From positions 24,001 through 88,000 of the forward strand of contig NZ_JACXWX010000010.1 in NCBI RefSeq assembly GCF_014764505.1: a stretch of 64,000 bases of DNA, given 5' to 3'. The first letter of the stretch is position 1; every line of letters starts with the position of its first letter. A program made the translations under genes and the position numbers. Positions 1-64,000 of the stretch are shown one piece after another. This DNA comes from Phormidium tenue FACHB-886 (lineage in GTDB: Bacteria; Cyanobacteriota; Cyanobacteriia; Elainellales; Elainellaceae). A model generated the notes under the pieces. The model saw only the letters and a list, made by a program, of their open reading frames with translations. It did not search any database and had not been told where the DNA came from.

Positions 1-1
1 T

Positions 2-73
2 GCGGTAGTAGTGGGAACTGCAATCACGGGCATCGACGCGTTGGTCAAATCTTATTGGGCTGAAATGCAGTGA
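2..73 (+). CDS. C-terminal end of an unrecognised protein (cut by window edge)
   Basis: An open frame enters from the window edge and ends at TGA 71-73, leaving 23 codons. The visible tail is hydrophobic (AVVVGTAITGID) and then ends with a Trp-containing stretch. It lies 48 bases upstream of the CHAT-protease gene on the same strand, so the two may be co-transcribed. The AV-x-VGT string also occurs in the protein encoded just beyond the CHAT gene (1362-1889), hinting that the two small neighbours are related. The family cannot be named from so little sequence. Confidence 0.45.
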   Translation, partial: AVVVGTAITGIDALVKSYWAEMQ

Positions 74-121
74 AGCGACGGAGGAATACAAAGTTAATAC
101 AGACTTAAGAACAAAATATTT

Positions 122-1357
122 ATGAAAACCATCCTAATTTTGGAGTCTAATCCCAGACAGGATCTAGATTTAAACGAAGAAATTCGTGAGTTAACGAGTG
201 TCATAGAGCAGTCCAGAAATGGAGAACAATTTGACGTAAAGATTGCCTTAGCCGTGCGCCCCAAAGATCTACAAAAGCTGCTGCTCAAATATAAGCCACA
301 AATCGTTCATTTCTGTGGACATGGCACTGGCGAACAAGGCTTAGTTCTGCAGAACGATGCAGGACAAGAACAGCGAGTTACCACTGAAGCGCTTTCTGAT
401 TTGTTTGAGCTATTTGCTGAACAAATAGAATGTGTTTTGTTAAACGCCTGCTATTCCGACGTGCAAGCCAACGCGATCGCGCAACATGTTGAGTACGTAG
501 TGGGCATGAAGCAGGAAATCCAAGATGATGCGGCAATTGCTTTTGCAACTGGCTTCTATCAAGCCTTAGCGTATGGAGAATCAATCGAGCGAGCCTACAA
601 ATTTGGCTGCACCGAAGTTCACCTGACAATTTCTGGTGATTCGGCAGTTCGATCGATCGATACCCCGATCCGCAAGCTAGAAGCTATTGATGCTGTCGAA
701 AGAAAGTTAATACCAGAACATTTGCGGCCTGTTCTGACAGCGAAGCGGAGCTTGAAGAAGAGCATCACTAGCTCTGGAATAGATCTAGATCCTTCGCCTT
801 CACCAACCGTAAACACTTCATCGAATCCTAATGCTATACCAAAGCAAGAAGCACATAGGCAATTACAATTAACTCCTACAGATAACTTTCATGCAGCATC
901 AGCAATAGATTACACAAAACTGAAGAACTTGCTTCAAGCCGCGAACTGGAAAGCCGCAGAAGAAGAAACACTGAGCCTGATGCTAAGAGTCGCAAAGCGC
1001 GAACAGAAGGGTTGGCTAGGCGAAGCAGACATCAAAAATTTTCCCTGTGTTGACCTCAGCCAGATCAACGATCTCTGGAGCAGCCACAGCAGCAAGCGAT
1101 TTAGCTTCAGCGTTCAGAAGCAGATTTATTTAGAGTGCGGCAACAAACTTGACGGCAGGCACGACGAAGCTATTTGGCTTAGGTTTGCAGATCAGGTTGG
1201 ATGGCTTAAAGAAGGTAATCTAATATCCTATTCAGAAGTCACTTTTAGTAGCTCTAATCCATTGGGGTATTTCCCTTTCAGAATATACCGAGAGGGTTGT
1301 TTGCAGGTGGGTGCTTGTGCTTGGTGGGTGTTGCGCTTCCTTTCCTGTGGGCTTTAG
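122..1357 (+). CDS. CHAT-domain caspase-like protease fused to a GUN4 domain
   Basis: The 411-residue protein begins with a CHAT (caspase-HetF-associated) peptidase fold. The catalytic pair is visible as His67 in FCGHGTG and Cys110 in LLNACYSD. A low-complexity Ser/Pro linker (about 215-258) leads into a GUN4 domain (about 262-385) with the typical DYxxLxxLL, W-x-x-A-x-x-ET and LGYFPF signatures; GUN4 domains bind tetrapyrroles. CHAT proteases usually cleave a partner in defence, stress or cell-death systems, so a tetrapyrrole- or stress-sensing role is an inference. The last 20 residues are rich in Cys and Trp and do not look like a usual GUN4 end, so a 3' frameshift is possible. Small unknown proteins flank the gene on both sides and are candidate substrates. 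Confidence 0.85.
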   Translation: MKTILILESNPRQDLDLNEEIRELTSVIEQSRNGEQFDVKIALAVRPKDLQKLLLKYKPQIVHFCGHGTGEQGLVLQNDAGQEQRVTTEALSDLFELFAEQIECVLLNACYSDVQANAIAQHVEYVVGMKQEIQDDAAIAFATGFYQALAYGESIERAYKFGCTEVHLTISGDSAVRSIDTPIRKLEAIDAVERKLIPEHLRPVLTAKRSLKKSITSSGIDLDPSPSPTVNTSSNPNAIPKQEAHRQLQLTPTDNFHAASAIDYTKLKNLLQAANWKAAEEETLSLMLRVAKREQKGWLGEADIKNFPCVDLSQINDLWSSHSSKRFSFSVQKQIYLECGNKLDGRHDEAIWLRFADQVGWLKEGNLISYSEVTFSSSNPLGYFPFRIYREGCLQVGACAWWVLRFLSCGL

Positions 1358-1361
1358 CCTG

Positions 1362-1889
1362 CTAACTTGCCGGGGTTTCGGGAGCCGTAGATGAACTTTC
1401 AGCAGATGAACTTTCAGCGATCGCAGTTGCCCCAGCGTCCAAACCCGCCTTCCAGTTTTCGCAAATCAAATCCGATGTTCCTTTGGCAGCTTTTTTGACC
1501 AGCAGCGTCCCCACCATGACGGCGATCGACTGCGGCAACCCCAAACTGCCCACCAGCACAGGTGTCAACAGCCCCGTCATCTTTGCTGCTGCCTCAGCCG
1601 ATTTTTGGCTCATCAGCTTGTCTAGCTCAGCCGCCAATTCGCTATTACCGCCGATCGGCGAACACAAAATTTTGTAAGCTTGAGCGCTGGCAGGGGCAAA
1701 AATATTTTTGCCTGCGTTCAGCAAGTCATCAAACGCACCCCGGGGCACCGGAATCTCTTCGGAGAGAGATTCAAGTGACGCCGCGTCAGGATTGTTCTCA
1801 ATTTCTTGGTCTCTTACCCCAATTTGCGCCAGCAGCTCATCCTCATCAAGGGCTAGCAGCCCTTCGGCAACCGCTTCAACTTCTGCCAT
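1362..1889 (-). CDS. Unrecognised 175-residue protein next to the CHAT protease
   Basis: I do not recognise the family. The N-terminal half is acidic (ALDEDELLAQIG). A hydrophobic stretch lies at about residues 104-133 (TGLLTPVLVGSLGLPQSIAV region), followed by a short basic/Trp-containing part and a Ser/Ala/Glu-rich tail. A good ribosome binding site (GGGAG) precedes the ATG. The gene converges on the CHAT-GUN4 gene with only four bases between the stop codons. The hydrophobic segment shares AV-x-VGT with the C-terminus encoded at 2-73. Its small size, amphipathic make-up and position beside a caspase-like protease make it a candidate substrate or effector, but this is conjecture. Confidence 0.6.
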   Translation of the reverse strand: MAEVEAVAEGLLALDEDELLAQIGVRDQEIENNPDAASLESLSEEIPVPRGAFDDLLNAGKNIFAPASAQAYKILCSPIGGNSELAAELDKLMSQKSAEAAAKMTGLLTPVLVGSLGLPQSIAVMVGTLLVKKAAKGTSDLICENWKAGLDAGATAIAESSSAESSSTAPETPAS

Positions 1890-1895
1890 CTTTCT

Positions 1896-1915
1896 GACTC
1901 CCTAAGACTCCCTAA
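1896..1915. repeat. 10-bp tandem duplication upstream of the 1362-1889 gene
   Basis: GACTCCCTAA occurs twice head-to-tail (1896-1905 and 1906-1915), followed by a third partial GACTT. It lies in the leader of the minus-strand gene and duplicates its GGGAG ribosome-binding-like motif. Confidence 0.8.
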
Positions 1916-2057
1916 GACTTACGCCTCTGCATTATACCGATCGGCAAGCACCAGAAAAATAAACAAAAGCCAACAAATCTAGCCCTCAGCAGGGCAGCAG
2001 ATTGATGTAAATCGAACTGGCTACATCCGATTTAAAGTCCACTGCCCTAGCAGTTTG

Positions 2058-3947
2058 CTACGATCGCAGCTGCTTTTGCATCTCCTCAGCATACTGGTCA
2101 GCATTCAGCCCGACCAGCAAATGCAGACGGTGATCCGGCAGCTTCATCACCCCCTGAACGCCGCTCGCCTTCAGCGCAGCTTCATTGACCGCGCTGTCAT
2201 CCGCCACTTCCACCCGTAGCCGTGTCAGGGCAGCAGGCTGCACGTTCAGAATATTGGCAGATCCACCCAGTGCGGCGATCGCGTCCTTGATTTTGCGGGC
2301 GGCTTCTGGATCACGCTGCACAACGGTTGAAGGAGCTGGCTTCGAATCTCGCTCTGAGACTGGCTCTGAGGAGGCAGGAGCCGAAACCGCTACTGGAGCC
2401 GTAGCACCCGTTCCGTTGCCAGTCGCGGCAGCAATTTCAGCCGCATTATCTTCAGGGACTTCTTCCAGATCGGCCCCTGTACTGCTTAGGTAGGTCAGCA
2501 TATCGGTTTTCAAGTTTTCCGATCGGGGACCAAAGATCGCCTGCGCATTGTTGCCCACTTCCAATACACCCGATGCCCCCAACTCCTTCAGACGAGCTTT
2601 GTTTACCTTCTTAATATCATTCACGCTAATTCGCAGCCGCGTGATACAGGCATCCAGCGTTTGGATGTTTTGGCGACCGCCAAACGCTTTTACCAGCTCC
2701 CGTGACATATCCGATGTATTCGTTGTGCTGCTGGTTTCAGCTATACCTTCGTCATCTTCTCGTCCGGGTGTCTTGAGGTTAAACCGTTTAATCGCAAAGC
2801 GGAAGGCAAAGTAGTACAGCGCAAAGAACAAAGGACCGAACGCCAAAATCAGCCACGATTTTGTACCCAGGCTATTGAACAGAAAGAAATCAATGAAACC
2901 ATGGGAGAACGTAAAGCCCATCTTGCCGCCCAGAATTTGAAACAGCCAGTCACAAAATCCGGCAATAAAAGCGTGAACCACATAGAGAGCAGGTGCAACA
3001 AACAAAAACGAAAACTCGATCGGCTCAGTAATCCCTGTGAGAAACGATGTGAAGGCGGCCGACACCATCAAACCGCCCACCCGTGCTCGGTTCTTAGGAT
3101 AGGCTGCATGCCACATGGCGATCGCTGCCCCCGGTAGCCCAAACATCTTGAACCAGTACGCACCGCCCAAAATACCTGCCGTAGGATCGCCCGCAAAAAA
3201 GCGGTTGATATCCCCCCGCACCACTTTGCCCGCCGCATCGGTAAACGACCCGATCTCAAAGAAGAAAGGCACGTTCCAGATATGATGCAAGCCAAACGGC
3301 AGCAGCGATCGCTCTACCACGCCATAGAGTGCAGCCGTCAGCGGCACATTATCCCCTGAAGCAGCAGAATTCGCTGCCGTCTGAATTACCCTACCGATCG
3401 GCGGCCAGATCACGCTCATAATCAGCGCGACCCCAATTGCGGCAAACGAAGTAACGATCGGCACAAACCGCTTACCCGCAAAAAAGCCAAGATACTGGGG
3501 CAGCTGAATCCGAAAATACTTGTTGAACAAATAAGCCGCCACGCAGCCCATAATCAAGCCGCCAAATACCCCCGTATCCAGCGAAGGAATCCCCATCACG
3601 GGCTTGAGGCTATCTGCTGGAACGCCCCATAGCGTCACCGATGCCCCGCCCAGCGCCGCCACAAAGACCGCAAAGCCAACGGTCGCCGCCAGCGCCGAAA
3701 CCCCATCATTTCCGGTAAAGCCGATCGCTACCGATACCGCAAAGATCAGCGGCAAGTTACTAAAAATAGCGTCGCCCGATCGCTTCATAATTTCTGCTAG
3801 AAACGCCGGCATCCAAAAAAACGTTTCTGGCTTACTAAACTTGGCGCTGCCCAAACCTAGCAATAATCCCGCGATCGGCAACACCGAGACCGGCAACATC
3901 AAGGACTTACCCATCTGTTGCAGCAAAGCAAACGATTTCTTCCACAT
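2058..3947 (-). CDS. ptsG: PTS glucose-type permease EIICB with an extra EIIB-like domain
   Basis: This inner-membrane sugar permease takes up and phosphorylates glucose. Residues 1-395 form the EIIC domain and closely follow what I recall of enterobacterial PtsG, including KSLMLPVSVLPIAGLLLG, PFGLHHIWNVP and the LTGITEPIEF loop. An EIIB domain follows (about 415-490) with the phosphorylated Cys434 in LDACITRLR. A third region (about 549-627) is a second EIIB-like fold in which Ala573 replaces the Cys (PAALTRLR), after an Ala/Pro-rich linker. At 629 residues it is longer than the usual PtsG of about 477. It lies 34 bases downstream of the EIIA-HPr-EI gene, so one transcript can supply the whole phosphorelay. 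Sugar PTS genes are rare in cyanobacteria, and acquisition by transfer is likely. Confidence 0.93.
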   Translation of the reverse strand: MWKKSFALLQQMGKSLMLPVSVLPIAGLLLGLGSAKFSKPETFFWMPAFLAEIMKRSGDAIFSNLPLIFAVSVAIGFTGNDGVSALAATVGFAVFVAALGGASVTLWGVPADSLKPVMGIPSLDTGVFGGLIMGCVAAYLFNKYFRIQLPQYLGFFAGKRFVPIVTSFAAIGVALIMSVIWPPIGRVIQTAANSAASGDNVPLTAALYGVVERSLLPFGLHHIWNVPFFFEIGSFTDAAGKVVRGDINRFFAGDPTAGILGGAYWFKMFGLPGAAIAMWHAAYPKNRARVGGLMVSAAFTSFLTGITEPIEFSFLFVAPALYVVHAFIAGFCDWLFQILGGKMGFTFSHGFIDFFLFNSLGTKSWLILAFGPLFFALYYFAFRFAIKRFNLKTPGREDDEGIAETSSTTNTSDMSRELVKAFGGRQNIQTLDACITRLRISVNDIKKVNKARLKELGASGVLEVGNNAQAIFGPRSENLKTDMLTYLSSTGADLEEVPEDNAAEIAAATGNGTGATAPVAVSAPASSEPVSERDSKPAPSTVVQRDPEAARKIKDAIAALGGSANILNVQPAALTRLRVEVADDSAVNEAALKASGVQGVMKLPDHRLHLLVGLNADQYAEEMQKQLRS

Positions 3948-3981
3948 AGTGTTTAGTGTTTATGACAGATTGAGTTGAGGG

Positions 3982-6564
3982 TTAGTCTTCTTGTGGTGAG
4001 TAGAGCGATCGCACTTCTGCGGCTGTGTTGCAGGCGATTGCTCTGGCAGCTAGCTCTCGACACTGCGCCAAGCTGAGTTCACGCACCTGCGCCTTAACAC
4101 TGGGAATAGTGGGAACGCTGACGCTGAGCTCCTTCACGCCCAAGCCGATCAGCAGCGGCACGGCATGTGGATCGCTGGCAATGCCGCCGCAAACTCCCGT
4201 CCATTTGCCCTGTTGATTGGCTGCCGCTGCCGCCATCCCAATCAGCTTCAGCACAGCCGGATTCAAGCCATCGCAGAAGGGCGCGAGTTTCGGATGTCCC
4301 CGATCCATTGCCAAGGTGTATTGGGTCAAGTCGTTCGTGCCGACCGAGAAGAAATCTACCTCTTTGGCAAACTGCTCCGCCATGACGGCAGTCGCCGGAA
4401 TCTCGACCATAATTCCCACTCCAACGGGCGCAACACCTAGCTTCTGGCGTTCCTCTTCCACAACCGCTTTCGCAAGGCGAAATTCCTCCAGCGTGGCAAT
4501 CATCGGAAACATAATCTTGACGTTGCCAAACGTGGATGCCTTGAGAATGGCCCGGACTTGCGTTCGCAAAATCTCCGGGCGATCGAGCCCAATCCGAATG
4601 CCGCGTTCTCCCAAAAATGGATTCTCTTCATGGGGCATCGGCAGATAAGGCAAGGGCTTATCGCCGCCCACGTCCAGCGTCCGAATAATCAGCGGACGAT
4701 CGCCCATCGCCTTAGCAATGTCCGTGTAAATCTGCGCCTGCTCTGCCTCAGACGGTGCATCTGCCCGATCGAGAAAGATAAACTCCGATCGCAATAGCCC
4801 CACACCTTCTGTGCCCAGCTCGATCGCCTTTTGCGCCTCTGCAAGGCTGCCAATATTCGCCACAATCTCCATCGCCTGCCCATCTGTCGTTACAGCAGGC
4901 TGATGCGTAACACTGAGTTCTCGTTCCCGTCTTGCCTTCAGCCGAACTTGCCGCTGCCGCACCTGCTCCATTTCCGTCGGGTCAGGATTAACGCGCAGTG
5001 CGCCTTTGCTGCCATCTAAAATCACTGGGGTTCCATTGGGTAAGTCCAGCACACGGGGTTCAGTGCCAGCGATCGCGGGCAGATCCATTGCTCGTGCCAA
5101 AATCGACACATGCGAAGTGGCGCCGCCGCCCACGGTACAAAAGCCCAGCACTCGCCCCCGATCCATCGTTGCCGTATCAGAAGGCGACAAATCTTCTGCC
5201 ACCAGAATGGCATTCGGCGGATACTCGATCGCCTCCGCCACGGTACCCGTAAGAACTCGCAGCACCCGACCGCCCACATCCCGCAGATCGTTTGCTCTTG
5301 CCGCCAGCAGTTCGTTTTTAAGCTGTGCTAGCTGCTCTGCCTGCCCGGTATAAGCCTGCTTCCAAGCAAACGCTGCACTTTTGCCTCTGTCAATCGCGCT
5401 GATTGCCGCATCAAACAGCTCCGGGTCTTCCAGTAGCTCCTGATGCGCTGCAAAAATTGCCGCCTTACCCGCATCTGCCTGTCCCTGCACTTTGGCTCTT
5501 AGAGCCTCTATTTCTAGCCGCGCTTGGGCGATCGCCTTTTCCAACTGCTGCCGCTCTTGGCTAGGATTTTGCGCCGTTTCTGCCACGCTAATGTCCTGAT
5601 GGGCGATCCGATACACATTGCCCACTGCCACACCCGGAGATGCCGCCACACCCAAAATCAGATTCGGATCAGTTGAGCGGGGACGCGGTGCCGGAGCCGC
5701 CACTTCCGATACGGCAACGCTCGCTGGAGCCGCAATCGGCTTTGAGCCTGCTTCCCCCAATCCCGACCGAATCGCTTCCGTCAGTTCAGCAATCGCTGCG
5801 TTAGCATCTTCACCCGTGGCAGTCAGATAAACTGTACTTCCCCGCTCCACCTGCAGGCTCATCACGCTCACCACACTCCGGACATTTGCCTGCTTGTCGC
5901 CCAGCTTGATCCGAATGTCTGATTGATATTTTTTAGCTAAATTTGCCAGCACCGCCGCCGGACGAGCGTGCAGCCCCGTAGGATTGGGAATGGCGATCGC
6001 CTCTGAAGTCACGGCTCGGGCAACCGAGCCACCGTTCGCTTGAACTGTATTGACTGACTGTCCGCCCACTGGCTGTGCACCCGCCAGCCTCAGCTCCAGC
6101 GCCACATCCTGCCCTGCTATCACATCTCCTGTCTGTGGTGCAAACTGCCCCACCACCTCGCCATTCGTAATTACAATCTGCGTTAACAGACTGCGGGCGT
6201 GAGTGGCAACATAATCTGCATCAAACTCGATCAGCGGATCGCCCGCCCGGACGCGATCGCCCACCCGCACCTGCGCCTCAAACCCTTCACCGCGCAGCAT
6301 GACGGTATCTAGCCCAATGTGAATCAGCACTTCCACGCCTTCTGGTGATCGAACCGTCACGGCATGGCGAGACGGATGCAGCTGAATGACCTCTCCATCG
6401 CAAGGAGCCACCAGCGTTTGGCTGATTGGGTCAATTGATACGCCATCCCCCACCATTTTCTCGGCAAACACCGGATCGGGCACATTCTCAATATTGACTA
6501 GCCGTCCCGATAGGGGGGCAACCAGCGCAAGACTCGCTTTTGCTGGCGTAGCAATGTACGTCAT
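3982..6564 (-). CDS. PTS multiphosphoryl transfer protein (EIIA-Glc / HPr / enzyme I fusion)
   Basis: This cytoplasmic protein carries the whole soluble phosphorelay from PEP to the sugar permease. Residues 8-160 are an EIIA of the glucose (Crr) type with His67 and the phospho-accepting His82 in VLIHIGLDTV. Residues 187-268 are HPr with His199 in PTGLHARPA. From about 302 to the end is enzyme I, with the phospho-His485 in GGATSHVSILARAMD and the PEP-binding barrel motifs GLLRSEF, LDVGGDKP, MVEIPA and TGVCGGIASD. It resembles NagF-type fusions by domain order, but the partner is PtsG-like. At 860 residues all active histidines are present, so it should work. It is the first gene of the two-gene PTS operon; no linked regulator is visible. 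Confidence 0.95.
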   Translation of the reverse strand: MTYIATPAKASLALVAPLSGRLVNIENVPDPVFAEKMVGDGVSIDPISQTLVAPCDGEVIQLHPSRHAVTVRSPEGVEVLIHIGLDTVMLRGEGFEAQVRVGDRVRAGDPLIEFDADYVATHARSLLTQIVITNGEVVGQFAPQTGDVIAGQDVALELRLAGAQPVGGQSVNTVQANGGSVARAVTSEAIAIPNPTGLHARPAAVLANLAKKYQSDIRIKLGDKQANVRSVVSVMSLQVERGSTVYLTATGEDANAAIAELTEAIRSGLGEAGSKPIAAPASVAVSEVAAPAPRPRSTDPNLILGVAASPGVAVGNVYRIAHQDISVAETAQNPSQERQQLEKAIAQARLEIEALRAKVQGQADAGKAAIFAAHQELLEDPELFDAAISAIDRGKSAAFAWKQAYTGQAEQLAQLKNELLAARANDLRDVGGRVLRVLTGTVAEAIEYPPNAILVAEDLSPSDTATMDRGRVLGFCTVGGGATSHVSILARAMDLPAIAGTEPRVLDLPNGTPVILDGSKGALRVNPDPTEMEQVRQRQVRLKARRERELSVTHQPAVTTDGQAMEIVANIGSLAEAQKAIELGTEGVGLLRSEFIFLDRADAPSEAEQAQIYTDIAKAMGDRPLIIRTLDVGGDKPLPYLPMPHEENPFLGERGIRIGLDRPEILRTQVRAILKASTFGNVKIMFPMIATLEEFRLAKAVVEEERQKLGVAPVGVGIMVEIPATAVMAEQFAKEVDFFSVGTNDLTQYTLAMDRGHPKLAPFCDGLNPAVLKLIGMAAAAANQQGKWTGVCGGIASDPHAVPLLIGLGVKELSVSVPTIPSVKAQVRELSLAQCRELAARAIACNTAAEVRSLYSPQED

Positions 6565-6760
6565 GATGGTCTCCTGATTTTTCTTTTAGATCAATTCTTA
6601 AAATGAGCAGTCATGTAGCTTGCAAAAAACACTGCATCTCTTTAACTTTTTCATTTGCGTTTTAACGGCAAAACAACGTTCCTCAATTCATCTCCTTCTT
6701 CGCAAAAATTTATTAAAATTTATGTAGCGCCATTTGTTCAATTGCTGAATTTTTTCTGAT

Positions 6761-7045
6761 ATGCCGCTGTGTCAACTTTGCGATCGCAACTTGCCTACCC
6801 TCACTGAACACCACTTGATTCCACGCCAGAAAACCAAACGCAAGCACCTCAAGCCCAGTCCCACGATTAGCATTTGCTCTGCCTGCCATCGTCAAATTCA
6901 CACGTTGCATGACAACACACATCTAGCTAAAGAACTAAACTCGCTAGAAGCCCTCAAAGTCGATCCACAATTGCAAAGATTTATTGCCTGGGTCAAAAAG
7001 CAAGACCCACACAAAAAAGTCCAAGTTCGCTCCAAAAATTACTAA
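6761..7045 (+). CDS. Small HNH-like zinc protein
   Basis: The 94-residue protein has a CxxC pair at residues 4-7, an EHHLIPR motif at 16-22, and a second CxxCHRQIH motif near residue 40. This is the pattern of small HNH-type (His-Me finger) proteins with a structural zinc; such proteins are usually annotated as HNH endonucleases. The rest is basic and contains the SLEALK and FIAWVKK helices common to the cyanobacterial members. It diverges from the PTS operon and has no clear partner. Nuclease activity is inferred from the motif only. Confidence 0.8.
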   Translation: MPLCQLCDRNLPTLTEHHLIPRQKTKRKHLKPSPTISICSACHRQIHTLHDNTHLAKELNSLEALKVDPQLQRFIAWVKKQDPHKKVQVRSKNY

Positions 7046-7278
7046 GTTAGACGGCCCCAAACTGAAAAAGCCAATATTGTTTCAGCGGCAGCGAACCTTA
7101 AGCACCGATATCTACAGGGTTGCCGAACGCAAGACTTCAGACAGGCTGACAGCTTGCTGAACCACCGACTCAAGCGCCAGAAATTCGGATTGGCTACGCG
7201 ACGGGCGATTGGTGATAGGAACCCGTCACAGTGTGGATTCCCCAGTCGTTTTTCGGTGTGGCTAAAGACTGCAACAAG

Positions 7279-7812
7279 CTAAGCCAACCGCAGGCTATTG
7301 CACTTCTGCAAAAATGAATTGCCCTTGCTTGCCGCATCCGGATTTTGCAGATGGGCAGGCGTGTGGCGCACAACCCCCTCAAACAAATCCGTCAAGCCGT
7401 AGGGTGTGAAAAACTGCCAATTCCCCTGCCGATCGACCCGCACCCCCACCGCTGTTGCCGTGTGCAGCCAATCGGATACGCCATCTTCCACACTGCTGTA
7501 GGGGCACCGACCCGCACGCCAGCGGGCAAAGCTAGCTTGATTCTTCACATCAAACTTGTAAGCTGGAAACTGCTGCGTTAGCCTATCTTTCGCCGCTAGC
7601 TCTTGCTCTCGCCCCCCAGCGGCATCAAAAAACGCCACATCAAAATCGTTGATCACTAGCCCACAGTTGCTAAACAGCGATCGCCAAACTGTATTCCGCA
7701 CTGCGCCACCCGCCAACCACCAATCCGGCAGGCTGAGCTGAGCGATCGCAGGCAGTACTTCCCCCACCGGCGAAGCCGCCAAAATCTGTTTGAGCTGCTC
7801 AGTCCGCTCCAT
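7279..7812 (-). CDS. Nucleotidyltransferase-family protein (COG3575 / NTP_transf_6 type)
   Basis: The 177-residue protein has the nucleotidyltransferase-fold motif GGAVRNTVW followed by the DxD element in NDFDVAFFD. It then carries RCPYSSVEDGVSDWLHTATAVGVR and TPYGLTDLFEGVVR, which match the COG3575 family of unknown-substrate nucleotidyltransferases. The C-terminus aligns without gaps to the usual family end, so it looks complete. The start codon lies inside the 3' end of the upstream histidine-kinase gene (14-base overlap), implying translational coupling. No substrate is known for the family. Confidence 0.8.
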   Translation of the reverse strand: MERTEQLKQILAASPVGEVLPAIAQLSLPDWWLAGGAVRNTVWRSLFSNCGLVINDFDVAFFDAAGGREQELAAKDRLTQQFPAYKFDVKNQASFARWRAGRCPYSSVEDGVSDWLHTATAVGVRVDRQGNWQFFTPYGLTDLFEGVVRHTPAHLQNPDAASKGNSFLQKCNSLRLA

Positions 7813-8962
7813 CTTTGCACTCCATCCCCAGCAGAGGCAAAGTCACCGTTACCGTTGTCCCCATCCCCTCTTGGCTATCGAACTGAATCTGTCCCTGATA
7901 AACCTCTACACAACGTTTGACGATCGCCAACCCCAAACCTGTCCCCCGGATTTCCCCTACATTGCTGCCCCGGTAGAACGCATCAAACAAATACGGCTGA
8001 CTCGCAAGCGGGATGCCAATGCCGCGATCGCAGATCTGAAACTGCACAGCGTCCTGATAGTTTCTTGGACTGGTCACTCGTAGCTCAACCAGCTCCCCGG
8101 CAGGAGAATACTTGATTGCATTCGTCAGCAGATTAATCAAAATTTGGCGCAACAGCGTTTGATCCACTTCAACCACCGTACACTCTGCCGCGTAGCTAAA
8201 CTGAATTTCGCAGGGTCGATCGACTTCCGTTTGCAGCAGCTCCACCACCTCCTGACAGAACTGCTGCAATGCCGTTGGCTGTCGCTGCAGTTGGCTGGTT
8301 TCAACACTGCCCAGCCGCAACACTTCATCCAGCAGATTCAAGAGATGGTCGATCGCCGTATCAATTTTATTGAAATAGCGTGCTTGAGTATCTGGCGGGT
8401 GTGGACTCATGCGCAGCAGCTCGGTGAAACCGCGAATGCTGGTCAGCGGCGTGCGAAAGTCATGGGAGATCATCGCCACAAATTCAGACCTGAGGCGATT
8501 CAGCTCCTGCTCCTGCTCTAGCGCTCTGAGTGCTTCGCCTTTGGCTCGCTCCAGTTCTAACTGCGCTCGTCGCAGCACAAGCTGATTTTCTACGCGCGCC
8601 AGCACTTCTTCCACCTGAAACGGCTTCGTAATGTAATCTGCTCCGCCTACCTGAAATGCTTTAACCTTATCGCTTGTCTCGCCCAACGCACTCAAGAAAA
8701 TAATCGGAATCGTCTTAGTCTTCTCATTCAACTTCAGCTGAGTGCAAACCTCATAGCCGTCCATTATCGGCATGTTAATATCCAACAGCACTAGATCAGG
8801 ATGAATTCGCTCTACTGCTCTCAGCGCCATTAAGCCACTAATTGCGCTCCGGACCCCATACCCGTGCTGGTGCAGCATGCTAGACAGCAGCCGTAGATTG
8901 CTGGGCGTGTCGTCCACAATTAGAATATTGCCTTTAGCTGACGGCTCCTCACTCATTAGCAT
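7799..8962 (-). CDS. Hybrid receiver-histidine kinase (REC-HisKA-HATPase)
   Basis: This is a cytoplasmic two-component sensor with no membrane segment. Residues 12-128 are a receiver domain with acidic Asp17/Asp18, phospho-acceptor Asp61 (LLDINMP) and Lys113. A coiled coil (about 130-160) leads to the HisKA H-box with His167 in MISHDFRTPL. The HATPase domain follows with N, G1 (DRGIGIP) and G2 (GTGLGLAIVKR) boxes. The architecture is the cyanobacterial type in which an N-terminal receiver controls the kinase. It sits 14 bases downstream of the HisKA-EAL gene and overlaps the nucleotidyltransferase gene, forming one three-gene transcription unit. Confidence 0.92.
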   Translation of the reverse strand: MLMSEEPSAKGNILIVDDTPSNLRLLSSMLHQHGYGVRSAISGLMALRAVERIHPDLVLLDINMPIMDGYEVCTQLKLNEKTKTIPIIFLSALGETSDKVKAFQVGGADYITKPFQVEEVLARVENQLVLRRAQLELERAKGEALRALEQEQELNRLRSEFVAMISHDFRTPLTSIRGFTELLRMSPHPPDTQARYFNKIDTAIDHLLNLLDEVLRLGSVETSQLQRQPTALQQFCQEVVELLQTEVDRPCEIQFSYAAECTVVEVDQTLLRQILINLLTNAIKYSPAGELVELRVTSPRNYQDAVQFQICDRGIGIPLASQPYLFDAFYRGSNVGEIRGTGLGLAIVKRCVEVYQGQIQFDSQEGMGTTVTVTLPLLGMECKDGAD

Positions 8963-8976
8963 TAACAGGTCTAGCG

Positions 8977-10059
8977 TTAACAGGTCTGAAACAGCACTTC
9001 TACTTCCTTCGCAGGCAGCGGCTTCGCAAAGAAATAACCCTGCCCCCGCTGACAGCCCAACGCCTGCAATTTTTCAACCTGTTCCTGCGTCTCCACCCCT
9101 TCGGCAATGACATCTGCGCCTAGATTTTGGGCTAAGTTAGCGATCGCCCGCACCAAGAACTCGCCCCGTTCCGAACAAAGCTGCTTCACAAAGGATCGAT
9201 CGATCTTCAACACATCCAACGGCAGCTCCAGCAGCCGGCTCAGCGACGAATATCCCGTACCAAAATCATCGATATAGAGCTGAACGCCCAACGCCCGAAT
9301 TTCACCCAGCACCAGCTCCGCTGCTTCTGCATTTTCCATAATGGCGCTTTCCGTAATTTCCAGCTTCAGATTTTTTGCAGGCAGCTTTGTTGTCTGGAGC
9401 ACTGTATCGATCTGGCTGACCAAAGTTGGCGCAGCGAGCTGCCTGCTCGACAAATTCACGCTCACCGATAGCCCTTCAACCTGCTCGGCAAAATGCAATT
9501 GCCACTGCCGGAACTGACGACAAGCTTCTTGCAGCACCCAAGCCCCTAGCTCAATGATTAATCCATTTGCCTCTGCAAGCGGGATAAAACGGTCGGGCGC
9601 AACCATGCCTTGACTTGGGTGCTGCCAGCGTACTAGCGCCTCAAACCCAGTAATTTTCCCAGTCACTAGAGATACGAGCGGCTGATAGTGCAAGCAGAGC
9701 TCTTGTCGCGGCACTGCGTGATGCAAATCGGTTTCTAACCGCAAGATCGCCAGTTCTTCCGCTGAGATTAGACTAGATGGAGCAACCCGATTGTGTTCCA
9801 GCGCTGCCGTTAGCCGCATCAGCCGATCAACATTGCTTTGGGCGATTGTCAGCATCCGCTGTCCTTGTCCATTCAAAAGCCCCAGCTTGCCGCTGTTGAG
9901 CAACTCTAATGCCGCCTGAATTGCAGTTAACGGAGTCCGAAGCTCATGGCTAATGTCTAGCGGTAGCGCAGAAACAGGCTGATTTGAAACAGGCTGGTTT
10001 GGAACGGGTTGACTGCGGGGAGTAGCAATATTGTAGTCATCCCAATTGCGGAGGGTCAT
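8977..10059 (-). CDS. HisKA-like / EAL domain protein (cyclic-di-GMP phosphodiesterase)
   Basis: The 360-residue protein starts with a short linker containing three 5-residue repeats (QPVSN type). A HisKA-like helix pair follows (about 33-90) with a complete H-box, His38 in LDISHELRTPL, but there is no HATPase and no GGDEF domain. Residues 120-358 form an EAL phosphodiesterase with all the catalytic signatures I can check: the EAL triad at 140-142, NLSSRQ, EITESAIM, DDFGTGYSS, LKIDRSF, AEGVET and QGYFFAKP. It should therefore hydrolyse c-di-GMP, possibly controlled by phosphorylation or docking of His38. The histidine-kinase gene follows after 14 bases and its product is the obvious partner. 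Confidence 0.9.
   Translation of the reverse strand: MTLRNWDDYNIATPRSQPVPNQPVSNQPVSALPLDISHELRTPLTAIQAALELLNSGKLGLLNGQGQRMLTIAQSNVDRLMRLTAALEHNRVAPSSLISAEELAILRLETDLHHAVPRQELCLHYQPLVSLVTGKITGFEALVRWQHPSQGMVAPDRFIPLAEANGLIIELGAWVLQEACRQFRQWQLHFAEQVEGLSVSVNLSSRQLAAPTLVSQIDTVLQTTKLPAKNLKLEITESAIMENAEAAELVLGEIRALGVQLYIDDFGTGYSSLSRLLELPLDVLKIDRSFVKQLCSERGEFLVRAIANLAQNLGADVIAEGVETQEQVEKLQALGCQRGQGYFFAKPLPAKEVEVLFQTC
9971..10015. repeat. In-frame 15-bp tandem repeat (3 copies) inside the HisKA-EAL gene
   Basis: Units at 9971-9985, 9986-10000 and 10001-10015 are near-identical (GAAACAGGCTGATTT type, the third more diverged). They encode the repeated QPVSN-like residues of the N-terminal linker. The period is a multiple of three, so the frame is kept. 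Confidence 0.8.
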
Positions 10060-10656
10060 GGCAGAGTGGTAATACAGACGGCTGAACGGGGCAACAGGAA
10101 AACAAACTTAAAGACTACCTCTAAACTATATTCCGCTTCTTACGGCAATTTCCAATTGAATGCATCTTTCTAGAAACCATGCTATGCATAGTTTGTGAGA
10201 AATAACCAGGACTTGACCAAGCACAAAGTACTACAAATTTCTTGTTGTTTTAGGTGATTATTAGCATCGTAATGTAACTATTAAATTCGTACAGGCAGGC
10301 TTCTAGATAGTTTCTTTGGCATGGTAATCCAAGCATCAATTTTTATATGTGAGGCGCAGAACAAACCATCTTCTTAAAACGCTATAATTCCCAACCTGTG
10401 CTAAGGCTATCGTCATACTTACCTTAGTTTGCGGCTATACCTACTTTCCTTGGTTGGACTATAGATCGCCTTGATCAGCAAGGGGCTTAAACCCCTTACT
10501 TTAGGGTTGATAGAGTTGAGAATTAGTATTACTAAAGCTCTTAGAGATCGTAAGAACTTACGGATGAGAATTTACACAAGTCCTTACGCAATATAATGCA
10601 AAGCGCTGAGGAAATATAAAAGCCAGTCTTCAGGTTGCCCTTTCACTTTAGCTCTG
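10060..10656. other. 597-bp gene-free spacer with one small hairpin
   Basis: No convincing open frame is present. The only structure I see is a perfect 6-bp stem (AAGGGG 10480-10485 / CCCCTT 10492-10497) with a 6-base loop. The half nearer 10060 should hold the promoter of the HisKA-EAL operon. The rest lies downstream of the single-receiver gene. The stretch is A+T-richer than its neighbours. Confidence 0.5.
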
Positions 10657-11049
10657 TTAGCCCAAGATCTCCAAAACTTGGGCAGCTAGCTTTGCAGGTT
10701 TAAACGGTTTAGCAATCATTGCAGCAACGCCCAGCTCGGCAAAACGCCGCTGATCGACTGGTTGCACCTTAGCAGTTAGTAGAATAACCGGAATATGCTG
10801 CGTTGCGCTGTTCTCTTGCAAACGCTGAAACACCGTTAAACCATCCATCTCTGGCAGCATCACATCCAGCAAAATTGCATCAGGCTGTTCAGCTTCGGCT
10901 TTGAGCAGTCCTTCTTGGCTAGAACTTGCAACCAGCACTTCTAAACCCGCCATCAGTTCTAGACTCACTTGGGCAACTTCTCGAATATCTTCTTCATCGT
11001 CAATTACTAGAACTCGCTTTGTAGTCACATCCCCTTCCCTCAACTCCAA
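10657..11049 (-). CDS. Single-domain response regulator (CheY-like)
   Basis: The 130-residue protein is a lone receiver domain. The acidic pocket is at Asp17/Asp18/Glu19, the phospho-acceptor is Asp62 in LLDVMLPEMDG, the conserved Thr is in LLTAK and the Lys is at 114 in AKPFKPAKL. No output domain follows, so it probably acts by protein contact or as a relay partner of a kinase. The REC-histidine kinase operon lies about 600 bases further downstream on the same strand. The first eight residues may be a leader, and an internal start is possible. Confidence 0.9.
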   Translation of the reverse strand: MELREGDVTTKRVLVIDDEEDIREVAQVSLELMAGLEVLVASSSQEGLLKAEAEQPDAILLDVMLPEMDGLTVFQRLQENSATQHIPVILLTAKVQPVDQRRFAELGVAAMIAKPFKPAKLAAQVLEILG

Positions 11050-11699
11050 CCTATTCGGGGGCGTGTTTCAATGCATTGTTGACGTTTTAGTAAAGAGTTC
11101 CTTGTTAGCGTTAAACATCAACCCGTCTAGAACTTGCCACCCATTCAACGATCGCCCTGCTCTTTGCCCTATACGCTCCAAAAACGTGCTCTCAGCTTAG
11201 CCGCAATCCGCCCTACAGAATGAGAGACTCAAATCTCACCAATCTCATCCAGTGGGTTCTGGTGGCACTTCGCACTGTTGATCCATGAATGCAAAGGCGC
11301 AAGATGAGGGCGCAAAATAAGTCAGTATGCCATTCTGAATTGGCAAATCCTGATTATTGTAGAGGTCAACCCCCATTCTGTCCCACAGCAAGGATGCGTA
11401 GATAGGGGTGATGCCCTGCTACTTGCGATCGAACTTCATATCCGTATTTCTCACGACATAGCCCAGTAAATATAGCTCAGTAAGAGAGGGCTAAATTCTT
11501 CTGTAGCACAGACATCTCTGTAAAACTGACAAGGGTTGTGGAGGATGAGTCTTGCCCACCCTCCCAGCATTTGCTATAGCGCTTTGTGCTCAAATTAGAA
11601 TCTTTTTTTGTGTAAAAACTTTGCTACGTGCGGTTTTACACAAAAGCTTGTTCTGATATATGCGCGTAGTGCTACAAGAATCAGGAAGTACTCTACTGC
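11050..11699. other. 650-bp spacer with an AT-rich inverted repeat
   Basis: No coding frame I can support is present. A perfect 12-bp inverted repeat sits near the 3' end and is listed separately. The stretch nearest 11050 should contain the promoter of the receiver gene. The rest shows no RNA gene signature that I recognise. Confidence 0.5.
11606..11645. repeat. Perfect 12-bp inverted repeat, possible terminator of the SIMPL gene
   Basis: TTTTGTGTAAAA (11606-11617) and TTTTACACAAAA (11634-11645) flank a 16-base loop. It starts 54 bases downstream of the SIMPL-gene stop codon. There is no T-run after the stem on the minus strand, so it is not a standard intrinsic terminator. Confidence 0.6.
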
Positions 11700-12569
11700 C
11701 TATCGTTCAATTGGATAAGTTACATACAAATCGCGCTGAAGCGTTACTTCCGCAGGCAGCGAGGGATCGTAGTAAGAAGGGGTGGTATAGCCTGCAGCAG
11801 CAGCAGCGGGGATGTCTTCGAGATCGCAGGGTGAAACTGCATAAGGGTTGAAAGGAAGTCCAAATGCGCCAGCAGACTCTGCTACAGAGGGAACTTCCAT
11901 CAATTCCACATTCATTGCAGTTGCCAGCACTTGTGCCCGCTCGCGTGCATCCGCCACCGCTGCCACATACGCCTCTTGCGCTAGTCCGTCACAGCTTGCA
12001 GCTGTGTAGGAAACATAGCGATCTTGGAGATACAGCTCATCGCGATTGCTCACCGCCCCCTCCACAGCCGTCATAATCCGCTCCACCTGCTGTGTCGTCG
12101 GCTGTGTCAGGTCAAACTGGAGTACCGCACTACCTTCGCCATAGTACGAGAACGGATCGCTGCTGTTGTAGCTCGGTTGACTAGAGCCAATTCTTACCTT
12201 GATTGCATCCGCAGGCACACCTGCCGCTGCGATCGCATCTAAAACAGGTTTCAGCGTTGCTTGGGCAAGCGGCTGGGGTGGGGGTGGGGGGGCATCAGGA
12301 TTTTCTGAATAGGCATAGGGATTGTAGTTAACTACCACAATTGCCACCTCTGCTTTATCTGCCGCTCGCTTTACCTGCCCATGCCCGACCACCATCAAAA
12401 CTTGCTGGTCAGGCGTTGCAGGGGGATAAAACAGCTGCGCTACTTCTAGGGCGGCTGGTTCAGTCGAGCTAGAAGACAAGCCAGAAGACGTGAGGGCAGC
12501 TTGAGCCAAACCTGCGGGCAGCGTAGCAGCGATCGCCAACCCCAAACTCAAAAACCGCAATTTAACCAT
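11700..12569 (-). CDS. Exported SIMPL-domain (DUF541) protein
   Basis: The chosen ATG (12567-12569) has a ribosome binding site (AGAAAGGAAC) and opens a clear signal peptide, MVKLRFLSLGLAIAATLPAG, with an AQA-type cleavage site. Longer starts upstream would bury this signal. The mature part has the SIMPL start (VMVVGHGQVKRAADKAEV), a Pro-rich loop, and the C-terminal conserved SYTAASCDGLAQEAYVAAVADARERAQ region. SIMPL proteins are periplasmic or outer-membrane-associated, and some are linked to oxidative-stress tolerance; the molecular role is unknown. The gene stands alone, divergent from tldD. Confidence 0.85.
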   Translation of the reverse strand: MVKLRFLSLGLAIAATLPAGLAQAALTSSGLSSSSTEPAALEVAQLFYPPATPDQQVLMVVGHGQVKRAADKAEVAIVVVNYNPYAYSENPDAPPPPPQPLAQATLKPVLDAIAAAGVPADAIKVRIGSSQPSYNSSDPFSYYGEGSAVLQFDLTQPTTQQVERIMTAVEGAVSNRDELYLQDRYVSYTAASCDGLAQEAYVAAVADARERAQVLATAMNVELMEVPSVAESAGAFGLPFNPYAVSPCDLEDIPAAAAAGYTTPSYYDPSLPAEVTLQRDLYVTYPIER

Positions 12570-12880
12570 AGTAAAACTGTTCCTTTCTGCAAATCGAACT
12601 GTTGACAGCGTGAAACCTCGTAAGCAAAGAACAGCCGAATTAACCTGCTGTCCCTGCAATGTAATTATCTACACAGATGATTTATCCATTTCCGTGCTCT
12701 CTCCCGAAGAAGGTGAGATTTCAAGCTCTGCGCCTTAGTAATCCCCAGTAATCCCCGACTGTTCCCGAATTGCTGCAGAATAGAAGCTAACCCCTCCTTC
12801 GGTCAGGACGAACAACTGCCCCTCAGTCCCCTGCTCCGTCTAGCAAACTTCGTTCCCATCCACCTCTTTACATCTCTCCT
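12570..12880. other. Divergent promoter region between the SIMPL gene and tldD
   Basis: These 311 bases separate two divergent genes and must carry both promoters. I could not pick out a convincing -35/-10 pair or operator, and see no other feature. Confidence 0.5.
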
Positions 12881-14281
12881 ATGCCCACCGTCGCTGATGC
12901 CAAAAACCAGCTCTCTGACCTGATTCAGCGCTACCGCTCGCAGGTCGATTACCTTGCTATTCGCCTAGAAGAAGCAGAAGGCACTAACATTTTGCTGCGC
13001 GGCAACAAGGTTGAAACCCTTAGTGAAGATATTTCGATCGGCGGGCAAGTTCGTGCCTGCTACAAAGGGGGCTGGGGCTTTGCCAGCTTCAATCGGCTGT
13101 CTGTGTTAGTCGAACGGATTGAAGAGGCGATCGCCGCTGCCCGACTCGTTGGCGATGAAGAAACCCTGCTGGCACCGATCGAGCCGATCCAAGATAGCCG
13201 CCATTTGCGCCTGACGGGAACCGATCCACGCCACATTTCGCTTGCCCAGAAGAAAGCGCTTTGCAGCCACTATGCCGAGCTGTTGCGGAGCGTCGATAGC
13301 CGCATTGCTACAACTTCTGTGCGCTACGGCGACAGCGCTCAGCAAATTATTCTGGCAACCTCCGATGGCACCCTGATTGAGCAATCTTGGGTTGACATCG
13401 AAATGCGATTTGCCGCCACCGCCCGCAACGGCGAGACGGTTCAAACGGGGCGAGAAACGACCGGATCGCGCAAAGCCTATGAGGATTTAGTCAATTTAGA
13501 CACCCAGGTGCAAAGCGCTGCCCAAAGAGCAGTCGATGCGTTGGCGCTGCCCCCCGTGAAGGGCAACACCTACACCGTTGTTATTGACCCGATCTTGACA
13601 GGGCTATTTGTCCATGAGGCATTTGGGCATCTCTCAGAAGCCGACATGACCTACGAAAACCCGGATTTGCTAGAAGTAATGACGCTGGGACGGCGGTTTG
13701 GCACAGCCGATCTGCAAATTTTTGACGGAGCCGCCCCCGAAGGACATCGCGGCAGCTACTACTACGACGATGAAGGCGTTCCGGCAACCACCACCCAGCT
13801 CATCAAAGACGGTGTTCTGGTGGGGCGGCTGCACTCGCGCGAAACCGCAGGCAAGCTCGATGAAGCCCCGACTGGCAACGCCCGCTGCCTCAGCTACCAC
13901 TACCCGCCGATCGTCCGCATGACCAACACCTGGATCGAACGCGGCAGCACTCCCGTCGTCGATCTGTTTAGCGGCATCAAAGAAGGCGTTTATGCCCGCA
14001 ACTGGCTGAACGGCATGACAAACGGCGAAATGTTTACCTTTGCGGCAGGCGAAGCCTGGATGATTCGCGATGGCAAAATTGCCGAACCTGTGCGCGATGT
14101 TAATCTCTCTGGCAATGTCTTTTCGACGCTGGCAGACATCGAAGCGATCGGCGATGACTTTCTGTGGGACGAATCGGGTGGCTGCGGCAAAGGCGGACAA
14201 AGTGGGTTGCCCGTTGGCTGTGCCGGCCCCAGCCTGCGCATTCGCAATGTGGTTGTAGGTGGCGAGGCGATCGAAGACTAG
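12881..14281 (+). CDS. tldD: TldD family metallopeptidase
   Basis: This 466-residue protein matches TldD, one half of the TldD/TldE zinc protease that degrades unfolded peptides and matures some modified peptides. The zinc motif HEAFGH lies at 245-250, followed by LSEADMTYENPDLL. Also visible are GTADLQIFDGA, the AGEAWMIRDGKIAEPVRDVNLSGNVFST-like strand region, and a Gly-rich end (GGCGKGGQSGLPVGCAGP). It is full length. No tldE/pmbA partner lies in the window. The ATG has no obvious ribosome binding site, as is common in cyanobacteria. Confidence 0.95.
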   Translation: MPTVADAKNQLSDLIQRYRSQVDYLAIRLEEAEGTNILLRGNKVETLSEDISIGGQVRACYKGGWGFASFNRLSVLVERIEEAIAAARLVGDEETLLAPIEPIQDSRHLRLTGTDPRHISLAQKKALCSHYAELLRSVDSRIATTSVRYGDSAQQIILATSDGTLIEQSWVDIEMRFAATARNGETVQTGRETTGSRKAYEDLVNLDTQVQSAAQRAVDALALPPVKGNTYTVVIDPILTGLFVHEAFGHLSEADMTYENPDLLEVMTLGRRFGTADLQIFDGAAPEGHRGSYYYDDEGVPATTTQLIKDGVLVGRLHSRETAGKLDEAPTGNARCLSYHYPPIVRMTNTWIERGSTPVVDLFSGIKEGVYARNWLNGMTNGEMFTFAAGEAWMIRDGKIAEPVRDVNLSGNVFSTLADIEAIGDDFLWDESGGCGKGGQSGLPVGCAGPSLRIRNVVVGGEAIED

Positions 14282-14284
14282 CGT

Positions 14285-14321
14285 TTGGGGGGTAACTGGT
14301 GTAATGGGTTACCCTTCCCAA
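14285..14321. terminator. Hairpin between convergent tldD and ispH
   Basis: An inner stem GGGTAAC/GTTACCC (14290-14296 / 14308-14314) is extended by TTGGG/CCCAA. It lies just after the tldD stop and before the ispH stop, so it can serve both genes. There is no strong T-run. Confidence 0.55.
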
Positions 14322-14340
14322 GCAGATTGGATTCGCCAGC

Positions 14341-15552
14341 CTAACGCACCACGAGCGCGTCTGCCTTCAGCTCAAAAATTTTCTCGATCACTGTCGCCAC
14401 CACTTTGTCTGGCGTTGAGGCCCCCGATGTAATCCCAACGACAATTTGTCCGGCTGGTAGCCAGTTTTCTTGCACGGTTAGATCACCCTGCAAGGGTTTA
14501 TGCTCTACCTGGTTACCAGGTCCAATTCGATCGCCGCTGTCAATGTGGTAAGAGGGAATGCCCCGCTCGATGGCAATTTCCTGCAGATGGGTGGTGTTGG
14601 AAGAGTTGTAGCCGCCGATCACCACCATTAAATCTAGTGGTTCGTCCACCAGCGTGAACATGGCATCCTGCCGTTCCTGGGTAGCATCGCAGATGGTATT
14701 GAAGCTGAGGAAGCGTTCGTTTAGCTGTGTGGGTCCGTACTTCTTCAGCATCGTGTGTTCAAACAGCTTGCCGATTTGCTCCGTTTCGCCCTTCAGCATC
14801 GTCGTTTGGTTGGCAATTCCAATCCGCTCCAAATCGCGATCGGGGTCAAAGCCGGCGGAGCAGGCGCGACTGAATTTTGTCATGAATTCAGCCCGATCGC
14901 CGCCATTCAGAATGTAGTCGCACACATACTGGGCTTCTTTCAGATTTAAAACGATCAGATACGTCCCCGCAAATGAGCTAGTGGCGATCGTTTCTTCGTG
15001 ATTGTATTTACCGTGAATAATTGAAGTGTGGCTACCTTTTTTGTGCTTTTCTACCGTATTCCATACCTTAGAAACCCAGGGGCAAGTCGTATCGACGATC
15101 GTACAGTTTCGATTGTTCAAGAGCTGCATCTCTTGAATACTCGCGCCGAATGCAGGCAGAATTACGACATCGCCATTGCCCACTACCGTAAAATCTTTAA
15201 TACCAGCCTCCACAGGCACAAAATTTACCTGCATCTCCCGCAGGCGCTGGTTCACCGAAGGATTGTGAATAATCTCGTTAGTGATCCAAATCTGCTCAGT
15301 TGGGAAGTGCTGTCTGGTCTCGTATGCCATCGCCACTGCCCGTTCCACACCCCAGCAGAACCCAAACGCCTCAGCTAGCCGAATCGTCACGTCCCCCCGC
15401 TGCAGGGTATAGTGATTCTCCCGAATCTGTTGAATCAGGCTGCTCTGGTATTCCGACTGCATCTGCCCTGACACAGCTTCTTCGTGCCCAAAGCCCTTGC
15501 GGTGGTAGTTCGTAGAGCTATTGAGCGATCGCTTAAACGCTTTGGTATCCAT
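14341..15552 (-). CDS. ispH: 4-hydroxy-3-methylbut-2-enyl diphosphate reductase
   Basis: IspH (LytB) is the [4Fe-4S] enzyme that makes IPP and DMAPP in the last step of the MEP isoprenoid pathway. The three cluster cysteines are visible in [23 protein letters not shown] and [11 protein letters not shown]. The HNPSVN loop and [11 protein letters not shown] are also present. At 403 residues it has the long N-terminal extension of cyanobacterial and plant enzymes, so the upstream ATG ([13 protein letters not shown]) is preferred. Ferredoxin is the expected electron donor. Its products feed prenyl-using enzymes such as the UbiA protein encoded at 43948-44859. Confidence 0.96.
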
Positions 15553-15669
15553 CCTGCTTGGTCAAATTACGCTAGTCCCAGATTACCAAGGAAAGGCAGA
15601 CGAAAGCGCGATAAACCCTGAAAACTTACCCTTAAGGGTAGAACAGGTAAGTCGATCGCCCACTGTCCC

Positions 15670-16689
15670 TCACTCCTCTGCTGCCTCGTCCCTCTTCTGC
15701 GCCTCCAATACCTCACGGGTGTATACCTGCAGCGCAGCACTCCAGACTTGATAGCCCTGAGCGCTGAGGTGTAAACCATCGCTGGTTAGCTCAGGGCGCA
15801 AATTGCCCTGAGAATCAGCGAACAGCGGGTAGAGATCGAGATAATAAACACCTTCCTGCTCAGCGATCGCCTCCAATTCCTCATTAAGCTCCTGAATGTG
15901 GCTTGTGGAAATTTCCTGAAGCCGATCGCGTCCTTCCCAGGTCGCTCGCGCTCCGGCATGAGGCAAAATGGATTGCAGCACAATCTGCGCTTCAGGGTGA
16001 GCCTCTTTGAGAGATTGCACAATTTCCTGCTGGTTTGCCAGGAGCGTCTCATCGCGGACATCCTTAATTAGATCGTTGATGCCCACCATTACAAAAATCG
16101 TCTCTGGCTCGGTCTGGTCAAACAAATCCAGCCGCCTTAACAATCCAGCGCTAGTTTCGCCAGAGATGCCTTGATTCAGCCAATTGAGCTGCTGCGGCAA
16201 GAGCGCCTGCGGAAACCAAAGGCTAATCGAATCCCCTGCCAAAATGTTGAGCTGGTCAGGTTTTTGAGTCGCAGCCACTTTCGCTTCTTGCGCCAATAGC
16301 GTCACCCACTGCTGGTAGGTCAACTGATGCCGTGCTCCCAACTCACTAGAAGAGCCTGCCCCCGCTGAAGCTGTTGCAACAGTAGTGTTCTCCGCTTTGG
16401 CAGTAGACGGACTCGCAGTAGATGGACTGGCTCCCCGCAGCAGCAGTAGCCCAACCGCGATCGCCAACGCACCATTGCTCACCAGCGACCACAGCACCCA
16501 ACGTGGCATTAGCCGCAGCTGCAGTATTACAGGCGAAAACGTGAAAAAGCGGACTGCCCCCTGCAGCAGCCGATCGCGATCGCGCCGAAAAGACCGATTC
16601 TCAATCCGTCCGCTGAGTTGCTCCATCGGCAGCCCTGTCACAGCCTTCGTTGTGTGTTCCCGCTTATTGCGTACTAGCCCAAAACCCAT
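15670..16689 (-). CDS. Membrane-anchored SGNH/GDSL hydrolase
   Basis: A basic N-terminal part is followed by one membrane segment (about 64-84) and an Ala/Ser/Thr-rich linker with a short repeat (SPSTA). The SGNH hydrolase domain starts near 146. All four blocks are present: Ser154 in LAGDSISLW, Gly in NQGISGET, Asn205 in VGINDL, and the Asp/His dyad in TSDGLHLSAQGY. It is likely an esterase or deacetylase acting outside the cytoplasmic membrane. A start at residue 61 (MPRWVLW) would give a shorter protein that begins at the membrane anchor. Confidence 0.85.
   Translation of the reverse strand: MGFGLVRNKREHTTKAVTGLPMEQLSGRIENRSFRRDRDRLLQGAVRFFTFSPVILQLRLMPRWVLWSLVSNGALAIAVGLLLLRGASPSTASPSTAKAENTTVATASAGAGSSSELGARHQLTYQQWVTLLAQEAKVAATQKPDQLNILAGDSISLWFPQALLPQQLNWLNQGISGETSAGLLRRLDLFDQTEPETIFVMVGINDLIKDVRDETLLANQQEIVQSLKEAHPEAQIVLQSILPHAGARATWEGRDRLQEISTSHIQELNEELEAIAEQEGVYYLDLYPLFADSQGNLRPELTSDGLHLSAQGYQVWSAALQVYTREVLEAQKRDEAAEE
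16400..16429. repeat. 15-bp tandem duplication inside the SGNH hydrolase gene
   Basis: Units 16400-16414 and 16415-16429 (GCAGTAGACGGACTC type) differ at two positions and encode the repeated SPSTA residues of the linker. Confidence 0.75.
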
Positions 16690-17060
16690 TGCCTCAAACC
16701 CATTTACTCACCAACAGTTTCACGGCGCTTTGCAACTGAGTAGAGTATCTTCTTTGAGAATCACTCAGAGCGCGGTTCTCAAAGTACAATTTTGCTCCTT
16801 TTGAGCGTAAAGCGCTGTGACTGCGCCAATCATAACTCGAACTTTTCGATCTGCGGCATCAAGTCCTCCATGCTTTTTATACCTTCTTGCAAGTCCTCCC
16901 TAGCTCCCCTTAAAAAGGCGTGCGCGCGTCGCTTGTGTTCCGGTTTAGCTGCATAGGCTTTTGCGCGCATCGCTATAGCCCCCAAGCCCAATTGAACGTA
17001 GAAAGCAAAAAAAGCCAGTGAACCTCACTGGCTTTTCTGACACTTTAGGCTAAAGCCTGA
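16690..17060. other. 371-bp spacer between the SGNH hydrolase gene and amt
   Basis: The end nearest 17060 contains the amt terminator (listed separately). The end nearest 16690 should hold the promoter of the SGNH hydrolase gene. No open frame or RNA gene could be supported. Confidence 0.5.
17007..17036 (-). terminator. Intrinsic terminator of the ammonium transporter gene
   Basis: A perfect stem AAAAGCCAGTGA/TCACTGGCTTTT (17010-17021 / 17025-17036) has a 3-base loop. On the minus strand it is followed by a run of Ts. It lies 24 bases after the amt stop codon. Confidence 0.9.
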
Positions 17061-18653
17061 TTAGAAGTCTGCAACCTTGCCTACGCTAGGTGAGCTATGA
17101 ACACTACCTGGAATCCCGCCGGCATCCTTCAAGAACCCGCTGTAGGCTTCCATGCCATGTTCACCAATATCCAATCCAACCAGTTCTTCTTCCTCAGATA
17201 CCCGGATGCCCAGTACCGCCTTCAGGGCAATCCAGAAGATCGAAGACAGCAGGACGGTCATCCCGCCGACCGCCAAAGCACCCATTAGCTGGGTGAAGAA
17301 CTGACCAAAGCCACCGCCCAGCAGCAGCCCTGCGCTCGGTCCAGCCGAGTAAAGTGCGTTCGGCGCATCACTGGGACCCACAGCAAACAAACCAACTGCC
17401 AAAGTTCCCCAAAAGCCGTTCACCAAGTGAACCGACACAGCGCCCACCGGGTCATCAATTCTAATGCGATCGAAGAAGATCACCGCAAACACAACCAGGA
17501 TGCCGCCAATCAAGCCGATGATTGCCGAAGACGGCACAGACACAAAGGCACAGCTTGCTGTAACTGCCACCAAGCCAGCCAGAATACCGTTGATGATCAT
17601 CGACAAATCAGGCTTGCCCAGCACCAGCCAAGCAGTGATCGTAGCGGCTATACCGCCAAACGCTGCCGCTGTATTGGTCGTGACTGCAATGTGAGCGATC
17701 GCTACGCCATTGCCCACGGACATCGTCGAGCCGGGGTTGAAGCCAAACCAGCCCAACCACAAAATTAAGCAGCCGAGCGTGGCAATACTCATGTTGTGAC
17801 CGGGAATCGCGTTGATGGCGCCGTCAGCATTGTACTTGCCAAGCCGAGGTCCTAAGAAAGCCGCACCCATGAGTGCTGCCCAGCCTCCAACTGAGTGAAC
17901 CACCGTGCAGCCTGCGAAATCCCAAAATCCAGCGGTTGCTAGCCAGCCGCCGCCCCAGATCCAGTGACCTGTGATCGGGTAGGCGATCCCAACTAGCAAC
18001 AAGCTAAAGATCAAAAAGTCAACAAATTTAATCCTCTCAGCCACCGCACCCGACACGATCGTCGCGGCAGTTCCGGCAAACGCCAGCTGGAAGAAGAACT
18101 TTGCTAACAGCGGCACACCCGTCCAGCTCAGCGAGCTATAGGCGCCTTGGTAAGCATCACCCGTCAGCGGGCTGCTGTCAGCCCCCGACAGGAAAAACAA
18201 GCCCTCAGTACCAAAGAAGCCGTTACCGTTGCCAAACATCAACCCAAAGCCCAGCACCCAGAAGGCGATCGTGGAGAGCGCAAACACGATTAGGTTTTTT
18301 GATAGCACATTGACCGCATTTTTCTGGCGACAGAAGCCGGTTTCCAGCATGCAGAAGCCAGCGTTCATGAAGATGACCAGCATTGCGGCAATCATCACCC
18401 ACATGGTGTCCAGTCCTACCTTCATTTCAGCTTCTAGCTGCTCTACGGTTTTTGTACCCGTTTGAGCAGAAGCCGAGAAAGCAAACACCATCACAATCAG
18501 CATCGCCAGCGGTACGCAGGCTTGCCAGGTGGGCGAAAGACGCTGAAAGAATTTCAGATCTTTCCTTAAGGTTGAAAAAATAGAAAACTTGAAGAAACGG
18601 CTAACAGGCGATCGCCGCCCTATTTTACGCGTCTGACTATCGAGTCGAGACAT
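17061..18653 (-). CDS. amt: Ammonium transporter Amt
   Basis: This 530-residue inner-membrane protein belongs to the Amt/MEP/Rh family of ammonium channels. After a basic N-terminal extension and a signal-like first hydrophobic segment ending AFSASAQ, it shows the usual eleven-helix core. The pore twin-histidines are visible in [13 protein letters not shown] and [16 protein letters not shown]. The family signatures [16 protein letters not shown] and [12 protein letters not shown] are also present. It ends with the C-terminal tail ([23 protein letters not shown]) that regulates gating and would meet the PII protein. An NtcA-type site upstream suggests induction under nitrogen limitation. No glnB is linked here. 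Confidence 0.96.
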
Positions 18654-18880
18654 TATACCTATCTCCCTTGAAGCAATGAACTGAGGTATTAACCATCGGA
18701 TGGAGGAGCGACGAGTTCCCTTCGCACAATCGATTTGAGCTGATTGCGCCTCAATGCGGGCTGTTCAAGCCCAACATTGTTCATTCGGGCAGCATTGTTA
18801 GACAGAAACACTTTCAGCAAAGTGAATTTTCTCAGACGCACAACCGCCTCAGGTCTTAGATGCGTTTTAATGCTCTACCA

Positions 18881-18923
18881 ATCTCACCAATTCCTTAGAG
18901 CCTAATTCTGTATTCCAAAACAC
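18881..18923 (-). promoter_or_regulatory. Putative NtcA-dependent promoter of amt
   Basis: On the minus strand GTG-N8-TAC (18923-18910) departs by one base from the NtcA consensus GTA-N8-TAC. A TGAGAT hexamer follows 23 bases later, at the spacing expected for a class II NtcA promoter. The same half-site pair and spacing occur upstream of glnA. The -10 match is weak, and the leader to the start codon would be about 220 bases. Confidence 0.45.
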
Positions 18924-19248
18924 ATTTCTGAGAAGGATTTGAAGAATATGTGAGATATGATGAGTTTCCTGAGAAATTGTCTAAATTTGCCTGGCTTCCG
19001 CTACAAGCCCTCTCAGCCAGAACAGCTCAGCAAAAATCGCCGTTTTTTGAGTAGTGTTCCATGCCCACTCTCAGCACAGCATTTTCACAAGCAGCGTGGC
19101 GTTGATTTTCTGTTATCCGCAAAATTTAGTTTGAAATTATTTAGCTTTGCAATTCAGGCTTCACAAATAGGCTTCACGAATAGATCGTCTTGTCTTCCTG
19201 TTGCCAAGCTGAACCAACCATGCAAACAAAAACAAGCGGTTCAGAGTT

Positions 19249-19299
19249 GTAGTCAAGGAATGCGTGTAGTCAAGGAATACGTGTAATCAAGGAATGCGG
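19249..19299. repeat. 17-bp tandem repeat, three copies
   Basis: Units at 19249-19265, 19266-19282 and 19283-19299 follow the pattern GTAGTCAAGGAATGCGT, with one to three changes per unit. The array is in a spacer and not linked to a gene. Confidence 0.9.
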
Positions 19300-19533
19300 C
19301 GTTGAAGTTGCTTCAGGTAGAACGATCGCCTGAGCCAGGCTATATCGAATGTCGATTGCCTACTTATCAGGATGCAGCAATTCTCGAAGTTTGGTGCCAT
19401 CCCCTGCAATAAACTCAGGACAATTCAAGCAATTTTTGAATCAGCATTGTAGAGCGTTGGGGCGATCGTTTCCAGAAGAGTTAGCTTGAAGAGCTATCCC
19501 GATTCACTTGAGATTGCGTTACGCTATCGCCCT

Positions 19534-19839
19534 TCAGCCAAACCTGCTTAGCGAAGGAGTATAAGGTTCGTAGTCTGGACAGTTGATGGCCTCATCTGAC
19601 AGCGCTTCAATCGGGTGCACCGGGCATTTCAGCCGATGATTATTGGTAAAAAACTGACAGTTTGCACAGGGAATTCGGTGCATTTCTTTTGCCTGGTGAA
19701 CACTATCCCGCAGAGCGCTCCAAAGGCTATGAATTAACAGAATTACCGTTAGCCAGGCAACTGTAAAGCAAAGCGGAACAAGCAGCGGCTGCATCAGATG
19801 AATCAGCCCACGAACCGATGAATAAAACACTTGATCCAT
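19534..19839 (-). CDS. Small cyanobacterial membrane protein with a Cys cluster
   Basis: The 101-residue protein has one hydrophobic segment (about 17-38). A cytoplasmic-looking tail follows with four cysteines spaced as in CANCQFFTNNHRLKC and INCPDY, suggesting a metal or redox site. I recall similar tails (IPCANC...LKCPVHP) in uncharacterised cyanobacterial proteins, so it is probably a real conserved gene. It stands alone in its spacer and has no assigned function. Confidence 0.75.
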   Translation of the reverse strand: MDQVFYSSVRGLIHLMQPLLVPLCFTVAWLTVILLIHSLWSALRDSVHQAKEMHRIPCANCQFFTNNHRLKCPVHPIEALSDEAINCPDYEPYTPSLSRFG

Positions 19840-20072
19840 AGCAAAACCTAATGAAATCTCCTGATCTGCCGAAGCGAACTCATAGCGCCCGCCGCCATGT
19901 CAAACCCTATTCGCATTATTGAAGCGATCGCTGTCAAGCTGTCGAGTTGGTTAAGACTTATTTGAGAAAGCTCAATAAATTTAATAAACCTTTGTAGCGC
20001 TTCGTCTCACCTGAAGCCTGTGGAGATGTCTTATACAACGCTAGAGCGGTTGAGGCTGGCAACCACAAAAAA

Positions 20073-20104
20073 TTTAACCCCCAGCTCGTTTGCCAGGGGT
20101 TAAA
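20073..20104 (-). terminator. Terminator of the DUF6679-like gene
   Basis: On the minus strand a stem of TTTAACCCC pairs with GGGG(G)TTAAA across a short loop and is followed by TTTTTTG. It lies 27 bases beyond the stop codon. Confidence 0.85.
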
Positions 20105-20130
20105 AATTGACTCAGAACAGATTGCCTGAA

Positions 20131-20439
20131 TTAGTCGGGATTAGACTCTGGATGGTTGCGAATTCGCTCTGCTTCGGGACAGTCTTCTGAAACCAGCGGC
20201 TCGAAATCTCCTCTAGGAACTGTCGCCAGCTTCTGCATGACTGAGCCAATGCTCTCTAAGCGAATCATTTCCTCCCAAGAGCAAACTTCATCATCTTCAT
20301 CGGTTTCGTAGCGGACTGTAACCAAATCCCCTTCAATGTCGAGGATGCGAGCGCGCTCGATCCAACGTTGCTGATCCCGCAAAAAGATCCAAATCTCTCT
20401 ACCATCACAACAAAGTTGATAGATCTTGCGGTGTAGCAT
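20131..20439 (-). CDS. Conserved cyanobacterial protein (DUF6679-like)
   Basis: The 102-residue soluble protein contains the strongly conserved segments GREIWIFLRDQQRWIERARI, VTVRYETDEDDE, and SWEEMIRLESIGSV, followed by ATVPRG. I associate these with DUF6679, a family found across cyanobacteria. The first part looks like a small beta barrel (SH3-like or Tudor-like), but this is an impression from residue patterns. No function is known. It is monocistronic with its own terminator. Confidence 0.8.
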   Translation of the reverse strand: MLHRKIYQLCCDGREIWIFLRDQQRWIERARILDIEGDLVTVRYETDEDDEVCSWEEMIRLESIGSVMQKLATVPRGDFEPLVSEDCPEAERIRNHPESNPD

Positions 20440-21155
20440 GTATCGCTTCTCCTGAGCAAATAAATTGCAATAACTAAAAAAGAACGCCTCTCCCGCTGGC
20501 AGGCTAATACCAGTGGCGCTTCAGAGGAATGACTTTAAATGTGCTGCACCTTTCGGCTGCCTCATCAGAACACATTCACGCATAGAGCGAGCATCACAGG
20601 CTGTAGCTTGTGATGCCGTAAGCAACTGCAATGCGGTGGAGTGATACGCCGAACCCTTTGCACTCCAAACAAAAGAGTGAGCTAAGTTGTGACAAAAAGC
20701 TTTGAAGCGTCTTCTAAGATTGCAGGCAGCCATTGAGTTCATGACACTTGAACGAATTAGGGAGAGCCTGGACACATCACTCAATTACAACTTGATTAAG
20801 GCAATTAAAGCCTGAGTTGGCAAGATTGTGAAGGGGAGTGTCGCCTGAGAATTTTAAAGAACAGGTAAAGATGGGATGCCGGATTAGGGGTGTGCTTCTA
20901 AAGTCATTGCCTCCAAATTACTTCAGCTTATCTGAACATTTCTGTTCTAGGCACTGAAATTTACCTACTATTTTAGCGAGGATAGAGAGCGTTTAGGAAT
21001 TCATCTCGTTCAAAGCCTAGAAAAAGCCCGGAGAAGCAGCTTGAAACCAGCCCAAACTTCGAAATTTCAAGCATTTAAGCTAGCCCTTGCAGCGCTCTAT
21101 CCGCTAAGCCATTGCTAACTATGTAAGGATAGAAAACTGTCTCCCAAAAACGTCG
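20440..21155. other. 716-bp spacer between divergent genes
   Basis: It carries the promoters of the DUF6679-like gene and of the creatininase-family gene. An 87-codon minus-strand frame (20521-20784) is Cys/Arg/Ser-rich without a recognisable fold and is not accepted. No RNA gene was found. Confidence 0.5.
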
Positions 21156-21902
21156 ATGCTATTACATCTCAGTACCTGGCTGGAGGTCGAAGCTTACTTG
21201 TCCCAGTCGCAAGGGTTGATTCTACCGATCGGCTCCACTGAACAGCACGGACCAACCGGTTTAATTGGCACGGATGCTATCTGCGCCGAAGCGATCGCCC
21301 GTGGCGTCGGTGAAGCCACCCAAGCCCTAGTCGCTCCTTCAATCAACGTTGGCATGGCGCTCCACCACACGGCTTTTCCTGGCAGCATTAGCCTCCGCCC
21401 CAGCACCCTAATTTTGGTAATTCGAGACTACCTCACTAGCCTTGCCAAAGCCGGATTCACCAAATTCTTCTTTATCAACGGGCACGGCGGCAACATTGCC
21501 ACCCTCAAAGCTGCCTTCTCAGAAACCTATGCCGTATTGGCAGACCTCAATTTGCCCAATGCCGATCGCATCCAGTGCCGCCTCGCCAACTGGTTTACCT
21601 GCGGTTCTGTGTATACCCTTGCCAAAGAGCTATATGGCGCTGAAGAAGGCTCTCATGCTACCCCCAGCGAAGTTGCCCTGACCCAGTATGTCTACCCCGA
21701 TGCGATCAAGCAAGCGCCGCTGTCGCCCGAAGTCGCCAGCGGATACCCAATTTATGGAGCCGCCGACTTCCGCCGTCGCTATCCAGATGGACGGATGGGG
21801 TCAAACCCAGCCTTGGCAACCCCGGAGCATGGCAAACAGTTTTATGAGCGAGCCGTCAAAGAGCTAAGCAGCAGCTATCTAGCGTTTCTAAATCAAGAGT
21901 GA
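21156..21902 (+). CDS. Creatininase-family amidohydrolase
   Basis: The 248-residue protein has the creatinine amidohydrolase fold. Metal-binding residues are visible as Glu29 and His31 in GSTEQHGP, Asp40 in GTDA, and the later NGHGGN loop. A second acidic site is in the LYGAEEGSHATPSE segment, typical of the family. In cyanobacteria members act in unknown amide hydrolysis; relatives include creatininase and MftE, a peptidase of mycofactocin maturation. There is no linked peptide or creatine pathway, so the substrate is open. It ends four bases before the convergent dprA stop. Confidence 0.88.
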   Translation: MLLHLSTWLEVEAYLSQSQGLILPIGSTEQHGPTGLIGTDAICAEAIARGVGEATQALVAPSINVGMALHHTAFPGSISLRPSTLILVIRDYLTSLAKAGFTKFFFINGHGGNIATLKAAFSETYAVLADLNLPNADRIQCRLANWFTCGSVYTLAKELYGAEEGSHATPSEVALTQYVYPDAIKQAPLSPEVASGYPIYGAADFRRRYPDGRMGSNPALATPEHGKQFYERAVKELSSSYLAFLNQE

Positions 21903-21906
21903 AGCG

Positions 21907-23055
21907 CTAGCCCCGCTGATAGCGTGATCCGGGCAGCTGAGAAACCAGCCCCATTAGCTCTAACTGGGTGAGGGCACTGAGAACTAAGCCTGGAGCTAAC
22001 CCCGCCCTCTGCACAATCAAATCGATTGCGATCGGCTCCAGGCTAATCGTTTGAAACACCTGCTGCAGATCTGGACTAAGCACAGGCGCAGGTGCGATCG
22101 CCTCAGATACCCCAGAATCTAGCAAAGAAAGCTGCTGGGTAGAGCCGATCGGCGGCTGGAGTTGAAAGCGGGGCAGATGGCTAAGCAAATCGAGCAGATG
22201 GTCTTCGCCGAGAATGACCTGTGCGCCTTGGTTCAGCAGTTCCAGACAGCCCTGACAGCGCGAATTATCCAGCGAACCCGGCAGGACATATACATCCCTG
22301 CCATATTCATTAGCAAGACGCGCAGTAATGAGCGCGCCAGATTTTTGCGGTGCTTCTAAAACCAGCGTGGCTCGGCAGAGTCCGGCAATGATGCGATTGC
22401 GGCGAGGAAAATTGGTGCGATCGGGCTGAGTTTGGGCAGGATATTCGCTCAGCAAAAGCCCCTGCTGGGCGATGCGCTTGGCTAAGCTGCGATTAAGGTG
22501 TGGGTAGATGATATCTGTGCCAGTAGCCATCACCGCAACGGTGCGTCCGCCTGCCTTGAGGCAGCTATCGTGGGCTTCGGTGTCAATTCCATTTGCCAAG
22601 CCCGAAACCACCAAAAAGCCAGCTTGCGCTAGTGCTGCACTTAGCTTCCGCGTCCAGCGTCTGCCATAGTCTGAAGGAGAGCGAGTCCCTACAATGGCAA
22701 TTGCTGAGATAATCCCCTGATTCTCCAGCAAATTTACTTCGCCTTGGTAGTACAAAACAGCAGGCGGATCAGGCATCTCCAATAGCAGGTGCGGATAGTC
22801 TGCGTCTGCGGGTGTCCAGAAGTAGGGGTTTTCGCGTTCGTGCTGCTGCAAGAGCGGAATGGGGTCAATTGAGCGACGGGCGATCGCCACTGCTCCTGCC
22901 GTCTGGAAGCCAAACCCATCCACCGTCTGTAGTTCTTCTGGGCTAGCTACCCAAGCCCGCTCCAGTGTGCCAAAGTGTTCGTGCAGCCGCCGAATCAGAA
23001 TGGAGCCAACCCCTGCCACCTGCGACCAAGCTAGCCAAAACGCCCGATCCTGCAC
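21907..23055 (-). CDS. dprA: DNA-processing protein DprA
   Basis: DprA protects incoming single-stranded DNA and loads RecA during natural transformation. A helix-hairpin-helix-type N-terminus (about 1-60) precedes the Rossmann-like DprA core with VGTRSPSDYGRRW, VVSGLANGIDTEAH, MATGTDIIYP, FPRRNRIIAGL and the PQKSGALITARLANEYGR strand-helix. The C-terminal 65 residues look like the winged-helix domain (DLIVQRAGLAPGLVLSALTQLE). The start codon is GTG (23055-23053). The length of 382 residues is normal. The neighbours do not include other competence genes. Confidence 0.95.
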   Translation of the reverse strand: MQDRAFWLAWSQVAGVGSILIRRLHEHFGTLERAWVASPEELQTVDGFGFQTAGAVAIARRSIDPIPLLQQHERENPYFWTPADADYPHLLLEMPDPPAVLYYQGEVNLLENQGIISAIAIVGTRSPSDYGRRWTRKLSAALAQAGFLVVSGLANGIDTEAHDSCLKAGGRTVAVMATGTDIIYPHLNRSLAKRIAQQGLLLSEYPAQTQPDRTNFPRRNRIIAGLCRATLVLEAPQKSGALITARLANEYGRDVYVLPGSLDNSRCQGCLELLNQGAQVILGEDHLLDLLSHLPRFQLQPPIGSTQQLSLLDSGVSEAIAPAPVLSPDLQQVFQTISLEPIAIDLIVQRAGLAPGLVLSALTQLELMGLVSQLPGSRYQRG

Positions 23056-23120
23056 TGGAACACTCCGTAAACTTCGCCCCTAGTGTTCCCCTGCCGCCGA
23101 TCCGATCGCCAATCAGCTCA

Positions 23121-24221
23121 TCACCCGTCCCGACGAACGATCTGGTTGACCGTCTGCTTGCGCAGCTTGGCGTCTTCGTCATCAAAAAAGAAAGACAGCA
23201 AAGCAAAGCGCTGCCCCTGCGTAACGGGCGTCACCTCATGCACCAGCGAACAAGAGAAGATAACCGCGTCACCCACACCTGGTGAATAGAGCGCCTGACT
23301 ATACTCTGGGAAGCGCAAACAGCCCCCTTCATACGCCCCTGTATTAAGATTCAGCGTCATGGCAAAGCGACGATGGGCAGAGCCAGGGTTGACGTTGTCG
23401 CGGTGGGGGCGAAAAAATCCCTGCTGCGTTGCTTCATAGCAGCCGATCGTATAGCGCTCAAAGCGAGTGATACGAAATTGAAAAACTTTGTAGACTTCGG
23501 GCATCACCCGCCGCCCGATGAAAGCACTAATTTGATTCAGCAGGGTAGCATCTGTGAGCAACAAATCTCGCCGCCGTTTGAAGCTAGCATTTAACTCTAC
23601 AACAGCTTTGCCATCCTCCTGGGTCATAAATCCTGATTCTGTGCCGCCGTCGGCTTCGTAAAGCCCGATCAAATGCTGACAAAACGCAGGCGGAAACACG
23701 TTGGGAATCAGCAGCACCGGAGCATGGGCAGGCGCTGGGCTGGAGGGGGGGGAAAGCGGCAGGCGTTGCACCTGCTGAAGCACCCGATCGACATGGGGAA
23801 GGTGCATCTCCAGTGGAACCACACTAAGGACGCGCAAATTTTCATCTAAGACAAAGGTGGTTGGGGCAAAGTTGATGCTGCCATCTGGTGCTGGCTGGCA
23901 CACCCCATAGCCAATACTGACCTCGCCTTTGGCATCAAACAGCCATTCAAACCCGCGATCGGCTGGCATTTGTTGTTCCAGCTTAGAGCGCTCGTTGGCA
24001 TCTAGCCCTACCGCAAAAACCGTGACTTGCTGTGCCTCAAACTGTTCTCGCTTCGCATGGAACTCTGCTAAAACTTTCTGAACCAGCGGATTGCGGATGC
24101 TGCCAAAGAAGAAGAGCACCGCCCGATACCCGCCGGCGATCGTCTGCTGGTGGGCATCTAGATTGGCCAGTGACGGCACAATAAACCAAGGAGCCGGATC
24201 ACCAATTGTGAGAGCAGACAT
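23121..24221 (-). CDS. Peroxiredoxin-fold domain fused to a 2OG-Fe(II) oxygenase
   Basis: I start at the ATG 24219-24221 because the Prx-like fold begins there (MSALTIGDPAPWF); a TTG 78 bases upstream is possible. Residues 1-150 match the AhpC/TSA thioredoxin fold, but the peroxidatic Cys is missing: the active-site loop reads FFGSIRNPL. Residues 168-366 are a prolyl-4-hydroxylase-type 2-oxoglutarate/Fe(II) oxygenase. Its iron ligands are His273 and Asp275 (RPHRDN) and His328 (LVHEV), and Arg338 (GQRFAL) binds 2-oxoglutarate. The oxygenase should be active; the N-terminal half may be a docking or sensing module. The substrate is unknown. Confidence 0.85.
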   Translation of the reverse strand: MSALTIGDPAPWFIVPSLANLDAHQQTIAGGYRAVLFFFGSIRNPLVQKVLAEFHAKREQFEAQQVTVFAVGLDANERSKLEQQMPADRGFEWLFDAKGEVSIGYGVCQPAPDGSINFAPTTFVLDENLRVLSVVPLEMHLPHVDRVLQQVQRLPLSPPSSPAPAHAPVLLIPNVFPPAFCQHLIGLYEADGGTESGFMTQEDGKAVVELNASFKRRRDLLLTDATLLNQISAFIGRRVMPEVYKVFQFRITRFERYTIGCYEATQQGFFRPHRDNVNPGSAHRRFAMTLNLNTGAYEGGCLRFPEYSQALYSPGVGDAVIFSCSLVHEVTPVTQGQRFALLSFFFDDEDAKLRKQTVNQIVRRDG

Positions 24222-24423
24222 TTGACTAGAGGCAGTAAAGAGCAAATAGCGGCAAAAGCTGCTCTTGGCAGTTTCAACCGAGATTTGAGCAGTTGTCAAC
24301 TCTAAGCAGGCAAATATCTAAGCCAGCGCTATAGCGATCCTGAACCTTGTGCGATACAGTCTTTTGTTGTGCGCGTTGCTCTACGCCACAGACCAGAACC
24401 GCACTCTACCAACATTTTTGCCA

Positions 24424-25227
24424 ATGCTAGAAACTCCTGTAGGCTGGGGCTTGCTCTTTGTAATCGGCACCTTCACCGGCACGTTAGCAGGGTTACTGGG
24501 CATCGGCGGCGGCTTGCTGATGGTTCCAGCGCTGACCGTGTTCAACGTTCCACTGGTGCAGGCAACCGCGACTAGCCTGGTTGGTGTATTTCTTAGCTCT
24601 GTGTCGGGCAGCCTCCGCAACCTTAATGCAGGCGAACTCAACTGGCAGGTTTCGTTAGCGCTGGCCCTTTTTGGCATTGTTACTGCTCAGATAGGTGCTT
24701 GGCTGGGCAATCGCATCCCCGATGCTGCGCTCTCGCTTGCCTTTGCCGCCCTGCTGCTCGTCACCATCTTCCTGATGAACCTGAAGCAAAACCTGCAGCG
24801 GCAGCAGGCAAAACCTGACGAGGTAGCTACAAAATCTCAAGAGATTCGGGTCGGTTCATCGCTGGGCGCCATTGCTGGAATTGGCTTGCTGGCTGGCGTT
24901 CTTTCCGGTCTGTTTGGCGTGGGCGGTGGGGTTGTTATGGTTCCCCTACAGATGCTGTTTCTAGGCGAAGCGATCAAATCAGCCGTCCGCACCAGTTTAG
25001 GCGCGATCGTAGCGATCGCCATCTCAGGGCTGATTCAGCACACGCTGAACAGCAACGTGCTGTGGATTCCTGGTATTTGCCTCGGCTTGGGCGGCATCCT
25101 CGGTGCCCAGTTTGGCACACGGCTGCTGCCCCGCTTAAGCGATCGCGCGGTCAATCGGCTGTTTCGGCTATTTCTGATTGGGTTAGCCATTTACATGGCG
25201 ATGCGGGCAATCGCCGCGTGGAAATAG
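24424..25227 (+). CDS. TauE/SafE-family membrane exporter
   Basis: A predicted eight-helix inner-membrane protein made of two repeated halves. Each half starts with the family glycine signature: LAGLLGIGGGLLMVPAL near the N-terminus and LSGLFGVGGGVVMVPL in the middle. Such proteins export sulfite, sulfoacetate or other small anions. I chose ATG 24424 because the first helix begins there; an upstream GTG at 24349 would add 25 residues. The gene diverges from the oxygenase gene. The substrate is not evident from context. Confidence 0.87.
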   Translation: MLETPVGWGLLFVIGTFTGTLAGLLGIGGGLLMVPALTVFNVPLVQATATSLVGVFLSSVSGSLRNLNAGELNWQVSLALALFGIVTAQIGAWLGNRIPDAALSLAFAALLLVTIFLMNLKQNLQRQQAKPDEVATKSQEIRVGSSLGAIAGIGLLAGVLSGLFGVGGGVVMVPLQMLFLGEAIKSAVRTSLGAIVAIAISGLIQHTLNSNVLWIPGICLGLGGILGAQFGTRLLPRLSDRAVNRLFRLFLIGLAIYMAMRAIAAWK

Positions 25228-25243
25228 CAGGCTGGATGCTGGA

Positions 25244-25265
25244 TTAAGCCACTTTTAAGCCACTT
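25244..25265. repeat. 11-bp tandem duplication at the end of def
   Basis: TTAAGCCACTT is present twice without a gap (25244-25254, 25255-25265). The second copy contains the last codons and TAA stop of def on the minus strand. Confidence 0.85.
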
Positions 25266-25794
25266 TAACGACCCGCTTTAGGTATTCCTGGTCCGTAATA
25301 ATATCTTGAACATTTTCCAGGCGATCGAGAAACACCATGCCGTTGAGGTGGTCAAACTCATGCTGAAAAATCCGCGCCACAAAATCTGTGAGCTTCTGAC
25401 GCTGAAGCTCGCCCTCACGCGTGGTGTACTCAATCTCGATTGTCCGATAGCGCGGCACCAAACCCCGAATTCCCGGAACGCTCAAACATCCTTCCCAATC
25501 TTTCACCACCTCACTAGAGTGAGTCACCAAACGTGGATTCACCATCACCGTTGGCTCCATTTCTGGTGCATTTGGGTAGCGGGGATTGGGACGCGATGCC
25601 ACAATCAGCAGCCGATAAGAAGCAGAAACTTGAGGAGCTGCAATTCCTACGCCATTGGACTGCACCAATGTTTCCATCAGGCGATCGATCAAGTCCTGCA
25701 CCCAGTCTTCTTGAACGTTGTAGATGGGCTGAGCGATCTGCCGCAGAACTGGATCGCCAAGCTGTGAAATGGTCAAAACTTCTTTCATTGCCAA
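25255..25794 (-). CDS. def: Peptide deformylase
   Basis: The 179-residue metalloenzyme removes the N-formyl group from new proteins. All three family motifs are present: GVGIAAPQ, EGCLSVPG with the metal-binding Cys, and QHEFDHLNG with the two metal-binding His and the catalytic Glu. The length fits a type 1 bacterial enzyme. The start may be the first or third residue (MAM). It is monocistronic. Confidence 0.97.
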   Translation of the reverse strand: MAMKEVLTISQLGDPVLRQIAQPIYNVQEDWVQDLIDRLMETLVQSNGVGIAAPQVSASYRLLIVASRPNPRYPNAPEMEPTVMVNPRLVTHSSEVVKDWEGCLSVPGIRGLVPRYRTIEIEYTTREGELQRQKLTDFVARIFQHEFDHLNGMVFLDRLENVQDIITDQEYLKRVVKVA

Positions 25795-25967
25795 ACTCCC
25801 TGATAACAGCAGATTTCAGTAACTTGTCCTCAAGCCTTTTGTGATGAATCGCAGGCAGAATGCTAGCCACCGCAAAAGATGTTTATCTCAGGGCAAGCAA
25901 CTATGCATCCATTTCTTGACTCTAGCGCACAGGGATTGCAGGATTAGTATCGTGACTCACAGCGTTT

Positions 25968-26579
25968 ATGCTAACCGACCCACCCCATCTCAGCGCGATC
26001 GTTCTTGCGGGTGGACTCAGTTCACGCATGGGACAAGACAAAGCGCTAATCCAAGTGGAAGGAGTGCCCTTGCTCTGGCGCACTTGTCAAATCGCTTTGC
26101 ACTGCACCAACCACGTTTATGTTGTAACACCCTGGGTGGAACGGTATCGGGTGCTCGTTTCGCCCCAAGTGCAGTTTATTGCAGAAACACCCGCACCCGG
26201 AGAACTTAATTCACAAACGCCCCTCAAAGGCTTTCTCCAAGGGTTTGCCCACATGCAAACCGACTGGGTGCTGCTGCTTGCCTGCGATCTGCCCCATCTC
26301 CGGATCGAGATCCTGCAAAATTGGATTGAGGCACTCAACGCAGCAGAAGCAACGATCGCCTTACCCCAGAATCCAGAAGGCTGGTGGGAGCCACTCTGCG
26401 GGTTTTATCATCGTCGCTGTTTGCCCGATTTGCAGCACTTCATTGACTCAGGTGGGCGATCGTTTTTGCGGTGGTTAGAACAACAGCCCGTTCAAGCGCT
26501 CCCGCTTAGCGACCCAGCAATGATATTTAACTGCAACACACCTGCCGATTTAGAGAATTTGCAGGACTCCTCTCGGTAA
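25968..26579 (+). CDS. mobA: Molybdenum cofactor guanylyltransferase
   Basis: MobA adds GMP to molybdopterin to make the guanine dinucleotide cofactor. The nucleotide-binding signature is seen at the N-terminus, LAGGLSSRMGQDKALI. The rest fits the family: a TPLKGFLQGF loop, the metal-binding LLLACDLPHL, the EPLCGFYHRRCL strand and a C-terminal FNCNTPADLE. At 203 residues it is complete. In cyanobacteria the cofactor serves nitrate reductase, among others, but no other cofactor gene is nearby. Confidence 0.95.
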   Translation: MLTDPPHLSAIVLAGGLSSRMGQDKALIQVEGVPLLWRTCQIALHCTNHVYVVTPWVERYRVLVSPQVQFIAETPAPGELNSQTPLKGFLQGFAHMQTDWVLLLACDLPHLRIEILQNWIEALNAAEATIALPQNPEGWWEPLCGFYHRRCLPDLQHFIDSGGRSFLRWLEQQPVQALPLSDPAMIFNCNTPADLENLQDSSR

Positions 26580-26617
26580 AGCATCTTTTATAGTTTCAGC
26601 GTCACTTCTGACATGGC

Positions 26618-27280
26618 TTACTTCTCAGCCGCAGAGGTGTCAGACTGCCGCTTCGTTTCATAGAACCGGGCAGCAAGATAGCCCAGCCCATAGAGCAGAG
26701 CGGCATCACTCGTAATCCCTACTGCCGCACCAATGCCAGGAAGCAGTTCCACAAAGCTCAATCCTGTTTTCAGCAGACCCGATCCTCCCGTAGACAGACC
26801 CCAAATTGCCAGCACCTCTCCCCGTCGTGTGGGCTCCTGTGGTGAAAAGCCATAGATCGCCGCAATCCGGTAAATCATTTCAGCTTGGAGCGCCGCGATC
26901 GCGCCCAGATCTACCGCGAACAAAAACAGCGCCAAGGGCGGGACAAAATTAGTGACTAGCCCAATGCCAGCTGCCCTCCAAGCCGTTTCCACAATCACCC
27001 GTTGTGCTAGCTGTTCAGCAGTCTCCAGCGGATAAGTTTGCCGCAGTTCCGCTACTTCGCGCTGCACCTTTTCTACATTCACTTGCCCCAATGCCGCCAT
27101 TAACCAGCTAATGCCAGGAACCTTGGTCGCAAATTTGATCAGCGGATTTTCTGCAATCGGTGCAACGATCGAGCCGATCGTTTCTGTACTCTGCTCTATG
27201 ATCTGATGCAGCTGATCGGCAACTGCTTGCGCCGCTTCGTGTATTGAGTTGGGCTGTGAGTCTCGTGGGTCAGTGGTCAT
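26618..27280 (-). CDS. Membrane protein of the DUF697/EcsC-like type
   Basis: The ATG at 27278-27280 follows a GGAGA sequence and gives 220 residues; a longer frame upstream lacks support. A polar N-terminal helix region (AAQAVADQLHQIIEQSTE) is followed by an amphipathic part and three or four hydrophobic segments (GIGLVTNFVPPLALFLFAVDLG; SFVELLPGIGAAVGI). Small, Gly-rich helices of this kind resemble DUF697 or EcsC-family proteins. The function is unknown. It converges on mobA. Confidence 0.65.
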   Translation of the reverse strand: MTTDPRDSQPNSIHEAAQAVADQLHQIIEQSTETIGSIVAPIAENPLIKFATKVPGISWLMAALGQVNVEKVQREVAELRQTYPLETAEQLAQRVIVETAWRAAGIGLVTNFVPPLALFLFAVDLGAIAALQAEMIYRIAAIYGFSPQEPTRRGEVLAIWGLSTGGSGLLKTGLSFVELLPGIGAAVGITSDAALLYGLGYLAARFYETKRQSDTSAAEK

Positions 27281-27401
27281 TGTTCTAAAGTGTCTCCGAT
27301 CGAATCGTCCCACCTTCACTCTATAAAACTGCAAACCCGACAATTTCTATCCTTAGGTAGCAAGATCCGATCGTTTATTACCAGATTTCACCCTCAGTAA
27401 C

Positions 27402-27449
27402 TCAGGATTTCATTGCCTCAAGATTTTATTGCTTCAGGATTTAGGTGCA
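27402..27449. repeat. 16-bp imperfect tandem repeat, three copies
   Basis: Units begin TCAGGATTTCATTGCC (27402-27417), TCAAGATTTTATTGCT (27418-27433) and TCAGGATTTAGGTGCA (27434-27449). They lie in the divergent spacer ahead of the DUF4394 gene. Confidence 0.75.
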
Positions 27450-27550
27450 GCAATAAGCTTAGAACGGCTAGTAGTGCTGCTAACATCGCCTGCATCCGAT
27501 CGGCTAACTGTGTCGTACCGTCATTGTTCAAGCTCAACAAGTAGCTAATA

Positions 27551-28483
27551 ATGACTTCGTACAACACCGACGAAATCCTCAATCAATTGGATCAGGCGCT
27601 CAGTAGTGCTGGATTACAAGACAATGGAAAAGTTCGCGATCGAGTAAGTCAATTTGTATCTGATTTAAGGGCGAATCTGTCTGACGAAATTATTGGGCGA
27701 TTGCTTAGCTCCTTGACCAAAACACTTGCTAAGCCTGAGCCAACCACGGCTGATTTTGTAGGACTAACCTCTGATAATGACCTGGCATTTTTCGATGCTG
27801 ATAACTTGAACAGTGTTACTAAAGTTGATATTAAGGGGCTACAGCCTCAGGAAACTCTGGTAGGCATTGACTTTCGCCCCAACACCGGGCAGCTTTTTGG
27901 TGTTGGCAGCAGCAATCGCCTTTATACCATTGATATCGTTACGGGGATAGCAGTACAGGTCGGCAGCGATACCTTTGCAGTAGGGCTAAACGGTGAGAAG
28001 TTTGGTGTAGACTTCAATCCCGTTGTCGATCGCGTTCGAGTTGTCAGCGATACAGCTCAAAACCTCCGTGTCAACCCCGACACGGGTGCAGTCGTTGATG
28101 CCAACACAATGGTCGATGGCGTTCAAGCTGACGGTAACCTTAACAGTGACTCTGACTCGATAGTGGCGACAGCTTACACCAATAGCTTCACAGGTACAAC
28201 CTCCACTACGCAGTATGGTATTGATGCAGATACTGACCAATTATTCATCCAAAACCCACCGAACAACGGTACTCTGAACAGAGTTGGCTCATTAGGCGTT
28301 GATTTTGCCGCCAGTGCTGGCTTTGATATTGTCTTCAAGAACGGTAGCAACGCTGCCTTTGCTACCTCTAACTCCTCGCTCTTTTCAATTGACCTAGAGT
28401 CAGGCGCGGCTACGCTACTGGGGACTATTAAAGACGGCATCACTCCCGTTAATTTGGTTGGTTCTGCTGCAGCTAGGCTGTAA
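27551..28483 (+). CDS. DUF4394 beta-propeller-like protein with a helical N-terminus
   Basis: Residues 1-58 form a charged helical region with no signal peptide (TDEILNQLDQALSSAG). Residues 68-310 match DUF4394: FVGLTSDNDLAFFDADN, GIDFRPNTGQLFGVGSSNRLYTID, GVDFNPVVDRVRVVSD, NLRVNPDTGAVVD, YGIDADTDQLFIQ and FDIVF, the repeated blades of a propeller-like fold. DUF4394 proteins are usually exported, often with PEP-CTERM tails, so the absence of both a signal peptide and an anchor is odd. The gene is followed by a strong hairpin. The function is unknown. Confidence 0.85.
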   Translation: MTSYNTDEILNQLDQALSSAGLQDNGKVRDRVSQFVSDLRANLSDEIIGRLLSSLTKTLAKPEPTTADFVGLTSDNDLAFFDADNLNSVTKVDIKGLQPQETLVGIDFRPNTGQLFGVGSSNRLYTIDIVTGIAVQVGSDTFAVGLNGEKFGVDFNPVVDRVRVVSDTAQNLRVNPDTGAVVDANTMVDGVQADGNLNSDSDSIVATAYTNSFTGTTSTTQYGIDADTDQLFIQNPPNNGTLNRVGSLGVDFAASAGFDIVFKNGSNAAFATSNSSLFSIDLESGAATLLGTIKDGITPVNLVGSAAARL

Positions 28484-28510
28484 CGATCGTCAGCCTAAAA
28501 CCTTGTAAGA

Positions 28511-28551
28511 GCTTTGGGAAAAGGTTAATGAAGCTGCCCTTTTCCCAAAGC
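28511..28551 (+). terminator. Strong hairpin after the DUF4394 gene
   Basis: A perfect 14-bp stem (GCTTTGGGAAAAGG 28511-28524 / 28538-28551) has a 13-base loop, 27 bases after the stop codon. There is no downstream T-run, so termination may be partial. Confidence 0.65.
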
Positions 28552-28670
28552 TCCGCCTCCTATTAGCTGCATAACCCTTTGCGCACAAAATATTGCTGTA
28601 TTTATCTGGAACCCTGTTTGTCCCACCCTAGTCTGTAGCAACAGTAACAACAGCGTTCTTGGAAGAGATT

Positions 28671-29894
28671 ATGCGGCAAGCGTTGGCGATCGGGTTTTTG
28701 GCAATGGTAATGACGGGGAGCGGGGTTCCTCTTGCCGCTTTGCCATCCCAGGCTGACGGCGTGCTCTCTAGCAATCCAGCCCCAAGTAGCCCTGTCACGA
28801 ATAGCCCAGCCGTCGACAGCCCAAGCGCTGATAGTTCGAGCGATGACACGAACGCTATCCTTGCCAGTCGGGATGCGTTTTATTTCAGCAGTCGGGGGTT
28901 TCGGTTCGTACTGCCCAGCAGCTATACGCTTGAAGATGCAACAGAGTCGATCGCAGGACAGGCAAACGCGCCCTTGCAACTGCTGCAGCTTTGGCAGCAA
29001 AAAGACTTTGTGAATCGAGAGAACCTGCCCGAATCGCCGCCGCTCATTCGGATCTATATTTACGATAATTCGCAGCAGCTACCCCTCACAGATTGGAAAG
29101 ATGAGCTGAGCCGCGCTGACGATCGAGCCGTAACCGTTGCAGGACAGCCAGGGATTGCCTACAGCGCTACCGGACTGTATGACTCCGATAATGTTTTGTT
29201 TAAGAGCTTAGACGATCGCTATGTGGTTCGCATTCAAGGTGGTTATCTCGATCGCAACGATGAAATCCTTCAGACATTTCAGGTGGTTGTTCAGAGTTTT
29301 AGCTTCGATATACTGCCGAGTGCAACTGCTTCACCCCGCATCAACTATAGTCGTCTCCAAAGTTTGCTAGAAAATCATAGCTGGCAAGCTGCTGATGTGG
29401 AAACGCGGGGCATCTTACAGCGATTGGCAGACGGGAAAGATTATCTCTATAGCAGTGCTACCTGGCTCAATGAAATTCCCTGCGAAGATTTGGAGACGAT
29501 CGACACCCTGTGGTCGGAGGCAAGCGACGGCAGATTTGGCTACGCGGCACAGCGTCGGCTTTGGCAGCAAACCAGCGGCAGCGCAAACAGCCGGGTGGAA
29601 CAGTTTGGACAGCAAGTGGGATGGCGGGCACAGCCGTCTGCATCTGGAACAGAATTATTTGAAACCGGATGGAAATCGGACATCGAGCTAGTGCCAACTG
29701 CCGAAGCACCGATCGGTCAGTTTCCTTGGGTTGGAGTTTCTTCTAGCGCCTTGACCGATTTTCTCAACACGCCAGGGTGTGGTAGCTGCACGATCGACAT
29801 GCTTTACCTGAAAGGCGATCGGTTCTATCACTACTTGCCCGCCCTTTTCACCAAACTGGAGAGCTGCGCCAACCCCACGGCTGCCCAAAAATAG
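28671..29894 (+). CDS. Exported protein with a C-terminal GUN4 domain
   Basis: The ATG at 28671 has GGAAG ten bases upstream and opens a signal peptide (MRQALAIGFLAMVMTGSGVPLAA), which rules out the upstream TTG. A Ser/Pro/Asp-rich linker (about 30-62) leads to a beta-rich domain (about 66-213) beginning FYFSSRGFRFVLPSSY that resembles PsbP-like lumenal folds. A GUN4 domain follows (about 224-400) with INYSRLQSLLENHSW, the ADVET signature, SEASDGRFGYAAQRR and APIGQFPW. The GUN4 domain binds porphyrins in chlorophyll synthesis; a signal peptide would place this one in the lumen or periplasm, which is unusual. Convergent with gyrB. Confidence 0.82.
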   Translation: MRQALAIGFLAMVMTGSGVPLAALPSQADGVLSSNPAPSSPVTNSPAVDSPSADSSSDDTNAILASRDAFYFSSRGFRFVLPSSYTLEDATESIAGQANAPLQLLQLWQQKDFVNRENLPESPPLIRIYIYDNSQQLPLTDWKDELSRADDRAVTVAGQPGIAYSATGLYDSDNVLFKSLDDRYVVRIQGGYLDRNDEILQTFQVVVQSFSFDILPSATASPRINYSRLQSLLENHSWQAADVETRGILQRLADGKDYLYSSATWLNEIPCEDLETIDTLWSEASDGRFGYAAQRRLWQQTSGSANSRVEQFGQQVGWRAQPSASGTELFETGWKSDIELVPTAEAPIGQFPWVGVSSSALTDFLNTPGCGSCTIDMLYLKGDRFYHYLPALFTKLESCANPTAAQK

Positions 29895-29927
29895 CTAATG
29901 CGCGGTGGATTTCCCACCGTGCATTAG
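29894..29927. terminator. Bidirectional hairpin between the GUN4 gene and gyrB
   Basis: A long stem (GCTAATGC-G-CGGTGG / CCACCG-T-GCATTAGC) with a G.T pair and a short loop begins in the last base of the GUN4 stop codon and lies 28 bases past the convergent gyrB stop. Confidence 0.75.
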
Positions 29928-29955
29928 CCCAATACACCACAGCTGAATGTCCAAA

Positions 29956-31977
<2,022 letters not shown>

Positions 31978-32083
31978 TCAAGGCGGTTTTACGCCAGTCT
32001 GAGAAGAGGTTCCAACAGGGGATGGATCGGTGATGGATCTACGCAATCGATTGCATGAGTGCCAACAGGCTTTGATATGACTG

Positions 32084-33031
32084 ATGTGGGATGGTGTTGT
32101 GGAAGAAATTAATACATTTGTATCAGGCCCTCCTGTCTCTATTCTAATCGTGATTTGTGGGGCAACAGCAACAGGTAAATCAGGCTTAGCGATCGCCTTA
32201 GCTGAACGGCTACAAGGAGTCATCCTCAGCGCCGACTCCCGCCAAGTGTATCGCGAGTTTGACATTGGCACTGCAAAACCTTCAATTGCCGATCGGCTGC
32301 GGGTTCCCCATTATCTGATTGATATCTGCGATCCCACAGAAACGCTAACGCTAGCAGACTACCAGCAGCAAGCGCAAAGCATAATCGGCACAGGGGGGCT
32401 ACCGCTGCTGGTAGGCGGCACCGGGCTTTACATCCGCTCGATCGTCCGAGGGTTGCTCATCCCCCGGGTAGCTCCGCAGCGAGAGCTACGATTGCAGCTG
32501 CAGCAGCTCGGGCAGCGGCAGTGCTATAGCTTTTTGCAACAGGTAGACCCGATCGCCGCCCAGAAGATTCACCCAAACGATCAGGTACGGACGCTGCGGG
32601 CGTTGGAAGTGTTTTATGCCACGGGCAAGCCAATTTCTGTACAGCAAGGGGAAGTTCCACCGCGCTATCCAATTTTGCAAATTGGGCTGGATTGCCCTGA
32701 TCTAGATGCGCTGGAGCGGCGGATTCAGCAGCGGACTGCCCAAATGCTGGAAGAGGGATTTGTGGAAGAGGTGGAAGCGCTCTGCCAGAAATACGGTGCA
32801 GATCTGCCGCTTTTGAACACGTTGGGCTACCAAGAAATGAAGCAATATTTGGCTGGAGAAATCTCTCTGGCTGAAGCCGAAGCGCTGACCGTCCTGCATA
32901 CCCGCCAGTTTGCCAAACAGCAGCGCACTTGGTTTCGAGCCGATGAGACGATCGACTGGTTTGATGCCGATGTGCCAGATCTGTTGGAGCAAGTTTGGGC
33001 GCGGCTGCAGCAGTTTTTGGACAAAGCCTGA
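32084..33031 (+). CDS. miaA: tRNA dimethylallyltransferase
   Basis: MiaA transfers the dimethylallyl group of DMAPP to A37 of tRNAs that read UNN codons. The P-loop is GATATGKS, followed by the substrate-recognition ILSADSRQVYREFDIGTAKPS and the HYLIDI motif. Also visible are LVGGTGLYIRSIVRGL, HPNDQVRTLRALEV and the basic RQFAKQQRTWFR tRNA-binding segment. The 315-residue length is typical. DMAPP comes from the MEP pathway that includes IspH above. It is transcribed divergently from gyrB and followed by ackA. Confidence 0.97.
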   Translation: MWDGVVEEINTFVSGPPVSILIVICGATATGKSGLAIALAERLQGVILSADSRQVYREFDIGTAKPSIADRLRVPHYLIDICDPTETLTLADYQQQAQSIIGTGGLPLLVGGTGLYIRSIVRGLLIPRVAPQRELRLQLQQLGQRQCYSFLQQVDPIAAQKIHPNDQVRTLRALEVFYATGKPISVQQGEVPPRYPILQIGLDCPDLDALERRIQQRTAQMLEEGFVEEVEALCQKYGADLPLLNTLGYQEMKQYLAGEISLAEAEALTVLHTRQFAKQQRTWFRADETIDWFDADVPDLLEQVWARLQQFLDKA

Positions 33032-33118
33032 GGGCGCTGTGGTTTGCCAAACTGCGGCGAGCGCAAATTTTCGGCACACTAGGGAAGATGCCATACCGAG
33101 TTGCAAAGTGAACTGCCC

Positions 33119-34336
33119 ATGAAAATCTTAGTGCTGAATGCAGGATCGAGCAGCCAGAAAAGCTGCCTCTACGACATTGCTGCGCTACCCGACCAGCCGC
33201 CTGAGCCGCTCTGGGAAGCCCAGATCGACTGGACGCATCAGCAGGGCGTGGCAGAAGTGAAGGTAAAAACGATCGCCGGGGCATCCCTCCAAGAAACCAT
33301 TCCGTTTGAGTCACCAACGCCCGTGATGGAGTGGATGTTTAACACCCTTTGGAGCGGTGAAACACAAGTCATCGACAGTCCCGCAGCGATTGGGGGCGTA
33401 GGGCATCGGGTGGTTCACGGGGGGCATTTCTATGCCGATAGCGTACGAATAACGCCCGGAGTCAAGGACATGATCGAGCGGCTCTCTGCCCTCGCGCCAG
33501 TCCACAATCCGGTTAACCTGGAAGGAATCAAGGCGATCGAGCAGATTTTAGGTGCAGCCATTCCCCAAGTTGCTGTGTTTGATACTGCCTTTCACGCCCA
33601 AATGCCTGATGCAGCCACTGCCTACGCCATTCCCTATGAGCTAACTGAGCAGGGCATTCGTCGCTATGGGTTTCACGGCACCAGCCATCGCTATTGTGCA
33701 GAACGCACCGCCCAGATCCTCAATCAGCCGATCGACGATCTACGAATCGTCACCTGTCACTTGGGCAATGGCTGCTCGCTGGCTGCCATTCAAAAGGGAC
33801 GCAGCGTAGATACCACAATGGGCTTTACGCCGCTGGATGGGCTGATGATGGGCAGTCGATCGGGATCGGTTGACCCCAGTATTTTGCTGCACCTGATGCG
33901 GCAGGAAGAGTACACGGTCGATCAGCTAGATACAATGCTGAATCGCAAGTCCGGTCTGCTGGGTGTATCAGGTGTCTCGAACGATATGCGGCGGGTGATG
34001 GAGGCGATCGAGCAGGGCAACGAGCGGGCTCAGCTTGCCCTGGATGTTTATATTCACCGTCTGCGGAGCGGCATTGGCGCGATGATTGCTACGCTGGGTG
34101 GTTTGGATGCGTTGGTGTTTACGGCAGGCGTAGGTGAGAATGCTCCGAATGTACGGGCGGCTGCCTGCGAAGCCTTTGCCTACATGGGCTTGCAGCTAGA
34201 CTTGCAAAAGAATGCAAACCATCCCCACGATCAGGTGATTTCGGCTGACGGCTCCACGGTTAAAGTGCTGGTGATCCACACGCAGGAAGATTGGGCGATC
34301 GCCAAAGCCTGCTGGGAGGTTGTCAGAACCGCCTGA
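33119..34336 (+). CDS. ackA: Acetate kinase
   Basis: AckA interconverts acetyl phosphate and acetate with ADP/ATP. I start at ATG 33119 where the fold begins (MKILVLNAGSSSQKS). Family motifs are complete: VGHRVVHGGHF, DTAFHAQMP, RYGFHGTSHRY with the catalytic His/Arg, HLGNGCSLAA, LMMGSRSGSVDPS, GVSNDMRRVM and FTAGVGENA. At 405 residues it is normal. No phosphotransacetylase gene is adjacent. Together with the PTS it fits fermentation or overflow metabolism, but that is inference. Confidence 0.96.
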   Translation: MKILVLNAGSSSQKSCLYDIAALPDQPPEPLWEAQIDWTHQQGVAEVKVKTIAGASLQETIPFESPTPVMEWMFNTLWSGETQVIDSPAAIGGVGHRVVHGGHFYADSVRITPGVKDMIERLSALAPVHNPVNLEGIKAIEQILGAAIPQVAVFDTAFHAQMPDAATAYAIPYELTEQGIRRYGFHGTSHRYCAERTAQILNQPIDDLRIVTCHLGNGCSLAAIQKGRSVDTTMGFTPLDGLMMGSRSGSVDPSILLHLMRQEEYTVDQLDTMLNRKSGLLGVSGVSNDMRRVMEAIEQGNERAQLALDVYIHRLRSGIGAMIATLGGLDALVFTAGVGENAPNVRAAACEAFAYMGLQLDLQKNANHPHDQVISADGSTVKVLVIHTQEDWAIAKACWEVVRTA

Positions 34337-34455
34337 AGGAGTAGCTGGATGGGTTTCGAGCAAACCCCGCCAAACCCATAGAAATATTTCACAGTCCTTG
34401 GACTGGCTGTTGATCCTGCTATCTTTAACACTCGTCCTCTTTGAGCCACTGAACC

Positions 34456-35436
34456 ATGAGTACATCCCCTCGTATTAAAACCATCTACACCGACGGAGCC
34501 TGCTCTGGCAATCCGGGTCCAGGCGGCTGGGGAACCGTGGTCTACTTTGAGGATGGCTCGGTGCATGAAATGGGTGGTGCAGCTGCCCAAACCACAAACA
34601 ACCGCATGGAAATTCAAGCGGCGATCGCTGCGCTCGACTATCTGCTTGCCTCCGGGGAAACCCAGCCTGTGTCGCTCTACACCGACAGCGAATATGTCAA
34701 AAACGGCATTACCAAATGGGTGACGGGCTGGAAGCGCAAAGGCTGGAAAACTTCATCTGGGGCGGCTGTCCTCAACCAGGACTTGTGGGAAACGCTCGAT
34801 CGGCTCAACCAGAAGGTAATGCGGCAGACGACTCTGCAGTGGCAGTACGTGCGAGGGCATTCAGGTGATGTGGGCAACGATCGCTGCGACACGATCGCCC
34901 GTGGCTTTTCCCTCAGCTCGCCGCCAGCCTTGCGTCAGCAAACCAACGGTGCTGCGGCTAGCTCTCTGACAAACTCTGCAATCGACTCTGCGACAGGCGA
35001 CCTAGAAGAGGAGCTTGCCTCCGCGAGTGTGGCTACGTCAGATTCTTCCCCCCTTCCCCCGTCTTCCTCATCCCTCGAATCTGCCTCTTACATCACCAAT
35101 TCCCCTAGTTCTGAGGCGATACAATCCAAACACGGAACTACTGCAACAGAGACGATCATGGTCAATTCAACCAGTTCAACGCTTAACGATGCCTCTGATT
35201 TGCCGCGCGAGGTGAGGGTAGCTCAGCTCCGCAACATGGTAGAAACACTGCAAATTGCCGACGAGATCGCGGCGAAAGGCTATCTGATTACCAGTGCCGA
35301 ACTGGCAGATTTAATGGATGTAAACGCTAGCGCGGTGACAAGCCGAGGGGATAACTGGGTCTGGCGAAACTGGGTGGTGTCACGGGTGCGGCGAGAAGGC
35401 AACCAGATTTTGTGGCAGCTAGAGCGGGTGGACTAA
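34456..35436 (+). CDS. rnhA: Ribonuclease HI with a C-terminal cyanobacterial domain
   Basis: Residues 7-150 are RNase HI, which cuts RNA in RNA-DNA hybrids. The catalytic residues are visible: Asp13 (YTDGACSGNPGPGGW), Glu52 (TNNRMEIQA), Asp77 (YTDSEYV), His135 and Asp142. A low-complexity Ser/Thr linker (about 165-240) follows. The final 75 residues form a compact domain (LRNMVETLQIADEIAAKGYL, SAELADLMDVNASAVTSRGD, WRNWVVSRVRREGN) that looks like a winged helix and could bind nucleic acid. I recall this tail in other cyanobacterial RNase H proteins. The role of the tail is unknown. Confidence 0.92.
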   Translation: MSTSPRIKTIYTDGACSGNPGPGGWGTVVYFEDGSVHEMGGAAAQTTNNRMEIQAAIAALDYLLASGETQPVSLYTDSEYVKNGITKWVTGWKRKGWKTSSGAAVLNQDLWETLDRLNQKVMRQTTLQWQYVRGHSGDVGNDRCDTIARGFSLSSPPALRQQTNGAAASSLTNSAIDSATGDLEEELASASVATSDSSPLPPSSSSLESASYITNSPSSEAIQSKHGTTATETIMVNSTSSTLNDASDLPREVRVAQLRNMVETLQIADEIAAKGYLITSAELADLMDVNASAVTSRGDNWVWRNWVVSRVRREGNQILWQLERVD

Positions 35437-35852
35437 ATCCAATTGCTCCAAATTCAAGCGCTATCGAAGGCATTTTTTTAAATTTGATCAAAACCTTAAT
35501 CATTTTGTCTGGAAAAATAGCTCCAGATTTAGAGTTTTATGGCATTCTATACGCAACACCTAGTAGAGTCTCATTCCCGCTTCAAAGATAAGCATTGAGT
35601 CTGGTTTCCTTGAGAAGCTTATACAGCACGCTTTTCAGGCAAAACGATCGAGCTTTTGGGGGATGGCTGCCTGCTTGAGCGATCGAGGAGTGTTTTGGCG
35701 GAGTTGAGGGCTAGTTCGGTTCTATAGAATCAAGCGGATTAGCAAGATTAAATGTGGATTTTTGCTGAGAGGTCTTATATTTAATCGAGCCAGCCTGCTG
35801 CGAATGGTTATGGGGCTGTGTGTAGTTGTGCGATCGGCGATAGAGGTGAGCA
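35437..35852. other. 416-bp spacer upstream of dnaA
   Basis: It should contain the dnaA promoter. I looked for DnaA boxes (TTATCCACA type) and found only weak matches, such as TGTGGATTT near 35752. There is no cluster, so a replication origin cannot be claimed here. Confidence 0.5.
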
Positions 35853-37229
35853 GTGGAAACTAGCCTAGACAGCTTTTGGGAGCAGGTGTTGGAGCGACTT
35901 CAGCTCCAGCTTAGCCGCCCCACGTTTGAAACCTGGATCAAGCCAGCGATGGCAGAACGGCTTGAGAAAAATAGCCTGGTTATCTGCACGCCAAACCCCT
36001 TCGCCCGCAACTGGCTGCAAAAATACTACGTCAAGGCGATCGCCGATGTGGTGCAGGAGATTTTGGGCTACCCGGTCGAAATTCACATCACCGTTAAACC
36101 GGGAGCTGCCTCCGAAGCAGCCGACAGCACAGAAATGATGTGGTCGATGCCTACACCTGCCGCAGAGCCTGCCCCCGCCCAGCGCCCGCGCCATTCTGAT
36201 CTCAACCCTAAGTCGGTCTTCTCTCGCTTTGTGGTTGGCTCTAATAACCGCATGGCGCACGCTGCTTCGCTGGCGGTGGCAGAGTCACCGGGACGCGAGT
36301 TTAACCCACTGTTTCTGTGCGGTGGCGTTGGGTTGGGCAAAACCCACTTGATGCAGGCGATCGGGCACTATCGGCTAGAAATTGACCCCGCCTCTAAGAT
36401 TTTCTACGTCTCGACAGAAAAGTTTACCAATGACCTGATTGCTGCCATCCGCAAAGACAGCATGCAGAGCTTCCGGGAGCATTACCGGGAGGTGGATGTG
36501 CTGCTGGTAGATGATATTCAGTTCATTGAGGGAAAGGAGTACACGCAGGAAGAATTCTTTCACACGTTCAACACGCTGCATGAAGCCGGCAAGCAGGTGG
36601 TGCTGGCGTCCGATCGCCCCCCCAGCCAAATCCCCCGCCTGCAAGAGCGGCTGTGTTCGCGCTTCTCAATGGGGCTAATTGCCGACATTCAGGCGCCCGA
36701 TTTGGAGACGCGTATGGCGATTCTGCAAAAGAAAGCAGAGTATGACAACATTCGCCTGCCGCGCAATGTGATCGAATACATTGCCTCAACTTACACCTCC
36801 AACATCCGGGAGCTGGAAGGCGCACTGATTCGAGCGGTTGCCTACACTTCGATCTCAGGGCTATCGATGACGGTAGAAAATATTGCGCCGGTGCTGAATC
36901 CGCCTAGCGAGCAGGTGGAAGCCTCGCCGGAAACGGTAATGACGGCAGTGTCGGAGACTTATAATGTGTCGATCGAAGACCTAAAAAGCAATTCCCGCCG
37001 CCGCGAGATCAGCGTCGCTCGGCAGATTGGCATGTTTTTGATGCGGCAGCACACAGATTTGAGCCTGCCCAAAATTGGTGAGGTATTCGGCGGCAAAGAC
37101 CACACAACGGTGATGTATAGCTGCGAGAAAATTACGCAGCTCAAGAATACCGATCCAGATCTAGCGCGAAATTTGCGGCAGTTGAGCGATCGAATTAGTT
37201 TTTCCAACCAGGCTCAGTCGCGGAAGTAG
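35853..37229 (+). CDS. dnaA: Chromosomal replication initiator protein DnaA
   Basis: DnaA is the AAA+ protein that opens oriC. The start is GTG (35853) with AGAGGTGA upstream, giving the usual cyanobacterial beginning [19 protein letters not shown]. Domain I (about 1-80) and a Pro/Ala-rich domain II (about 84-118) precede domain III with Walker [10 protein letters not shown] at 157-165, Walker [14 protein letters not shown] and box [16 protein letters not shown]. Domain IV ends the protein with the DNA-binding signature [15 protein letters not shown]. Its 458 residues are typical. The neighbours are not dnaN or recF, as is common in cyanobacteria. Confidence 0.98.
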
Positions 37230-37324
37230 ACGGGAGAATATAAGACCTGAAAAAGTACCACAGTGGGTACTGTCAGAATCGTTGAAAGTTTTGTTGACTA
37301 GAAGGTGAGGACAAGGCAAGTGTT

Positions 37325-37356
37325 GAGTTCCAAGCCGCACAACTTGGAACTCTTTT
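37325..37356 (+). terminator. Intrinsic terminator of dnaA
   Basis: A perfect 10-bp stem GAGTTCCAAG/CTTGGAACTC (37325-37334 / 37343-37352) with an 8-base loop is followed by TTTT. It lies about 95 bases after the stop codon. Confidence 0.85.
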
Positions 37357-37420
37357 ATTGAATATAGAATTTGAGCTTGAAAATGGCTGTGATGCATCAC
37401 ACAACCATTTTCATTAGAAT

Positions 37421-38413
37421 CTACTGCTGGAGCTGTTTAGAGAAAAGAGCATAGCGCCGCATGGGTGTAGCATAGTGGCGACTGAGGTTGCGAGACTTAT
37501 TTTCTTCATGCATCAGAGCGTGAATAGCGCGACTGTAGCCGAGCTGATGCGCGATCGCCTGCACATTTTCCACCAGCACATTGCCCAACCCTGCATACTG
37601 TCGCTCCGGCAAAACCGCAACGGTTTTAATGATCGCTGTATCGATCGCTTCACCCCGTTTTGCTTGTTCTAGATTGGGAATCGCAAACAAAAAACCGACT
37701 CTTCGCTGTTGATGTTCAGCAACAAGGATCAAATTAGGGTCAATATAAGGCTTGATTTGACTGTATTGCGCTATAAATTCTGATTCGGCGATTGGCGTAT
37801 ATAGTAGATTCTGCCGAAAGCTAACCAGCGAAAGCTGATAGAGCTGCTGAAGTTCCAACTCAAATTGCTCTGGATCAAACGATCGAATCCTCACGCCCAG
37901 CTTGCTAAGACGCTGCGCGACTGGCTGAAGACGAGGATTGCGCTGCGTTAAATTGGTGACGAGCGCAGAACTATAGTGAGCGAACGGCGCAAAACCTGCC
38001 TCTACGAACTGCTGCGGATAGACGGCAGGATGGTTTGGCTCCAGGAAAAACAGCGGTTCTGTACCCCGATCGGTAATGAATCGGTAGCTCCGCCAAGTAT
38101 TGCCATCAATTGGCGCGATCACGAGGGTACAGCCTTGGGCAGCTAGCTGGTTGCAGGCAAATTGCAGCAGCCTTGGAGCAGCATCACTTTGGGCGGCGTA
38201 GTGACCGATGAAGCCGAGTTGATGATTGGGGTAGTGGGGGAGAGTGCGCCACCAGAGGGAGCAGTGAGCGACGATCGCTCCTTGTTCGATCAGAACGAGG
38301 TGACGATCGGGGGCTTGCTGCTGAAAGAGTTTGACATCCAATGGTGGCAACCCTTGTAACTGATCCAATGCAACCAGTTCAGCCGCCGTTTGGATTTGCA
38401 GACAGGTATACAT
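37421..38413 (-). CDS. GNAT-like acyltransferase protein, last gene of the lipid operon
   Basis: The 330-residue protein looks like two joined acyltransferase-like halves. The C-terminal half has the GNAT pattern of strands and the acyl-CoA loop (IIKTVAVLPERQYAGLGNVLVENVQ), and it ends MHEENKSRNLSRHYATPMRRYALF. The N-terminal half (to about 160) contains IAPIDGNTWRSYRFITD. Similar proteins are annotated as uncharacterised N-acetyltransferases. Its ATG directly abuts the TGA of the YjbQ gene, so the two are translationally linked. Whether it acts in the same pathway as the upstream genes or is merely co-transcribed is unknown. Confidence 0.78.
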   Translation of the reverse strand: MYTCLQIQTAAELVALDQLQGLPPLDVKLFQQQAPDRHLVLIEQGAIVAHCSLWWRTLPHYPNHQLGFIGHYAAQSDAAPRLLQFACNQLAAQGCTLVIAPIDGNTWRSYRFITDRGTEPLFFLEPNHPAVYPQQFVEAGFAPFAHYSSALVTNLTQRNPRLQPVAQRLSKLGVRIRSFDPEQFELELQQLYQLSLVSFRQNLLYTPIAESEFIAQYSQIKPYIDPNLILVAEHQQRRVGFLFAIPNLEQAKRGEAIDTAIIKTVAVLPERQYAGLGNVLVENVQAIAHQLGYSRAIHALMHEENKSRNLSRHYATPMRRYALFSKQLQQ

Positions 38414-38851
38414 TCATTCACCCGAAAGTTGACAAAATACTGTCCGCTTGCGAGCGCCGTCCAGCTCAAACAATAAGACAGATTGATAGGTGCCCAACGC
38501 AAGCTCACCGTTAGCGATCGGAATAACCTCGCTGGTGCTTAAGGTCATTGCCATCAGATGAGAATGGGCATTCATCGGTTCATCTGCTGGGATGTTCTCT
38601 CGTAGATGCAAGTCATTGTGTAGATAGTTATCACCCTGGGGTGCAAGCTTTCGCAAATAAGCCTTTGTATCTTCCAAGAGTCTAGGCTCATATTCATTGA
38701 TAGCCAGGGCTGTGGTCGTGTGACGTGAGAAGACTAGCACCTGCCCATTCTGAATAGCGCTCGCTGCAAGTAGATCTTTGAGCTGGGGTGTAATGTTGTA
38801 AATGCCGATGCCAGGATCGGTTTCCAGTTCGATCGTGTGATTTGAAAACAT
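38414..38851 (-). CDS. YjbQ/UPF0047 family protein
   Basis: I take ATG 38849-38851, which gives the normal family length of 145 residues; the longer open frame upstream only overlaps the 3' end of the next gene. The family signatures are complete: VFSRHTTTALAINEYEP, the HNDLHLREN metal-binding region, NAHSHLMAM and the C-terminal ALGTYQSVLLFELDG. YjbQ-type proteins have weak thiamine-phosphate-synthase activity in vitro but no settled function. It lies 14 bases after the kinase gene and directly abuts the GNAT-like gene, so it is inside the six-gene operon. Confidence 0.92.
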   Translation of the reverse strand: MFSNHTIELETDPGIGIYNITPQLKDLLAASAIQNGQVLVFSRHTTTALAINEYEPRLLEDTKAYLRKLAPQGDNYLHNDLHLRENIPADEPMNAHSHLMAMTLSTSEVIPIANGELALGTYQSVLLFELDGARKRTVFCQLSGE

Positions 38852-38865
38852 TGTAAAAGTAGACC

Positions 38866-40272
38866 CTAAAAACTTACTGTAAGCGGAATCAATGCCAGAA
38901 GAGATGCCAGCGCAGTATAGACAATGCGACAAGTCCAAGCCAATGTATCGATGGGCAACCGCCTCAGGGTAGGCTGACTGAGGTAATAGGCAACCGCACT
39001 CAAGGCCGTACCCAGCAGCCCGATTAGCGCCACATCGATCGTTTCTGCCGATAGCCCAACCATGCCCAGCAGCGGCAAAAACAAAAATAGCCACCCCTTG
39101 AGGATATGGCTAACCAGCAGCATGAGGTGTGCTCGCCCCCAATACCGAACGGGTGACAGTCCTGCCACCCCAACGATCGCTAAATTTGCTGCAAACGCCA
39201 GCGTGTAAGGATAGAGAAAAGCAGGGCGATCGAGGGCGCTAAATAGCATTAACCAGAGTAAACCCGGTGCACAAACGCTCAACACAGAATGAATCGTATG
39301 AATCCGCTGCCACTGTCGAGGGCGCTCTGAAGCAGCAGGCAGCCAGCGCATGATTTTCTGTTCTTGCGGCGTCAGAGGTGTTTTCTGCGGATCAATCCAA
39401 GGGACAAATACCGGATACGTAATCAGCAGCGTGAGTGGGGCTAAGAGCCATTGCCAGCCGCCCAATGTCCAACTGAAATAACCAACGACAGCAGCGCCCA
39501 GCAGCGCGCTATCGTTCAGCGTCGTTCGCTTTCGCCAGCTCAACACCAGCAGCACCAGCGCCACCGTCATGATCAGCCGCAGCAGTAGCTCTGTCACGCT
39601 CATGCTGAGATGAGATCGCAGCAGCACAAAGCTTCCCAGTGGGATAAACAAGTTATCTAAACCGCGCCAAGCGATCGCCTCCAGCAGCATCACCAGCAGA
39701 CCCAAGATCAGAGAGATCAACAGCGTTTCAATTCGTCCAGTCTGGCTCAGCAGCAGGAGAGGCACATGAACACTGAAAAAAGCAGCGACAAAGAATGCAA
39801 GCGAGCCTTCAGCGCTCTTAAAACCTTCTGAAGTCGTGTAACGAACTTGACCATAGCGGATTCCAATAATTGCTGCGATCGCATCCGCCAAGGTGAGAAT
39901 CAGAATTGGAATGCTAAAGAGTAACGGATTGCCCTCAGAAAAAATAAATAGCAGCGCTACTGCCACCGGAAAATAAACCTCACCGAGCGATCGCCGCTCT
40001 ACTCCACCCAAAACGCTGCCAAACTGGTTACGGACGGGTGAATAGAGGCGGATGGTCAGCAGCGTAGCGATTGCCAGCCCCGCCAGCACTAAGACAGGTT
40101 GAGGAGATTCGAATAGCCACGGAAAGGTGAGCGTTAGCAGCCCCATCGGCACATGCAGCAGCTTCCGCACCACTTCAGGATGAGGAGAGAACCGCCGCTG
40201 GTAAAACCGCAGCCCGATCAGCAGTCCGCCCAGCACCACTAACACTCCACTCACTGCCATCCAGGCGTTCAT
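38866..40272 (-). CDS. Phytol/dolichol-kinase-type membrane protein with a DUF92-like C-terminal half
   Basis: This is a 468-residue polytopic membrane protein. The N-terminal half (about 1-225) has the CTP-dependent polyprenol/phytol kinase signatures: RKLLHVPMG (36-44), SLGEVYFPVAVALLF, and the nucleotide motif LADAIAAIIGIRYG...GFKSAEGSLAFF (128-161). The C-terminal half adds about eight hydrophobic segments, starting with NDSALLGAAVVGYFSWTLGGW, which resembles the DUF92 family. Such enzymes phosphorylate phytol, farnesol or dolichol. Fused halves are less usual. It lies five bases after the DUF3419 gene; the prenyl-alcohol theme fits the UbiA protein of the same operon. The exact substrate is unknown. 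Confidence 0.82.
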   Translation of the reverse strand: MNAWMAVSGVLVVLGGLLIGLRFYQRRFSPHPEVVRKLLHVPMGLLTLTFPWLFESPQPVLVLAGLAIATLLTIRLYSPVRNQFGSVLGGVERRSLGEVYFPVAVALLFIFSEGNPLLFSIPILILTLADAIAAIIGIRYGQVRYTTSEGFKSAEGSLAFFVAAFFSVHVPLLLLSQTGRIETLLISLILGLLVMLLEAIAWRGLDNLFIPLGSFVLLRSHLSMSVTELLLRLIMTVALVLLVLSWRKRTTLNDSALLGAAVVGYFSWTLGGWQWLLAPLTLLITYPVFVPWIDPQKTPLTPQEQKIMRWLPAASERPRQWQRIHTIHSVLSVCAPGLLWLMLFSALDRPAFLYPYTLAFAANLAIVGVAGLSPVRYWGRAHLMLLVSHILKGWLFLFLPLLGMVGLSAETIDVALIGLLGTALSAVAYYLSQPTLRRLPIDTLAWTCRIVYTALASLLALIPLTVSF

Positions 40273-40277
40273 AAGCT

Positions 40278-41372
40278 TCAGAGGATTTCTTCTAAAATGA
40301 AAGCGCTGTAAAAGAAGGCTTTGTCTTGAGCATGGAGCATTTGTGCTAACTCGGATAGGGGCTGGAGCTGATGCGCCATTTCGGGGGGGCGCGATCGCTG
40401 CACCAACATATTCCAGTACGCCAACCGTCCACCCTTACGTCCGGCTTTGATTAACTGCTGCAGGAGAGCGTGATAGCGATCGGGTGAAAGATACTCAAAA
40501 ATATCGCTGAGATTGTAGCGATCGATAGCATTCTCTCCGGCTTGCGCCAAATAATCTTCGATTGAGGTATGATGCCATTCCAGCCGATCTAGATTATTGC
40601 GGATCGCCTCAAAGTTCTCTGGACGGAGAGCATAAGGTAGCGCAGCAGTATACTCTCCGGTAAGAATCCATTGTAGATAGGGGTTTTCGGCGGGATTAAG
40701 CTGCGTCAAGGCAAACTCAGTTCGGCTAAGGATGCGATCGGCTACACTACCCTGAACATACTTAAAGAAGCTCGGATCGCGTCCGGCTCGTCCCATCACG
40801 ACGCGAGAAAAGAAAATCCGAAACAGTAAACGCCACCGCCATGTATCCCAGCATTGGTCATAGAACGTTTCGCGCTGCGCGGCCGTGCCGCCCTTGAGCA
40901 ACTGATTGACTAGGGTGCGATCGTGAATCAGCGGCAGAATGCGCCTTCTGAATAGGGCGAAGTATCGCTCAAATTTGCCAGCTCCACCAATACCCCGATC
41001 GACTTCAACGCTGTTGAGATCCCAAAAATAGCGTGCTTCTGCAGAAAGCTGGCTGCGGCAACGCTGATAGAGCGGCTGTCGCTCGCCTGGTTTTGCGCCA
41101 ATTAAGATTAAGAGTTCTGAGTGGTTCAGTTCACGATAGGCGGCAACTCGTAGCTCTAAGCAGGCAAGCTGAGCAGCGCTTAAATCTATGGCGATGACTC
41201 GCTCCGGGTTCTGGCTCAGTAAAGCGAGCGTATTGTCTCCTGCCGATGCGATGGATAGACAAGTATCACCAGGTTGAATAGCGAGCGCCTTGAGCAGGAT
41301 ATCTGTATCCTCCCAGCATTGGGCATAACGAATATATGAAAACTTAGCGTGATTGCTCACTTCACTGGACAT
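40278..41372 (-). CDS. DUF3419 protein, BtaA-like SAM:3-amino-3-carboxypropyl transferase
   Basis: The 364-residue soluble protein matches DUF3419, the family of BtaA, which moves the aminocarboxypropyl group of SAM onto diacylglycerol in betaine-lipid synthesis. The start QCWEDTDILLKALAIQPGD, the SAM-binding glycine loop SIASAGDN (40-47) and the acidic VIAIDLSAAQLACLELR are clear. The C-terminal SDIFEYLSPDRYHALL and GGRLAYWNMLV fit the Rossmann core. It overlaps the dikinase gene by 16 bases, indicating coupled translation. No BtaB-like N-methyltransferase is present, so the product is not simply a betaine lipid. Confidence 0.88.
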   Translation of the reverse strand: MSSEVSNHAKFSYIRYAQCWEDTDILLKALAIQPGDTCLSIASAGDNTLALLSQNPERVIAIDLSAAQLACLELRVAAYRELNHSELLILIGAKPGERQPLYQRCRSQLSAEARYFWDLNSVEVDRGIGGAGKFERYFALFRRRILPLIHDRTLVNQLLKGGTAAQRETFYDQCWDTWRWRLLFRIFFSRVVMGRAGRDPSFFKYVQGSVADRILSRTEFALTQLNPAENPYLQWILTGEYTAALPYALRPENFEAIRNNLDRLEWHHTSIEDYLAQAGENAIDRYNLSDIFEYLSPDRYHALLQQLIKAGRKGGRLAYWNMLVQRSRPPEMAHQLQPLSELAQMLHAQDKAFFYSAFILEEIL

Positions 41373-43951
41373 GAGAAATTCTCTACTTGCGATACGCTGC
41401 TTTCAATTCGTTGAATTGAACCCGTGCTACCGTTCATTTCCACCCAATCGCCATCCTTGAGCAATCGCGTGATGCCCGAAATCGAAACAATTGCCGGAAT
41501 GCTCATCTCACGGGCAACGATCGCCGCATGGGAAAGGACGCTGCCTCGCTCCACCAGCAGCCCAGCTGCAGCCGGGAACAGCAAAATCCAACCCGGATCA
41601 GTTCGTTCTGCCACAAGGATGTGACCGGGCTGAATCTGGACAGTGTGTGGGTTGGTGACGATCTGCACCGGGGCACGAACTACACCCGGACAGCAGCCTG
41701 TTCCTTGCAGGTGGGCGGGTGATCCTGCAACAGAGAAAGAAAGGATGGGAGAGAGCGGGTGAACAGCGCCGCGCGTAGAGAAGCGATCGTGGGGAGCAGA
41801 CATGGCACTGTAGCGCCGAAATTCGGCTCGTCGAATATTAATCAGCCCTGGCAAATCGGTGCAGGTCGTTGTACCTTCCACAAACCCGAGGACTTCATCT
41901 AGATTCAAATAGAAGATGTCTTTAGGATGTCCAAGTATATCGAGTGCATAAAAGCGTTTGCCAAGCTCTACCATGATCCGGCGAACGCGACCGAAAACCC
42001 GAGTGCGCTCAAACCGCAGATTCTCACGATCGCGCACTCTAGCTCTAGCATTTTGCAGCACCCAGTTGAAAATAGATTGCTTAACCGGATTGGCTTTGAG
42101 TGCATCTTTCACTTTCGCTTCAGCTTCAGAGCGGCAGGTAGAAGGTTGACCAGATTGGAGACAGTCCTGCCGCTGTGCCAATTGTCCAATCGATCGCAGC
42201 AGCAGCAGTGGATTGTCCTGAAGCGTTTCGCTTTCTAGCTTTAGCTCCTCGAGGCAGCGATCGCCAAATTTCTCCAGGTAGGCGTCGTACTGAATTTGGA
42301 AGGCTAGAAATCTGGGAATTTCCCGCAGAATTTCTGGCAAGGAGCCATGACAGAGAAGCTGCACAAAGCAGGTATCACGGGCGATGGTGGCTGCCATCTG
42401 GCGGATTCGCTGGGCCGGTTCAGCGCTGATGATGCCACCTTCGCCGCTGATCAGATCGTTCTGCAAAGTGCCATTGCCGTCATCGCACCACCGTGCCGTT
42501 AGCTTCCGCAACACCCCATAAAAAATCATGGCAAAAAAATCATTGACCAGCGGCGCATCCCAGTGCGTTAACAGCTGCCGTTCAAGCTGGCGGTAGTGGG
42601 CAACCAGCTCATCCGGACGCAAGCTTGTCAGCAGTATTTCTGAGGAGGCACTAGCAGATCGATCTGCCAAAGCGGCATTAAGCCGTTGATAAAAGCGATG
42701 AATTTGGCGCGGTAAGGTAACATAGTTCTTCAGCAGCCCGACGATCGCGCTGGCAAGCCGCAGGCTGTCCTGCACTTTGGCGCTTAGACTGGCTTGCTCG
42801 ATGGTACGCAGCACCTCGATCGGCAGATCTTCCCGAACACCCATCATCTGTTCCATAAAGCGGCGGTTGACGGTAAATCCGGGCAGCAGTGCCAGCACTC
42901 GATACCAGTTGAGCAAGTTATAGTAAATCCGTCCCTGTACTAAGCCCAACATGCAGCGGAACGTTGCATCCTGACGATCGATCACAGCTTCAGAAACTCC
43001 CATCAGTCGGCAAAACTGACGATATACCGCTTCATACGCCTGTTGAGCGAAGGAGAAGGTGAGCGGGGTAGTTACGCCGCCATAGCTTTCAGCGATATTG
43101 CTGTTATCCCAAATCTGTAGCACGCCGTCTGGATCAGATAGATTTTTTAGGGTTGTAATTGGTCGTGCTTGTAGTAGGTAAAGATTTTCTGCTTCAATTG
43201 CCCATTCAATATCTTGTGGTCGCCCTAACTGCTGCTCGACTCGGCGAGCCAGCGTAGCAACTGCTCGGATCTCCTCATCTGTGAGAATTGCCGCTTGCGC
43301 TTCATCTCCCCGAGAAATTTCGCCATTTCGATCGACCTCCCACGTTCTCCCCTCCTGCGCTCCAGACACCAGCGCTTCGCCCAGACCACACACCGCCGAA
43401 ACCACAGCAGTCCCCCGCTGACCTGTGACCGGATTAGCGCTAAAAGCAACCCCTGCCGCCTCTGGCTGAACCATTTTTTGGATCAGTACAGCAGGCGGAC
43501 TGGGCAACTGCATCAGCTGATGGTCTTGGCGGTAAGCAAGCAGCCGATCGGCAAACCCCGATCGCCAAACGGCAACCACTTTTTGTGCCACATCTGAAAT
43601 TGCCACATTTAGAAAACTATCGAGCTGTCCTGCAAAGGAGTGCCGAACGCCATCTTCTTCCAGAGCAGACGATCGAACTGCAACAAGTTCCCCTTGAGGG
43701 CAAAGGTGCATCAAAGCTTGGGAGAGCTGAAACAGCACCAATGCGCTGGGCTGAACGTCTGTCAAGCTGTATTCGCCTGCTGCAATCTGCTGGCGTTGGA
43801 GGTCTGTCAGGCTGTTGTCAAAGGCAGCAGGAGACAAAACGAACCAGTCGGGCACTGGCATGGAGGAAGCCAGCTGAGCCAGAATGCTGGCCTTTCCACC
43901 GAATTGAGAGGCGGAATTACTGAAGTCTTTCGCGTAAAAAATATAGTTCAT
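41357..43951 (-). CDS. PEP-synthase-related dikinase with rifampin-phosphotransferase-like architecture
   Basis: The 864-residue protein has an ATP-grasp (PPDK_N) N-terminus (about 1-270) with AVRSSALEEDG, QKMVQPEAAGVAFSANPVTGQ and EWAIEAENLYLLQARPI. A long helical middle (about 290-745) follows. The C-terminal swivelling domain carries the phospho-His808 in GSVLSHAAIVAREMSIPAI. The PEP-binding TIM barrel of PEP synthase and PPDK is missing. This is the plan and length of rifampin phosphotransferase, which uses ATP to phosphorylate a hydroxyl group of a bound small molecule. I infer that it phosphorylates an intermediate of this operon. The start overlaps the UbiA gene by four bases (ATGA). 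Confidence 0.88.
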   Translation of the reverse strand: MNYIFYAKDFSNSASQFGGKASILAQLASSMPVPDWFVLSPAAFDNSLTDLQRQQIAAGEYSLTDVQPSALVLFQLSQALMHLCPQGELVAVRSSALEEDGVRHSFAGQLDSFLNVAISDVAQKVVAVWRSGFADRLLAYRQDHQLMQLPSPPAVLIQKMVQPEAAGVAFSANPVTGQRGTAVVSAVCGLGEALVSGAQEGRTWEVDRNGEISRGDEAQAAILTDEEIRAVATLARRVEQQLGRPQDIEWAIEAENLYLLQARPITTLKNLSDPDGVLQIWDNSNIAESYGGVTTPLTFSFAQQAYEAVYRQFCRLMGVSEAVIDRQDATFRCMLGLVQGRIYYNLLNWYRVLALLPGFTVNRRFMEQMMGVREDLPIEVLRTIEQASLSAKVQDSLRLASAIVGLLKNYVTLPRQIHRFYQRLNAALADRSASASSEILLTSLRPDELVAHYRQLERQLLTHWDAPLVNDFFAMIFYGVLRKLTARWCDDGNGTLQNDLISGEGGIISAEPAQRIRQMAATIARDTCFVQLLCHGSLPEILREIPRFLAFQIQYDAYLEKFGDRCLEELKLESETLQDNPLLLLRSIGQLAQRQDCLQSGQPSTCRSEAEAKVKDALKANPVKQSIFNWVLQNARARVRDRENLRFERTRVFGRVRRIMVELGKRFYALDILGHPKDIFYLNLDEVLGFVEGTTTCTDLPGLINIRRAEFRRYSAMSAPHDRFSTRGAVHPLSPILSFSVAGSPAHLQGTGCCPGVVRAPVQIVTNPHTVQIQPGHILVAERTDPGWILLFPAAAGLLVERGSVLSHAAIVAREMSIPAIVSISGITRLLKDGDWVEMNGSTGSIQRIESSVSQVENFSCPVK

Positions 43952-44859
43952 TGAATAAAGAGAGGAGCGATACCTAATGTTGGATAAACTAGCAAAATCC
44001 AGAGAGCAGACATAAACTCAAACGCTCTCGCCTGAGTAGAAGTGGATTTAACTAAGAACTGCCAGATTACCAAGACTGAACCCACTAAGAGAGCCAAAAG
44101 CATTAACGCAATTGGCACATTAAACTGAATCGATCGAGCTGAAAGAAGAGTTGTCAATCCCATCAGCCCCACTACACTCAACCAAACGATCGCAGCACGT
44201 CGCCGTCCCCAAAGCGCCGAATAGGTTTCAACACCAAACTCTTCATCCTTAGGAGCGCGAATTTTTCGACCCAGTTCGATCGCCAAGCTGGTAAAAAAGC
44301 TAACTCCCATAAACCAGCCGAGGCTCATTGAAGGAGCCTCCTGAGCAACTAACCAATCCCAAGCGGTTGCATAAAGTGCCATCAGTGGCAGAATTACTGC
44401 ATGACTCAGCATGTAAACCAAGGGATGTGCCTTGAGCCATCTGCTCACAAAGAACTCTTGGCTCATCAGCCCCAAATAGCCCCAAACTAGCAGCAACAGC
44501 AACACCATTGGGCTACCGATCGCGCTAGCAAATCCCAATTGAACGATGCCGCCTGCCACTCCCAAAACTCCCAGTTCGCGCAGGCTAACTAACCCACGCG
44601 GCACCGGGCGATAGGGACGATAAGTTGCATCATCCTGATAGTCTTTGAACTCGTCTGTAATCCTTAACTGTAGAAAGAATAGGAATAGCGTGAAGAAGGC
44701 AACTAAAATGGCAGGGAGAACCTCAGAGAGGCGTATGGTTGCGCCACGCAGCCGTAGCGAGTAGCACACTGCAGAACTGCTAAATACTAGGATGAGTATG
44801 CTGTTTTGAACAACTGGGAAGCGCTCTTCTTGATAGCTCCACCAACGCTTTAGGTTCAT
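43948..44859 (-). CDS. UbiA-family prenyltransferase
   Basis: This 303-residue inner-membrane protein has about eight or nine hydrophobic segments and both Asp-rich prenyl-diphosphate motifs of the UbiA family. The first is RITDEFKDYQDD (66-77, variant of NDxxDxxxD) followed by YRPYRPVPRGLVSL, and the second ELGRKIRAPKDEE lies near residue 205. Such enzymes attach prenyl chains to aromatic or other acceptors. It heads the six-gene operon. It is more diverged than chlorophyll synthase or the tocopherol and plastoquinone prenyltransferases I can recall, so its acceptor is not assigned. Confidence 0.9.
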   Translation of the reverse strand: MNLKRWWSYQEERFPVVQNSILILVFSSSAVCYSLRLRGATIRLSEVLPAILVAFFTLFLFFLQLRITDEFKDYQDDATYRPYRPVPRGLVSLRELGVLGVAGGIVQLGFASAIGSPMVLLLLLVWGYLGLMSQEFFVSRWLKAHPLVYMLSHAVILPLMALYATAWDWLVAQEAPSMSLGWFMGVSFFTSLAIELGRKIRAPKDEEFGVETYSALWGRRRAAIVWLSVVGLMGLTTLLSARSIQFNVPIALMLLALLVGSVLVIWQFLVKSTSTQARAFEFMSALWILLVYPTLGIAPLFIQ

Positions 44860-45027
44860 TATTCTGCCCTGTTTTAGCTGACTCGTTAATGCTGTAAATT
44901 TTCTGACGCGATCGCTGTATCAGTTGTTGCCACGCGTCTTATTGCCTACTGTATGGGGTCTTTTCTAATCCGCACCCAAAGCTGTACCAGTCTTTGAGAG
45001 TGGAACAGAGCGTCATCAAACTGCCCT

Positions 45028-45059
45028 AAAAAAACTCCCCGCTGCAGCACAGCGAGGAG
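45028..45059 (-). terminator. Intrinsic terminator of phoX
   Basis: On the minus strand CTCCTCGCTG pairs with CAGCGGGGAG (one mismatch) around a 5-base loop and is followed by seven Ts. It lies 29 bases past the phoX stop codon. Confidence 0.88.
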
Positions 45060-45088
45060 CGATAAGGTTAGGACTTGAGAACTGACTG

Positions 45089-47320
45089 CTAGCTGAGGCT
45101 GCCACCATCCAGTCGGTGGACTGCAATCACGCTAGATTTGGCAGGAGCGTTGGCTTCCTTGCTGGGCCAGTTAGAGCCGATCGGCACTTCCCGAGTTTGG
45201 GTAAATTCTTGACCATCAATTGTCTTCAGCACATACTTGCGGCTTACAGATTCCATATTCTGCCGAATACCACCGTACTCGCCTGGATGCTGCGCTGCCA
45301 AGAACAGCGTCTTCTGGTCGGGCGTAATTAGCGGACCCGTCATTTCAGCATCCATTGGACCAAAGCCAAATAGGAAAGCTTGTCCAGCGTTATCTCCAGA
45401 GGTGGGGATATACCACACCGAATTGTTGCCAAAAATGCCGCGTAGATTGGATTGGCTGACAGGTTTACCTTCATCATCTATGCGGCTGGCGATCTCCTTG
45501 TTGTGCTTATCCGTTGACATATCCGTCACCATCCAGAGATTGCCCTTGCCGTCAATCTCCAGGTTGTCTGGGTTGGCAAAGCCCAAGCCGCCGTCAGCCG
45601 GTTCGCCACCGATGGATAACATGGACCACTTAAAGGTCATTGCGGCCGGGTCGTTGTTGTCTTCCTCCAGCTTGGTGATCCAGCCGTATTCATAGGGTGT
45701 TTGTTCTTTTGGACCTTTGAACACGCGGGCATCTGGTCCGCCGTCCCCGCTGCTAGGTGAGCCAGAGGTGAAGGTGATAAACAGAGTGCCATCCGGACGA
45801 ACATCGGTATCTTCGGGGCGCGCTGTGCAAGTCGCTCCGGCAGCGCTAGCAGCAAGGTGGGCATCAATCAGAATTGCGCCCTGCTTTTCTTCAGCATTGC
45901 CGACATATAAGTCATTTAAGGTCTTGAACTGCTGCTTGTAAGGGGCGATCGCCGCATCTTCTTCAAATTTGGCTCCACCGCCTGCCGTGCGATCGGGGTT
46001 GGGCAGGTAGATCAACTTGCCTTCGTGGACGCTCGGCAAATCAGGATTAATAGCGGTGTTTGGCTCCAGCGCGATCCAGCTGCCTGTGCCGTCAGCATTA
46101 AATTTGGCGGCATACAGCATCCCATTGCTGAGCAGCTGCGAGTTGGCTTTATCTTTGGGGTCGCGCACAGCTCCAGCGCTGACAAACTTATAGACATGTC
46201 CGCCCCGCCGATCGCAGCCCGAATAAAACGCCAGCGGTTTGCCCGCAACCGCCCGAACGCCGACTGCCTCATGGCGATAGCGCCCCAGCCAAGTGTGCTT
46301 GGTACCGTTGTCATTTGGGTTTGCCGGATCGACTTCCACAACCCAGCCGTATTTGTTGCCTTGTAGCCCCCAAGCGCTGGCAAATCCGCCGCCTTCCTCA
46401 AGTGCGCCTTCTTCAGTGCTCCATACAAAGGGAGTTTCACTGGGCTGCATCGAGGTGCCGTCTGCATAAACCGCTTCGGGCACTTGCTCCTGAAAGTTCT
46501 CTTCGGCGCTGAGGCTGGTTCCCCAAGGTGTAGTGCCGCCAGAGCAATTCTGCGCTGTGCCAACAATTTTTTCACCCAGCGTATCAATGTAGCCTTGTCC
46601 GCTGGTTTTTTTGAACACAGCAACGGCTGGACCTGTTGAGTTCAGGTACTTGCTATCTTCCAATCCGGCAATTCCTGAGATACGACGATCGGCGCTGGAG
46701 TTGGTGCGCTCCCAGCTGCCATCTGGATTGCGACGCACCGAAATGATCGACAGCCCCATGTCATAGAGCGCTGCCTTAGAGATCGCTTTGATGTCTTCTT
46801 TGAGCGGGTCACCATCGGCTAGCGCATAAGTATCGATCTCACCGTCTTCTGCCTGCTGTGCAGCAGCTCTAACCGTTGCAAACGGCAGCTCTTTGCCCAC
46901 GACCTGCTGATAGCCCTGCGACCACGGCTTTAGGCTGACATATTCGTGGTTCACCATCAAAAAGCCTTCACCGGGCTTGACTTCAACGTAGGAGATGTGA
47001 TCGCAATTTGTGCCAAAGTGATCGGCTTCGCCCAGGCGATCGCCCCAAGCCGCAATAACGTTGTAGGTATAGCCTTCTGGCAGCACAACATCATCTACTA
47101 CCGCGAAGGAGCTGTACTCGCTGATTTGCTTGGCCTGATCCAAACCATCCGTCGTTAACGGCATGGTTCCTTGAACAGGTTTGAACGGTAGCCCTGTGGG
47201 AACAGCCGCCCTTGCAGAATTGGGCTGCAGGCTACCATTAGAATTGATCAGAGGCTGTAGGGCGATCGATCCCGCACCAGCGCCCATGAACAGTAAAAAC
47301 TCTCTGCGCTTCAAGCTCAT
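45089..47320 (-). CDS. phoX: PhoX-family (DUF839) alkaline phosphatase, Tat-exported
   Basis: The 743-residue protein begins with a twin-arginine signal (LKRREFLLFMGAGAGSIAL) and a cleavage-like NSARAA. The rest matches the PhoX/DUF839 phosphatases, which use Ca and Fe and release phosphate from organic esters outside the cell. Visible family segments are GTNCDHISYVE, EGFLMVNHEYVS, CSGGTTPWGTSLSAEENFQE, YGWVVEVDPANP, GRYRHEAVGV, YSGCDRRGGHVYKFVS and PDNLEIDGKGNLWMVTD. A Pho-box-like triple repeat lies 115 bases upstream, which fits induction by phosphate shortage. The gene is monocistronic. Confidence 0.92.
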   Translation of the reverse strand: MSLKRREFLLFMGAGAGSIALQPLINSNGSLQPNSARAAVPTGLPFKPVQGTMPLTTDGLDQAKQISEYSSFAVVDDVVLPEGYTYNVIAAWGDRLGEADHFGTNCDHISYVEVKPGEGFLMVNHEYVSLKPWSQGYQQVVGKELPFATVRAAAQQAEDGEIDTYALADGDPLKEDIKAISKAALYDMGLSIISVRRNPDGSWERTNSSADRRISGIAGLEDSKYLNSTGPAVAVFKKTSGQGYIDTLGEKIVGTAQNCSGGTTPWGTSLSAEENFQEQVPEAVYADGTSMQPSETPFVWSTEEGALEEGGGFASAWGLQGNKYGWVVEVDPANPNDNGTKHTWLGRYRHEAVGVRAVAGKPLAFYSGCDRRGGHVYKFVSAGAVRDPKDKANSQLLSNGMLYAAKFNADGTGSWIALEPNTAINPDLPSVHEGKLIYLPNPDRTAGGGAKFEEDAAIAPYKQQFKTLNDLYVGNAEEKQGAILIDAHLAASAAGATCTARPEDTDVRPDGTLFITFTSGSPSSGDGGPDARVFKGPKEQTPYEYGWITKLEEDNNDPAAMTFKWSMLSIGGEPADGGLGFANPDNLEIDGKGNLWMVTDMSTDKHNKEIASRIDDEGKPVSQSNLRGIFGNNSVWYIPTSGDNAGQAFLFGFGPMDAEMTGPLITPDQKTLFLAAQHPGEYGGIRQNMESVSRKYVLKTIDGQEFTQTREVPIGSNWPSKEANAPAKSSVIAVHRLDGGSLS

Positions 47321-47434
47321 AATTTCTCTCTCAAAGGAAAATGTTTATCATGGTTAACTCAACGTAGCCACACGGCAGCAGAAAGCCATGCCCCCAGCGA
47401 GCAACTGATGTACCATGCCGAAGCTACCGAAAAT

Positions 47435-47464
47435 TTATTAAGAACAAGTAAACGAGATATTAAA
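47435..47464 (-). promoter_or_regulatory. Putative Pho box upstream of phoX (three 8-bp repeats)
   Basis: Read on the minus strand the repeats are TTTAATAT, GTTTACTT and CTTAATAA, with 3-base spacers, giving an 11-bp period. They match the PhoB/SphR-type consensus (C/T)TTAA(C/T)(C/T)(A/T) at 7, 6 and 7 of 8 positions. The site is 115 bases before the phoX start codon. Confidence 0.55.
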
Positions 47465-47500
47465 CTTCTCAACTTGCGTCTAATGATGGTGCTTCATGCA

Positions 47501-47549
47501 CAAACGGGTTTTGAAAGCTAGATCCTACGCTGCTTCCAAAACCCGTTTG
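47501..47549. repeat. 18-bp near-perfect inverted repeat downstream of sat
   Basis: Arms 47501-47518 and 47532-47549 pair at 17 of 18 positions (CAAACGGGTTTTG core) around a 13-base loop. It lies about 120 bases past the sat stop codon, without a T-run. It may be a terminator, a transcript-stabilising structure or a remnant of a small mobile repeat. Confidence 0.8.
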
Positions 47550-47670
47550 TATTGCACCCAGTTGAGAATTGCGCTGATCTACGATGAACGAGATTTGGCT
47601 GATGCAGGCATCTTGGCGCTTCTGCTGACCAAATACTTATACTCAACAAATGAGATCGCTCAGCAAATAC

Positions 47671-48855
47671 TTAAATTTCGTAGCTCAATTCCTTCACTTG
47701 CATTGCTCGTGCCAATTCTGCAGCGACCTCTGGACGCGAGAATTCTGGCGGAGGCATCTCACCGCGCCGCAGCATTTCGCGAACTTTAGTACCCGAGAGA
47801 TGGACGCGTTCTTCTGTGGTGCTGGGGCTGGTTTTGGTGGTTGCCATGCCCTGAGTGCGGAGGCAGTAGAATGCGTGTTCAAACTTGAGCGGCTGAATGC
47901 CCAGTTCCCCCGGCTCAAATTCGTTAAAGATATGTTGGGCATCGTAGGTGCCGTAGTAATCGCCCACCCCTGCGTGATCGCGCCCCACGATGAAGTGAGT
48001 GCAGCCGTAGTTTTTCCGCAGGATAGCGTGAAAGATTGCTTCTCGCGGACCTGCATAGCGCATGGCGGCAGGGTTAATCGCCAGAATCACGCGATCTTTT
48101 GGAAAGTAGTGTTCCAGCATGATCTCATAGCAGTTCATCCGCACGTCCGCCGGGATATCGTCTTCTTTGGTGGCACCCACTAAGGGATGCAGGAACAAGC
48201 CGTCCACGATTTCCAGCGCACATTTAATAATGTATTCGTGAGCGCGGTGAATTGGGTTGCGGGTTTGGAAGCCAACCACCGTCTTCCAGCCTTTGTCTTT
48301 AAAGAGCTGGCGGGACTCACTTGGGTCAATTTGATAGGTCGGAAAGCGGGGATCAAGGTTGCGTTGCAGCAGCCAAACGTTACCTGCTAGATAAACTGAA
48401 CCTTGGTGATAGACGACCCGCACGCCGGGGTGTTTTTCTTCATTGGTGCGGTAGACGCTAAGGGCTTCATGGCGCTTGTCGTAGGTGTATTTCTCAGCCA
48501 GTTCTAAAACGCCTACGAACCGCCCGCTGAAGTCGTCCAGCCGCACCAAGCTGCCTTCTTTAAGCGGAGCAGCAACTTCTTCTGTCACTGCCAGCGTCAC
48601 CGGAATTGCCCAGGGTAGACCGTTCGTCAGATGCATCTCGTTGACGACGCGATCGTAGTCCGCTTTGCCCAAGAATCCCGTTAAAGGGCTAAAACCACCG
48701 ATCGCAATCAGCTCCAAGTCTGAGAACGCCCGTGCATCCAACTGCACTCGGGGTAAATAGTCTGCTTTATCTAGAAATTCAACGCTTTGCTCAGGCGTGC
48801 AAATGCGGTTGATTAGCTGTCCACCGTGGGGAGCAATGTTGTCTGGCTGGCTCAT
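47671..48855 (-). CDS. sat: Sulfate adenylyltransferase (ATP sulfurylase)
   Basis: Sat makes adenosine phosphosulfate from sulfate and ATP, the first step of sulfate assimilation. The 394-residue protein is the dissimilatory-/cyanobacterial-type single-chain enzyme. Active-site motifs are [19 protein letters not shown]-type loop ([16 protein letters not shown]), [13 protein letters not shown] and [13 protein letters not shown]. The N-terminal PUA-like domain includes [18 protein letters not shown]. It is monocistronic. Confidence 0.97.
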
Positions 48856-49369
48856 AACATTGTTTTAAGTTTTCTGGTGCAGCCCTGATCGTATCAGAGA
48901 GGGTTGACAAACGGTATCAAGAAGGTCTGCGAAAGCCGAAGACAGATGGCGAGGGGCAATCTCAATTAAAACGCTCTTATTAAGATTTATTGCTAGACAA
49001 TTGTTTTTGAACAGCTGCCTTACTCACTCAGCAACAACGCTAAAACTGTTGCAGTAAGCAGGCCTAACCGATCGCCTCGTACGGTGAGCGTTGGATGATT
49101 TTAGTCTCAAAGGTGACAAAAGCAACAGCATTTCAATCGGCGAACGCTGAGTCTGGGTTGCCTTAAGGTTCACACAAACACGTACTCCAAGTTACAACTT
49201 GTCCTTCTTTAGATTCGCGCTTTTACTGCAATTCTTCGACCTCTGATGGAGTGAGTTAGCAAACTATTTCATGACACTGTATCTATTCGCAATTTGCTGA
49301 AACGCCTTTTATTGGCCCAGCAATCGCGCTTTATTCCTACGGTCATCTTTTTATTAGTTGGAGTTGCAT
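48856..49369. other. 514-bp spacer upstream of two small membrane-protein genes
   Basis: It contains the divergent promoters of sat and of the small gene at 49370. I saw no repeat array, RNA gene or frame that could be supported. Confidence 0.5.
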
Positions 49370-49612
49370 ATGAAGAATATTCGTGAGTTTTTGGAAGCGG
49401 CTATTTTTCTGGATAGCTTCAAAAGAGGAGTTTGGCTTCTGGGCACCACCATTGGTAGCTGTGCAGTACTGAATAGAAGTTTGACTGCTCTTATGGATGG
49501 GCATTTGACTGAACTCGATCTCATTGAGCTCTTAGCAACTTCCTGTCTACTAATTGGTTGGCTGGAGTTGAAGCCAAGATCTCTGATAAATAGAGAAAAC
49601 TTCAATGGTTGA
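49370..49612 (+). CDS. Small hypothetical membrane protein
   Basis: The ATG has GGAG seven bases upstream. The 80-residue product starts MKNIREFLEAAIFLDSFKRG and has two hydrophobic stretches (about 20-32 and 50-63), so it is likely a two-helix membrane protein. No family is recognised. A second small membrane-protein gene follows after 53 bases on the same strand, so they may form an operon. Confidence 0.55.
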   Translation: MKNIREFLEAAIFLDSFKRGVWLLGTTIGSCAVLNRSLTALMDGHLTELDLIELLATSCLLIGWLELKPRSLINRENFNG

Positions 49613-49665
49613 ACGGCTAAAAACAACCTTTCAAATATCTAAACTCTACAAATTCATTTACATCT

Positions 49666-50079
49666 ATGAACTGGTTGATTTCTTTAGAGCAGTTTGAGGA
49701 GCTAGCAACGTCCAGACCTTCGCCCCCCTATTTCTTGTTGCTAGCGGGCTTGCTCATTATCCTGACCTGCGCAATCCCACTTACGATCGCGATTCGCCAA
49801 CGCATTGAGTATTGGTCCAAGCGCATTTCTCCTAACGCTTTTCCAGCCGAAGCAAGGCTACAAACTATACTGCCATTCTCAGGCACCGTCAGCGGTTTTT
49901 GTATCTTTTTGACTGCCGGATTAGAAGTGCTTGGACTACCTGTTTTGCCTTCGCTTGTTGTTGCTTTACTGGTCTCCGGTTCGGTTGCCTATCTTGCTTG
50001 GTTTATGTTAGGAAGAATGTTTAATCGGCGTGCCCTTCGCTCATATCTTGAACAATTTTCTGATGCCAATTTTCGGTAA
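49666..50079 (+). CDS. Hypothetical membrane protein
   Basis: The 137-residue protein has three hydrophobic segments (about 22-43, 68-84 and 90-113). A basic, polar loop (RQRIEYWSKRISPNAFPAEARL) lies between the first and second, and the soluble tail ends ALRSYLEQFSDANFR. No family is recognised. It is downstream of, and probably co-transcribed with, the 49370 gene. Confidence 0.6.
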   Translation: MNWLISLEQFEELATSRPSPPYFLLLAGLLIILTCAIPLTIAIRQRIEYWSKRISPNAFPAEARLQTILPFSGTVSGFCIFLTAGLEVLGLPVLPSLVVALLVSGSVAYLAWFMLGRMFNRRALRSYLEQFSDANFR

Positions 50080-50152
50080 GAAACACTGCGTTTATCTGTG
50101 AGGCTATAGATTGAGAGAGGGCTAAGGTGAAGGTGCTTTTTGCGAACTAAAA

Positions 50153-50500
50153 TTACTGCTTGAGCGTCCGACAAATTAATGTTCCTGTCCCATTAGATGC
50201 AAACGGAACCAATTTTCCATCTGCCTGTGTCCGTAATCGATCGTGACAGTTATACACTTCAATGGGCTGCTTAACACCATCGACGCTGACTCCAACCCGG
50301 TACTCCCAATAGTTCTTAGCGCTGCGTTTGATCGTAACGATGCAAACCTGTCGGTGATCAAGGGTGTGACAAAGCGCTGCTTCTGCTGGCAGCGCCATCA
50401 ACAATATCCCTACCAACACCAGAATTAGCAGCCGCACAACGATCGTTCTCCCCAATCTCTGGTTGTCTTCAGAACCGCTGTACTCCAAAATTACCAGCAA
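50153..50500 (-). CDS. Small exported protein, conserved type
   Basis: A hydrophobic signal segment (about 23-41, LLILVLVGILLMALPAEA) with an AEA-type cleavage site is followed by a 73-residue mature part. That part has four Cys residues (CHTLDHRQVCIVTIKRSAK, VYNCHDR, TLICRTL), likely two disulfides. The pattern HRQVCI..IKRSAKNYWEYR with VYNCHDR is one I associate with uncharacterised exported cyanobacterial proteins. The true start may be a Val/GTG codon near residue 21. It lies 37 bases downstream of the AAA+ gene, same strand. Confidence 0.7.
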   Translation of the reverse strand: MLVILEYSGSEDNQRLGRTIVVRLLILVLVGILLMALPAEAALCHTLDHRQVCIVTIKRSAKNYWEYRVGVSVDGVKQPIEVYNCHDRLRTQADGKLVPFASNGTGTLICRTLKQ

Positions 50501-50537
50501 TGTCGCCTGCAGCGTTTCTTTTCACTTTCGAGCAGAG

Positions 50538-52025
50538 TTAGCGACGCTTCTTAGACAACTTAATATTCGTATTAATTCCTCGCTGCGTTAGCACGTGAAG
50601 TATATGCTCCATCTCAACTTCATCTGCTTTGATCGCTGCTGCATAGGCGATCGCATCCTCAGCAATGACTTGGATCATTCCACCATTAAGAACTAGCTGT
50701 TTTGCTAGTTCTTTCCATTTGATATTTGAATTAAGAGGAACAGAGCTAGGAAAAGCTTGTTTCCAAAGCCGTAAGCGATCGGCTTCTTCCGGCGGCGGAA
50801 ATGCAAAGCTGTGATCGAACTGCTGTCGCCACTGTAGGGCAATGGCTGTAGGGCGCTCGGTACTAAGCAGCGTCAGGCAGGGCAGCTTGCGCCGCTGGGC
50901 AAATAGATGATGCAGGCGATCGGCAGCCAGACAGGGTGCTCGTCCTAGCCAGCGCTGCGCTGATTTAACTAGCAGAACGGTTGGGGTTTGTGCGTCGATC
51001 GTCTCAACCAGTTCTGGCATCTCATCTGGGCTAACCTGTGCCAGATCGATTTGAAACAAAGGCGTTTGCAGCGCATGGGCGATTGCATGAGCCACCATCG
51101 TTTTTCCGGTTCCAGCGGCTCCTGTAAACAGGACGATCTTTCCCGGTGAAGCCTTGGGGTGAACCTCCCAGCATTTTTCTGCCTGACTGTATCCCCAAAC
51201 CTGCTGCACCAGATATCGTAAGGATGCCAAGAGCGCAGTGGGTAACACTAGATTTGTATCGTCTAGAGCCGCTGGATAAAGGTGGGGTAACTTGTGTAGC
51301 GCAGCTTTAGGCGATTCCTCAGGCTGCAGGAGACTTTCCAATGCCTCGCGCGTTGGCTGTTCTGCAATTAGGTAATCAACCAGCGCATCTTGCAGTTTGA
51401 GGGAGCTATTCAGCCGCGTTTCTTCCAGCCCGGGCAATAGCTGAAGCAGGCGGTGTTGCGTTAAGGGAGATCGCCCCATGACGCGATTTCGAGCTACTCG
51501 CCACTCCGAGTCATTGCGGCACAGTAGCCGCAGCACCAGATCTAGGCTAGGCAAGTCTGTGGTAGCAGCTGCGTCTTCACCTTGCAAAAAGCGATAGAGC
51601 CGGGCATAGCGCCGATTCAGCTCTGGAGCCAAGCTCATCAGCACCAAATTCTTCTCAAACAGCGTTAAGTTCAGCCGATCGCACAAATGGGGCAATGCCA
51701 AGACGATACCCCGATCGCGGCTAAGCTTAATGCGCTGATCCATCTGCTGCTGGTAGCCGACCTTGGGGGCAGTGCTAGTCGATTGGGCGGGCTGGCGATG
51801 CTCATCATATGCCACATTCCCTTCTAGCGCCAAAATGCCCTTCCACCAATGACTCGTCGCTCGGTCGGCTTTGGACTGTGCTACCCGATCGACATCTTTG
51901 CTATCTTTCCGCTGTTTTGCCACTGCCAACATCAAAACCCGATCGAGCCACACAAGTTCTGCTTTGAGGTATGCCCAGTTGTCCGCAAAGCTCTCTGTGA
52001 GACTCCCAGCCTGATCCATTGACAT
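50538..52025 (-). CDS. AAA+ ATPase resembling those of contractile injection systems
   Basis: The N-terminal half (about 95-200) contains RLNLTLFEKNLVLMSLAPELNRRYARLYRFLQ and later LDLVLRLL, a helical module typical of the AAA+ ATPases encoded with extracellular contractile injection systems. The C-terminal half is an AAA+ module with Walker A GAAGTGKT (302-309). Walker B is degenerate: TPTVLLVKSAQRW (348-359) has no acidic pair. The position of the arginine finger reads QQFDHSFAFPPP without Arg. It probably binds ATP but may hydrolyse it poorly. No sheath, tube or baseplate gene is in the window, so the system, if any, is elsewhere. Confidence 0.75.
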   Translation of the reverse strand: MSMDQAGSLTESFADNWAYLKAELVWLDRVLMLAVAKQRKDSKDVDRVAQSKADRATSHWWKGILALEGNVAYDEHRQPAQSTSTAPKVGYQQQMDQRIKLSRDRGIVLALPHLCDRLNLTLFEKNLVLMSLAPELNRRYARLYRFLQGEDAAATTDLPSLDLVLRLLCRNDSEWRVARNRVMGRSPLTQHRLLQLLPGLEETRLNSSLKLQDALVDYLIAEQPTREALESLLQPEESPKAALHKLPHLYPAALDDTNLVLPTALLASLRYLVQQVWGYSQAEKCWEVHPKASPGKIVLFTGAAGTGKTMVAHAIAHALQTPLFQIDLAQVSPDEMPELVETIDAQTPTVLLVKSAQRWLGRAPCLAADRLHHLFAQRRKLPCLTLLSTERPTAIALQWRQQFDHSFAFPPPEEADRLRLWKQAFPSSVPLNSNIKWKELAKQLVLNGGMIQVIAEDAIAYAAAIKADEVEMEHILHVLTQRGINTNIKLSKKRR

Positions 52026-52170
52026 AGCAGTTTGTTCGCACGTGTGTTTCTATTGTGCGCGATCGGTGTAACTTTGGGGGTCGTGATTGCACCATTCCCC
52101 TTCTTCTATGGGCAATAATAGTGACTACGTAATCTTACGAACCGATACAGTTTTTTGATTGGCGATCGAT

Positions 52171-53296
52171 ATGCTAGAAACCCTTGACATCAAGCGCGAA
52201 GTTGAACTGCTCTCTAATCGCCTGGGTAAAACTCAGGACTATCTTTGACGTTCCGGCCCTCACCGCTAGAATTCAAGATCTAGAGCAGCAAGCCGCTCAG
52301 CCAGAGTTTTGGAATGACCAAACAAAAGCTCAAACCACCCTACAAGAACTCAACGAGCTGAAGTCGCACCTGCAGCAGATGGAGCAGTGGCGATCGAAGC
52401 TGGAAGATGCTAGAGCCGTCTTAGAACTGCTAGAGCTAGAAAACGATGAGGCGTTGCTGCAGGAAACCGAGGCTAGTTTATCTAATCTTGGTCGTGAGCT
52501 AGACCAATGGGAATTACAGCAGCTCTTGTCCGGCACCTATGACCAGGGTGGCGCAGTGCTAAGCATTAATGCGGGCGCAGGTGGAACCGATGCTCAAGAT
52601 TGGGCAGAAATGCTGCTGCGGATGTATACCCGTTGGGCAGAAGATCACGACTATAAAGTCCGCTTGAGCGAATCTTCCGAAGGAGACGAGGCAGGCATCA
52701 AATCTGCCACGCTGGAAATCGAAGGCAAGTATGCCTACGGCTATCTCAAAAACGAAAAAGGCACCCATCGGCTCGTTCGCATTTCGCCGTTCAACGCCAA
52801 CGGCAAACGGCAGACTAGCTTTGCAGGTGTTGAGGTGATGCCAATCCTGGATAACACAATTGACCTAGACATCCCTGATAAAGACCTGGAGATCACCACC
52901 ACTCGATCAGGCGGCAAGGGCGGGCAAAACGTCAACAAAGTGGAAACCGCTGTACAGATTAAACACGTGCCTACAGGCATTGCCGTGCGCTGCACCGAGG
53001 AGCGATCGCAGCTTCAAAATAAAGAAAAAGCGCTAGCTCGCCTGAAAGCCAAACTGCTAGTCATTGCCCAAGAGCAACGCGCTAAGGAGATCGCTGATAT
53101 CCGGGGTGACATCGTGGAAGCTGCCTGGGGCAACCAGATCCGCAACTATGTGTTTCATCCCTATCAGCTGGTCAAAGACTTGCGAACGGGCACTGAAACA
53201 ACCGCCATTACAGACGTGATGAACGGTGAGCTAGATCCATTCATTGAAAGCAGCCTACGGCAGGAAAACCAGCTTGTAGAAGCTACCAGCGTTTAG
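52171..53296 (+). CDS. prfB: Peptide chain release factor 2 (programmed +1 frameshift)
   Basis: RF2 reads UAA and UGA stops. The coding sequence is joined 52171-52245 and 52247-53296. The first 25 codons ([14 protein letters not shown]...) end at an in-frame TGA preceded by CTT; a +1 shift at CTT TGA C resumes at GAC and reads through to TAG, giving 374 residues. This is the well-known RF2 autoregulatory frameshift: low RF2 lets the ribosome slip. RF2 signatures follow: the SPF stop-reading tripeptide in RISPFNANG and the GGQ hydrolysis loop in [12 protein letters not shown]. It diverges from the AAA+ gene and starts a plus-strand run of housekeeping genes. Confidence 0.95.
52235..52249 (+). 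promoter_or_regulatory. RF2 recoding site (AGGA-x5-CTT TGA C)
   Basis: The slippery CTT (52243-52245) is followed by the stop TGA (52246-52248) and C. AGGA at 52235-52238 sits a few bases upstream and matches the position of the Shine-Dalgarno-like stimulator of the Escherichia coli prfB site, though it is shorter. Confidence 0.9.
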
Positions 53297-53442
53297 CATC
53301 ATCAATCTGGGTTGAATCTGGATAACGTCAACCCTAGCCCTTCTGCTTGAGTAGAATCAAGCCACCAGTCCTGTTAATGTTAGAGTCGAAATAGCCAGCG
53401 CTTTGAGCAATTTTTTGTTGCGCTCGCTTCACAAGCCAGCTT

Positions 53443-53649
53443 ATGACCCAATCCTCCACCCCATCCGAATCTCCAGAACAACTGCCCTCAGAAGAGCAGT
53501 TGCCCCCCGAGTCTAAACCCCAGCCCAGCTACGTTAAGCTGGCGATGCGGAATATGGTGAAAAAACGCGGCAAGTCGCTGTATCACTTTGCCCTCACCAC
53601 GATCGCCCTGCTGACGGTTTTGGTAGGTCTCGCCTACCTGACCCGCTAG
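53443..53649 (+). CDS. DUF3285-like small membrane protein
   Basis: The 68-residue protein has an acidic, Pro/Ser/Glu-rich N-terminus and the conserved segment SYVKLAMRNMVKKRGKSLYHFALTT. A single C-terminal membrane helix follows (LLTVLVGLAYLTR). I recognise this as the cyanobacterial DUF3285 family. The function is unknown. Its position between prfB and ybeY is, as I recall, seen in other cyanobacteria. Confidence 0.85.
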   Translation: MTQSSTPSESPEQLPSEEQLPPESKPQPSYVKLAMRNMVKKRGKSLYHFALTTIALLTVLVGLAYLTR

Positions 53650-53730
53650 GGCGTCTTTTGAAACTTTGAAAGGGTTGTTTTTTCGGGTGCGAATCGCTCA
53701 AAAACGACCTTTGAACCAGAGGAGGCTGGT

Positions 53731-54261
53731 ATGACTCAATCCCCTGTACAGGTCGAAGTGGTCGTACAGGATCATTTTTTTGCGCTTGGCTCCACGCCGA
53801 TCGCCGAAGCAACCTGGCAAACTTGGTTCCAGCATTGGCTGACAGCGCTTCGATCGGCTCTGCCAGACCACTTTGCCTATGAACTTAGCCTGCGCCTGAC
53901 CGACGATGCCGAGATTCGATCGCTTAATGCAGACTATCGCCAAAAAAATCAGCCCACCGATGTATTAGCATTTGCTGCACTAGAACTAGACTGTCCTAAT
54001 CCTGCAGCGATGCAAGATTTTCCACTCTATCTTGGTGATATTGTCATATCGGTTGAAACAGCTCAGCAGCAAGCCGATCAGCGACAGCATTCTCTCCAGC
54101 AGGAGTTGGCTTGGCTAGCCGCACATGCTTTGCTACATCTGTTGGGATGGGATCACCCGGATGAAGCAAGTTTGCTGTCCATGTTAGAACAGCAGGAGCT
54201 TTTGCTACAGACTGTAGGGCTAACGCTTTACTACGATGAAGAGAAATTGATAAGCGAGTGA
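53731..54261 (+). CDS. ybeY: Endoribonuclease YbeY
   Basis: YbeY is a zinc RNase needed for 16S rRNA 3' processing and ribosome quality control. The 176-residue protein has the zinc motif HALLHLLGWDHPD with three histidines, the conserved NADYRQKNQPTDVLAFA and the LGDIVIS strand. An insertion (LELDCPNPAAMQDFP) between these is typical of cyanobacterial members. The next gene on the same strand is dgkA. Confidence 0.95.
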   Translation: MTQSPVQVEVVVQDHFFALGSTPIAEATWQTWFQHWLTALRSALPDHFAYELSLRLTDDAEIRSLNADYRQKNQPTDVLAFAALELDCPNPAAMQDFPLYLGDIVISVETAQQQADQRQHSLQQELAWLAAHALLHLLGWDHPDEASLLSMLEQQELLLQTVGLTLYYDEEKLISE

Positions 54262-54459
54262 CTGCGAGTCTTGAGGGTGCGAGAATGATTTGTAACGTAG
54301 TGTTGCCTATTGACTTCGCTAGTAAATACTTTGTAATAAGTTTTTATCAACTTTTCCGGAACAATCGGGGCCTGCTCTTGTAGTTACGGAATCTATAAGT
54401 GACTGAACGGGCGTGGCTCGTTTTGCCACTTTGCCCTTCAGCTAGCTAATGTCCTTGGA

Positions 54460-54939
54460 ATGCCTATGACTATGACTCCAGAACTGCCAACGGAGGCTCC
54501 TCTGCGCTCCACGATCGCCTCAGAGAAGTCGAATCGATCGCTCTCTTGGCGGGTCGCATCCAATCTCTTCGTGAGCTTCCGCTACGCATGGGCAGGCGTT
54601 AGCTACACCTTTCAGACTCAGCGAAATTTCCGAATTCACGTTGTAGTGGGTACGTTGGCAATCCTGCTCAGCCTTTACCTGCAGCTGACCCGCGTCGAAA
54701 TTGCCATCATTGGCCTAACGAGCGGGGCAGTCATGACGATGGAACTCCTCAACACGGCGCTAGAGTCAGTCGTTGACCTGACCGTCCGCCAGACCTACCA
54801 TGAGCTAGCCAAAATTGCCAAAGACTGTGCTGCGGGTGCTGTACTGATCTCGGCGATCGCCTCGGTGATCGTGGCGGGTTCCCTCTTGCTGCCACCACTG
54901 CTGGCGCGGCTACAGCTTGTTTTGTTTAGCATTGCTTAA
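54460..54939 (+). CDS. dgkA: Diacylglycerol/undecaprenol kinase (DgkA family)
   Basis: This small, three-helix inner-membrane kinase phosphorylates diacylglycerol or undecaprenol. Its 159 residues include a polar N-terminal extension of about 35 residues. The core has SFRYAWAGVSYTFQTQRNFR, the active-site ELLNTALESVVDL and the metal- and ATP-binding AKIAKDCAAGAVL. Gram-positive homologues use undecaprenol. It follows ybeY, a common pairing in bacteria. Confidence 0.93.
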   Translation: MPMTMTPELPTEAPLRSTIASEKSNRSLSWRVASNLFVSFRYAWAGVSYTFQTQRNFRIHVVVGTLAILLSLYLQLTRVEIAIIGLTSGAVMTMELLNTALESVVDLTVRQTYHELAKIAKDCAAGAVLISAIASVIVAGSLLLPPLLARLQLVLFSIA

Positions 54940-54952
54940 ATTAAGTTCGCTT

Positions 54953-54982
54953 AAGTAGGTTCAAAGACAAGTAGGTTCAAAG
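54953..54982. repeat. 14-bp direct repeat after dgkA
   Basis: AAGTAGGTTCAAAG occurs at 54953-54966 and again at 54969-54982, separated by two bases. Confidence 0.85.
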
Positions 54983-55119
54983 GCTGAAAATAGGCATTTG
55001 GGGCGGTTCATTCCTGTGTTGCTTAGCCTTGGTTCTGCTTTGCGGAATTGGGTGGAGCCATCAACGCTAAAATTTATCCACGTAAAGCTACACTTCCTAA
55101 CCGTTCTCCTCCCCGCCCT

Positions 55120-55731
55120 ATGATTCTCGTCATCGATAACTACGACAGTTTCACCTACAACATCGTGCAATACCTGGGTGAATTAGGAGCCGAGCTGCCG
55201 ATCGCCGCAGATGTGCAGGTGTATCGCAATGACCAAATTACCCTGGCGCAAATTCGACGGCTTGCTCCAGATGCGATCGTGATTTCGCCCGGTCCCGGTC
55301 ATCCAAACGAGTCAGGGGTTTCGCTGGATGTGATCGCCGAGCTGGGGCAGACGCTGCCCGTTTTGGGAGTGTGCTTGGGGCATCAAGGCATTGGGCAGGT
55401 GTTTGGCGGCAAGATTGTGGCTGCACCAGAGCTAATGCATGGCAAAACCTCACAGGTATTCCACACAGGGGTGGGGGTTTTTGCAGGCTTAGAGAACCCG
55501 CTGACGGCAACCCGCTATCACAGCTTAGTCATCGATCGGGCAACTTGTCCTGCAGACCTAGAGATTACTGCTTGGGTAGAAGACGGCACAATTATGGCAG
55601 TGCGTCACCGGAACTATCCGCACCTCCAAGGCGTCCAGTTTCATCCAGAAAGCGTTTTGACTCAGACGGGCAAGCAACTCCTCCGAAATTTCTTAGTGGC
55701 AATTCCCCAGAAAGCAGCGGCGGTAGGCTAA
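55120..55731 (+). CDS. trpG: Anthranilate/aminodeoxychorismate synthase glutamine amidotransferase subunit
   Basis: This class I glutamine amidotransferase supplies ammonia for tryptophan or folate synthesis. I start at ATG 55120, where the family begins ([23 protein letters not shown]). The active-site Cys is in [12 protein letters not shown] and the His-Glu pair in [17 protein letters not shown] and the YHSLVIDR loop are also present. At 203 residues it is a free-standing subunit; trpE/pabB is not adjacent. Many cyanobacteria have one such subunit for both pathways, so trpG versus pabA is not decided. Confidence 0.93.
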
Positions 55732-55745
55732 ACGGAGCGAATCCC

Positions 55746-55779
55746 TGTAAGCTTACTTGTAAGCTTAGACTTGTAAGCT
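55746..55779. repeat. 8-bp TGTAAGCT repeated three times after trpG
   Basis: TGTAAGCT occurs at 55746-55753, 55758-55765 and 55772-55779, with spacings of 12 and 14 bases, in the spacer before the MBL-fold gene. Confidence 0.75.
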
Positions 55780-55865
55780 GAGAAAGGCGCTTTCTAGAAC
55801 GCTTTCAATCAACTAATGATCGCCAGGGCAGTGGTTCAAGGCGATCGCATCAGTGTGAGGATGAT

Positions 55866-56630
55866 ATGCAGCGACGACAGTTTATTCAGTGTGCTGGAGC
55901 CAGTTTAGCCGTCTCTTTTGGTGTAGGTTTGCTCGATCGAGGCGGGGCAATCGCCCAGAGCGGTGGTGTAACGATTCAGTCTTTAGGACACACCTGCTTT
56001 TTGTTTACCGGCGACGGACGGCGAATTCTGGTCAATCCTTTCCGTCCGATTGGCTGTACTGCTGGCTATCGCGCCCCCAATGTTGCAGCTGATTTGGTAA
56101 TGATTAGCAGCCGCCTGTTTGATGAAGGGGTGGTGGAAGGGCTGCCGGGAGGTCCGCGTCTGCTAGATGAACCGGGAGTTTATGAATTCACCGGGCTGCA
56201 GGTGCAGGGCATTCAAACTGACCACGACGATGTGCAAGGCAGGCGGTTCGGGGTCAACGTTGTGTGGCGATGGAATCAGGGCGGGGTCAACATTGTACAT
56301 ATGGGCGGCGCGGCAGCCCCAATTACAGTGGAGCAGCAGATCCTCCTCGGTCGTCCTGATGTGCTGCTGCTGCCAGTGGGCAATGGACCCAAAGCCTTCA
56401 CGCCAGAAGAAGCCCAAGCGGCGATCCAAACGCTCAATCCTAGGCTGATCATCCCAACTCAATACCGAACGCAAGCCGCTGATGCGAGCGCCTGTGATAT
56501 CCTGCCGATCAACAATTTCTTAACCCTGATGCAGGGGACACCTGTGGAGCAGGTGGGGGATTCTACTTCGGTTAGCGCGTCGAGTCTGCCACAGTCCAGC
56601 GCAATTAGGGTATTGAGCTACGCTTTCTAG
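55866..56630 (+). CDS. Tat-exported metallo-beta-lactamase-fold protein with degenerate metal motif
   Basis: The 254-residue protein starts with a twin-arginine signal (RRQFIQCAGASLAVSFGVG) and an AIAQS cleavage-like site. The fold is that of UlaG-like MBL hydrolases: IQSLGHTCFLFTGDGRRILVNPF at the start and RLIIPTQYRT near the end. Where the HxHxDH metal motif should be (about 78-87) the sequence reads VMISSRLFDEG, so those ligands are lost. Some later His/Asp residues (TDHDDVQG, VHMGGAA) remain. A binding or structural role is more likely than hydrolysis. Confidence 0.8.
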   Translation: MQRRQFIQCAGASLAVSFGVGLLDRGGAIAQSGGVTIQSLGHTCFLFTGDGRRILVNPFRPIGCTAGYRAPNVAADLVMISSRLFDEGVVEGLPGGPRLLDEPGVYEFTGLQVQGIQTDHDDVQGRRFGVNVVWRWNQGGVNIVHMGGAAAPITVEQQILLGRPDVLLLPVGNGPKAFTPEEAQAAIQTLNPRLIIPTQYRTQAADASACDILPINNFLTLMQGTPVEQVGDSTSVSASSLPQSSAIRVLSYAF

Positions 56631-56659
56631 GCTTTGTAGACTTCTCCGGTTAGATCAGA

Positions 56660-56698
56660 GAGAGGGTTGTGGGCACGCTTTGCACCCACAACCCTCTC
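56660..56698. terminator. Bidirectional hairpin between the MBL gene and the antiporter gene
   Basis: A perfect 14-bp stem (GAGAGGGTTGTGGG 56660-56673 / 56685-56698) with an 11-base loop lies between the two convergent stop codons. Confidence 0.8.
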
Positions 56699-56742
56699 CT
56701 TAATGGAAATCTGACTTAGGCGATCGTCTGTCCGATTGTTCT

Positions 56743-57837
56743 TCAACCTAACCCTTCCATCACTGGGTGATAGTAGAAAGCAACGCCCAAAATCGCATAG
56801 GTTGCCAGCAGTAGAACACCTTCCAGCCAGTTCGATCGCCCATCTAAGCTAATCAAGTTGGCTAACAGGACGGCGATCGTAACGGCAACCACTTCAAACA
56901 GGTTAAAGTTCAAATCCATCGGCTGTCCGATTACGCGCCCCACCAAAATCAGAATAGGAGCTACCAGCAAAGCGACGAGTAGGCTCGATCCCATTGCTAC
57001 CGAAACCGCCAGATCCATATTGTTCTTCACAGCAACGCGAACAGCCGTGACATACTCTGCAGCTCCACCCACCAGCGGCAGCAAAATCACCCCCGTAAAC
57101 AAAGGTGACAATCCTAACCCAGCGGTAGCTTCTTCCACAGCGCCCACAAAAATTTCTGACTCAAAGGCAACTGCGATCGTGGAAACCGCCAAAACACCTA
57201 GCCAGAACCACAGGTTTGGTTTGTGTTCGTTCGCTGGAGCGGCTTCTCCTTCCAAATCGGCAACGCCCACATCGTACAAATAGCTGTGAGTTTTGAGAGA
57301 GAAGACCAAACTGAGAATATAGACCAGCACCAAGATAGCGGCCGCCGCCATCGAAATCTCGCTAATCTCCAGCTCATTCACGCCAGAAGTAGAGACGACC
57401 AAAGCAGGCAAAATTAGCGCAGTCACCGCCAGCGTCATGGTGGAGCCGTTTACCCGCGCCACAACGGGCTGAAATTCCTGCTCTTTGTAGCGCAAGCCAC
57501 CCAGCAGCATCGACAAACCCATCACCAGCAGCAGGTTACTCACGATCGTCCCCGTGATGCTGGCTTTGACAATATCCACCAGTCCCTCTCTAAGGGCGAC
57601 TAGGGCAATGATTAATTCTGTCGCATTACCAAACACCGCATTGAGCAATCCGCCGATCGAGGGCCCAGCGACGACTGCTACTTCTTCTGTTGCCGTACTG
57701 AGCCAGATAGCAAGGGGCACAATGGCGATCGCAGAGGTAATGAAGACGGTGAGTGCACCCCATCCTAGCTTCTCAGCAGCAATAGAAATGGGGATAAAGA
57801 GTAATAAACCGAAGGAAATAATATTTTTGATGGACAT
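56743..57837 (-). CDS. Calcium/proton antiporter (CAX family), diverged paralogue
   Basis: The 364-residue membrane protein has eleven hydrophobic segments and the two inverted halves of the cation/proton exchangers, with an acidic loop between (VADLEGEAAPANEH). The first signature is canonical (GNATELIIALVAL, 70-82). The second reads GGAAEYVTAV (257-266) rather than GNAAEHATAV, and the later GSSLLVAL replaces GSSLQIAL. Ion choice may therefore differ. It is the downstream member of a tandem pair, 235 bases from its paralogue on the same strand. Confidence 0.9.
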   Translation of the reverse strand: MSIKNIISFGLLLFIPISIAAEKLGWGALTVFITSAIAIVPLAIWLSTATEEVAVVAGPSIGGLLNAVFGNATELIIALVALREGLVDIVKASITGTIVSNLLLVMGLSMLLGGLRYKEQEFQPVVARVNGSTMTLAVTALILPALVVSTSGVNELEISEISMAAAAILVLVYILSLVFSLKTHSYLYDVGVADLEGEAAPANEHKPNLWFWLGVLAVSTIAVAFESEIFVGAVEEATAGLGLSPLFTGVILLPLVGGAAEYVTAVRVAVKNNMDLAVSVAMGSSLLVALLVAPILILVGRVIGQPMDLNFNLFEVVAVTIAVLLANLISLDGRSNWLEGVLLLATYAILGVAFYYHPVMEGLG

Positions 57838-58072
57838 AGCAATGCTTAATGGCGTGAGGGACAGGGTGTTCTGTCGGTGCGCAGCTACTTCACACTAAAG
57901 CATCTGTCGCTGGTAAGTCACCCCAAAACGATGCGGGCTGACACAAACTGCGTAAGTCCTCGCTGTCAGCTTAAAGGATATACCTACCGAACTGATAAAT
58001 CAGCTAAATCAGCGTTTGTATAACGTTAAATCGTTTCCAGCTTTGTTTAAGGTGATCTAGGTTTAGGGTGCT

Positions 58073-59185
58073 CTAGCCCATGCCCTCGATCGCTGGATGA
58101 TAGAAGAAAGCTGCCCCGATCACAAAGTAGGTTGCTAGCAGCAGCGTTCCCTCTAGCCAGTTCGATCGCCCATCTGAGCTGACCGAGTTTGCAATTAACA
58201 CAGAGACCATCACTGCAACCAACTCAAACGGGTTAAAATTCAAGTCCATCGGCTGTCCCAGAATCGATCCGGCAATCACCAGCACAGGCGCAACAAACAA
58301 AGCAATCTGCAGGCTTGAGCCCAGCGCTACGGACACAGCCAAATCCATTTTGTTTTTCGTTGCCACGACTACTGCCGTGGCATGTTCTGCCGCATTGCCA
58401 ATGATCGGCAGCAGAATAATACCGGTAAATAGTTCTGTCAAGCCCAGCGTCCTGGTCGCTTCTTCTAGCGACTCGACCAGCAGCTCCGATTCGATCGCTA
58501 CCAGCAGCGTTACACCCAGCAGCACCCCAACCCACAGCGGCAGGTTTGGCTTTTTGCCTTCTTGAGTGAAGCCACCTTCTTCTTCTTCCGCAACGCCCAC
58601 ATCGTAGAGATAGCTGTGGGTCTTCATCGAGAAGAACAGCGTCAGCAGGTAAACTGTAATCAGAGCAACTGCCACTACCACCGACAGCTTTTGCAAAATG
58701 GGTCCGCTGATTCCTGCAGAGGTATAGTTTAGGGCAGTGGGCATCAGCATTGCGATCACCGCTAGATTCATCGAAGAGGCATTGAGGCGAGCAACCGTGG
58801 ACTGAAATTCTTGCTCTTTATAGCGCAAGCCACCCAGCAGCATCGAAAAGCCCATCACCAGCAGCAGATTGCCAATGATTGATCCAGTCAGGCTGGCTTT
58901 AACCACGTCAACCAGCCCCGCCTTCAGCGCTACCAGCGCAATAATCAACTCTGTAGCGTTGCCAAACGTGGCATTGAGTAAACCACCCAAAGAAGGTCCT
59001 ACGACGATCGCGATCTCCTCGGTTGCTGTGCCCATCCAAGCTGCCAGCGGCAGGACCGCTAAACAGGCAGTAATAAACACTGCTAGCGGACTCCACTCCA
59101 GAAAGTGAGCGGCAACCGAAACAGGCACAAACACCAGCAGCACTGTAAAAATCCAGTCTTTCAACGAAAATTTTCTTAGGTTCAT
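58073..59185 (-). CDS. Calcium/proton antiporter (CAX family), canonical
   Basis: The 370-residue membrane protein exchanges Ca2+ (or Mn2+) for protons. Both family signatures are intact: GNATELIIALVAL (76-88) and GNAAEHATAVVVA (263-275), with GSSLQIALFVAP after the second. An acidic loop (EEEEGGF) separates the halves. It is the upstream, canonical member of the tandem pair; colinear similarity with the 56743-57837 product, including HSYLYDVGVA and DGRSNWLEG, shows a gene duplication. Confidence 0.93.
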   Translation of the reverse strand: MNLRKFSLKDWIFTVLLVFVPVSVAAHFLEWSPLAVFITACLAVLPLAAWMGTATEEIAIVVGPSLGGLLNATFGNATELIIALVALKAGLVDVVKASLTGSIIGNLLLVMGFSMLLGGLRYKEQEFQSTVARLNASSMNLAVIAMLMPTALNYTSAGISGPILQKLSVVVAVALITVYLLTLFFSMKTHSYLYDVGVAEEEEGGFTQEGKKPNLPLWVGVLLGVTLLVAIESELLVESLEEATRTLGLTELFTGIILLPIIGNAAEHATAVVVATKNKMDLAVSVALGSSLQIALFVAPVLVIAGSILGQPMDLNFNPFELVAVMVSVLIANSVSSDGRSNWLEGTLLLATYFVIGAAFFYHPAIEGMG

Positions 59186-59319
59186 CGGAACTCAAACTTG
59201 ATCAGACTTAGCATAGGCTAGCTCAGCAGATTCGCTTTCGTAAATTTCCGCGTCGCCCTTGACGGCTCTAAAGAATTTGCGATCGGGCTATGGCGATTTC
59301 CAATTGCTTGAATTTCGGC

Positions 59320-59349
59320 AAAAAAAGAGGACACTTAATTTGTGCCCTC
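59320..59349 (-). terminator. Intrinsic terminator of glnA
   Basis: On the minus strand GAGGGCAC pairs with GTGTCCTC (one G.T pair) around a 7-base AT loop and is followed by seven Ts. It lies 76 bases beyond the glnA stop codon. Confidence 0.9.
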
Positions 59350-59425
59350 ATCTACACTCTATTTGCAGCTTTGCTTCGTTGAGCAGCAGAAATCAGAGCG
59401 ATCGCGCTACTCAACGAACACAGCC

Positions 59426-60841
59426 TTAGCAGTCGTAGTACAGTTCAAACTCAAAGGGGTGAGGCAGCTTGCTCAGCGGCTTCACTTCGCTATCCATCTT
59501 CAAGGAAATCCAGTTGTAGATGAAGTCTTCGGGGAAGACGCCGTTTGCCGTCAAGAAGTCGTGATCGCTCTCCAAGTTTGCCAACGCTTCTGCCAAATTC
59601 GCTGGGGCCTTGGGCACTTTCGCCAGCTCTTCGGGCGCCATTTCATAGATATCAACATCCAATGGCTCGCCCGGATCGATTTGATTCTTCACCCCATCTA
59701 AGCCTGCACACAGCATTGCCGAGAAAGTGAGGTAAGGATTACTGGAGGCATCTGGGCAGCGGAACTCCATGCGCTTTGCCTTCGGGCTGCTGGCGATCGG
59801 GATCCGGATCGATGCCGATCGGTTTCCTGCAGAGTATGCCAGGTTAACCGGCGCTTCGAAACCTGGAACCAAGCGCTTGTAGGAGTTGGTGGTGGGGTTG
59901 GTGAAGGCAAGCAGCGAAGGGGCGTGCTTCAGGATACCGCCGATAAACCACAGGGCAGTCTGGCTCAAACCTGCGTACTTGTCGCCCGCAAACAGGGGTT
60001 GACCATCCTTCCAGATGGAAATGTGGCTATGCATCCCTGTACCGTTGTCGTCGTGGATTGGCTTCGGCATGAAGGTAGCAGTTTTGCCATACTTACGAGC
60101 CACGTTCTTGACAACGTACTTGTAGGTCAACACAAAGTCTGCTGCGTGAACTAGATCAGCAAACTTGATGCCTAGCTCACACTGTCCGCCGCCAGCAACT
60201 TCGTGGTGGTGCTTCTCGATCGGCAGACCACACTTACCCATGGTCAGCAGCATTTCTGTCCGCATGTCCTGCAGCATATCCGACGGAGCGACAGGGAAAT
60301 AGCCGCGCTTTTTGCTGACTTTGTAGCCCAAGCTGCCGTCCCTACCGGAGTTCCAGATGCCTTCGTCTGAGTCGATGAAGTAGTAGCCTTCATGACCCGA
60401 TTGACCGTATTGAATACTGTCAAAAATAAAGAATTCTGGTTCAGGACCGCAATAAACTTTATCGCCTACCCCGGTGGAGATCAGGTAGTCTACCGCTTTT
60501 TGAGCGATCGATCGAGGATCACGCTCGTAGGGCTCACCCGTACGCGGATCGGCAATTGTGCAAACCATGCTAAGGGTCGGCACTTCCATGAAGGGGTCGA
60601 TCCAAGCCGTTGTTGGGTCGGGAATCATGCTCATGTCGGAGTTGTTGATTGCCTTCCAACCCCGAATGCTAGAGCCGTCAAACGGAACGCCAACTTCAAC
60701 TTTGAAAGAATCTTCTTCAATTAAGCTTTTGTGAAACGTGCAGTGTTGCCAGATGCCAAAGAGGTCAACGAACTTGAGGTCAATCAGTTCGATGCCCTGT
60801 TGCTCGATCATCTGTAAGACTTCTTGTGCTGTCTCAGGCAT
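59426..60841 (-). CDS. glnA: Glutamine synthetase, type I
   Basis: GlnA makes glutamine from glutamate and ammonium and is the main route of nitrogen assimilation. The 471-residue protein has the type I signatures: FDGSSIRGW, the metal/substrate [23 protein letters not shown], the ATP-binding [16 protein letters not shown] and the latch-like C-terminus ending ELYYDC. In cyanobacteria activity is usually tuned by small inactivating factors rather than by adenylylation; no gif gene is visible in this window. An NtcA-type promoter lies upstream. It is monocistronic with its own terminator. Confidence 0.98.
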
Positions 60842-61457
60842 TGTTACTCCTTAACTAGTTGCGGCACTTCAGGGACTTTTCAGCGGTTATTTCTAGCGTT
60901 GCAGAGGAGAGGACGTTTAGATGACAACAGTAGGGCAGGGATCGAGGAGCGATCGGGTGAAACCGTCTTCGAGTGGCTTACTGCCCGCTCTTTAGAAAGA
61001 TTCGATATTCCACAGCTCTGACGAGATGGGAGCCTTGCGAATCCTCCAAAGATGAAGGTTTGCAGGAAGCTGCACCATCATAAGTACAGCTTTAACTAGC
61101 CGTTTGTAGTCAATCACACTAAACACTGCCCATTCCGGTCCAACTTAGGTTCAGCTATCTTTAGCCATTCGGTCAAACTTAACCTTAAATTAACGATCAA
61201 AAACTGTATTATCGGATACAAAAAATGATACTTTAAGGATTTAGTGGCGGTATATTTTTTAACTTTATCTGCAAATTATTTTGGGGCTGAATCACGAGCC
61301 TACATAGTTGCCTGAGCATCCTCCTTAGCGTAATTTTTTGTAGCAAAGCAAGGACACAAACAGCGTCAGCGCATCGTGGTAGACTGATGTTCAACGCTGT
61401 GAAACACATAACGATACACAATTTACCCTTAATCAAGCTGTTGGGAGAATAGATTTC
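60842..61457. other. 616-bp divergent spacer between glnA and apcF
   Basis: It holds the glnA NtcA-type promoter (61077-61119), a glnA leader of roughly 220 bases and the apcF promoter. I looked for the glutamine-riboswitch core in the glnA leader and did not find it. No gene was found. Confidence 0.55.
61077..61119 (-). promoter_or_regulatory. NtcA-activated promoter of glnA
   Basis: On the minus strand GTG-N8-TAC (61119-61106) is followed 23 bases later by a -10 hexamer TATGAT (61082-61077). This is the class II NtcA layout (GTA-N8-TAC, about 22 bases, TAN3T) with one base change. Transcription should start near 61070. Confidence 0.75.
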
Positions 61458-61967
61458 ATGCGGGATGCGGTGACTAGTCTAATTAGAAACTACGACAGCA
61501 CAGGTCGATACCTCGATCGCAACGCCCTTGACTCACTCAAGTCTTTCTTTGATTCTGGCATGGCCCGCGTTCAAGCGGCATCCGTCATTAATGGCAATGC
61601 TGCAGCGATCGTTAAACAAGCCGGATTACAACTCTTTGAACAGGTCCCTGAGCTAATTCGTCCGGGTGGCAATGCCTACACCACCCGTCGCTATGCCGCC
61701 TGCCTGCGCGATATGGACTATTACCTCCGCTATGCTAGCTATGCTCTAGTGGCAGGCAGCATGGATGTGCTAGATGAGCGCGTTCTGCAGGGCTTGCGCG
61801 AAACCTACAACTCGTTGGCAGTGCCGATTGGTCCTACTGTGGTAGGCATTCAGATCATGAAAGATATTGTCAAAGAGCAGGTAGCGGCGGCTGGCATCAC
61901 TGATACAGCGATCGTCGATCAGCCCTTTGATTACATGACTCGTGAGCTGAGCGAGCAGGATGTCTAG
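61458..61967 (+). CDS. apcF: Allophycocyanin beta-18 subunit
   Basis: ApcF is a beta-type subunit of the phycobilisome core, part of the terminal-emitter trimers that pass energy to the photosystems. The 169-residue globin-like protein has the bilin-binding Cys82 in RRYAACLRDMDYYLRY and Asn72 (GGNAYTT), the residue that is methylated in beta subunits. YNSLAVPIGPTVVGIQIMK and the ending FDYMTRELSEQD fit ApcF rather than ApcB or ApcD. GGGAGA precedes the ATG at good spacing. It is monocistronic, divergent from glnA. Confidence 0.95.
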   Translation: MRDAVTSLIRNYDSTGRYLDRNALDSLKSFFDSGMARVQAASVINGNAAAIVKQAGLQLFEQVPELIRPGGNAYTTRRYAACLRDMDYYLRYASYALVAGSMDVLDERVLQGLRETYNSLAVPIGPTVVGIQIMKDIVKEQVAAAGITDTAIVDQPFDYMTRELSEQDV

Positions 61968-61990
61968 GTTACGTTAATAGGCTGTAATTA

Positions 61991-62023
61991 AAAAAAGGGA
62001 CACTTGCCAAGTGCCCCTTTTTT
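61991..62023. terminator. Bidirectional terminator between apcF and the GT9 gene
   Basis: A stem AAAAAAGGG-A-CACTT / AAGTG-C-CCCTTTTTT with a 3-base loop ends in a T-run on both strands. It lies 24 bases after the apcF stop codon. Confidence 0.9.
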
Positions 62024-62052
62024 GTTCATCTTGATTGAAGCTGCTTTTGAAG

Positions 62053-62994
62053 CTAACCACCCCAAACTTTCTCTAGCACTTGAGCAGGCGGAATATCAGC
62101 AAGCTTGCCTGTTGACGATTGAATGGCAGAAAACTTGTCACTTTTAGGCAGCAGTGTGGCGGCAGTCTTCGAGCCGAACAGGGCTAGAGTATAAACCTTC
62201 AGCGCCACCGCCAGCTGCATCGGTACACCGGATGCTCCCACCACCAAATTGGCTCCAGCGATCATGGCAGCAAGCTTGCCGAGGTTGGCAGGACGCGTCA
62301 CCTTTAAATCGGGATAGGCTTGGGTGAGAGGGACAATTGCCGCTGGCTCGCCCGCAGTTTGTGCTAATACGAGAGGTATATCTGGCTGGCGATCGCGGAA
62401 ACTTTGAACGATCTCCTTCCAGCTCTCAATTGGATAAGTTTCGCTTTGTTCAGAATCTGCCTGCAGCAGCACATAGCCGCTGTTGCCGATGCCTAATCGC
62501 TTTCGTTCGCCATCTGCCCAATCTAGATCGGCTTTGGGGACGGTGAGGCTGAGCTCTGGGCAGGACACGTTGATGTTCAGCCCTTGCAGCAAATCATGGT
62601 AAGCATAGGCAGTGTACTGATCAGGCTTAAAGGGCACGACATTGGTATAGAACAGCTTGCCCGCGCTGTTGTCGTAGCAGATACGCTTAGGGACACCCGT
62701 TAACCACAGCAGCATGCCCACACCCCAGCCCTGCCCTGTATAGATTGCGGCCGTGTAGTAGCGATCGCGCACCACACCTAAGAGGTTTGCCCAATCTGCC
62801 GGACTGTTGCGATCGGGGTAATCAAACGCCAGCACGTCGTCGACAGATTTAGAGAGCGAGTAGGCAGCCTTGGCTCTTGGCTCCACTACCACGTCAATCT
62901 CTGCGTTGGGATAGCTTTGCTTCAAGCTATCCAGCGCCGGAAAAAATAAAATCTGCTCGTTTATCCCGCCAGGGACAAAAGCTATTATCCGCAT
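62053..62994 (-). CDS. Glycosyltransferase family 9 (heptosyltransferase-like)
   Basis: I start at ATG 62992-62994, where the fold begins (MRIIAFVPGGINEQILFFPALDSLK), preceded by GGAA. The 313-residue protein has the two Rossmann domains of GT9 heptosyltransferases. AEIDVVVEPRA and TGVPKRICY lie in the first half. The second half has YVLLQADSEQSETYPIESWKEI and the nucleotide-sugar loop GANLVVGASGVPMQLAVAL. It probably adds a sugar to lipopolysaccharide or another surface glycan. It is alone here, with no other surface-polysaccharide genes. Confidence 0.88.
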   Translation of the reverse strand: MRIIAFVPGGINEQILFFPALDSLKQSYPNAEIDVVVEPRAKAAYSLSKSVDDVLAFDYPDRNSPADWANLLGVVRDRYYTAAIYTGQGWGVGMLLWLTGVPKRICYDNSAGKLFYTNVVPFKPDQYTAYAYHDLLQGLNINVSCPELSLTVPKADLDWADGERKRLGIGNSGYVLLQADSEQSETYPIESWKEIVQSFRDRQPDIPLVLAQTAGEPAAIVPLTQAYPDLKVTRPANLGKLAAMIAGANLVVGASGVPMQLAVALKVYTLALFGSKTAATLLPKSDKFSAIQSSTGKLADIPPAQVLEKVWGG

Positions 62995-63283
62995 AGAAAT
63001 TCCGCTACGAATATGGCGATTACTCAACTCCAGGTGCGGGTTCCTAAACCAAAGCGGAGCTCATCCACTCTATTTAAACCCTCATAAGTCACCACTTTAC
63101 TAGCTTTCTTCAAGCAGGAAGTGTATTTACACATGCAGCCCTGATTAACTTACCAGTCCCTACCCAAATTCTCAATATTCTACAGCAGGGAAATAGTAAT
63201 TTCTCCCTTCCGATAGAGCAAGCCAAGCCGAATAGTGCTGCTGCCCCTCACAATAGAGATCAAGTCCCTTCCTGTTCAGCCTT

Positions 63284-64000
63284 GTGTCTACTGTCTCCCT
63301 CGATCTACAAGTGCAACAAACTGCCGATCGCCTCGATCGCTTTCTGGCAGAGCAACTGCCTGACCTCTCCCGATCGCGTATCCAAAAGCTGATCGAGCAA
63401 GGGCAGGTGTGGGTGAATGGGCAGGTTTGCACCTCAAAAAAAGCAGGCGTGGCGGTGGGCGATCGGGTTTCACTGGCAGTTCCGGAAGCAGCTCCGCTCG
63501 ATTTGCAGCCAGAAGAAATTCCACTAGATATCCTCTACGAAGACGATCAGCTGATCATTCTCAACAAGCCTGCCGGACTGGTGGTTCATCCCGCACCCGG
63601 GCATGCGGGCGGCACCTTGGTCAATGCGCTCCTCGCGCACTGTAGCGGCAGGCTGGCGGGGATTGGTGGCGTTCAGCGTCCCGGTATCGTGCATCGGTTA
63701 GACAAAGATACGAGCGGCGCGATCGCCATCGCCAAAACCGACGCCGCTCACCACAATCTGCAAGCTCAATTCAAAGCTAAAACGGCCCGCCGCGAATATC
63801 TAGCCGTCATCTACGGAGCGCCCGCCGCTCAGGAAGGCAGGATCGACGCGCCCATTGGTCGGCATCCGATCGACCGCAAAAAAATGGCGATCGTGCCCCC
63901 CGAGAAAGGCGGCAGACCCGCCGTCACCCACTGGTTTGTCGAAGAACGCTTGGGCAACTTCACGTTGATGCGCTTTCAGCTAGAAACCGGACGAACTCAC
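63284..64000 (+). CDS. RluD-type pseudouridine synthase (3' part beyond the window)
   Basis: The frame starts at GTG 63284, after an in-frame stop at 63254, and runs to the window edge (239 codons). An S4 RNA-binding domain (about 12-65, ADRLDRFLAEQLPDLSRSRIQKL) is followed by the catalytic domain. LYEDDQLIILNKPAGLVVHP and the active-site HRLDKDTSGAIAIAK with the catalytic Asp are clear, and the frame ends in ETGRTH. RluD-type enzymes make pseudouridines in 23S rRNA; RluA/C/D cannot be told apart for certain. Confidence 0.93.
   Translation, partial: MSTVSLDLQVQQTADRLDRFLAEQLPDLSRSRIQKLIEQGQVWVNGQVCTSKKAGVAVGDRVSLAVPEAAPLDLQPEEIPLDILYEDDQLIILNKPAGLVVHPAPGHAGGTLVNALLAHCSGRLAGIGGVQRPGIVHRLDKDTSGAIAIAKTDAAHHNLQAQFKAKTARREYLAVIYGAPAAQEGRIDAPIGRHPIDRKKMAIVPPEKGGRPAVTHWFVEERLGNFTLMRFQLETGRTH

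What the first reader, a model, noticed from the sequence alone, without database searches (positions are those of the whole stretch)
2058..6564. Complete glucose PTS in a cyanobacterium
Two adjacent genes encode every step: EI, HPr and EIIA in one fusion and a PtsG-type EIICB. All phospho-accepting residues are present. Cyanobacteria generally lack sugar PTS and use permeases such as GlcP. The EIIC domain is very close to enterobacterial PtsG. Horizontal acquisition and a photoheterotrophic or mixotrophic lifestyle are plausible.
Basis: partly seen in the sequence, partly recalled or inferred. Interest (0 to 1): 0.7.

Follow-up and report, generated by a model that had tools for sequence, protein, structure and literature searches.

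The report
Glucose PTS in many filamentous cyanobacteria
This photosynthetic bacterium carries a complete E. coli-like machine that imports glucose and phosphorylates it in the same step; about one in eight sampled cyanobacterial species has it too, so it is a largely inherited and mostly overlooked trait rather than a recent import from gut bacteria.

Summary
Window 3982-6564(-) encodes an EIIA(Glc)-HPr-EI fusion and 2058-3947(-) a glucose-type EIICB, 34 bp apart. All four phospho-histidines, the EIIB cysteine and every E. coli IICGlc glucose contact tested are present; NagE-type paralogues differ at two of these.

The interpretation needs three corrections. (1) It is not a cyanobacterial oddity: 46 of 390 sampled Cyanobacteriia genomes carry the glucose EIICB over its curated cut-off, and 88 of 390 carry an Enzyme I. 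The cyanobacterial sequences are one clade that mostly follows rpoB, so recent horizontal acquisition is not supported. An ancient transfer stays open, with Burkholderiales and Kiritimatiellota carrying the same layout. (2) The genome has three PTS: glucose (here), GlcNAc (nagE-nagB-nagA) and fructose. The window fusion holds the only Glc-family EIIA, so NagE must use it. (3) The transporter is IIC-B-B': a second IIB domain, predicted to be folded, has alanine at the catalytic cysteine in all 38 cyanobacterial sequences where it could be read.

Glucose uptake is inferred, not shown. A role for B' is unknown. Literature on cyanobacterial PTS is sparse: Nostoc azollae has one, and a 2008 survey called the phylum PTS-free.

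The parts
3982..6564 (-). EIIA(Glc)-HPr-EI fusion (multiphosphoryl transfer protein), 860 aa, first gene of the pair
   Evidence: Pfam/NCBIfam domains over cut-off; aligns with E. coli Crr (42%), HPr (35%) and EI (42%)
6157..6525 (-). EIIA(Glc) domain (aa 14-136), phospho-His H82, accessory His H67; the only EIIA_1 domain found in the genome
5767..6003 (-). HPr domain (aa 188-266), phospho-His H199
4003..5658 (-). Enzyme I domain (aa 303-854), phospho-His H485, R628, C792
2058..3947 (-). Glucose-type EIICB-B' permease, 629 aa, 34 bp downstream of the fusion
   Evidence: TIGR02002 684.5 bits over the 591.8 cut-off; best Foldseek match E. coli PtsG
2958..3911 (-). EIIC membrane domain (aa 13-330 as matched by Pfam) with the E. 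coli glucose contacts E202 R203 H211 H212 N215 K257 G295 T297 E298; F337 and S338, conserved too, lie at aa 347-348 just outside this stretch
   Evidence: contacts from PMC11393339
2481..2717 (-). Catalytic EIIB domain (aa 411-489), Cys434
2064..2303 (-). Second EIIB domain, B' (aa 549-628); Ala573 in place of the catalytic Cys; predicted with the same order of secondary-structure elements as the first, block pLDDT 88-94
6571..6575 (-). AGGAG ribosome-binding-site-like sequence just before the ATG of the fusion gene
   Evidence: sequence read directly; CAGGAGA also precedes the start in L041 and L074

Best explanation
A two-gene operon encoding a self-contained PEP:glucose phosphotransferase system. 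Enzyme I takes phosphate from PEP and passes it through HPr and EIIA within one fusion protein, then to Cys434 of the first IIB domain, which phosphorylates glucose as the IIC elevator domain carries it in. The product, glucose-6-phosphate, would feed the oxidative pentose phosphate pathway and glycogen, giving light-independent or mixotrophic growth on glucose. The same fusion very probably also serves the unlinked GlcNAc permease NagE, because it carries the genome's only Glc-family EIIA. The C-terminal B' domain cannot carry phosphate on cysteine and is probably structural or regulatory. The pair is an old possession of several mostly filamentous lineages, inherited largely vertically with many losses. 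Shown: the sequences, residues, distribution, gene order and trees. Inferred: activity, substrate in vivo, NagE coupling, the role of B', physiology.
For: Domains and curated models. Catalytic residues invariant in the clade. All 11 E. coli IICGlc glucose-contact positions tested are identical in the window, while NagE-type proteins have Asn at 202 and Met at 257. Three EIIC genes (one Glc, one Nag, one Fru type) and only two EIs in the genome; one EIIA_1. The pair is adjacent in nearly every relative whose upstream DNA is held. Monophyly of the cyanobacterial EIICBs and congruence with rpoB. AlphaFold model matches E. coli PtsG and isolated IIB structures.
Against: No uptake, growth or expression data. 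In several relatives nagB and nagA sit beside the pair (L031/L061, L034, L039, L052, L065), and a NanE-like epimerase and a glucokinase lie just left of the window, so amino sugars could be part of the substrate range. A glucokinase nearby suggests that free glucose also arises inside the cell. Presence is patchy: 20 of 36 same-family genomes including the window's.
Confidence: 0.85

Rival explanations
1. It is a NagF/NagE-type system whose real substrate is N-acetylglucosamine (or glucosamine), as in Ralstonia eutropha, where the same domain layout (EI-HPr-EIIA fusion plus EIIBC) takes up GlcNAc.
For: Same set of domains as R. eutropha nagF/nagE (PMC3222305); nagB/nagA beside the pair in five relatives; NanE-like gene adjacent to the window's left end.
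Against: Scores as glucose and below the GlcNAc cut-off. Glucose-contact residues E202 and K257 are kept even where nag genes are adjacent (L034, L039). The genome has a separate NagE next to nagBA that does pass the GlcNAc model (660.7 bits). EIICB falls outside the NagE clade (100/100). Glucosamine, which E. coli PtsG can also carry (general knowledge), is not excluded.
Confidence: 0.08
2. A recent horizontal import from a proteobacterium into this cyanobacterial lineage.
For: The same pair, with a cysteine-less B', is on Caballeronia and Paraburkholderia megaplasmids at 52-54% identity; patchy presence in cyanobacteria.
Against: Cyanobacterial EIICBs are one clade with 100/100 support and mostly follow rpoB; the window's nearest relative is Drouetiella hepatica at 82%; GC3 is like that of the neighbours.
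Confidence: 0.05
3. The pair is mainly a regulatory phosphorelay (a carbon or PEP/pyruvate sensor) with transport secondary.
For: Conserved non-phosphorylatable B' domain; EIIA(Glc) and HPr are regulators in other bacteria (general knowledge).
Against: The IIC substrate site is fully conserved, which a pure regulator would not need. No HPr kinase was found, though that search also missed B. subtilis, so it is weak.
Confidence: 0.04
4. Contaminating heterotroph DNA binned with a cyanobacterium.
For: The assembly has 3.54% estimated contamination.
Against: The same contig carries GUN4-domain genes; the closest homologues are in other cyanobacterial assemblies, including single-contig genomes G002 and G008 and the isolate Leptolyngbya sp. 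PCC 7375.
Confidence: 0.01

Closest known systems
Escherichia coli PtsG (IICB-Glc) with Crr, HPr and EI
   Same: Same reaction chain, all glucose contacts and phospho-sites conserved, 54% identity over IICB
   Different: EIIA, HPr and EI are one protein here; an extra cysteine-less B' domain follows IIB; separate clade
Caballeronia/Paraburkholderia EIIA-HPr-EI plus glucose-type EIICB-B' pair
   Same: Same fusion order, same gene adjacency, same Ala-bearing B'; 52-54% identity; PMC8231600 infers glucose PTS uptake in most Caballeronia
   Different: Another phylum, on megaplasmids; no experimental test known to me
Ralstonia eutropha NagF/NagE GlcNAc PTS
   Same: Self-contained fusion plus EIIBC layout independent of general EI/HPr
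   Different: GlcNAc substrate; NagE-type proteins examined here have Asn202 and Met257 (E. coli numbering). The R. eutropha sequence itself was not available
Fructose PTS of Nostoc azollae and other cyanobacteria (PMC2900214, PMC10095879)
   Same: PTS in a cyanobacterium; this genome also has a fructose PTS
   Different: Different EII family and, in this genome's fructose system, a different EIIA (EIIA_2) in the fusion
E. coli FruA IIB'-IIB-IIC (from general knowledge)
   Same: Carries a duplicated, phosphorylation-incompetent IIB' domain
   Different: Unrelated IIB family; B' is N-terminal there, C-terminal here

Membership tests
Glucose-specific PTS IIBC (TIGR02002 / PtsG) | Score over the curated cut-off of the equivalog model | tested here: met
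   684.5 vs 591.8 bits
Glucose-specific PTS IIBC (TIGR02002 / PtsG) | Glucose-contact residues of the E. coli IICGlc structure | tested here: met
   11 of 11 positions identical
Glucose-specific PTS IIBC (TIGR02002 / PtsG) | Phosphorylatable IIB cysteine | tested here: met
   C434; 40 of 40 cyanobacterial sequences
Glucose-specific PTS IIBC (TIGR02002 / PtsG) | PEP-dependent glucose uptake | not testable with these tools
   needs an uptake assay
N-acetylglucosamine PTS IIBC (TIGR01998 / NagE) | Score over the curated cut-off | tested here: not met
   500.8 vs 553.2 bits; the separate C35 protein does pass
N-acetylglucosamine PTS IIBC (TIGR01998 / NagE) | Groups with NagE in the EIICB tree | tested here: not met
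   NagE clade separated 100/100
Multiphosphoryl transfer protein (EIIA-HPr-EI) | All three domains in one ORF with their phospho-histidines | tested here: met
   H67/H82, H199, H485, invariant in 29 of 29
Recently transferred gene | Closest relatives outside the host lineage, discordant with a species marker | tested here: not met

The most novel reading that the evidence does not exclude
An ancient cyanobacterial glucose PTS clade whose permease keeps a folded but cysteine-less second IIB domain as a non-phosphorylatable regulatory module (for example a sensor of the EIIA phosphorylation state or an anchor for a transcription factor), coupling external sugar to photosynthetic carbon metabolism, with the window's fusion as a hub that also drives GlcNAc uptake.
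Probability: 0.2. Interest if true: 0.7.

Novelty: new member of a known kind. Interest (0 to 1): 0.45.

Why it matters
Cyanobacteria are usually described as lacking the PTS: a 2008 survey says it is absent from the phylum (PMC2405797) and a 2023 review of cyanobacterial heterotrophy does not discuss it (PMC10515406). Here roughly a fifth of sampled species carry an EI and an eighth a glucose EIICB. That makes growth on glucose predictable and testable in cultured strains such as Leptolyngbya sp. PCC 7375 and Planktothrix PCC 11201, and raises the question of how a phototroph pays for sugar import with PEP. The conserved cysteine-less IIB' domain is an unexplained feature shared with Burkholderiales and a Kiritimatiellota genome.

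Tried and rejected
Mutual exclusion of glucose PTS and GlcP-type permeases: rejected. 6 of 51 PTS carriers also have a TIGR00879 porter over cut-off, against 36 of 390 overall (Fisher p 0.45); only the best three candidates per genome were scored in that search. NagF/NagE reading: rejected on model score, residues and tree. Conserved link with glucokinase/NanE: not seen next to the pair in the relatives examined, within the flanks held. HPr kinase: none found, but the control missed B. subtilis, so inconclusive. Upstream motif shared with L041 and L074: little beyond the ribosome-binding site. Search for close relatives in the wider phylum of the Kiritimatiellota hit: only 2 of 195 genomes over cut-off, so that lineage looks like a sporadic carrier. 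Ten literature searches: no paper describing a glucose PTS in these lineages was found in the open-licence library. Laying the whole genome in the Python box was not possible. Two 411-aa ORFs in the window looked like a duplicate but are unrelated.

Full report
WHAT IS THERE. The two reported ORFs exist at the stated coordinates on the minus strand, 34 bp apart. The upstream gene (3982-6564) is an EIIA(Glc)-HPr-EI fusion; the downstream gene (2058-3947) is an EIIC-EIIB permease with a second EIIB stretch. NCBIfam places the permease in the glucose equivalog TIGR02002 (684.5 bits, cut-off 591.8) and below the GlcNAc equivalog TIGR01998 (500.8, cut-off 553.2). A GUN4-CHAT gene next door and a second GUN4-domain gene in the window fit a cyanobacterium, and the closest relatives by rpoB and EIICB are Drouetiella hepatica and an Oscillatoriophycideae MAG.

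IS IT INTACT. EIIA H67/H82, HPr H199, EI H485, R628 and C792 align with E. coli Crr, HPr and EI; the four phospho- or accessory histidines and R628 are invariant in 29 of 29 homologous fusions, and C792 in 28 with one unread position (that set includes the Kiritimatiellota fusion). EIIB C434 is present in 40 of 40 cyanobacterial EIICBs. The AlphaFold model (mean pLDDT 79) matches E. coli PtsG best.

SUBSTRATE. The E. coli IICGlc cryo-EM paper lists the glucose contacts (PMC11393339). All eleven positions tested are identical in the window protein and in every cyanobacterial glucose-type homologue sampled in that alignment, whereas the NagE-type proteins have Asn for E202 and Met for K257. This holds also for L034 and L039, where nagB and nagA lie beside the pair. 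Glucose is therefore the best call, but it rests on sequence. Glucosamine as a second substrate cannot be excluded.

THREE PTS IN ONE GENOME. PF02378 finds three EIIC genes: the window, contig C35 and contig C201. C35 carries nagE-nagB-nagA with a GlcNAc-specific EIICB over cut-off (660.7 vs 553.2) and no EI or EIIA in the 19 kb read. C201 carries a full fructose operon: EIIA(Fru)-HPr-EI, fruK, and EIIBBC. There are two EIs and only one Glc-family EIIA, the one in the window. NagE must therefore draw phosphate from the window's EIIA (inference). A NagE over the GlcNAc cut-off occurs in only 3 of 390 sampled cyanobacteria, all in this family. No MFS sugar porter (TIGR00879) reaches cut-off in this genome.

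DISTRIBUTION. In an even draw of 390 Cyanobacteriia genomes, an EI N-domain occurs in 91 (88 over cut-off) and a glucose EIICB in 52 (46 over cut-off; one of the 52 is a marginal hit). In the window's own family it is 20 of 36, including the window's genome and leaving the marginal hit out. 42 genomes have an EI but no glucose EIICB; the best-scoring of these EIs are of the fructose type. Named carriers include Leptolyngbya sp. PCC 7375, Adonisia turfae, Nodosilinea spp., Planktothrix spp., Stenomitos frigidus, Aphanothece hegewaldii and Chroococcus sp. FPU101. The fusion lies upstream of the EIICB in nearly every locus with enough DNA, with nagB-nagA (and nagE) between them in L034 and L061; L042 is an exception, with unrelated genes upstream of its EIICB.

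DESCENT. The 40 cyanobacterial EIICBs form one clade (100/100) apart from E. coli, Aeromonas, Burkholderiales, Verrucomicrobiota/Kiritimatiellota and NagE. Outgroup sampling is thin and the clade's sister is unresolved. For 28 cyanobacteria, the EIICB and rpoB trees share 15 of 25 splits, including the clade of the window with L041 and L074; most conflicts involve weakly supported branches, the clearest being the L061+L069 pair (98/99 vs 86/87 in rpoB) and the grouping of Planktothrix with Aphanothece/Chroococcus (99/98 in rpoB, not recovered). The EI tree also keeps the cyanobacterial fusions together (94/98), with Kiritimatiellota and then Burkholderiales next (100/99, 96/94). Codon composition is like that of the neighbours. 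Mostly vertical inheritance with losses, and perhaps a few transfers within cyanobacteria, fits best. The origin of the clade, ancestral or by ancient transfer, is open.

THE SECOND IIB DOMAIN. Residues 549-628 repeat the secondary-structure order of the first IIB domain and are predicted with block pLDDT of 88-94. The catalytic cysteine is alanine in all 38 cyanobacterial sequences where it can be read, while the following TRLR motif is kept; mean conservation is 0.65 against 0.31 for the linker and 0.83 for the first IIB. Three Burkholderiales proteins and the Kiritimatiellota protein L076 also lack Cys at that position; the Verrucomicrobiota protein shows no readable second motif. The NagE of this genome keeps Cys in both IIB copies, whereas NagE of L031 has Ala in the second. 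So a cysteine-less second IIB is a shared old feature of this type of permease, and its role is unknown. E. coli FruA's IIB' is the nearest analogy I can name, from memory.

WHAT WAS KNOWN. Comas et al. [quoted passage not shown] The Nostoc azollae genome paper reports a PTS 'lacking in most cyanobacterial genomes' (PMC2900214), and a 2022 review cites a fructose IIC protein in the same organism (PMC10095879). The 2023 review on cyanobacterial heterotrophy mentions GlcP and Frt but no PTS uptake (PMC10515406). A glucose PTS transporter is inferred from genomes in most Caballeronia (PMC8231600), and a pair of the same domain layout is a GlcNAc PTS in Ralstonia eutropha (PMC3222305). Only open-licence papers could be searched.

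VERDICT. Real and intact; ordinary as biochemistry; under-recognised as cyanobacterial biology. Not a recent horizontal gain. The most distinctive leads are the cysteine-less IIB' domain and the shared phosphoryl hub with NagE.

Noticed in passing
L026:4948-8768 (genome contig C35): nagE-nagB-nagA cluster: a GlcNAc PTS permease without its own EI or EIIA in the 19 kb read; only 3 of 390 sampled cyanobacteria have such a NagE over cut-off.
   Followed up: partly
L027:8295-13697 (genome contig C201): Complete fructose PTS operon: EIIA(Fru)-HPr-EI fusion, 1-phosphofructokinase and EIIBBC with Cys in both IIB motifs.
   Followed up: partly
L028:6720-10073 (just left of the window): Sugar-binding protein, glucokinase and NanE-like epimerase next to the PTS; not found next to the pair in the relatives examined.
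   Followed up: partly
L080-L089, L097: EIIA(Fru)-HPr-EI-like fusions in family f32 that are only 42-46% identical to this genome's fructose fusion, possibly a distinct cyanobacterial fructose PTS group.
   Followed up: no
window 122-1357 and 28659-29894: Two GUN4-domain proteins, one fused to a CHAT (caspase-like) domain.
   Followed up: no
window 41357-43951: 864-aa protein with two PPDK_N stretches and a PEP-utiliser mobile domain but no PEP-binding C domain, a possible phosphotransferase of unusual build.
   Followed up: no
window 29956-37229: gyrB, acetate kinase and dnaA within 8 kb.
   Followed up: no
L075, L077, L071: EIIA-HPr-EI fusion broken into several frames in some MAGs; could be sequencing error or decay.
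   Followed up: no

Follow-up and report, generated by a model that had tools for sequence, protein, structure and literature searches.

The window, that is, the whole stretch of 64,000 nucleotides of Phormidium tenue FACHB-886 analyzed here, carries on its minus strand six abutting or overlapping genes between positions 37421 and 44859. These genes and the two hairpins that bracket them are listed from upstream to downstream.

45034..45060, minus strand: terminator-like hairpin after phoX, at the upstream border of the operon (12 pairs, then a T-run)
43948..44859, minus strand: UbiA-superfamily integral membrane transferase, of a distinct subfamily (PF01040, 52 bits; motifs; predicted structure)
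41357..43951, minus strand: RPH/PigC-like dikinase (PF01326, PPDK_N, and PF00391, PEP-utilizers, only)
40278..41372, minus strand: DUF3419 protein, a BtaA-like SAM aminocarboxypropyl transferase by predicted activity (PF11899, 250 bits)
38866..40272, minus strand: putative CTP-dependent lipid-alcohol kinase of the VTE5/dolichol-kinase type (invariant motifs, VTE5-like similarity, fusion with UbiA in locus L125)
38414..38851, minus strand: YjbQ/UPF0047 protein (TIGR00149, 101 bits)
37421..38413, minus strand: tandem GNAT acyltransferase (PF00583, predicted structure, conserved neighbour)
37325..37352, no strand assigned: hairpin between dnaA and the 3' end of the operon, close to the latter (10 pairs, with a T-run on the plus strand)

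We re-checked the coordinates and junctions, and they agree exactly with the first-pass annotation, which had counted six minus-strand genes with overlaps of 4 and 16 bases, gaps of 5 and 14 bases and one abutment. The UbiA and dikinase genes overlap by 4 bp (ATGA, 43948-43951) and the dikinase and DUF3419 genes by 16 bp (41357-41372). A gap of 5 bp (40273-40277) separates the DUF3419 gene from the kinase gene, which is followed 14 bp further by the YjbQ gene, provided that the latter starts at the ATG at 38851 and not at the longer mechanical start at 39094; the YjbQ and GNAT genes abut (38414/38413). The next gene upstream on the minus strand is phoX (45089-47320), which encodes a PF05787 alkaline phosphatase and is followed by a terminator-like hairpin of its own. 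It is a unit separate from the operon and is absent among the conserved neighbours of DUF3419 loci. A search of the window yielded no RNA element at Rfam gathering scores.

The membership of the first protein in the UbiA family is supported both by its Pfam match, above the cut-off, and by its predicted structure (pLDDT 96), which has the UbiA fold (Z 20 to the A. pernix UbiA homologue and 19 to the archaeal digeranylgeranylglyceryl-phosphate (DGGGP) synthase). Profile comparison places it nearest to the archaeal DGGGP synthase, its best PDB match (E 1.4e-4), and to chlorophyll synthase. It differs from the archaeal enzyme in its metal site: of the two Asp-rich motifs usual in the family (NDxxDxxxD and DxxxD), the first is altered to ADExKDxxxD and the second gives way to an Arg-Lys motif, ExxRK...E. 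The resulting signatures, RxxDExKDxxxD and ExxRK...E...TYS, do not vary in 42 relatives and persist in every variant of the cluster; the protein belongs to a distinct subfamily. Since one Asp-rich motif is altered and the other replaced, the usual mode of prenyl diphosphate use may not apply to this enzyme. The first-pass annotation had considered a role in chlorophyll or quinone synthesis as a possible objection; this is probably not the enzyme concerned, since the genome holds seven UbiA genes, of which the operon copy is the most divergent. A parallel with the phosphoribosyltransferase Rv3806c was rejected, the match being one of fold (Z 17) with none by sequence.

The dikinase consists of an ATP-binding domain, a central region and a C-terminal phospho-histidine domain. 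Lys20, Arg93, Glu249, Gln261 and Arg263 do not vary among 62 sequences, nor does His808 in the 61 long enough to include it; the catalytic residues are intact. Rifampin phosphotransferase (RPH) and PigC dikinases have the same two terminal domains with intact catalytic residues and likewise lack the pyruvate-binding barrel, but the operon protein falls far under their curated cut-offs (260 of 999 bits for RPH, 266 of 1300 for PigC). It does not qualify as a PEP synthase either, for want of the C-terminal barrel and with only 206 of the 740 bits set for TIGR01418.

The DUF3419 protein retains the SAM-site core of its family and would be expected to transfer the aminocarboxypropyl group of SAM. 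Sixty residues are invariant in 66 cluster members, and 27 of these are common to a Rhizobium DUF3419 protein whose gene adjoins a methyltransferase gene. In the BtaA/BtaB pathway of Rhodobacter and Rhizobium, the transferase has the same WED / GxGxN / D core, but identity between the cluster proteins and the rhizobial ones is only about 25-28%; no solved relative was found by sequence. In another cyanobacterial context (loci L023, L024 and L029), DUF3419 stands in a row of four genes, preceded by those for a fatty-acid desaturase and a haem-oxygenase-like iron enzyme and followed by a gene with weak GNAT similarity.

In Pfam, nothing scores above the cut-off for the kinase gene. Its N-terminal half shares about 33% identity with VTE5-like phytol kinases (cyanobacterial proteins), and the motifs RK..H, D...A..G...G, K..EGS and G.DN...P, conserved in VTE5-type kinases, are invariant in 37 relatives. 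Unlike VTE5, the protein carries an extra C-terminal membrane half, which is not VTE6/DUF92 by profile comparison. A VTE5-VTE6 fusion was indeed rejected: the DUF92 match is weak (E 0.038; 0.002 for the best of 37 members), and the C-terminal half compared with cyanobacterial DUF92 profiles gave a probability of 0.1%; what aligned were motifs of the N-terminal kinase half alone. The predicted structure of the last protein (pLDDT 96) matches tandem GNATs (MAB_4324, Z 21; mycothiol synthase, Z 19).

To place the operon among bacteria, we collected 80 related loci from GTDB representative genomes with the DUF3419 profile as bait; the constancy of DUF3419 among them is by construction. Their phyla, taken from record titles and about 15 in total, are Cyanobacteriota, Deinococcota, Planctomycetota, Verrucomicrobiota, Pseudomonadota, Chloroflexota, Gemmatimonadota, Latescibacterota, Bacteroidota/Rhodothermota, Acidobacteriota, Krumholzibacteriota, Bacillota, Desulfobacterota, Armatimonadota and Eremiobacterota, and the gene set is thus not a cyanobacterial speciality. 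Many of the loci come from MAGs, others from isolates (Brevibacillus, Methylomonas, Calothrix, Desulfobulbus). Methylomonas sp. SURF-1 and Calothrix sp. PCC 7103 are among the culturable bearers of the cluster, and Cyanobacteria bacterium FACHB-471 (L064) carries all seven genes. The 43 well-flanked loci reach at least 6.5 kb to the upstream side and at least 5 kb to the downstream side; in them, UbiA was found 42 times, the dikinase 42, GNAT 39, an AMP-ligase 38, the kinase 34 and an HMG-CoA-reductase-like (HMGR-like) enzyme 31. The order HMGR-UbiA-dikinase-DUF3419-kinase-GNAT-ligase is exact in 20 of the 43 and rotated in 7 more, with median intergenic gaps between 1 and -4 bases. With this order repeated in dozens of unrelated genomes, the operon is far beyond chance. 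All seven genes lie together on a plasmid of Roseinatronobacter sp. S2, where HMGR is split only by the start point of the record.

Within a sample of 194 Cyanobacteriota genomes, the UbiA subfamily and the dikinase (counted above 400 bits) are confined to exactly the same 19 genomes and are neighbours in 17 of them; the other two, G008 and G050, have them on separate contigs, and in G008 both genes sit at contig ends. All 19 have a GNAT match, some weak, and 18 a DUF3419 match, 15 of these strong. Only three genomes of the window's class carry the set, which is therefore patchy. An apparent UbiA-dikinase fusion in two genomes (G041 and G021) was rejected, the long open frames being out of frame with UbiA. 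In another genome (G035), one contig (locus L187) bears an HMGR-like gene of the cluster type together with a distant dikinase (348-2681, 5438-7951), with no detectable UbiA of the cluster subfamily.

For the seven families, pairwise divergences correlate with one another (r from 0.38 to 0.86, all exceeding the values of 100 label permutations), most highly for UbiA-ligase, GNAT-ligase, UbiA-dikinase and dikinase-ligase, a pattern that common descent of the whole locus would also produce. A kinase-UbiA fusion in L125 and a ligase-UbiA fusion in L162 link the enzymes directly and argue for a single pathway. Altogether, these data show that the HMGR-like enzyme, UbiA, the dikinase, DUF3419, the VTE5-type kinase, the tandem GNAT and the OleC-like ligase form one conserved gene set. 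The first-pass annotation had proposed a dedicated biosynthetic operon, to be checked through the neighbourhoods of UbiA, dikinase, DUF3419 and kinase in other genomes; these four do travel together, and the recurrence of the set across many bacteria supports the proposal. Its six-gene unit has to be redrawn: the four genes stay, GNAT is a core gene, the OleC-like ligase and the HMGR-like enzyme belong to the set, and YjbQ does not. With no homologue in any of the 80 loci, YjbQ was rejected as a pathway enzyme and is a local passenger inside the operon.

Two core genes lie outside the window or are missing. The orthologue of the AMP-ligase (59%) is unlinked, on contig 187 of the same genome, where comparison of its neighbours with the cluster families, in search of a reductase, revealed no homologue. 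OleC is the closest named function of the cluster ligases, and a further likeness is that no AMP-binding_C domain was found in them, but they reach 240-247 bits against the curated cut-offs of 850-900 for OleC olefin beta-lactone synthetases. A search of the window's nearly complete draft genome gave no HMGR-like gene, whereas relatives have one, and we thus regard the cluster of the window as an HMGR-less version. Such versions also occur in some genomes of about 2 Mb from the same phylum, outside the window's class.

The HMGR-like enzyme matches PF00368 with 381 bits and stays below the TIGR00533 cut-off. We checked its residues in 45 cluster sequences, using the human numbering. The four catalytic residues of class I HMG-CoA reductases (Glu559, Lys691, Asp767, His866) are invariant in all 45, but the residues for recognition of the HMG carboxylate are not kept: Ser684 is replaced by Glu in 45 of 45, and Lys735, which pairs with the HMG carboxylate in a salt bridge (PMC9500038), has given way in every sequence to Met, Val, Ala, Ile or Phe. 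Among 12 genomes with the HMGR-like gene, none has an HMG-CoA synthase above the cut-off and 11 have DXR, of the MEP pathway; the enzyme is therefore probably not making mevalonate. Together with the changes at Lys735 and Ser684, this leads us to conclude that it would reduce an acyl-CoA other than HMG-CoA, and the change of charge would suit an amine-bearing one.

Several clusters depart from the common form. Two Calothrix-type loci without HMGR (L105 and L107) contain an adenylation-carrier-thioester-reductase protein. Four Verrucomicrobiota versions (L075, L078, L097 and L101) lack the kinase and HMGR and have a second, distant dikinase; L075 adds an aminotransferase fused to a putative reductase, and L078 a SnoaL-like protein. 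A DAGK/YegS kinase is found near two kinase-less clusters, and genes for MMPL exporters, AurF and P450 stand beside several clusters. L160 keeps HMGR, UbiA, dikinase, GNAT and ligase with neither DUF3419 nor the kinase nearby, the only DUF3419 of its genome being remote. That such genes replace core enzymes is suggestive and relies on few loci. L155 (3329-13061) has a paralogous UbiA-dikinase-GNAT set whose neighbours, a PEP mutase, an iron alcohol dehydrogenase and a TPP enzyme, suggest a sister pathway linked to phosphonates.

From this gene content we infer a chemistry. The set probably encodes a dedicated lipid-type biosynthetic pathway, which would draw on SAM, fatty acids and perhaps prenyl chains. 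Our preferred reading, to which we give somewhat less than an even chance, sees in the operon the bulk of a pathway, spread widely by transfer, that makes an unusual amino-lipid, the homoserinol route described below included. DUF3419 would put the 3-amino-3-carboxypropyl group of SAM on the hydroxyl of a lipid alcohol, and the ligase would turn the new carboxyl into a CoA thioester. This thioester would be reduced to a primary alcohol by the HMGR-like enzyme or, in clusters that lack it, by some other thioester reductase. GNAT would then acylate the amine and the kinase phosphorylate the new alcohol. Finally, the UbiA-type enzyme would attach a second chain, prenyl or alkyl, the acceptor or donor having been phosphorylated by the dikinase. 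The product would be a homoserinol-based lipid resembling ceramide or phosphatidic acid. In the genome of the window, with its ligase elsewhere and its HMGR-like gene missing, the reduction would have to be performed by another enzyme or skipped.

The attraction of the route is that the aminocarboxypropyl group would provide an amine for GNAT, a carboxyl for the ligase and reductase and finally, from the reduced carboxyl, an alcohol for the kinase, that is, a natural step for all enzymes except UbiA and the dikinase, whose roles are the least certain. The alternative reductase in some HMGR-less clusters (L105 and L107) is suggestive in favour of this reading, as are the DAGK-type kinase genes near kinase-less clusters and the MMPL exporters; the weak GNAT-like gene after DUF3419 in an unrelated context also counts for it. 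The main weakness is L160, where HMGR and ligase persist with no DUF3419 nearby, and the lack of HMGR in the window's genome and some other clusters also speaks against the route. Taken step by step, the homoserinol route is a tentative and rather unlikely proposal. The first-pass annotation had expected a prenylated or homoserine-type lipid or a phosphorylated prenyl intermediate. A lipid with a SAM-derived homoserine-type moiety would be the most likely product, but the kinase cannot be assigned to a prenol, as the DAGK-type genes near the two kinase-less clusters point to a glyceride-like substrate.

On the other hand, one could assume a pathway for a prenyl- or alkyl-lipid, nearer to what the first-pass annotation had in mind, in which the ligase and HMGR-like enzyme would reduce an acid to a prenol or alkanol, the kinase would phosphorylate it with the dikinase, and UbiA would transfer it to an acceptor decorated by DUF3419 and GNAT as a head group. 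Both gene fusions, the kinship of the kinase with the VTE5 phytol kinase, the proximity of UbiA to DGGGP and chlorophyll synthases and the composition of L160 all agree with this alternative, which we consider rather unlikely. Every host already makes prenyl diphosphates, however, which would make an acid route roundabout; the UbiA-type enzyme has Arg-Lys where the second Asp motif is usually found, and the DAGK-type kinases indicate a glyceride-like alcohol.

Another possibility, which we consider improbable, is a secreted secondary metabolite, a signal or antibiotic-like prenylated amino acid, and not a membrane lipid. A patchy, plasmid-borne and multi-phylum distribution would fit such a compound, as would the PigE-like aminotransferase and second dikinase of the Verrucomicrobiota versions and the P450 and AurF neighbours, but what recurs is lipid kinases and MMPL exporters, and the conserved set includes no regulator, resistance gene or modular NRPS/PKS. 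Still more improbable is an ordinary betaine- or homoserine-lipid operon, in which DUF3419 would act on diacylglycerol like BtaA and the other genes would only supply or recycle diacylglycerol and phosphatidate: the SAM-site core common to the Rhizobium protein, the lipid kinases and the adjoining phoX are in line with it, as other bacteria turn to betaine lipids when starved of phosphate (PMC4796936), but phoX is a unit of its own, UbiA, dikinase, GNAT, ligase and HMGR would be left unexplained, and among the conserved neighbours in the 80 loci there is no methyltransferase family and hence no BtaB-type N-methyltransferase, whose absence the first-pass annotation had rightly pointed out.

Returning to the amino-lipid, its boldest form would be a new class of bacterial lipids built on a homoserine-derived amino-alcohol instead of glycerol or a sphingoid base, made by a horizontally transferred seven-gene cluster in about 15 phyla, with a relative of HMG-CoA reductase repurposed to reduce an amino-acyl-CoA; we regard this as an unlikely outcome, a shade more so than the route itself. 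To our knowledge, the gene set and its likely product match no known pathway, every enzyme coming from a known superfamily, and no paper on this gene combination was found in the open-licence PMC literature (family combinations, DUF3419, BtaA). Automatic annotation labels the set misleadingly as PEP synthase, HMG-CoA reductase and fatty-acid CoA ligase, hiding a distinct subfamily of UbiA and, apparently, an HMG-CoA-reductase branch put to a new use. A homoserinol lipid, if true, would be categorically new; for the present, we describe an operon of probable aminolipid-type biosynthesis. The cluster is carried by culturable hosts such as Methylomonas, Calothrix and Roseinatronobacter, and its tight conservation over many phyla implies that a real product has been overlooked or left unassigned in lipid surveys.
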